22,560 nucleotides of DNA from a virus (IMGVR_UViG_3300023184_009572:1-22560), one strand, 5' to 3'. Numbered from the stretch's first letter, positions 1-22,560 are shown. Notes: generated from the sequence alone by a model not told the origin. Numbers and translations: made by a program.

Positions 1-126
1 GTAGCCAACGTTTACAACCGGCTAGTCCTATGGGACGCAAAGTCCATTCACGCCGCCGAAAGTTACTTCGGAGACTCGATAGAGAACGCCAGATTTTTCC
101 ACTTGTTCTTCTTTGATGTGGAATGA
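1..126 (+). CDS. C-terminal end of a 2OG-Fe(II) oxygenase-like protein (partial)
   Basis: Frame 1 is open from the first base to a TGA at 124-126, giving 41 residues of a gene that starts outside the window. The stretch NRLVLWDAKSIHAAESYFG followed by a phenylalanine-rich end resembles the last strands of phage DUF6445/prolyl-hydroxylase-like double-stranded beta-helix proteins. In those proteins the His after the 'NRLVLY' strand is a metal ligand and a downstream basic residue binds 2-oxoglutarate. Here H27 and R41-type residues could fill these roles, but the HxD motif lies outside the window. The gene converges on the minus-strand gene ending at 130, with only three bases between them. The family assignment rests on a short tail and is tentative. 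Confidence 0.5.
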   Translation, partial: VANVYNRLVLWDAKSIHAAESYFGDSIENARFFHLFFFDVE

Positions 127-129
127 AAA

Positions 130-711
130 TTAATTTTTAATGTGCTTCTTGATGGCACCTTTCGTCACCCGCTCTTCGGGAGGGACAAAATCCATCTCCA
201 ATAAATCAAAAAAATCTTGTTCTTCAGGGATCCACAGCTGCTCACCCGTCGGCATCGTAGGCATACAGTCCGTCATACGACCGCCGCCAGACAACTTTTT
301 CCAGCGGGAAAAAATTCCCGGGATGAACCCATTGAAAGCGCTTCCATCCGGACTTGCACCGGAACCTGTCCTCATCATGTACAAACCGCCCCAATTCTCA
401 GGGGTACCTAAGAATACGTCCAGGTTCATCCCCTCCTCCAACCGAACCCGAAGATACTTGGCTTCCACTTTAGGGACCCATGGGATGGCCCCAGGAACAC
501 CCGGCTTAATGTGTTGGCCAATCTCACCCAATAATTTAATGAGATTATCTCTATCCTCCGGAATGCCACAGATCTCGATATCACCAACTACGGCTTTTTG
601 CCGACGAATAGATCCGGCCACTTCTACCCGGGCCATCGTCGAAGAGACATGCTGTCGAACTTTATTTGCAATTGATTCTGCCTCAAGCAGGTCGATCTTA
701 CCGATTCCCAT
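130..711 (-). CDS. PolX-like (DNA polymerase beta superfamily) nucleotidyltransferase
   Basis: The 193-residue protein carries the polymerase-beta palm signature: VAGSIRRQKAVVGDIEI at about 31-47 (G33-S34 and the metal-binding D44/E46) and a third acid, D98, in NLDVFLGTPENWG. It continues into YMMRTGSG, equivalent to the 'LLYFTGS' segment of PolX. The C-terminus ends with a DFFDLLEMDFVPPEER stretch like the PolX thumb end. The N-terminal 8-kDa HhH domain and the PHP exonuclease of full PolX are absent, so this is a minimal palm-thumb enzyme. The second catalytic acid is Glu rather than the usual Asp. Likely roles are gap filling or nucleotidyl transfer in phage DNA repair. It is the last gene of its minus-strand run, and no strong Shine-Dalgarno precedes the ATG at 711. 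Confidence 0.78.
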   Translation of the reverse strand: MGIGKIDLLEAESIANKVRQHVSSTMARVEVAGSIRRQKAVVGDIEICGIPEDRDNLIKLLGEIGQHIKPGVPGAIPWVPKVEAKYLRVRLEEGMNLDVFLGTPENWGGLYMMRTGSGASPDGSAFNGFIPGIFSRWKKLSGGGRMTDCMPTMPTGEQLWIPEEQDFFDLLEMDFVPPEERVTKGAIKKHIKN

Positions 712-754
712 GTTAACAATCTAACATCAAAAAGAAAGACTTTGCACTTGAGGG

Positions 755-1297
755 CTAGACAAGCTTTCCATCGAGAATGTGCCACTTGTCCAACATTCTA
801 TCGTAAACATCTATCTTTTTTTCGAGATAGCGTTTCCAAACGTTCTTGGGATCAACTCCGTAACGATTTGGCAAAAGCTTAGATTCCGACTTTGTCACAA
901 TGCACCCGACACATACATCTTCTATGATGTCTATATTAGATGGATCTTCCAGCATCCATTCGATGATAGGAGCTCTCTCTACGACATGCTCAAACACGAG
1001 TTCAGCTCTTGGGGAATTCCAAGAGCCCGTTGCCTTGGATGGCAATCGATCTTCTTTTAAGGTCCTTTCCCAAGTTTCCTTGGAATAATATCTTAAATGA
1101 TATTTCCCATTTGTCTCCAATATTTTCCAAAGAGCTGGTTCAATGGCAGCTCGAGCTGATTTTTTTCGAAGATCTTTATATTGGTAAATTTTATGAGATC
1201 TCAAAAAATCAATGGTAACTTTTAAAAAATCTTTCCAAAAACAAACATGTTCATTAAAATCTTGTGGATGAACATATAAAAATTTGCTATCTGACAT
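755..1297 (-). CDS. Hypothetical protein with an EHVV...VTKSE motif
   Basis: This 180-residue soluble protein has no signal peptide or membrane segment. The first half is rich in Lys, Arg and aromatic residues. The second half has a stretch (about 97-142) reading ELVFEHVVERAPIIEWML, then CVGCIVTKSESKLL. That order, an EHxV motif followed 30-40 residues later by a VTKxE motif, recurs in phage and bacterial proteins of unknown function as I remember them, but I cannot name the family. The two Cys in CVGC are too isolated to propose a zinc site. It sits 43 bases before the PolX-like gene and 19 bases after its upstream neighbour, so it is probably co-transcribed with them. Confidence 0.6.
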   Translation of the reverse strand: MSDSKFLYVHPQDFNEHVCFWKDFLKVTIDFLRSHKIYQYKDLRKKSARAAIEPALWKILETNGKYHLRYYSKETWERTLKEDRLPSKATGSWNSPRAELVFEHVVERAPIIEWMLEDPSNIDIIEDVCVGCIVTKSESKLLPNRYGVDPKNVWKRYLEKKIDVYDRMLDKWHILDGKLV

Positions 1298-1316
1298 AAA
1301 GACATGTCATCATAAA

Positions 1317-1724
1317 TTAACCTGCCAAGGAAGGCATCTTAACGCGGGCTATCGTACCATCGGATAAAACTATAGTAGGCACATCGGTGACTTCTGGCAA
1401 TTCATGCACTATTGTTTCTTGAATCGCCGACTTAGAATACCATTCTTTGGATTTTGTGACTGCATTTAAAACCAGTCTTTCTATCTGGGATGTAGCTCTC
1501 GATATCAAGGTTTTCTTGGCTTCTTCTGCCGATTCAAATATTTCACCATCGACTTGGTTCAATAGGACCGTCGAAGTTGGATCTGCGCCACCTCGCAAGA
1601 CGTAATTAACATTTTCGCCTTGCAGGGTCTTCTTTGTTATCTCTTCGACGACCATCATTGGATAAACTTGACTCTTCTTGCTGAGGATGACAAAAAGCAC
1701 CTGACCAACTTCGTAACGCATCAT
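1317..1724 (-). CDS. Hypothetical protein
   Basis: A 135-residue protein of mixed beta/alpha character. The first 50 residues (VGQVLFVILSKKSQVYPMMV onward) read like a small beta-barrel or SH3-like fold, followed by a helical segment around 65-95 and a short beta tail. It has no membrane segment, signal peptide or catalytic motif that I recognise. Its start overlaps the stop of the upstream acidic protein (ATGATG at 1724-1719, with the upstream TGA inside), so translation of the two is coupled. Either of the two adjacent Met codons could be used. The function is unknown. Confidence 0.65.
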   Translation of the reverse strand: MMRYEVGQVLFVILSKKSQVYPMMVVEEITKKTLQGENVNYVLRGGADPTSTVLLNQVDGEIFESAEEAKKTLISRATSQIERLVLNAVTKSKEWYSKSAIQETIVHELPEVTDVPTIVLSDGTIARVKMPSLAG

Positions 1725-2110
1725 TCGTCCTCATCTTCTTCGCTGTCTTCATCCTCGTCTTCATCGTCTTCAGGCAAGAAGCCTTGACCTTCGACTTGTT
1801 CGCCTTCCTCGTCTTCTTGGGCAATCTGAAAGACTCCTAACGACGGAGAGCTAGTCGGAGCGATGATGTAGTCTGGTGCTTCAGCGTCCAATGGCAGGTC
1901 GGCATCGGAACACAAAGACACTACCTTTTCCCACAATTTTGTTTCAATCAGCGAACGACCTTCAAGAGCTGCTAAAGACCTAGATAGAGTTTCAGCTCCA
2001 TCAGGAGGCAGGAGCACTCCCATCAAATCCCTGAGGTGTAATAACTCAAACTTTGTAAGGCACAACTCATAAGTCTTTTGGCGTTTAATCTTAGGATTCT
2101 TCTTGGTCAT
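1721..2110 (-). CDS. Hypothetical protein with a poly-acidic tail
   Basis: The 129-residue protein has a basic N-terminus (about residues 1-15), a helical core around LTKFELLHLRDLMGVLLPPD (18-37), and a C-terminal tail of about 20 residues that is almost entirely Asp and Glu. Such tails occur in DNA mimics, chaperone-like proteins and assembly or scaffold proteins, but nothing here selects among these. The ATG at 2110 follows GAAAGAAG, a plausible ribosome binding site about 7 bases upstream. The gene is translationally coupled to the next one through an ATGA overlap. I do not recognise the family. Confidence 0.65.
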   Translation of the reverse strand: MTKKNPKIKRQKTYELCLTKFELLHLRDLMGVLLPPDGAETLSRSLAALEGRSLIETKLWEKVVSLCSDADLPLDAEAPDYIIAPTSSPSLGVFQIAQEDEEGEQVEGQGFLPEDDEDEDEDSEEDEDE

Positions 2111-2122
2111 TAGAGGCTTCTT

Positions 2123-2419
2123 TCAGGGTTTGGATGGATCAGTGGCTTCTGTCAATGCCTCTAGAAAGAGGTCGTAAGTGTCTTTATGTGCTACACCTTG
2201 TTGAATTTTTAAAACTCGGAGGGCGGCCTGTAGGGTCTTCATGTCCAGCTTTTCGGTGTATTCTTCGATAATTTCCTTGCGATCGCCCTTGAGAAGTTCA
2301 ATCTCGTTATCGACGGACTCAATCTTCCCAATGAATTCTTTGACCAAGGCGCGGAGAGCCCCGAGCTCGTCGGGCTGCAGATGGGCTACGTTGTATTGTT
2401 TGAGAGCTTGTTTCGGCAT
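2123..2419 (-). CDS. GapR-like (DUF2312) DNA-binding domain protein
   Basis: The 98 residues are predicted almost wholly helical. The region from about 18 to 92 follows the GapR/DUF2312 layout. A first long helix (LGALRALVKEFIGKIESVDN) runs into a charged segment with the EIELLKGDRKEIIEEY pattern that matches 'LEEEKxxIxxDIKxVY'. A 'DMKTLQAALRVLKIQQ' segment follows that matches 'FDxKALRxIIRLRK', and a closing helix ends in YDLFLEAL. GapR proteins are tetrameric clamps that bind overtwisted AT-rich DNA ahead of polymerases in alphaproteobacteria, and DUF2312 relatives occur in phages. The match is to the pattern, not near-identity, and the usual basic 'RKKD' is weakened. The role in phage DNA topology is inferred. 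Confidence 0.55.
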   Translation of the reverse strand: MPKQALKQYNVAHLQPDELGALRALVKEFIGKIESVDNEIELLKGDRKEIIEEYTEKLDMKTLQAALRVLKIQQGVAHKDTYDLFLEALTEATDPSKP

Positions 2420-2452
2420 GGATGATAAGATACACCATCCGAAACGTCTTGT

Positions 2453-3514
2453 TTAAAGAGATCTTATTTTCTGGATTGTTTCTCTATAATCAACAATGAA
2501 TGGATTGTCTTCTGGTATGCCGGCGGCCAAAACTTCTTTGACCTTTTCCTGCAAGCTCTTGGCATAAAATTCTTTCATCGATTTTTTCATGCCTTTCATG
2601 AGTTCTTCTTCTGCTGTCTTTCTCTCTTCAGGTTTGATATCTTTTAATTTTTCAGAACCCTTTAATTTTTTACCAACAATTTTTTCCAATTCATCAATCG
2701 ATTTTGCATTAAGAACAGAAGAAGCTTGAGAAAAGGCCTTTTCTAGTGTTTTCCTATAAACTTCTTGTGCAGATTTTGCAACCTCGCCTGCAGAGGGGGA
2801 TTTTTTGATGACAGCATCGATAAATTTTTTGCTACCAATAACATCGGCCAATTTTGAATCTTTCTTTTCTCCGCCATTTTCTTTTTCAGTATCCTCTTCG
2901 TTGAGCAAACTAACATAAGACCTTACATAAGAATCAAATACATCGCTTGGTCCGCGAGATTTGCCATGTTTTTTACTTCCACCAGACGTAAATTTGTCAA
3001 GATATTTATCAGAAATGCCACCAGTAACAACGCTCAATACGCCGGAGGCAGCCTTGGGACCTTTATCAACAGCCAATTTGGCAACAGCAGGCCCAGGAGC
3101 GCAAAGAAAAGCCAAAACGGAAGCATCGTTGCTGGCCAATGCAGCGTCGGTTCTATCATATACGTCCTTATATTCGCCTCTAATTTTTTCTATGTCATTT
3201 TTTTGATTGTCAAAAATTTCGTCATAAGAGTCTTGCAAAAAAGGAAACAACGTCGTCATAATAGTTTCAAAAGCGACCTGGACAACAGTCACAGCTTTAC
3301 GAGCCAATTCTTTCGTCTTTCCAGCCGCTGTTGCAACAACATCAGCAAATGGTTGTATGAACACTTTATACATGTCCTTGCTGGTACCACCCCACTGTGG
3401 CATGCCACCTGTGTCTATGCCAAACGAGCCCGTCCCATCGTTCTCTTTAAGGATTTCGGAGACATAGCTCTTCACCAACCTGCGGACTCGCTCTTCTTCA
3501 TTTATGCGTTTCAT
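2453..3514 (-). CDS. Hypothetical helical protein, possible virion component
   Basis: This 353-residue Lys-rich protein is mostly helix. It begins with an amphipathic helix, MKRINEEERVRRLVKSYVSE followed by ILKEN, similar to the start of several other proteins in this block. The middle (about 120-180) is Ala/Gly/Pro-rich with moderately hydrophobic stretches (VLAFLCAPGPAVAKLAV; SGVLSVVTGGIS), too short and interrupted to call membrane spans. The last third is strongly charged and coiled-coil-like (residues about 240-335). There is no enzymatic motif. The start overlaps the upstream stop in ATGA (3514-3511). The helical architecture with the shared N-terminal motif suggests a packaged or scaffold-type protein, but this is inference. 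Confidence 0.6.
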   Translation of the reverse strand: MKRINEEERVRRLVKSYVSEILKENDGTGSFGIDTGGMPQWGGTSKDMYKVFIQPFADVVATAAGKTKELARKAVTVVQVAFETIMTTLFPFLQDSYDEIFDNQKNDIEKIRGEYKDVYDRTDAALASNDASVLAFLCAPGPAVAKLAVDKGPKAASGVLSVVTGGISDKYLDKFTSGGSKKHGKSRGPSDVFDSYVRSYVSLLNEEDTEKENGGEKKDSKLADVIGSKKFIDAVIKKSPSAGEVAKSAQEVYRKTLEKAFSQASSVLNAKSIDELEKIVGKKLKGSEKLKDIKPEERKTAEEELMKGMKKSMKEFYAKSLQEKVKEVLAAGIPEDNPFIVDYRETIQKIRSL

Positions 3515-3744
3515 CGTTTACCTAAATATAACTCGACGCCGGTTAATCCCTTCCAATATTCGATAACCTTCCTCTCAAAATCGTTTAGGCTCTGCTCCTT
3601 CGTCACCGGGTGCCTCGTCGAAAATACCTTGCGGGCACTCGCCGGCAAATACTTCAATAATTCCTTCTTAAGGACCATCCACTCGGATATGTCGGACGCA
3701 TAGGCCAAAACATATCTCAAGGCTTCTTCCATCTTTGGATCCAT
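3511..3744 (-). CDS. Small hypothetical protein
   Basis: A 77-residue protein, helical in its first 35 residues (EEALRYVLAYASDISEW, then VLKKELLKYLP) and basic in the second half. It has no recognisable motif. It is the first minus-strand gene after the strand switch: its ATG at 3744 is only 22 bases from the divergent ATG at 3767, so the two genes share a very short intergenic region. A downstream Met at residue 5 is an alternative start. Its stop is fused with the start of the 353-residue protein in ATGA. The function is unknown. Confidence 0.6.
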   Translation of the reverse strand: MDPKMEEALRYVLAYASDISEWMVLKKELLKYLPASARKVFSTRHPVTKEQSLNDFERKVIEYWKGLTGVELYLGKR

Positions 3745-3753
3745 AATGATATG

Positions 3754-3759
3754 TATAAT
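3754..3759 (+). promoter_or_regulatory. Candidate -10 box (TATAAT) in the divergent gap
   Basis: A perfect TATAAT lies in the 22-base gap between the divergent ATGs at 3744 (-) and 3767 (+), seven bases before the plus-strand ATG. Transcription starting the usual 6-7 bases downstream would begin at or next to that ATG, giving a leaderless mRNA. This agrees with the lack of any Shine-Dalgarno there. No good -35 element is visible at the expected distance. A phage late promoter with a TATAAATA-type core is another reading. AT-richness alone could produce this hexamer, so confidence is low. Confidence 0.35.
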
Positions 3760-3766
3760 ACGATAA

Positions 3767-4360
3767 ATGAAGACAATAGGATTGGTCCCCGGTAGTTTTA
3801 AGCCCTACCACGCTGGACACGACAAACTCATTCGCATCGCGGCCTCGGAAAACGAAGAAGTCCTCGTCTTCAGCTCGACAGGTGACAGGGCAAAAAGAGG
3901 GGAATTTCCGATCTACGGCGCCGACATGCAGATCGTGATCGACAGGTTTGTCATCCCCAGCCTTCCCCAGAACGTCGACGTAATAAGCGTGCCTGTTCCT
4001 GTCAGCTCTGTTTACGAAGAGTTACAAAGGGCGGAGGAGACCGGTTCTGAAGACGTCTACACTATCTACTCAGACGCCGAAGACATCTTGAAGTACACGG
4101 ACGAAGCCTTATATAGAGTGGCACCGAAAATGGTGGAAAACGAACAAGTTTTTACCCGTGGAGCTCAGCGCGGAGAAGAAACGCCCCAAATTAGCGGTAC
4201 CAAGATGCGTGAGATGTTGGCGGCAGGAAATACAAAACAATTCGCAAAATTCTTGCCACCAGCAATTCAAGGAAATGCATCTGAGATTATCAAGATACTT
4301 AAGAAGAAACAGATGGGTGAAGCATTACTAAGAAAATACGTAAGTCAATTTCTTATGTGA
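3767..4360 (+). CDS. HxGH-type nucleotidylyltransferase (adenylyl/cytidylyltransferase-like)
   Basis: The 197-residue protein has both signatures of the class I nucleotidylyltransferase (Rossmann-like HUP) fold: PGSFKPYHAGH at 8-18 (HxGH at 15-18) and ISGTKMR at 142-148, matching the 'ISxTxxR' motif that binds the triphosphate. Relatives transfer NMP to small phosphate substrates such as pantetheine-phosphate, NMN, or glycerol- and sugar-phosphates. The substrate cannot be assigned here. Phage homologues are common and some act in NAD+ salvage. The C-terminus adds a short basic helix (EALLRKYVSQFL), like the helices starting several neighbouring proteins. It is the only complete plus-strand gene in the window. 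It faces a 3744 start at one end and converges on a 4367 stop at the other. Confidence 0.8.
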   Translation: MKTIGLVPGSFKPYHAGHDKLIRIAASENEEVLVFSSTGDRAKRGEFPIYGADMQIVIDRFVIPSLPQNVDVISVPVPVSSVYEELQRAEETGSEDVYTIYSDAEDILKYTDEALYRVAPKMVENEQVFTRGAQRGEETPQISGTKMREMLAAGNTKQFAKFLPPAIQGNASEIIKILKKKQMGEALLRKYVSQFLM

Positions 4361-4366
4361 TATCTA

Positions 4367-5473
4367 TTAGCTAGATTTAAGTGCTCGAGCAAAAATCTTA
4401 GCATGTGCTGGGTTTGCTAAGTCCAATTTTGAATTCGGCAAATTTGCGTAGCTCAAGGATATCGATGCTCTGAAGACTTTATTTCCTCCCGACTTAAGGA
4501 TTTCAGGTTTGATGAACGCGTTAAGAGACTTTGCAGCAGCTGCAAAACTCGTTGCACCTTTTAGTTCTAGAACATTGTTGAAAGAATAGAGACCCTTGCC
4601 TTGAATCTGTATATAATGGGCTTCCTTCTTCTTGTAGTAGTGGACTATATCCTTTATAGGCATTATTACGGGAGGACCTGATTGTGAAACACCCCCTTTT
4701 ATTATCTTGTCCCAGTCCACAGATTGAATCTGAGTGCCCAAAATCTCCATTGGCTTGTCTGGATGTATTGCGTCCCATGCTTTCTTAATACGAAGCAACC
4801 ACTCGTGTACTACTGTTGACGCGTTCAGAATATTGACAACTAGGTTTGCATTCTCGACCGACCTGGAATTTGGTGACGGAATAAATTTAAGTGTCTCATA
4901 ATTGTACTGAAGAGTAGGTTGACCGAATTTTGCACCTGCACCCTTGACCTCAATGCCAATTTTTGTGCCACTTTTTGTCTCTACAAAAACGTCCGATACT
5001 GTAGTGTCTACTGTTTCCTCTTCTGTCACTGCTGCTCCTACTGCAGCCAAAAGGTTCTTTACGTCACCTTCATAGGAATAACCTCCACCCCTTTGTCCGG
5101 ACGAAAGGCCTCCGGAAAAAACGAAGTTGACGATGTTTCCTTTCTTGACGCCTGTGACTTGATAAGTGTCGAATGTGTTCGAGTTTGTTTTTCCGATATT
5201 TTGAACAGATGGGCGGCCGCCGAAAGCTGCTACGTAAATAGCACGAGCCATACGACTAAACTCAGCGTCGGTGATTTCTTTGGGATTGCTATTAAGGAAC
5301 ACCCTACAGTGTTCTCCCGTTTTTGATTTAGGACCAAAGCATTTCACATGAGAAACATCTATTCCGGACTTTTGAGCAGCTGCCATTATTTGGTCGACTA
5401 GAGACATTCCGACACCACGTGAAAATTTTTCCAGCAACACTATTCGAATATACTTCTCAAGCAGATAATTCAT
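4367..5473 (-). CDS. PD-(D/E)XK nuclease-fold protein
   Basis: In this 368-residue protein, residues about 134-190 read as a restriction-endonuclease-like core. A helix contains YEGDVKNLLAAVGAAV, then VSDVFVETKSGTKIGIEVKG supplies D161 and the E175-x-K177 pair, and Q185 follows in FGQPTLQY. That is the D...ExK...Q order of phage PD-(D/E)XK enzymes. The N-terminus (MNYLLEKYIRIVLLEKF) is the short amphipathic helix seen on many neighbours. The C-terminal 170 residues, with 'VHYYKKKEAHYIQIQGKGLY', resemble accessory domains of restriction-type nucleases. The start is fused to the upstream ligase-like gene in ATGA (5473-5470), so the two are translationally coupled. Nuclease function is well supported by the motif; DNA specificity and role (repair or attack on host DNA) are unknown. 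Confidence 0.7.
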   Translation of the reverse strand: MNYLLEKYIRIVLLEKFSRGVGMSLVDQIMAAAQKSGIDVSHVKCFGPKSKTGEHCRVFLNSNPKEITDAEFSRMARAIYVAAFGGRPSVQNIGKTNSNTFDTYQVTGVKKGNIVNFVFSGGLSSGQRGGGYSYEGDVKNLLAAVGAAVTEEETVDTTVSDVFVETKSGTKIGIEVKGAGAKFGQPTLQYNYETLKFIPSPNSRSVENANLVVNILNASTVVHEWLLRIKKAWDAIHPDKPMEILGTQIQSVDWDKIIKGGVSQSGPPVIMPIKDIVHYYKKKEAHYIQIQGKGLYSFNNVLELKGATSFAAAAKSLNAFIKPEILKSGGNKVFRASISLSYANLPNSKLDLANPAHAKIFARALKSS

Positions 5474-6750
5474 AGCTTTTTCCTTTTTCCTTTGCGACCA
5501 TACTTGAAGAGGCCTAAAATCATATTCGCCGAGGCAAACGAGCCCGTAAATTTGTAAGCATTGCCTTTATAGATGAATACGACGCCTTCTACGGGGGAAG
5601 TGATGTTCTCCACCGCTTTCAACTTCTGCATCTGCGTAGCCAACACGCTCATCGCCGTCTCGTCGCCCGAAGCCTCGATGGCCGATATCGCATTCTGTAC
5701 CTCGCCCTGCAACCTTACCACCTCAGTGTCAGAATCGTCTATCAGAGTAGAACCCAACCCCTTCAGCAGCTCCACCGCAAAATCATTGATGGCCAACTCG
5801 ATAGGCTTCACGTAGCTCTTCAGTAGCGCTGGAGAATTCTTGACAAATGAAGTTATTACTTCATGGTCGGATTTATCGGCGGCCTTTCTGATGCCAACCA
5901 GAGTGGGAGCAGCCTCTTCCTCGACACATCGTGCAACCACCATCTCGGACACGGACTTCGACAATCCGAGGTCGGCCACATCCTCCTCCATGCGAGCCCG
6001 CAAATATTCCCCCATGGTCGCCGAAGAATCTACGCCGGCATCAGACAAAGCCGTATCAATGCTCGCCAATGTAGAATTTAATATCGACTTATCGGACAAC
6101 CCCTTCATCCTCGCCAAAGCCGGACCACGAACCTTCCACCCTCGGACAGCGACGGATGACTGCATTCTCTCCACATTGTTCGTCAGAATATCGACACCAC
6201 CAACCTCGTCTTCCGACATTTCGACGTTACCGTCCCTGGCAACCTTGAACACAGGCCATCCATGAAAGACAACGTTGTTGGAATCGTAATTGATGACATT
6301 CGGATTGGCAGTATAGATGACCTCCACAGAGTACCACCGGTTGGCACGGGGACCGAAAACCTTCGTCTTGATTTTTTGTGGCAAAGAACTGATGGCGCCA
6401 TTGAGAACCTTGAAGGCCGAATTGAATGCCTCTTCCAAATTGCCACGGCCCGTAAACTTAGAGGCCAAGGAAGCGGCGTCCATGCCGCCACGCTTGATGT
6501 CACCACCGGCCCTGGCGACCTTCAAAGAGTCGTTCTCGACGTCCCAGGAAAAGACGAGGTTAAGGCCGTCCAACTTTTCGGAAGCCTTTGTCAACTTGCC
6601 AGTGGCGGCCGCGGACAAGATGTCTTTCATCTCGGCAAAAGTCAAATCACGATTATCATACAAGTGCATGAGGTGACCCACGGCCCCGCCACACAAGAGA
6701 AGTTCCTTTCGCCGAGCCTCGGCGAGTAGCTCCAAAGCCTCTAGCTTCAC
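5470..6750 (-). CDS. DNA/RNA-ligase-superfamily nucleotidyltransferase (KxDG protein)
   Basis: The 426-residue protein has the order of motifs of covalent nucleotidyltransferases. Motif I is EKLDG, with K59 as candidate nucleotidylated lysine. An arginine- and glycine-rich 'AGGDIKRGGM' and 'KFTGRGNLEEAF' region follows, then motif III-like VEVIY (E143) and YDSNNVVFHGWPVF. Motif IV-like EGVVF (about 388-392) and motif V-like YKFTG (about 399-403) lie near the C-terminus. I recall similar 'KxDGxNL...EGIVFxYKGxxYKxTG' proteins from T4-like cyanophages, mostly unannotated. The insert between the two halves (about 200-380) is larger than in minimal ligases, and the classical OB domain is missing. 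Ligase, capping or AMP-transfer activity is plausible. The first residues, MKLEALELLAEA, match the (L/I)xE-A cleavage pattern discussed in the findings. Confidence 0.7.
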   Translation of the reverse strand: MKLEALELLAEARRKELLLCGGAVGHLMHLYDNRDLTFAEMKDILSAAATGKLTKASEKLDGLNLVFSWDVENDSLKVARAGGDIKRGGMDAASLASKFTGRGNLEEAFNSAFKVLNGAISSLPQKIKTKVFGPRANRWYSVEVIYTANPNVINYDSNNVVFHGWPVFKVARDGNVEMSEDEVGGVDILTNNVERMQSSVAVRGWKVRGPALARMKGLSDKSILNSTLASIDTALSDAGVDSSATMGEYLRARMEEDVADLGLSKSVSEMVVARCVEEEAAPTLVGIRKAADKSDHEVITSFVKNSPALLKSYVKPIELAINDFAVELLKGLGSTLIDDSDTEVVRLQGEVQNAISAIEASGDETAMSVLATQMQKLKAVENITSPVEGVVFIYKGNAYKFTGSFASANMILGLFKYGRKGKRKKL

Positions 6751-7034
6751 GATCCCTGCTTCTTCGTTTTTTGTTTCTCGTTTATCTGATTTCTCTTGCG
6801 AGCTGATTGCAGCTCTTTCTTGAGCTGATTGTAGACATTCCTATAGTGACCGCGCTTCTCGGAACCTCGAGGATACTTGTCTCGCCAATACACAATATCG
6901 GCGCAGCGAGATTCGAGATCGGCCACATGGTCGTCAGAGCCCCAATCCGCAGTTCTTCCGCCTGAGAGGTGAGCCTGTTTTACTTCCCCTTCCAGCATTA
7001 ATTTTACGTATTCGACTAAAACTTCCTTTGACAT
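6747..7034 (-). CDS. Small hypothetical protein with shared N-terminal helix
   Basis: A 95-residue hydrophilic protein. Residues 1-18 (SKEVLVEYVKLMLEGEV) are the amphipathic helix with an MLE-G step that recurs in this block. The remainder is polar, and its last 30 residues are strongly basic (KKELQSARKRNQINEKQKTK), as expected for a nucleic-acid-binding tail. An HLSGGRTADWGSD segment in the middle could be a loop or cleavage region. It overlaps the ligase-like gene by ATGA and follows the 74-residue gene after three bases. There is no recognised family. A small internal, DNA-associated head protein is a guess from composition. Confidence 0.6.
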   Translation of the reverse strand: MSKEVLVEYVKLMLEGEVKQAHLSGGRTADWGSDDHVADLESRCADIVYWRDKYPRGSEKRGHYRNVYNQLKKELQSARKRNQINEKQKTKKQGS

Positions 7035-7037
7035 CGT

Positions 7038-7262
7038 TCATCCAGCCTCCGCTTTGTCGACGGCGTTCTTGAAGGCCCCCCAGATATACATACGCACATG
7101 TTCATCGTTAACCTCGAGAACAGTTGGCAAACCAAAATGTTGCTTCACGACCTCCAAGAAACGAGGCGAAGCCTCCACCTCTAATTCGCCACCTCTTGGA
7201 AGAGGAATATTTTTTTTGATGCCATCGTCTAGTTTCATGTCGATATCCATGTTTTCACTCAC
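7038..7262 (-). CDS. Small hypothetical protein
   Basis: The 74-residue acidic protein has a compact alpha/beta look. A strand region (KNIPLPRGGELEVEAS) is followed by helix RFLEVVKQHFG, then TVLEVNDEHVRMYIWGAFKN and a final helix. There is no signal peptide, membrane segment or metal motif. Its ATG at 7262 is fused to the upstream stop in ATGA, and the next gene starts three bases after its own stop. It sits fully inside the co-directional block. I do not recognise it. Confidence 0.6.
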   Translation of the reverse strand: MSENMDIDMKLDDGIKKNIPLPRGGELEVEASPRFLEVVKQHFGLPTVLEVNDEHVRMYIWGAFKNAVDKAEAG

Positions 7263-7807
7263 TTTTTCTTGGGTGTAATAGGAACAGGACCTGTGGTATC
7301 TTCGGCCGGCTTCGACTTTTTCTCTTCTTTTTCGGGAGTCTTGATGACAGTCGGTTTAATGGTCTTCTTTTGCGGTCCACTCGTCTTCTTCATCTCAATG
7401 TCGGCGGGATGAGCATCTGGTTCGACTGCAGCTTCTGGTTCAATCTCGCCAGAAACCACCTGAGAAATACCCTTAAGGAAGGCCAATAACGCGACTTTTT
7501 CGTTGCTGGATAAATCTTCTATGTATTGGGTCAACTTGCTGGATATTGACTCGTCCTTGAAGGATTTGCCGGACCTAATGGTATTAAGTTTCTCGATAAT
7601 ATCGTCGGCAGATATTTCTGCTTTCTTGAGCTTCTCCATCTCGGGGCCGGCTTGTTTGGAAACTGACTTTTTCTCGCCAGAAGCAACGTCTTGTTTCTCT
7701 TTTTCTTGAAGAGACCTGCGTTGGAGAGTCGACTTGACACTCTCTTGGATTATTTTGGCGAGGTAAGAATCGATGCTTTTTCCTGGTTTGATCTGTTGTT
7801 TAATCAT
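7259..7807 (-). CDS. Hypothetical virion-type protein, helical core with disordered tail
   Basis: From the ATG at 7807 it is 182 residues. A start at 7834 would add nine residues and overlap the upstream gene by 11 bases. Neither start has a strong Shine-Dalgarno, and the choice rests on spacing and on placing the usual amphipathic helix (SIDSYLAKIIQESVKSTL) at the N-terminus. A charged linker is followed by a folded helical module (about 65-125: ISADDIIEKLNTIRSGKSF, then SSKLTQYIEDLSSNEKVAL). A Pro/Lys/Glu-rich low-complexity tail of about 50 residues follows. I remember similar helical modules from marine myovirus proteins of unknown role, but without firm identity. No enzyme motif is present. 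Confidence 0.6.
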   Translation of the reverse strand: MIKQQIKPGKSIDSYLAKIIQESVKSTLQRRSLQEKEKQDVASGEKKSVSKQAGPEMEKLKKAEISADDIIEKLNTIRSGKSFKDESISSKLTQYIEDLSSNEKVALLAFLKGISQVVSGEIEPEAAVEPDAHPADIEMKKTSGPQKKTIKPTVIKTPEKEEKKSKPAEDTTGPVPITPKKK

Positions 7808-7823
7808 GGTTCTTGTTTCGTTT

Positions 7824-8231
7824 CTAAGGAACATCTTTAATTAGGTCGACGGCGAGCACACACGTTTTATTAGATGGATCAATTTCAACAATTTTTGTGC
7901 TGGTTATGTTGAATGGTCCAGATAGCTGGGTGACTTTATCGCCCAAGTTCATAATTATTGTCCGTAATTTTCTATTGTTGTCGTTTAGTAATACGTTGCT
8001 CAAAAAATTGAAAGCCTCGCCCAAAGACACCTTAAGATCTATCTTTGTTTGTATCGCCAAATCGACGCCAACCAGACTGCCAATTAAAGAATTTTCTTTT
8101 GCTTCTGTAACGAGGGCTGTCGTGATGAACATCTCCTCGTACATCTTTGCGGCAGCCTCATCATCGACGACATCTTGCAAAGAATCGCTCATCATGAGCT
8201 TGGGCTCTTGATCAATAAAATTAGAATTCAT
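7824..8231 (-). CDS. Hypothetical protein
   Basis: The 135-residue protein has an acidic helical first third (DSLQDVVDDEAAAKMYEEMF) and a second half alternating strands and turns (about 60-135: VSLGEAFNFLSNVLL, GDKVTQLSGPFNITSTKIVE). Met codons at residues 13 and 14 are alternative starts. The N-terminus overlaps the stop of the upstream pterin-dehydratase-like gene by 11 bases (8221-8231). There is no known motif. The gene belongs to the run of small, possibly structural, proteins. Confidence 0.55.
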   Translation of the reverse strand: MNSNFIDQEPKLMMSDSLQDVVDDEAAAKMYEEMFITTALVTEAKENSLIGSLVGVDLAIQTKIDLKVSLGEAFNFLSNVLLNDNNRKLRTIIMNLGDKVTQLSGPFNITSTKIVEIDPSNKTCVLAVDLIKDVP

Positions 8232-8601
8232 CTACAGGACTATATACGACATCTTTAAAAAGGACATCTGCAAATTTCGCATACTCTTTGTCGAGCTCTG
8301 TGATCTGATCGACATCCTTCGTCCGAATGTCGAGCGTAACCTGTCCTTCGTCGACAGTTATCATGGCATTGTGGTTCGTCCTGTCTTCATATTCAAAAAG
8401 ACCTTCGACAAATCGGTTGCGAGCAGACGAAGACAAAAACTTATAAGTCTTTCGAAGACGTAACGGAGAGTCTACCTTCGTCCACTTCTCAACGGGTATT
8501 ATGGCGACATCACCCTCAAGAGGAGAAATTGGTAGTCTTCCAAAAGACATCGGACGCCGGGCCTTGTCTATAAACTCTTCGTGGAGCCTAGACAGCTTCA
8601 C
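8221..8601 (-). CDS. Pterin-4a-carbinolamine dehydratase-like protein
   Basis: Residues about 38-122 of this 126-residue protein follow the PCD/DCoH fold pattern. EKWTKVDSPLRLRKTYKF resembles 'W....L.R.F.F'. A helix ARNRFVEGLFEYEDRTNHNA then stands where the active 'HHP' motif should be, a strand 'VTLDIRTKDVDQITELDKEY' matches 'V.L.THD..GLT..D..LA', and FADVLFKDV closes it. The catalytic HHP has become NHN and the THD has become TKD, so dehydratase activity is doubtful. DCoH-type proteins can also act as dimerisation or regulatory partners. The N-terminus (MKLSRLHEEFIDK) has the (L)xE helix seen elsewhere. It is fused by ATGA to the nitrilase-family gene upstream. The fold is moderately sure and the function is not. 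Confidence 0.55.
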   Translation of the reverse strand: MKLSRLHEEFIDKARRPMSFGRLPISPLEGDVAIIPVEKWTKVDSPLRLRKTYKFLSSSARNRFVEGLFEYEDRTNHNAMITVDEGQVTLDIRTKDVDQITELDKEYAKFADVLFKDVVYSPVDEF

Positions 8602-9359
8602 AGGATAACCACCCCACCGACGACGGCCGACTCGGTGAAAGAAGACCCATAAGTGTAAACCCGACGATTACGATCGATTATCGCAGAACCACCCTTGAAC
8701 TTAAGGTCTCGTTCTTTGCCTACCCTGTTAGAAACAATCACGTTAGCTCCTGTCTCTTCCGCCAACTCCATCCAGCTATTGTCGGGATAACCATAATCTG
8801 AACCCCAATTGCACAACAGCGCGATGGTGTCGACAGACCCTTTTCTATAAAACTTGTGTTCCGACTTATAGAATTTATACGTATCTCTATAGTTGTTCAT
8901 CGAGTCACGACAAACAAGCACTCCCAAACGTCCGGCCGGTGTGACAACCACCGGAGGCAATTTTTCAGAAGATTCAGCCCACAAGGCGTCCGAACCCCAT
9001 AAGTTATGTTTTTGGGTGTTGCCGACCAAGCCGCTAGGACCAACAATGGCCGCAGAATTATATAGCTTGCCTTCGTGAAGCTCGACGTAACCAAAGATGA
9101 TGTGACATCCAAACTTTTTAGCTATTGGAACAAAGGCCTCTGTTTGATAACCATCCTTCTCTTGGGCACAAGAAGCCGCCTCGGCTTTGTTACGGAGAAC
9201 ATAACCACTAAGACACAATTCCGGGAGCACAACAATCCTGGCTCCTTTTCCGGCGGCTTCGAAGGCCATCTGTCTAGCTACGCCTAAATTCTTGTACGCA
9301 TCCAACAATACAGGCTGAAATTGGACGGCTGCAACGATAGAAGTATTAGGCATAGTCAT
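8598..9359 (-). CDS. Carbon-nitrogen hydrolase (nitrilase superfamily)
   Basis: The 253-residue protein has the complete nitrilase triad: E47 in VVLPELCLSGY, K117 in NTQKHNLWG, and C150 in GVLVCRDSMN. The frame stays open upstream to 9464. The ATG at 9359 is chosen because GAAGGTGA lies just upstream of it and because the longer version would overlap the preceding gene. Members hydrolyse amides, nitriles or carbamoyl compounds, or serve as the glutaminase half of NAD synthetase. The stand-alone form here resembles amidases such as N-carbamoylputrescine amidase, and the substrate is not readable. Next to a pterin-dehydratase-like gene it might act in cofactor or polyamine metabolism, but that is speculation. 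Confidence 0.82.
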   Translation of the reverse strand: MTMPNTSIVAAVQFQPVLLDAYKNLGVARQMAFEAAGKGARIVVLPELCLSGYVLRNKAEAASCAQEKDGYQTEAFVPIAKKFGCHIIFGYVELHEGKLYNSAAIVGPSGLVGNTQKHNLWGSDALWAESSEKLPPVVVTPAGRLGVLVCRDSMNNYRDTYKFYKSEHKFYRKGSVDTIALLCNWGSDYGYPDNSWMELAEETGANVIVSNRVGKERDLKFKGGSAIIDRNRRVYTYGSSFTESAVVGGVVIL

Positions 9360-9369
9360 TTTGTCACCT

Positions 9370-10293
9370 TCACTTGACTGGATTAACGACTTTTTGGTCG
9401 GTCTTGCGGACCTTCTTGAGAACACCATCGAGGTATTCGCGGAAGCCATCAAGGTCTTCAACAATATTGGGGTGATCCTTCATTAGTTGTACGTCGGCGG
9501 CACTGAGCTCGCCGGTTTTGTTCAACATATTGATGTAATCGTTCATCGCTGTAAGTGTAATTATTTCTAATTGATCTGGGTCCATTGAACCAGCAAACTT
9601 AGCCTTGTCCAAGGCACGCTCGACAGCTTGTTTTGCTCCAGACTCGGCAGCAAATCCCATTTCTTTGGCTATTTCCTTAAAAGAAGCTCCGCTAACATCG
9701 CCCATCATTACATTTTTGCGGGCTCTACCTGATGCAGGCATGTCATTACGTTCCATCTCTTTGCTGTCTTCATCGTCTTGCATCGTGCTAAATTGTTTAC
9801 CAAGGCCCGCTTTGTTCCTCTCTAAATTACTAAGATATTCCGCACCATGCTGGCCATAAGGCACTCTCTTGACAGAAGGAAGAGGACCAGTGGGCTCTTT
9901 TAATCCGGCCCACAATTTCTTTGCCTTTTCTTCTTTTGATATTTCGTTTAAAATTTTTCTTATTGCAAGTCTTACAGACTCTTCGACCTTCGTTTCTTTA
10001 GTCTTCTTCATCTCTGCTTCCCCTTGTTCTTCTTGACTAACTTCCAAAGCATTTTTCATCGAATCATAGACATCAGGTATCTTGTTGTCTGGTACATCGT
10101 CTATCATGGCGTTAAGGGCCACCTGGAGCTCTACTCTCGAGTATGGCTTAAAATTAGGATTGCTCGGGTCTGTCACAGCGGCCGATGGATCGACGACATT
10201 ATTGACGCTTACCATCGCTGGTCCTAAGCTCTTGTCTTCTAAGAGTCGTTTGACCATTGAGCGCAATGTAGACTCTTTTATAGTACTGCGCAT
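9370..10293 (-). CDS. Hypothetical protein with helix-turn-helix-like segment
   Basis: Starting at the ATG at 10293, one base after the upstream TGA (TGAcATG), gives 307 residues. Upstream in-frame Met codons at 10329 and 10431 would run into the membrane-protein gene. The N-terminus (STLRSMVKRLLEDKSL) is the recurrent amphipathic helix, and a second copy appears at about 104-121 (EESVRLAIRKILNEISKE). Residues 201-232, SGASFKEIAKEMG followed by GAKQAVERALDKAKF, resemble the helix-turn-helix of sigma-70 region 4 or related DNA-binding domains. The middle is polar and probably flexible. The C-terminal 70 residues are helical. DNA binding is plausible; a specific role is unknown. Confidence 0.6.
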   Translation of the reverse strand: MRSTIKESTLRSMVKRLLEDKSLGPAMVSVNNVVDPSAAVTDPSNPNFKPYSRVELQVALNAMIDDVPDNKIPDVYDSMKNALEVSQEEQGEAEMKKTKETKVEESVRLAIRKILNEISKEEKAKKLWAGLKEPTGPLPSVKRVPYGQHGAEYLSNLERNKAGLGKQFSTMQDDEDSKEMERNDMPASGRARKNVMMGDVSGASFKEIAKEMGFAAESGAKQAVERALDKAKFAGSMDPDQLEIITLTAMNDYINMLNKTGELSAADVQLMKDHPNIVEDLDGFREYLDGVLKKVRKTDQKVVNPVK

Positions 10294-10294
10294 G

Positions 10295-10585
10295 TCAGGA
10301 ATCTTGCTTTCCGGAACCAAGCTTCGCATCAGTCCATTTTCTTCCAAAATATAAGGTGAGCAGCGGAATAAAATAAGCGCTGCAAGCCGAGACATCGAAA
10401 GCCTTCGGTACAAAGGATCCAATGTGATCAAATATCGAAAGGATGTAAGAAGCTGTTGTCACCAAAAAAGCAATGGTGAGAAATGTAACAGAAACCGAGG
10501 CTTCACCGGCACTATTCTTAATCCAAAACCACGAAGGTTTCACCTTTTCCAAGCTAGCTATTTCTGGCTTCTCATCGTCGGACAT
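10295..10585 (-). CDS. Small two-span membrane protein (holin-like)
   Basis: The 96 residues contain two hydrophobic spans, about 31-53 (VSVTFLTIAFLVTTASYILS) and about 64-81 (ACSAYFIPLLTLYFG). A charged cytoplasmic-type N-terminus precedes them and a short basic tail follows. The size and two-span topology match class II holins, but many phage membrane proteins share this form. The ATG at 10585 has a strong AAGGAGAG nine bases upstream. It follows the signal-peptide protein at 10632 and the membrane coiled-coil protein at 11135, which together could be a lysis group. No endolysin is visible nearby, so the holin label is provisional. Confidence 0.6.
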   Translation of the reverse strand: MSDDEKPEIASLEKVKPSWFWIKNSAGEASVSVTFLTIAFLVTTASYILSIFDHIGSFVPKAFDVSACSAYFIPLLTLYFGRKWTDAKLGSGKQDS

Positions 10586-10601
10586 AATGCGGCTCTCCTT
10601 G

Positions 10602-10624
10602 CTTTGCCTAAATATGTGGCAAAG
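10602..10624 (-). other. Perfect 7-bp inverted repeat (hairpin) between two membrane-protein genes
   Basis: CTTTGCC at 10602-10608 pairs with GGCAAAG at 10618-10624 around a nine-base AT-rich loop. It sits in the 46-base gap between the stop at 10632 and the start at 10585. On the transcribed (minus) strand the stem is followed directly by the AAGGAGAG ribosome binding site, not by a run of U. It is therefore a poor intrinsic terminator and more likely an RNA processing or stability hairpin, or an element limiting access to the binding site. Confidence 0.45.
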
Positions 10625-10631
10625 GTTGATT

Positions 10632-11135
10632 TTATTTGGTTGCTTTAGATATAGCGAAGGCTGTTAAAATGGTAACGGCTATTCCTCCCGCTGCTCCTAA
10701 TCCGGCCCAAACGACCTTATTGGGTCTATCTTCCTGTTCTTTTTTCAGATTTTCTTCCAACAAATTTATCGTCCGCAGTTTATCGTCGATATCGGACTGT
10801 AGTATTTTTTTATCGGCGTCGGAATGAATTTGTAGGTCTGTCTTTTCTTTTCTACATTGCTCTTGTTGAAGAGCAGTAACGCGTTGTACCTCTAGCTTTA
10901 TCTTGTCATCTAGAGACTTTATCTCCGTTATAACAGTAGCGACGGCCTCAGGCGACAACAAGACCCCCGTGAACGGAGCCTTCTGTCCTTTCTTCATAGG
11001 AGATATCGCGGAACCTGGGCTTGCTTCGCCCGCGGGGATAGCGATAGTGGGTAGTGTCGAAGCAACATCTTGAGCGCAACAGACGTTGGGAACCAAAAAA
11101 GAAGCCAGCATGATAGAAGATATCAGCTTTTTCAT
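10632..11135 (-). CDS. Exported or membrane-tethered coiled-coil protein
   Basis: Translation most likely starts at the ATG at 11135 (TGATG overlap with the upstream stop), four bases after GGAGG. An adjacent ATG at 11138 sits too close to that site. The 167 residues begin with a Sec signal-like segment (KKLISSIMLASFLVPNVCCA) that may be cleaved before QDV. A Pro/Ala/Gly-rich linker with KAPFTGVLLSPEA follows. A long coiled coil spans about 70-135, and a hydrophobic C-terminal span, about 145-163 (VWAGLGAAGGIAVTILTAFA), completes it. A signal peptide plus coiled coil plus C-terminal anchor fits a periplasm-spanning protein. Spanin-like function is possible, but the anchor placement is unlike classical Rz/Rz1. 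'APFTGVLL' recurs in bacterial proteins of unknown function. Confidence 0.6.
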   Translation of the reverse strand: MKKLISSIMLASFLVPNVCCAQDVASTLPTIAIPAGEASPGSAISPMKKGQKAPFTGVLLSPEAVATVITEIKSLDDKIKLEVQRVTALQQEQCRKEKTDLQIHSDADKKILQSDIDDKLRTINLLEENLKKEQEDRPNKVVWAGLGAAGGIAVTILTAFAISKATK

Positions 11136-11536
11136 CATTCCTCCGGAAGTATCACTTTGAAACCTGTAACTTCGGCCAACTTATTGGCTAGCTCCTCTGG
11201 TTTATCTGCATAATCTTTTACTATCTGTTTGACTTCCGCTTTCTTTTTTTCGTCAAAAGTCTTTTTAGCCTCGACGTGTTGAGCCTCTATCTGGGCCACG
11301 ATAACTTCGTGCTTCACTTCGTTATCGGCCAATTTTTCTTTTTCAACAGCTATCGTCTGTTTGACTTCTTCTATCTCTTTGGTGTGAGAATCCTGCATGT
11401 CCTTAAAGGGAACAGAAGCAGTCGTCTCTTCGCTTTTTCTAACCAAAAAAAATCCGATCAAGGCGGCGACACCGGCCGCAATCGCTGCAATGGTGCCCCA
11501 AGATTTCTTGAAAAAAATTTTTATACCTTCTAACAT
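11135..11536 (-). CDS. Membrane-anchored coiled-coil protein (i-spanin-like)
   Basis: The ATG at 11536 lies eight bases after the upstream stop and gives 133 residues. A longer open frame to 11605 would overlap that gene. The order is a short basic N-terminus, one transmembrane helix at about 13-33 (WGTIAAIAAGVAALIGFFLV), then a highly charged coiled coil at about 45-110 and a short C-terminal domain. This is the type-II topology of an inner-membrane spanin (Rz). It is coupled to the signal-peptide protein through a TGATG overlap and followed by the holin-like gene, so a lysis role is plausible. The start has no good Shine-Dalgarno, which suggests coupling to the upstream gene. Confidence 0.6.
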   Translation of the reverse strand: MLEGIKIFFKKSWGTIAAIAAGVAALIGFFLVRKSEETTASVPFKDMQDSHTKEIEEVKQTIAVEKEKLADNEVKHEVIVAQIEAQHVEAKKTFDEKKKAEVKQIVKDYADKPEELANKLAEVTGFKVILPEE

Positions 11537-11543
11537 AATCGTA

Positions 11544-11813
11544 TCAATTCGGTTTAGAAGACTGCTTGCTTGTCCTAGGAAGATCCAGGCTTGGACCGCC
11601 ACCATCTGATTTAAGTTCGTAAAGATCTGCGATGGCTATTTCGTGACGATCCAACCTGTCGTTCAATTTCAAAAGAATGTCGGCCAATTTCTTGGTTTCC
11701 ATCGCGACAAGAGAAATATTATGAATTATGGTCTTCATATATTCTGAAGCGGCCAAGGAATTTTCAAAAAAATTATCGATTATATTTTTGAGACCGCTTT
11801 TTTCTTGACTCAT
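11544..11813 (-). CDS. Small helical hypothetical protein
   Basis: The 89 residues are almost all helix up to about residue 68. A heptad-like pattern around ADILLKLNDRLDRHEIAIAD suggests a short coiled coil and oligomer formation. The last 20 residues are a Gly/Pro/Ser tail. There is no membrane span or motif. The start is fused to the stop of the ribbon-helix-helix gene upstream (ATGA, 11813-11810). It lies between a probable DNA-binding protein and a membrane protein. Its function is unknown. Confidence 0.55.
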   Translation of the reverse strand: MSQEKSGLKNIIDNFFENSLAASEYMKTIIHNISLVAMETKKLADILLKLNDRLDRHEIAIADLYELKSDGGGPSLDLPRTSKQSSKPN

Positions 11814-12118
11814 GTGTTCTCTTTTTCTTCTGTCGAGTTAATCATATTATACAGCGTTTCGCTGTCTAACTCCCCCATTGTATTTCTTTTATCCTTGGCC
11901 TTTACGCCAGATATCTGTTCTTCCAGTTTTCTATTTACTATCGCATTGATAATAGATTGTCCTCGAATAGATTCTGAGACTATAATACGAGCACATTCAT
12001 CAAATAAATCCTGCATTGATATATTGTGTTTAAATAACTTGGATCGCAGGGCAAAATGTAATTCTTTATTCAATTTGACATGAACACATTTTCTGTCTTC
12101 AAATAGATCTGTTCTCAT
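11810..12118 (-). CDS. Ribbon-helix-helix-like DNA-binding protein
   Basis: In this 102-residue protein, the segment from about 10 to 50 fits the ribbon-helix-helix layout: a short strand (CVHVKLNKEL) with alternating residues to contact the DNA major groove, helix A (LHFALRSKLFKHN), a turn with ISMQDL, and helix B (FDECARIIVSE). The rest is polar and could be a multimerisation or partner-binding tail. Such proteins are repressors or partition factors, and short ones are common in phages. AGGTGG lies just before the ATG, which overlaps the upstream stop (ATGA). No operator could be identified in the sequence. The DNA-binding role is inferred from the fold pattern alone. Confidence 0.6.
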   Translation of the reverse strand: MRTDLFEDRKCVHVKLNKELHFALRSKLFKHNISMQDLFDECARIIVSESIRGQSIINAIVNRKLEEQISGVKAKDKRNTMGELDSETLYNMINSTEEKENT

Positions 12119-12687
12119 CCACCACCTGGGTTAACCCCTGCTCTATCGGCTGTCGGGGCCTGGAATTTATCGTCATCAGTTTCAAACTTGGACTTGCCTA
12201 TTTCTACATCGTAGCGTTCTATCAGATCTTCCTTAAAGGAGTCCACTACGTCTTTTTCATAAGACTTCAACAAGAAGTTGACTGCTCGTCGCAAGACTGT
12301 GTCCCTGACCTCGAGAAGATTGTCGTAGTTATCGACAAGCCTCATGACGCTATCGACAAAAACGTCGACATCAATATCATCAGAAGAAAGTTTCTTTGTT
12401 TCTTTTTCTTCCTCGTTCTTATCCTCGTCGTCTTCCTTGTCCTCATCGTCCTTTTTTTCGTCATCTTCGGCCTCTGTCAAAAATCGCCTGACAAAGGAAC
12501 GAAAATCTTTGCCTTCTGTCTTAGAAGCCTTGGATTCTTTTTCGTAATCTACGAGATACTTGTCGACCTGAGCATCAAGGGAATCCTCTCCTTTTTCGGC
12601 CTCATCTTGACCAAGCTGCTCTTGGAGGGCCCGACGAGTCTCAACAAGAATCAACTGGCGTAACTGGCTGAGCTTCATGCGGGACAT
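12115..12687 (-). CDS. Acidic virion-type protein with two (L/I)xE helices
   Basis: The ATG at 12687 shares its A with the upstream TGA (TGATG), seven bases after AGGTGG, and gives 190 residues. A GTG at 12690 and an ATG at 12678 are alternatives. It begins MSRMKLSQLRQLILVETRRA, a textbook example of the helix recurring in this block. A second copy (DFRSFVRRFLTEAED) stands at 61-75. A very acidic Asp/Glu/Lys linker (about 75-98) separates this from a folded helical domain (about 102-165: DDIDVDVFVDSVMRLVDNYD onward). A KSKFETDDD...APTADRAG tail closes it. I remember similar C-terminal domains from unannotated T4-like marine phage proteins. A prohead or scaffold-associated protein is the best guess. 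Confidence 0.6.
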   Translation of the reverse strand: MSRMKLSQLRQLILVETRRALQEQLGQDEAEKGEDSLDAQVDKYLVDYEKESKASKTEGKDFRSFVRRFLTEAEDDEKKDDEDKEDDEDKNEEEKETKKLSSDDIDVDVFVDSVMRLVDNYDNLLEVRDTVLRRAVNFLLKSYEKDVVDSFKEDLIERYDVEIGKSKFETDDDKFQAPTADRAGVNPGGG

Positions 12688-13400
12688 CACTTCACCACCT
12701 GGGCAATTGATTCGGCTTTCTTGAAACGCTCCTCGATGACCGTCCAGTTAAACTCTCTCATCTGGGAGATGAGATAGCTCTTCGGATCGTTGAGATAATC
12801 CCTGTAATAAGCGTGTTCCCACATGTCGACAACGACGAGAGGATAGAATCCCATCGGGATGCTACCAGCATGATCATCAACCAAGAAATTAACATACTTT
12901 TTGAGAAAAAGATGATAACCGCAGACGGCCCAACCACCGCGGGAAGCCAAAGCGCATGCCATGAAATCTCGCTGCCAATCATCGAAGGTCCCGAAATCTC
13001 TCTCGAGGCGAAGATAAGCCGTCGAATCCATCACAACCTCGGAGTGCGGGTCGAAACAATTGGCAAAATACAACTCATGAAGCCAAACGGCATTGAGATT
13101 CCAAGTCTCATCCAACTTGAGAGAACGATACTGAGAATGACGGTGGTTGACCTCGGACCTGTCAACCGTGTCTAGTTCAGCAGAAACCTTATTGAGAGAT
13201 TCAATATAGTTCTTGTATTTCTCGATGTGAGCGGTCTTAGTCTTCTGGGAAACAAACTCAGAAACCTGTTTGAATGGCTTAGGTTCGGCGACATAAGACT
13301 CTTCGAGACGTGGAAGATTAGCGGCTATTGTACTGTCAACAGCGTTCTTCACTAGTCCCTTTAACATGTTATCTAATCCGCTCTTTTTAGTCGAGTTCAT
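12687..13400 (-). CDS. Fe/Mn-type superoxide dismutase with N-terminal extension
   Basis: The ATG at 13400 is chosen because GGAGAAG (13405-13411) lies four bases upstream; the frame is open to 13427. The 237 residues contain the four metal ligands expected for Fe/MnSOD: H58 (AHIEKYKNY, matching 'YHxxKHHxxY'), H108 (VWLHELYFAN, matching 'VWNHTFYW'), and D192 and H196 in VDMWEHAYYRDY. FGTFDDW at about 136-142 matches 'FGSFxxF'. The enzyme disproportionates superoxide to O2 and H2O2. The second-shell Gln of E. coli FeSOD (before 'VWNH') is not conserved, so metal preference and redox tuning are uncertain. Residues 1-50 are not part of a normal SOD and include a helix, NMLKGLVKNAVDSTI, like the possible packaging helices of neighbouring proteins. 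Confidence 0.8.
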   Translation of the reverse strand: MNSTKKSGLDNMLKGLVKNAVDSTIAANLPRLEESYVAEPKPFKQVSEFVSQKTKTAHIEKYKNYIESLNKVSAELDTVDRSEVNHRHSQYRSLKLDETWNLNAVWLHELYFANCFDPHSEVVMDSTAYLRLERDFGTFDDWQRDFMACALASRGGWAVCGYHLFLKKYVNFLVDDHAGSIPMGFYPLVVVDMWEHAYYRDYLNDPKSYLISQMREFNWTVIEERFKKAESIAQVVK

Positions 13401-13668
13401 AATTCTTCTCCAGTTCGTCTTTATCAATCAAGAAATCTTCGCCTTCGGGCGTCTTAAGCATAATGTCTCGAGGACCAACAGAAACTATGGTATAAAGTAT
13501 CTGGCTTTTCTTGTGACGAATCTTCAAGTCGGGAGACAACACATCCTTCTTCTCACCATCGACTTTTGACTTCAACATGAGATCAATCTCTTCCGACAAA
13601 GCGGTCAACTTATTTGACCACTCTTCTCGCATTACCCTCAAGATATCTTCTTCGTTCAATGTCTTCAT
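13387..13668 (-). CDS. Small hypothetical protein, beta-rich C-terminal domain
   Basis: In this 93-residue protein, the N-terminus, MKTLNEEDILRVMREEWSNK, is a further copy of the amphipathic (L/M)xE helix. Residues about 45-93 form a compact beta domain (SPDLKIRHKKSQILYTIVSV, then GPRDIMLKTPEGEDFLIDKDELE) that looks SH3- or KOW-like. I recall this 'LKVRHKKSGxxYTVxSV' pattern from other phage proteins of unknown role. It overlaps dCMP deaminase upstream by ATGA and the SOD gene by 14 bases downstream. No catalytic residues are evident. Confidence 0.6.
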   Translation of the reverse strand: MKTLNEEDILRVMREEWSNKLTALSEEIDLMLKSKVDGEKKDVLSPDLKIRHKKSQILYTIVSVGPRDIMLKTPEGEDFLIDKDELEKNYELD

Positions 13669-14105
13669 AACGCCCTGTCTCTAATTATGGCCTCTTCCAG
13701 ACTAAAAACCTCTATTCCCACAGAAGTTAAAATTTCCAATCCAGACATGTCCCTATAAGGAACGTCGTACACAACCCTGGCTATTTCAGCATTAACTATT
13801 AACTTGGCACACGCTCGACACGGTGAATGTGTCAAATACATGTGCTTCTTCTTGCCAAAGTTAAAATCACACTTGATCAAAGCGTTGGCTTCGGAATGGA
13901 TAAAACCGCTCTGCCCTGCGTCCAAAGATTCAGGCTCATGAGGTCCGCCCCTGTAATTACCGTTATATCCTATCGATAACATCTGCGTATTGTCGGCCGA
14001 GACGACGATCGATCCAACTTTGAGACGCGGATCGTAAGATCGCTGCGCTACAACTTTAGCGATGGACATCCAAGTCTCGGGCCAAGTTATTCTTAAAGTC
14101 TCCAT
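13665..14105 (-). CDS. dCMP deaminase (zinc-dependent)
   Basis: The 146-residue protein has the cytidine/deoxycytidylate deaminase zinc site: H70 and catalytic E72 in FIHSEANAL, then C96 and C99 in SPCRACAKL. GYNGNYRGGPHE at about 47-57 is the substrate loop of ComEB/T4 Cd-type dCMP deaminases. It converts dCMP to dUMP, feeding dTMP synthesis. Beside a dCMP-hydroxymethylase-like enzyme it would also help remove unmodified dCMP, as in T4. The length is normal for the family; the usual HAE is HSE. It starts one base after the thymidine kinase stop and overlaps the next gene in ATGA. Confidence 0.88.
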   Translation of the reverse strand: METLRITWPETWMSIAKVVAQRSYDPRLKVGSIVVSADNTQMLSIGYNGNYRGGPHEPESLDAGQSGFIHSEANALIKCDFNFGKKKHMYLTHSPCRACAKLIVNAEIARVVYDVPYRDMSGLEILTSVGIEVFSLEEAIIRDRAL

Positions 14106-14106
14106 A

Positions 14107-14685
14107 TCAAGTTTCTTGATTTAAAATCAAAGGATGGCAACGCAAACATCGGGGCTCATAAAGTTCAGCTCCACCGACCTCGATCTCGTCACCACCGGTC
14201 TGCTTCTTATAAGTGTAATAAGCATCCCTATTACAGACCACACAGACGGCACTTCTCTTTTCTATTGTAGTTGCCCAAGGTAACATTTTCTCGACCTCTT
14301 CAAAGGGCTTTCCTGAGGCGGAGAGATCCAGCGTGGACACAACCACCGAGTAACCGCTGCGATACAACCAGATGAGAACCTCTGCGACACCTGGTATCAT
14401 AAAAGCTTCGTCGACAGCCACAATATGAGGATTTTCATCGAGCTCGGCAAGTCTTTCCAGGATATCTCGACCAGTCTTCACGCACGTAGCGGGGATCTTC
14501 CACCCGCTGTGAGTCGAAATATCTTCGCTACTGTATCTATCGTCGAGCTGCGGCTTAAAAGTAGCCACCTTCTTACCTTGATATTTAAACCTATCAATCA
14601 TCGACAACAAGCCTGTCGTCTTTGCACCGAACATCGGGCCCAGGAAGACTGTGAAAATAGGATTAGTCTGTATCGCTTTGCTCAT
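14107..14685 (-). CDS. tdk: Thymidine kinase (type II)
   Basis: The ATG at 14685 is preceded at five bases by GTGAGG (14691-14696); an in-frame ATG at 14721 would overlap the upstream gene. The 192 residues show the P-loop GPMFGAKT at 16-23, a Walker B/lid DEAFM motif around 91-95, and a C-terminal zinc ribbon (CVVCNRDAYYTYKK ... CLRCH). All of these are typical of the tetrameric TK1-like family. It phosphorylates thymidine (and deoxyuridine) to the monophosphate with ATP, salvaging nucleosides. It lies between the thymidylate-synthase homologue and dCMP deaminase in a nucleotide operon. Confidence 0.92.
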   Translation of the reverse strand: MSKAIQTNPIFTVFLGPMFGAKTTGLLSMIDRFKYQGKKVATFKPQLDDRYSSEDISTHSGWKIPATCVKTGRDILERLAELDENPHIVAVDEAFMIPGVAEVLIWLYRSGYSVVVSTLDLSASGKPFEEVEKMLPWATTIEKRSAVCVVCNRDAYYTYKKQTGGDEIEVGGAELYEPRCLRCHPLILNQET

Positions 14686-14692
14686 GAAAACC

Positions 14693-15703
14693 TCACTTCT
14701 TGAAATAATGGTATCCTTCAAAAGTAGTGCTCGACAGCAAAGTATCGGCCAACTTTTTATCTCCTAACTTCACCGCTCGATGAGATGCCAAAATCTTACA
14801 CCAATCCGCCCAATAATCGACATCTACATTGGGCTGCTTTAAAGAAGTGTTTAAAGTAGTAAGAAGATGATTCGTCGTCTTTGCTTTACGATAACCCGTC
14901 TCGCTAAGAGCCAGCTCCAGAGAAGGAACCTGAGCAGGAAGAGCCGGCATTTCGAGAGGAGTCTCGGCACGGAACTTCCAGGCTTCATCGATAATCTTCT
15001 CGACCATCTCAAAATGACGCTCGTAAATATGTAGCGAACCGCTGAGGTGGACGTAGTCTCCAAGACCAATAGGACGACCCAAATCGTGCGTCAACTCTGC
15101 CGCCAAAAGTTCCTGGAATAAGGTAAACGCTGGCACATCATAGGCCAATCCAAGAATAGCATCGGACGACCTCATGGAAGTAATCATGTGCACTTTGTCG
15201 TTCCTCAAAAAGAACTGAAGAGACAAAGTACAAGGAACATCGAGCGTAGCAGAAATAGAATCCTTTGGAGATCTAATATGAATTACGGCGCGCCGCGAAT
15301 CGGGATCTTTTTTTAACTCTTCAACAACGTAAGACCATTGTGTCCAATTATTGGATACATCGCCAGCAATCCTGGGATGTGGCTTAAAGATGCGCGCACC
15401 ATAGGCACTATTCGCTGTCTTGCCATCGTCGGAAATCTTCGACCAGAAAGAAGAATAATTAGAAATCCATTCTGTGGAATCGCTGCCGTTCAAATACCAC
15501 AGTAGCTCCGCGACCATGTATTGTACGGAAAAATCGCGAGATTTGACATAAGGAATCCTGTTCCTGGGATTCGTAATCTTAAACTGATAGCCTAAAGATT
15601 CTTTAACCTTCAACCCACGAGGCGAAGAAGTAAAATCAGGACGTGTATAAACATCCTTCAGAATGTCGACGTAAGCCTCAGTGAAATTATCGTATACTGT
15701 CAT
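14693..15703 (-). CDS. Thymidylate-synthase-family enzyme, probable dCMP hydroxymethylase
   Basis: The 336-residue protein, from the ATG at 15703 (ATGA overlap with the epimerase stop), has all the core TS-fold elements: R137-R138 (phosphate binding), catalytic C158 in DVPCTLSLQFF, R178 in MRSSDAILG, and SGSLHIYERH (H225, Y227). At the position of the base-reading Asn of dUMP enzymes ('LGLPFN') it has D189 (LGLAYD). Asp at this site is the hallmark of T4 gp42-type dCMP hydroxymethylase, and changing Asn to Asp in thymidylate synthase shifts it to dCMP. The 'CT' after the nucleophile and GSLH also resemble gp42. The likely product is 5-hydroxymethyl-dCMP from 5,10-methylene-THF. A dCMP methylase, or a normal synthase with relaxed reading, remains possible. 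Confidence 0.8.
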   Translation of the reverse strand: MTVYDNFTEAYVDILKDVYTRPDFTSSPRGLKVKESLGYQFKITNPRNRIPYVKSRDFSVQYMVAELLWYLNGSDSTEWISNYSSFWSKISDDGKTANSAYGARIFKPHPRIAGDVSNNWTQWSYVVEELKKDPDSRRAVIHIRSPKDSISATLDVPCTLSLQFFLRNDKVHMITSMRSSDAILGLAYDVPAFTLFQELLAAELTHDLGRPIGLGDYVHLSGSLHIYERHFEMVEKIIDEAWKFRAETPLEMPALPAQVPSLELALSETGYRKAKTTNHLLTTLNTSLKQPNVDVDYWADWCKILASHRAVKLGDKKLADTLLSSTTFEGYHYFKK

Positions 15704-16665
15704 TTTGAAAGCCCTAAGTTCTTGACTACACTCCAATTATCATCATACCACTTAATAGTACGATCTAACCCATCCCAAAACCTGACCAGAGGTGTATAAC
15801 CTAAAACTTCTTTCGTTCTAGATATATCGGCCTGAGTATGCATTACATCGCCAGGTCTCCAAGGAGCATCATGGTACTTGGCATCCGGATACTTGGACAA
15901 AAGATACTGCAAAATTTCGTTGTTTGTTGTTCTGTCACCACATGCGACATTCAAACAAACAGCTTCTAAAGGATTTTGTGACTCCGCTCCTCGAATGCAA
16001 GCGTCGACGACATTGTCGACATAACACATATCTCGTGATTGGGAACCGTCCCCATCCGATCGCATAGACGTCCCCTTCTTGATCGCAGTCAACCAGGCAG
16101 AAACAGCAGTAGAATAGGGAGAATCGCCAAGCTGATTTGGGCCAAAAACATTAAAGAAACGAAGACAGACAGAATCAAGCTGATAAAGTTCATAATAAAG
16201 CTTCAAATAATCTTCAATGATCGACTTTTGCAAAGCATAAGGAGACTTAGAATTCTTAGGGCTAGTGACTGGCGTTGGTAGTTCATCTGCGCCGCCATAG
16301 ACGGAAGAAGAAGAAGCGAACACAAAACGTTTTACATTTCCACGACAGGCATCCATCAACGTCAAAGTTTTGCTGACATTAACATCATTGGTTTCGACAG
16401 GGTGCTCTACGGAATAACTGACTCTAGGTACGGCGGCGAGATGAAACACGACATCGTAGCAACCTTCCTTGATTCTATCTAAAATGGTCTTCGAAGCAAA
16501 ATCTATGAGAAATAGACCATCACTGTCTACAACTCCCTTGGAAATAAATTCGAAATGACCATTCGATAAATCATCTACAATATCGACTGTATCGCCCCTT
16601 TCCACTAATTTAGCGACAAGATTGCTTCCAATAAAACCTGCGCCGCCCGTTACTAGTGCCCTCAT
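15700..16665 (-). CDS. NAD-dependent nucleotide-sugar epimerase/dehydratase (extended SDR)
   Basis: The 321-residue extended short-chain dehydrogenase has an NAD-binding GGAGFIGSNL at 7-16, HLAAVPRVSYS at about 75-85, SSSSVYGG at about 118-125, and the catalytic pair in SPYALQKSIIEDY (Tyr and Lys of YxxxK). LRFFNVFGPNQ and RDMCYVDN are typical of UDP-hexose or UDP-N-acetylhexosamine 4-epimerases (GalE/WbpP-like). It would interconvert nucleotide sugars in the cytoplasm. Phages use such enzymes for capsule/LPS mimicry, glycosylated virions or glucosylated DNA. No glycosyltransferase lies in this window. It sits tightly between two thymidylate-synthase-fold genes, which suggests a link to DNA modification, but this is contextual only. 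Confidence 0.87.
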   Translation of the reverse strand: MRALVTGGAGFIGSNLVAKLVERGDTVDIVDDLSNGHFEFISKGVVDSDGLFLIDFASKTILDRIKEGCYDVVFHLAAVPRVSYSVEHPVETNDVNVSKTLTLMDACRGNVKRFVFASSSSVYGGADELPTPVTSPKNSKSPYALQKSIIEDYLKLYYELYQLDSVCLRFFNVFGPNQLGDSPYSTAVSAWLTAIKKGTSMRSDGDGSQSRDMCYVDNVVDACIRGAESQNPLEAVCLNVACGDRTTNNEILQYLLSKYPDAKYHDAPWRPGDVMHTQADISRTKEVLGYTPLVRFWDGLDRTIKWYDDNWSVVKNLGLSK

Positions 16666-16669
16666 GTCA

Positions 16670-17317
16670 TTATCCTTTTTTGGTAAATCTATTCACGTAA
16701 TCTACAAAATTCTGCCAACTAGAAACGCCTTGAGCCGAAGAAGAATAAACAGACAATTGTTTTGCCTTTCCTTCGTAAACTGGCTGGATGAAAAATTCAT
16801 GTATTGTCAATAAATCTACGAATAATTCGTTTTTGACATCGGATGCCCTAAAAATCAACCTAGGAGTGTCGCCAATGTAATGAACGAGATTCAAACAAGT
16901 GACATCTATTTGGGAATCAATTTCGCTGGAAGAATATTCGGCATAGGAATTGGCCAACCTGACCATACAACGCCTTGTGTTAGGATGCAAAGAAATGTGT
17001 TGTCTTATTCTGTCTAATAGATCCAGATAGGAATAACCATTTTGTCTTTCGCTAGCTACGGTATAAATTGTTGAATCCAAAATTTTTAATTTGGATAATG
17101 AATTTAGACTAGGTCTATCTTCTTCAAAGTCCGCAAAAACACTTGGATCTACATTTTTAGCACGAAATGCCTTCCTCTTTGTTTCATAATAAGAAGCCAG
17201 CGATGGAGATTCCTGTCGAAAAATGTCGATTGCCTTTTGTCCGACTGGTATGCAATCGACATCTATCCTAAAAAGATAATCATCATTTTCAAATTCGGGA
17301 GCTTTTAATATTTGCAT
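16670..17317 (-). CDS. Divergent thymidylate-synthase-fold protein
   Basis: The 215-residue protein looks unfamiliar at first but lines up with the thymidylate-synthase homologue two genes downstream. NTRRCMVRLANS (R115-R116) matches DSRRAVIHIRSP. DVTCLNLVHYI (C141) matches DVPCTLSLQFF. RASDVKNELFVD (R157, D160, D168) matches RSSDAILGLAYD with identical spacing, and LSVYSSS (Y191) matches LHIYERH. The nucleophile-position Cys, the paired Arg and the base-contact Asp are all kept, but the His before the Tyr is Ser and the N-terminal folate-side region differs. It could be a pyrimidine-modifying relative, a regulatory subunit, or a degenerate paralogue. GGATGAAA precedes the ATG. It lies three bases after the carbamoyltransferase and four before the epimerase, in one operon. 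Confidence 0.6.
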   Translation of the reverse strand: MQILKAPEFENDDYLFRIDVDCIPVGQKAIDIFRQESPSLASYYETKRKAFRAKNVDPSVFADFEEDRPSLNSLSKLKILDSTIYTVASERQNGYSYLDLLDRIRQHISLHPNTRRCMVRLANSYAEYSSSEIDSQIDVTCLNLVHYIGDTPRLIFRASDVKNELFVDLLTIHEFFIQPVYEGKAKQLSVYSSSAQGVSSWQNFVDYVNRFTKKG

Positions 17318-17320
17318 GTT

Positions 17321-19084
17321 TCATCCATCAAAATCACAAAGATGCAACAATGGAAGCTCATGTCCTAATTCTAGGGACTTGTCAAACTCAAATTTAAAAC
17401 TATCCAAGACGCTGTCCAAATCATACACAATCGGTCGACCATGGGCATTGAAACTGGTATTGATGAGAGCCTTTGAAAAATCTGAGACACCATTAAGAAC
17501 TTCAGTCATAAAGGTGTCATTGGGATCGATGATCTGTGGACGACCTGACCAAACCTCTCTGTCTGGATATTTGTGGGCGATGCCACCGTAGCCTTTCAGG
17601 TCCGGGGAAACATAATCATAGGTTAAAATCATAAACCTATCCGATCCGATTACCCTATCACTATACCTCGCATCAAAAAAGTTTTGCACCACATTATGAA
17701 GCATAACCGGGGCCATCGGCATCACTGTATCCCTCTCATTGATATCATTAATTATTTCCACATTGGATGTGGTGGGGACAGCTAGCGTCGTCGTGCTACA
17801 CAAGGCCCTAGGGCCAAATTCCATCTTCGATTTTACAACATTCACCAGTTTATTGGTCCGCAAAGCGGAGACCGTATCGAGGACGGCTTTCTCTCTATCA
17901 GCAAAAGAATAATAGCGAATATGTTCTCCATATTTAGCAATGTCCTGCTTGGAAATAGTCGAAGACCAATCCTTAAATGCTGGTCGATCACCCCACTTAA
18001 GGTCACCCCACTTAAAATCACCAACATAAGCTTCGAACATGCCAATGCCACAACCTTGGTCACCAGCCAAAGGAACTACGGAGAATAATCCCGTTGTATT
18101 GGTCAACACCTGATTGTTCAGTTTTACATTGTAAAAAATACCACCAGATAGAGCAACGTGCTTCATGTTGTAATGCTCGACAATTTTCAACATGACACCT
18201 TCGATGACCTGCTGAATGTAGTGACCAACCACAATTCTAACATCTCTGCCCTGCAATCCAGGGGAAATTGCAGCAACCACTTCTTCAAAATGCTTGTACC
18301 ATGATTTCTTCGTCTCCATCAAAGAAGGAACATTAATGAGGCCATCATGATTGTCCCATCCTGAATTTCGACAATCGGGAGAATTCTTCATCGACTCAAA
18401 CATGGAAACGACCTTTTGTCCCGCCATGGCCCGAAGAGCCTGTAGCGAGTTAACCTCCAGTACGTCGGAAACGTGGGATTCATAACCTAAAAATTTATAT
18501 TCATCTTGGTTCTCTTTCATGCCACAAAATGAAGTGGCATACTGGTACATGAGCCCCAAAGAATAATCAAAACCATGATATCTGCCGACCAATTTTGGTC
18601 GAGAAGACAAGTCTTCGACGGAGGTCTCATAAATGCTAATGACCTCTTGTGAATTTCCAAATCCATCGGCAGCCACAATGTGCAACTTGTCGCCGCGATC
18701 AATTTTCTGATCATGCTTAGAATTCCACTTGTCCTTCAAAAAAGACAATGCCGACCAGGCGTGGGCGTCGTGATGGGTGAAGTTTTCGCTCAGCACAACA
18801 TTTTTAAGCGAATACTTTTCAACTAGAATATCGAAGGCTTCCTTGTCGAAGTATTTGTTGGACTTTTTTGTGAAGTCGAAATCATCGAACCAATGGGAAA
18901 TAAAGACATAGCTTCCAGGCTCGATCTTGAGCCTCTTCTCGATCTCGGCAATAGCCATATAAGGATAAGAACTGGAAGATTTAATCCTGTTGAGTCTCTC
19001 CTCTTCGTAGCCTAAAGCCTTGTTCCCATCAAAATAAACTGCAGACGAATTATGGCCAAGAGTCAACATCAAAGCTGTTGTCAT
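17321..19084 (-). CDS. NodU/TobZ-family carbamoyltransferase
   Basis: The 587-residue protein is full length for the family. The N-terminal Kae1/ASKHA-like domain has LGHNSSAVYFDG (9-20), GYEEERLNRIK (25-35), the metal-binding HHDAHAWSA (104-112), ADGFGN (139-144), ALSGGIFYNVKLNNQ (311-325) and PLAGDQGCGIG (338-348). The C-terminal domain has MEFGPRAL (421-428), PMAP (456-459) and NTSFNAHGRPIV (542-553). The enzyme makes carbamoyl-AMP from carbamoyl phosphate and ATP, then transfers the carbamoyl to a hydroxyl. The canonical 'GNRS' after GPRAL has become CSTT, which may reflect a different acceptor. In an operon with a dCMP-hydroxymethylase-like enzyme the natural acceptor is the hydroxymethyl group of 5-hydroxymethylcytosine. 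A sugar hydroxyl is the alternative, given the epimerase. GGAG lies just before the ATG. Confidence 0.88.
   Translation of the reverse strand: MTTALMLTLGHNSSAVYFDGNKALGYEEERLNRIKSSSSYPYMAIAEIEKRLKIEPGSYVFISHWFDDFDFTKKSNKYFDKEAFDILVEKYSLKNVVLSENFTHHDAHAWSALSFLKDKWNSKHDQKIDRGDKLHIVAADGFGNSQEVISIYETSVEDLSSRPKLVGRYHGFDYSLGLMYQYATSFCGMKENQDEYKFLGYESHVSDVLEVNSLQALRAMAGQKVVSMFESMKNSPDCRNSGWDNHDGLINVPSLMETKKSWYKHFEEVVAAISPGLQGRDVRIVVGHYIQQVIEGVMLKIVEHYNMKHVALSGGIFYNVKLNNQVLTNTTGLFSVVPLAGDQGCGIGMFEAYVGDFKWGDLKWGDRPAFKDWSSTISKQDIAKYGEHIRYYSFADREKAVLDTVSALRTNKLVNVVKSKMEFGPRALCSTTTLAVPTTSNVEIINDINERDTVMPMAPVMLHNVVQNFFDARYSDRVIGSDRFMILTYDYVSPDLKGYGGIAHKYPDREVWSGRPQIIDPNDTFMTEVLNGVSDFSKALINTSFNAHGRPIVYDLDSVLDSFKFEFDKSLELGHELPLLHLCDFDG
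17988..18015. repeat. Tandem 15-base duplication inside the carbamoyltransferase gene
   Basis: TCACCCCACTTAA occurs at 17988-18000 and again at 18003-18015, a 15-base period. In the protein this gives two KWGD units at about 358-366 (FKWGDLKWGDR). The reading frame is kept, so this is a small in-frame duplication of five residues. It lies in the linker just before the C-terminal domain and away from the catalytic motifs. Confidence 0.75.
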
Positions 19085-19111
19085 TTTTTCTCCGTTGTTG
19101 GGTAGTTTAAT

Positions 19112-19588
19112 CTATCGACGAATCTTGTATTGCTGCAGGATGAATTGTAAGGCATCGTCAGAAGGTTTTATCAAAAATTTATCGATGCCAATCGAATCGT
19201 AAGTTTCTTTATAGATTGATTTGATGCTCTCGTTCTGTTCTCGAGTGACAGTCTCTTCCCTGTCAATCCATGGTTGATCCAGCTCCAATAACACCAAGAA
19301 ATAATTTAAATCCCTGAAGCGACCCTCTATCTTTTTCTTAAGATTGGAATCTATATTTTTTCTCCCAAAATATTTCCCATAAACCAACTCGGACATATAA
19401 GACCTGTCGTAGATGAAAGGACCACCTCCGGCGTCGATGTCCTTGAAATAACCGCTAAAATAATCGAATTTACCACGAACATATCCATTGTGGATGGTTC
19501 GCAAACCCAAAGCCTCCGACAACTTATTGCAAAAGGTAGACTTCCCTTGTTGCTCAGCTCCCTCCACAATAATTCCACCAGTTTTCAT
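19112..19588 (-). CDS. P-loop deoxynucleotide kinase-like protein
   Basis: The 158-residue protein has a Walker A motif GAEQQGKS (10-17) and YDRSYMSELVYG at 60-71, the 'DRS..SE..YG' motif that binds the nucleotide in thymidylate and deoxynucleoside kinases. A basic lid region follows (REETVTREQNES, about 110-121). It is shorter than bacterial Tmk (about 205-215) but similar to phage dNMP/dNK-like kinases. It probably phosphorylates a deoxynucleoside or dNMP. As first gene of the modification operon, directly before the carbamoyltransferase, it could raise 5-hydroxymethyl-dCMP toward the triphosphate, the job of gene 1 kinase in T4. That specificity is inferred. It starts two bases after the dnaE stop. 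Confidence 0.7.
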   Translation of the reverse strand: MKTGGIIVEGAEQQGKSTFCNKLSEALGLRTIHNGYVRGKFDYFSGYFKDIDAGGGPFIYDRSYMSELVYGKYFGRKNIDSNLKKKIEGRFRDLNYFLVLLELDQPWIDREETVTREQNESIKSIYKETYDSIGIDKFLIKPSDDALQFILQQYKIRR

Positions 19589-19590
19589 AG

Positions 19591-20625
19591 TCAGCTCTCC
19601 AATACCTTGATCTTGCTCATGAAGGTTTTACAACCGTAATTGTCGACTGTGACTTCGGCGATGCATACCGAATACAATGGAAATTCCGTCGTGCCATTCC
19701 AGCCCCAACAGAATATTCTCTTATTCTGACCGGTCAAACCTGAAGCCTCAAGAATGAGATATGGCTTGTTGTTCTTGGTCATTTTGGTTTTCACGCCCAT
19801 TACTACAAACCAATAGATGTCACTGCTTTCCAATTCATCAATAGGTTTTACACCACGTTCTTGCAACTTGGCCAAAATTTGATCCGGAACCAAAGAATCT
19901 GGGTTGAAGGAGCTCAAATACTTCATAGTGTTGTTGACGGATTCCTGCCTCGTCCAATCATCCATGTCATTGGTCTCGACGAGCGCATCCCGAAAGGCCT
20001 CCATGCCGGCCGTCAAGTTCTTCTTTGTGCTCTTCTTGATGTCTGTGTTCCTGTTGATAAGAATCTCGTACATTTGCTTGTAGTTGTTAAAGACCTTGCC
20101 TTCGCCAACACAGTCCAAGGAATCGAAAGCCCTCACCGCCACCAATGCCTCCATTGCCTTTCGATTGAATTTGGAATGCCTCCATTGGCCTGTGGGATAC
20201 CACAATAAATCCTCCACGGATTTGTAGGGTCTATTTTCCATAATCTCTTCTACGGCCGCCGTGCCCACCCCCTTACATGACAAGAAGCTAGGCATGAACC
20301 TTTTCCCTTCGAGGATGGTCCAACCTTTGTTGGCGTAGTTGATGTCGATGTCGACGACTTTATAACCCAAAGCTTTAACCTCAGAAAATGCCTTGGATCG
20401 CTTGTCATCGCTGTCCGACATCGACTCGAGATATGCGCATAACCACTCCTCCTCGTAATAGGTGAGCAACCAGGCACAATAATACGAATCAATGGCGTAA
20501 GAGAATGCATGACTATTCGATGTCAGGATTCCATTTGACAAATAGAACTGATGATCAGGGTGTTCAACCTCAAGATCGAAGGTGTCATCTTCACCGATTT
20601 CAACGACGCTAACAATATTAGACAT
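19591..20625 (-). CDS. dnaE: Int-C split intein fused to the C-terminal part of DNA polymerase III alpha
   Basis: The 344-residue protein starts with a 37-residue intein C-terminal domain (MSNIVSVVEIGEDDTFDLEV, then HPDHQFYLSNG and ILTSN) ending in Asn37. The extein continues SHAFSYAIDSYYCAWLLTYY, which is the 'SHAxxYA' segment of bacterial DnaE. After trans-splicing it would supply the rest of the fingers and the HhH region (for example KALGYKVVDIDINYANKGW; FLSCKGVGTAAVEEIM). The extein part is about 307 residues. It has its own ATG at 20625, preceded only by a weak GGGTG, and overlaps the small upstream ORF by eight bases. Without splicing, this fragment alone could not form a polymerase active site. 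The two-base gap to the kinase gene places it in the same operon. Confidence 0.85.
   Translation of the reverse strand: MSNIVSVVEIGEDDTFDLEVEHPDHQFYLSNGILTSNSHAFSYAIDSYYCAWLLTYYEEEWLCAYLESMSDSDDKRSKAFSEVKALGYKVVDIDINYANKGWTILEGKRFMPSFLSCKGVGTAAVEEIMENRPYKSVEDLLWYPTGQWRHSKFNRKAMEALVAVRAFDSLDCVGEGKVFNNYKQMYEILINRNTDIKKSTKKNLTAGMEAFRDALVETNDMDDWTRQESVNNTMKYLSSFNPDSLVPDQILAKLQERGVKPIDELESSDIYWFVVMGVKTKMTKNNKPYLILEASGLTGQNKRIFCWGWNGTTEFPLYSVCIAEVTVDNYGCKTFMSKIKVLES
20515..20625 (-). other. Int-C domain of a split intein
   Basis: Codons 1-37 match intein blocks F and G: DTFDLEVEHPDHQFYLSNG then ILTSN, with the terminal Asn at 20515-20517 and Ser as the first C-extein residue. The penultimate residue is Ser, not the common His, as in cyanobacterial DnaE inteins (ending ASN). 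A 37-residue length starting with Met is typical of natural split Int-C pieces (about 35-37 residues). Confidence 0.85.
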
Positions 20626-20797
20626 TTTTTACACCCAATATGTCATTCACAATGTCATCAAATCCATCGATGTGCGTTTTGATTCCATCAATTTCCCTGC
20701 ATTGCTTTGCCTCAAGCAGAAGCTCGTCGACATCTATGTTCATATTTTTTGCCAATCGCAAAAGAGATGCTTCAAATTGTTGTTTTCGGTTCATCAT
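20618..20797 (-). CDS. Small ORF between homing endonuclease and Int-C
   Basis: Two consecutive ATG codons at 20797 and 20794, seven bases after the endonuclease stop, open a 59-residue frame. It ends eight bases inside the Int-C start. The frame is open further upstream (to 20875), but that part overlaps the endonuclease. The protein is predicted helical and acidic (QFEASLLRLAKNMNIDVDEL, then DGFDDIVNDILG). It has no motif I recognise. The tight fit on both sides suggests a real gene, and it may help translate the downstream fragment by coupling. The Shine-Dalgarno is weak. It could also be a remnant of a larger mobile unit. Confidence 0.4.
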   Translation of the reverse strand: MMNRKQQFEASLLRLAKNMNIDVDELLLEAKQCREIDGIKTHIDGFDDIVNDILGVKNV

Positions 20798-20804
20798 GTG
20801 TTGA

Positions 20805-21881
20805 TCATACCATCGAAGCGTACAAGTTTTCACTGTAAGCCTTGCCGAGTCGAATAATGCCGAACTTTGAATCACATTCTTTCAAAAGATTTATCACATC
20901 ACTTTGAAATGATTTTCCGTTGAACATGTCTTCAGATATTCGGATTAGGAGATAACCATTTTCCATCGCATAATTTTCTACGGCGAGGTCTCTTTTGATT
21001 TGTTGGTCAAAAAGCTCAATACCCAAGATCGGAAAAAAATGAAATGGTCCATCAAATTCTATTAGTATGTGCTTTGATTTATTCGCTATGTCCACCCTGG
21101 CTCTATGAGACTTATTCGGAATAGATGGATGTTTTATTTGAAACTGAGATGTAACTTCGGAACCCCAAATTTCTTTACACATATTCAACAGGATCTTTTC
21201 AGGTCTTGAAGAACCTCGACCAATGAACTTTGAAGCCATTTCTTGAAATAGCTCTGGATTATTAATCCGCCAATTATTGAGATTCTCTGTTCTTTTTGCT
21301 ATTATTTCGGGTCTGGAGCTTGTGATTCGTGCGACAGCAGAAGACCTATCACGAAAATCTTTCCTCTTGTTCAATGAGCCTAACATGACAGATCTTCTGT
21401 CTCGCTCTTCTGGAGAAGAGAGTATCGCTCTCGAAACAGAATCAGACATTTTTTGCCTGTATTCTGTTAGATCAAGCCCTTCTTTCTTCCTTCTCTCAAT
21501 CCAGTTGCAGTTATCAGTTGCACTATATTTTTTAGATGACACATCACAAATTGTTGGTCCGTACAGTTCAAAATATTTTTCTTTCGATAACTGGTGTTGT
21601 GAATTCACGTGTTGTGTGATCTTGCTTCCTGCGAACTTACAAAGAGCACATTCTACATAGTCAACACCTATTTTCCCGTCAGGCCAACATCTCAATACAT
21701 GCAACTCATGCGCAAGATATAGATGTGGTTGTTTTTTTCTTGGTCCAACATGGGTGTCACACCTATTACACCAATAACTTATCTCCGGTCTTTCGTCACA
21801 ATCGACAATTTTTGTTCGAGAATCTCTTTCAAAGGCAGCATCCTCCCGTCCGTCGTCCTGAACTTGTGGTCCATCGTGCAT
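20805..21881 (-). CDS. Vsr/EDxHD-type homing endonuclease between the two dnaE halves
   Basis: The 358-residue protein has an N-terminal cysteine-rich part with two CxxC pairs (C38/C41 and C78/C81) and histidines H91/H96 (CALCKFAGSKITQHVNSQH), like phage zinc-finger DNA-binding modules. A basic, helical middle (about 125-215) with repeated 'RRSVMLGSLNKRK'-like units follows and could be tandem DNA-contact elements. The C-terminal nuclease core has E228 (SRPEKIL), D264 (RARVDIA), then LIEFDGPFHFF (E275, D277, H281) and D298 (IKRDLA). This E...D...x...H...D order is that of the Vsr-like homing endonuclease family reported within fractured split-intein genes. It starts at an ATG inside the Int-N frame with a strong AGGGGAG eight bases upstream. 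It would cut intein-less dnaE alleles and drive spread of the unit. Confidence 0.8.
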   Translation of the reverse strand: MHDGPQVQDDGREDAAFERDSRTKIVDCDERPEISYWCNRCDTHVGPRKKQPHLYLAHELHVLRCWPDGKIGVDYVECALCKFAGSKITQHVNSQHQLSKEKYFELYGPTICDVSSKKYSATDNCNWIERRKKEGLDLTEYRQKMSDSVSRAILSSPEERDRRSVMLGSLNKRKDFRDRSSAVARITSSRPEIIAKRTENLNNWRINNPELFQEMASKFIGRGSSRPEKILLNMCKEIWGSEVTSQFQIKHPSIPNKSHRARVDIANKSKHILIEFDGPFHFFPILGIELFDQQIKRDLAVENYAMENGYLLIRISEDMFNGKSFQSDVINLLKECDSKFGIIRLGKAYSENLYASMV

Positions 21882-22087
21882 TTAACTTTCTCCCCTGTAT
21901 CAAGGACAACCTCATAAAGCTTTTTCACACCATTGTGATGCCTCTTTACAACCCGGGTAAAAACATCATTGCCAGTGGCTTCATCTCTAGTCATAACGAT
22001 GTCACCAGAATTGACTTCCCTGATTTGCTTTCTTACGACGTTTCCTTCACCGTCATAAGTATCTACTTCAGTGGAAAAGTGAACACA
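21779..22087 (-). other. Int-N domain of a split intein
   Basis: The intein starts at Cys1 (codon 22085-22087), directly after GYGFNS of DnaE. It runs 102 codons to a TAA at 21779-21781. Block A is CVHFSTEVDTYDGEG. Block B is CTMDHKFRTTDG, with the T-x-x-H catalytic motif (T71, H74). It ends MLPLKEILEQKLSIVTKDRR, the point where many inteins carry their endonuclease insert. The length equals that of known natural DnaE Int-N pieces. Confidence 0.85.
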
Positions 22088-22560
22088 TGAGTTGAAGCCA
22101 TAACCAGCAAAAAATAGGATCTTTTCGTAAAGTTCGTCGGCAATCTTTTCAGGTACGCCGTTGCGCACCGCACCAGACACAAAATCGACTTTGGACTTTT
22201 TGGCCTCATCGACACCCTTCGCACCATCTTTCGCTGTCGTCTTTTTCATGATATTACGACGGATAGTGTCGGTCTCAGTCTCTGGAAAACCGGCCACAAC
22301 AGAACACAATTTCATCACGGATTCCTGAAAAATTATACAGCCAAAAGTCGGCTCAAGAACCTTTTTGATGAGTGGATGCAAATAATCGATCTTGTCAGGA
22401 TTGGCCTTAGAATCCAAATATAATTTGTCAACGTTAGCCGCCAAAGGACCAGGGCGATAGATGGAAGTCAGAGTCGCAATGTCGAGGATGCTCGTCGGTT
22501 TTGCCCTCATGAACAATCGTTGGGCTCCAGCGTTGGCAAGCTGAAAAATACCGGCAAACC
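21779..22560 (-). CDS. dnaE: N-terminal part of DNA polymerase III alpha fused to Int-N (partial)
   Basis: The frame is open from the right edge of the window, so the gene starts outside. The DnaE portion includes AGIFQLANAGAQRLFMRAKP, DIATLTSIYRPGP, and FGCIIFQESVMKLCSVVAGF, which match the bacterial 'GIFQxES', 'ALYRPGP' and 'YQExVMxIA' regions of the palm and fingers. It ends ILFFAGYGFNS, where the extein stops and Int-N begins. DnaE is the replicative polymerase subunit. Here the chain is cut at the GYGFN-SHA site and must be joined to the 19591-20625 product by protein trans-splicing to be active. The edge truncation means PHP and catalytic Asp residues are not in view. Confidence 0.88.
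   Translation of the reverse strand, partial: FAGIFQLANAGAQRLFMRAKPTSILDIATLTSIYRPGPLAANVDKLYLDSKANPDKIDYLHPLIKKVLEPTFGCIIFQESVMKLCSVVAGFPETETDTIRRNIMKKTTAKDGAKGVDEAKKSKVDFVSGAVRNGVPEKIADELYEKILFFAGYGFNSCVHFSTEVDTYDGEGNVVRKQIREVNSGDIVMTRDEATGNDVFTRVVKRHHNGVKKLYEVVLDTGEKVKCTMDHKFRTTDGRMLPLKEILEQKLSIVTKDRR
21890..21896 (-). promoter_or_regulatory. Strong ribosome binding site inside Int-N for the homing endonuclease
   Basis: AGGGGAG (minus strand, 21896-21890) stands eight bases before the ATG at 21881. It is formed by the GGG-GAG codons of DTGEKVK within the Int-N reading frame. It decides the endonuclease start and implies a nested start, with 103 bases shared by two reading frames. Confidence 0.6.

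What the first reader, a model, noticed from the sequence alone, without database searches (positions are those of the whole stretch)
19591..22560. Fractured dnaE gene with a natural split intein at the GYGFN-SHA site
The polymerase frame ends in a 102-residue Int-N followed by a real stop. Downstream, an ATG opens a 37-residue Int-C fused to the remaining polymerase, with all splicing residues in place (Cys1, TxxH, terminal Asn, Ser+1). This is the 'fractured gene' layout I remember from metagenomic phage genes (gp41, NrdJ, IMPDH; Dassa and colleagues, 2009), some of which gave very fast split inteins. The break is three residues downstream of the cyanobacterial DnaE split site (before CFNKSH), so it is a different insertion point in the same protein. 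A phage replicase that depends on trans-splicing would be notable.
Basis: partly seen in the sequence, partly recalled or inferred. Interest (0 to 1): 0.93.

Follow-up and report, generated by a model that had tools for sequence, protein, structure and literature searches.

The report
Phage replicase gene split by intein
A virus of bacteria carries its DNA-copying enzyme as two separate genes whose products should be stitched together by a self-splicing protein element, with a DNA-cutting gene between them that spreads the break; this is a new case of a known arrangement, but relatives in other large phages show its history step by step.

Summary
On the minus strand the DNA polymerase III alpha (dnaE) frame runs into a 102-aa Int-N and a stop. 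A separate 37-aa Int-C opens with its own ATG, and all class 1 splicing residues are present. One correction: the N-extein ends GYGFNS, not GYGFN. The site is FN-x|S-H, four residues (not three) downstream of the cyanobacterial site. An 88%-identical relative without the insert shows the empty site.

Between the halves lies an endonuclease gene with a Vsr/I-Bth0305I-like nuclease domain, so this is a textbook 'fractured gene'. I found 47 further inteins at the same DnaE site, nearly all in uncultivated viral contigs and none in 50,697 phage records. Among them are fractured with nuclease, split without it, halves separated by several genes, and contiguous mini-inteins. The first residue is Ser in 35, Cys in 10 and Thr in 3.

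In 14 of 15 loci the nuclease frame overlaps Int-N in the -1 frame without a stop, starting inside the intein's catalytic TxxH block. The window's polymerase sits in a clade otherwise free of the intein, so the insert was gained recently. Trans-splicing is strongly inferred, not shown.

The parts
22088..22558 (-). N-extein: DnaE (Pol III alpha) finger-domain fragment, ends ..FAGYGFNS; open at the contig edge
   Evidence: Pfam PF17657 1.2e-30; 79.8% DNA identity to intein-free L002
21782..22087 (-). Int-N, 102 aa, Cys1 (codon 22087-22085), TxxH = TMDH; stop TAA 21781-21779
   Evidence: NCBIfam TIGR01445 above cut-off; PDB DnaE inteins; alignment A8 of 22 Int-N
20805..21881 (-). Endonuclease ORF, 358 aa, -1 frame to Int-N; ATG 21881-21879 lies inside Int-N (K-C of KCTMDH), about 100-nt overlap; Ros/MucR-like zinc-finger region, then a Vsr/EDxHD-type nuclease domain (model residues about 223-350)
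   Evidence: PHROG 559/9084 endonucleases
21890..21895 (-). GGGGAG, Shine-Dalgarno-like, 8 nt before the endonuclease ATG, inside Int-N codons (GEKVKC)
   Evidence: sequence; partly forced by the amino acids, so weak on its own
20618..20797 (-). Small ORF, 59 aa, between endonuclease and Int-C; its stop overlaps the Int-C ATG (ATGTCTAA); no relatives found
20515..20625 (-). Int-C, 37 aa, own ATG, block F DLEVEHPDHQF, ends LTSN
   Evidence: NCBIfam TIGR01443 above cut-off; 57-76% identical to 19 other Int-C
19591..20514 (-). C-extein: rest of DnaE (307 aa) beginning Ser+1-His-Ala, with HHH_6; stop 19593-19591
   Evidence: Pfam PF14579 3.2e-9; PHROG 405 DNA polymerase 4.9e-33

Best explanation
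This is a mobile split-intein/homing-endonuclease element in a phage dnaE gene. It works in two layers. (1) Protein: the phage makes two precursors, DnaE(N)-IntN and IntC-DnaE(C). The halves associate into a HINT fold and class 1 trans-splicing (Cys1 acyl shift, transfer to Ser+1, Asn cyclisation) joins ..GYGFNS to SHAFSYAID.., restoring one alpha chain. (2) DNA: the endonuclease encoded between the halves cuts intein-free dnaE alleles near FN-x|S-H, and repair copies the whole block, spreading it between phages. The endonuclease is translated from an ATG inside Int-N in the -1 frame, and its downstream end (here a small ORF) overlaps the Int-C start, probably coupling translation of the parts. 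Shown by sequence: anatomy, site, empty allele, relatives, conserved residues, purifying selection, gene overlap. Inferred: trans-splicing, nuclease cutting and homing, use of the internal start.
For: Intein and polymerase families. Empty allele in sister L002, 88% aa identity, window insert 1,573 bp. 48 inteins at this site. Splicing residues: Cys/Ser/Thr at position 1 in all 48; invariant block B His in 22 aligned Int-N; invariant block F Asp and terminal Asn in 20 aligned Int-C. Low dN/dS in the intein, about 0.08-0.19 in six pairs. A contiguous member models as an intein with mean pLDDT 89.8; best match NpuDnaE, Z 21.3, rmsd 1.6 over 134 residues. The nuclease domain matches Vsr 1cw0 (Z 11.3, rmsd 3.7, 136 aligned) and I-Bth0305I 3r3p (Z 9.3, rmsd 2.9, 95 aligned). 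The window's polymerase lies in a 99/96 clade of 17 rows, the other 16 without the intein; Int-C stays about 68% identical to relatives whose exteins are about 31% (medians). The -1 frame is open across the overlap in 14 of 15 loci, against 1-4 stops expected after synonymous recoding. No Rfam intron in the window.
Against: No splicing, cutting or homing was measured. The N-terminal half of the polymerase is off the record. The internal start could instead be a -1 ribosomal frameshift. The GGAG motif and the ATG are partly forced by the conserved GEKVKC residues. The nuclease match by structure is moderate (Foldseek E 6e-3).
Confidence: 0.88

Rival explanations
1. The two polymerase fragments work as a non-covalent two-subunit enzyme, and the intein pieces no longer splice.
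For: In L029 dnaE is also broken by a free-standing endonuclease, and no obvious full intein was seen at that break, so gene breakage without an intein may be tolerated.
Against: Intein dN/dS 0.08-0.19; position 1 is Cys, Ser or Thr in all 48, and the block B His, block F Asp and terminal Asn are invariant in the aligned sets; both halves are kept intact in loci that lost the endonuclease.
Confidence: 0.06
2. Sequencing or assembly error: the true gene is one continuous intein with a nested endonuclease.
For: The -1 relation between Int-N and the endonuclease could come from a single indel.
Against: The same -1 relation, Int-N stop and separate Int-C start occur in many independent contigs; L031, L032, L055 and L059 have another frame and a separate arrangement; L077 and L085 have 3.5-4.7 kb of other genes between the halves.
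Confidence: 0.02
3. The endonuclease is not started internally but made as an Int-N fusion by -1 ribosomal frameshifting.
For: The -1 frame is open across the whole overlap, which either model requires.
Against: A start codon sits at the same place in the TxxH block: ATG in 14 of 15 loci and GTG in one, with GGAG upstream in many; L031, L032, L055 and L059 keep a separately placed +1-frame gene.
Confidence: 0.15
4. A decaying dnaE pseudogene with a parasitic insert; the phage uses the host replicase.
For: The element is mobile and some endonuclease genes are broken (L042 remnant, L063).
Against: Both exteins keep polymerase signatures with open frames; intein under purifying selection.
Confidence: 0.04

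Closest known systems
Fractured genes with split inteins and Vsr-related endonucleases (Dassa et al. 2009, NAR 37:2560; not readable here, known from citing papers and memory)
   Same: Enzyme gene of DNA metabolism broken by a split intein with a free-standing endonuclease gene between; phage; Vsr-type nuclease domain.
   Different: DnaE host at the FN-x|S-H site; endonuclease start nested in the TxxH block of Int-N in the -1 frame; Ser, Cys and Thr alleles at one site. Whether the 2009 set already held this DnaE site could not be checked.
Cyanobacterial split DnaE inteins (Npu, Ssp)
   Same: Same host protein; closest solved inteins in sequence (E 1e-16 to 2e-17) and fold (Z 21.3 for the contiguous member); split at the corresponding place; penultimate Ser before the last Asn.
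   Different: Insertion 4 residues further on; Ser+1 instead of Cys+1; halves adjacent with an endonuclease gene; falls outside the phage group in the intein tree.
gp41-1, NrdJ-1, IMPDH-1 split inteins
   Same: Naturally split, environmental phage type, HINT fold (gp41-1 Z 18.4, NrdJ-1 Z 18.6 to the contiguous member).
   Different: Other host genes; outside the DnaE group (outgroup sequences partly recalled, not verified).
vB_PaeM_MIJ3 split PolB with HNH endonuclease (PMC6892783)
   Same: Jumbo phage replicative polymerase broken by a split intein with an endonuclease ORF between.
   Different: Family B polymerase, HNH nuclease.
I-Bth0305I (EDxHD homing endonuclease)
   Same: Nuclease domain fold (Z 9.3) and a plausible E-D-x-H-D set: E228, D264, D277, H281, D298, invariant in seven relatives.
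   Different: Only 15% identity; different DNA-binding part (Ros/MucR-like zinc fingers).

Membership tests
Class 1 intein (HINT splicing domain) | Cys/Ser/Thr at position 1, TxxH in block B, terminal Asn, Cys/Ser/Thr +1 | tested here: met
Class 1 intein (HINT splicing domain) | HINT fold | tested here: met
   Tested on the contiguous member L087, not on the window pair: Z 21.3 to NpuDnaE, rmsd 1.6, 134 aligned; window halves by sequence
Class 1 intein (HINT splicing domain) | Protein splicing activity | not testable with these tools
   needs co-expression
Fractured gene (split intein + free-standing endonuclease) | Enzyme coding region broken in two by split-intein halves | tested here: met
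Fractured gene (split intein + free-standing endonuclease) | Separate endonuclease gene between the halves | tested here: met
   ORF 20805-21881
Fractured gene (split intein + free-standing endonuclease) | Empty alleles at the same site | tested here: met
   L002 and others
Vsr-related / EDxHD homing endonuclease | Vsr-like catalytic fold | tested here: met
   1cw0 Z 11.3 (rmsd 3.7, 136 aligned), 3r3p_B Z 9.3 (rmsd 2.9, 95 aligned); Foldseek best hit also Vsr, E 6e-3
Vsr-related / EDxHD homing endonuclease | Conserved E, D, H, D catalytic residues | tested here: inconclusive
   E228, D264, D277, H281 and D298 invariant in 7 relatives, but not superposed residue by residue on 3r3p
Vsr-related / EDxHD homing endonuclease | Site-specific cutting of the empty allele | not testable with these tools
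   needs an assay
Cyanobacterial DnaE split intein allele | Insertion at Y|CFN | tested here: not met
   Insertion after FN-x, shown by intein-free relatives

The most novel reading that the evidence does not exclude
At this DnaE site the split state is the old state of the family. A separately translated endonuclease gene, started inside the intein's own catalytic block, keeps the gene broken. Contiguous mini-inteins (L087, L100) and fully dispersed gene halves (L077, L085) arise from it, so splitting precedes and can revert to contiguity, opposite to the usual mini-intein-to-split story.
Probability: 0.45. Interest if true: 0.75.

Novelty: new member of a known kind. Interest (0 to 1): 0.58.

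Why it matters
Reviews still describe split inteins as broken mini-inteins (PMC7765530). Here one insertion site in one phage gene shows empty, fractured with nuclease, split without nuclease, dispersed, and contiguous forms, including a pair with about 79% DNA identity in the flanks (L075 fractured, L087 contiguous). The order of events can thus be tested directly. The family also offers many natural split inteins with Ser1, Cys1 or Thr1 for protein ligation, most of them without a Cys1.

Tried and rejected
Window endonuclease as a single query found no relatives in viral contigs or phage records; a 7-sequence profile did. The Int-N profile found nothing in bacterial genomes; the Int-C profile found one short contig of a Thioploca MAG, possibly phage. 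Window N-part, C-part and endonuclease, and Int-N and endonuclease of relatives, found no isolate with this element; the named-phage records with a DnaE intein near this site that I read (MT835601, Grayson) hold contiguous mini-inteins. HMMER with the endonuclease profile against PDB sequences gave only a weak Ros zinc-finger hit. A mixed Int-N/Int-C alignment for folding was misaligned and dropped (A9). RNA intron as the cause of the break: no Rfam hit. No tRNA. The small ORF has no relatives by the one scan made. AU test does not reject that the two contiguous inteins are one clade (p 0.133), so two independent re-fusions are not proven. Dassa et al. 2009 is not in the library.

Full report
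OBSERVATION. The window is a 22,560-base uncultivated virus record. On the minus strand the dnaE frame enters at the record edge and continues to 21779. The first 157 residues are Pol III alpha finger domain (Pfam 1.2e-30). The last 102 are an intein N-half with Cys1 at codon 22087-22085 and TMDH as the TxxH motif (NCBIfam intein_Nterm above cut-off). The C-half starts at ATG 20625: a 37-residue Int-C ending LTSN, then SHAFSYAID and the rest of DnaE to 19591. The fused halves match solved cyanobacterial-type DnaE inteins (E 2e-17 and 1e-16) better than gp41-1 (E 6.5e-9).

INSERTION SITE. The closest polymerase in viral contigs, L002 (298 kb contig, 88% aa identity over the first 168 residues), has no insert and reads GYGFN-S-AHAFSYAID; the other close intein-free relatives read GYGFN-x-(S/A)HA, nearly all with Ser. 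The window insert is 1,573 bp at FNS|S (coordinates). L002 has Ala at the +1 place, whereas the window has the Ser that splicing needs.

ENDONUCLEASE. The ORF between the halves (358 aa) has weak family hits to phage endonucleases. With six relatives it folds with a confident nuclease domain (pLDDT block means mostly 83-92 for residues 231-350, one block 67). VIA-align gives Vsr 1cw0 Z 11.3 and I-Bth0305I catalytic domain 3r3p Z 9.3, and Foldseek also ranks Vsr first. E228, D264, D277, H281 and D298 are invariant in seven relatives. A zinc-finger region resembles Ros/MucR (Z 4.3).

GENE OVERLAP. In the window and 14 relatives the endonuclease frame is -1 to Int-N, and in 14 of these 15 it contains no stop from the TxxH block to the Int-N stop. 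Synonymous recoding of the same codons gives 1.1-4.3 stops on average. The product of the per-locus probabilities over 14 loci is about 1e-25, but the loci are related, so this is only a rough guide. The start lies in the codon pair before the CT of the block: ATG in 14 of 15, GTG in L054. In L042, which lost the endonuclease (a remnant is left before Int-C), the same stretch has 4 stops, and L031 and L032, whose endonuclease starts after the Int-N stop, have 5 and 3. So the overlap is open only where an endonuclease is read through it. The endonuclease stop overlaps the Int-C ATG in several loci (L006, L031, L038, L041, L051, L055). In the window a 59-aa ORF without found relatives takes that place.

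FAMILY. Three profile scans and one genome scan gave 48 distinct inteins at this site, the window included. First residue: Ser 35, Cys 10, Thr 3 (L057, L109, L120). Most loci carry the endonuclease. Nine are split with a short gap and no endonuclease motif. In L077 and L085 the halves are 3.5 and 4.7 kb apart with several unrelated ORFs between. L087 and L100 are contiguous (147 and 145 aa). The L087 model is an intein with NpuDnaE as best match (Z 21.3). Int-N or endonuclease queries matched no record among 50,697 named phages, so the family seems confined to uncultivated, often large, phages.

MOBILITY. In the polymerase tree the window sits in a 17-row clade (99/96) whose other 16 members are intein-free, with L002 as sister (100/100). 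Its Int-C is a median 68% identical to the other Int-C while the exteins are a median 31%. The nearest intein, L123, is 64% identical (exteins 59%). This fits a gain by homing in the window lineage. Endonuclease loss is scattered on the intein tree (at least 6 changes forced by well-supported branches), as in a homing cycle.

FUNCTION. Intein dN/dS is about 0.08-0.19 in six pairs, so the intein is under purifying selection; with the invariant catalytic residues this argues for active splicing. Activity itself is inferred.

DIRECTION OF CHANGE. L075 (fractured with endonuclease) and L087 (contiguous) have 89% identical polymerase flanks and about 79% DNA identity over more than 7 kb. Both contiguous members lie inside groups of split members, which favours split-to-contiguous. 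The trees are drawn with midpoint roots, and an AU test does not reject one clade for the two contiguous inteins (p 0.133), so this stays a hypothesis.

WHAT IS KNOWN. The layout meets the definition of fractured genes (Dassa 2009, cited in PMC7090010 and PMC6892783; original not held). A jumbo-phage PolB of this kind with an HNH endonuclease is described in PMC6892783. EDxHD enzymes are described in PMC3943268. I found no paper in the library on a phage DnaE split intein at this site, but most subscription papers and the 2009 table could not be read. I therefore file it as a new member of a known kind. The overlapping internal start and the graded series of states are the parts most likely to be new.

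Noticed in passing
L029 1721-7764: dnaE with two contiguous mini-inteins (one in the N-terminal part, one at GYGFN|C) and a third break by a free-standing endonuclease-like ORF (4577-5875) where no full intein is evident.
   Followed up: partly
L077 1474-5001 and L085 325-5001: The two dnaE/intein halves are separated by several unrelated phage genes, like the dispersed cyanobacterial dnaE.
   Followed up: partly
L057 5792, L109 4651, L120 3855: Thr at intein position 1, judged by alignment to the conserved FN-x|S-H junction.
   Followed up: partly
L075 and L087: Sister phages (about 79% DNA identity) with fractured versus contiguous dnaE intein at the same site.
   Followed up: yes
L042 7324-7439: Endonuclease deleted to a short remnant of its C-terminus while both intein halves are intact; L063 endonuclease is frame-broken.
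   Followed up: yes
L032 2764-6750: A second, contiguous, roughly 400-aa intein at a GRG|SVGG site in the same dnaE; endonuclease type not tested.
   Followed up: no
window 20618-20797 (-): 59-aa ORF of unknown function between endonuclease and Int-C, stop overlapping the Int-C start.
   Followed up: partly
window 13665-19084 (-): Carbamoyltransferase, NAD-dependent epimerase, thymidylate synthase, thymidine kinase and dCMP deaminase genes close together; a Fe/Mn superoxide dismutase-like protein (C-terminal domain hit) at 12687-13427.
   Followed up: no
L073 (Thioploca MAG contig, 3196 b): The same split dnaE intein in a bacterial genome bin; short contig, possibly a phage contaminant.
   Followed up: no
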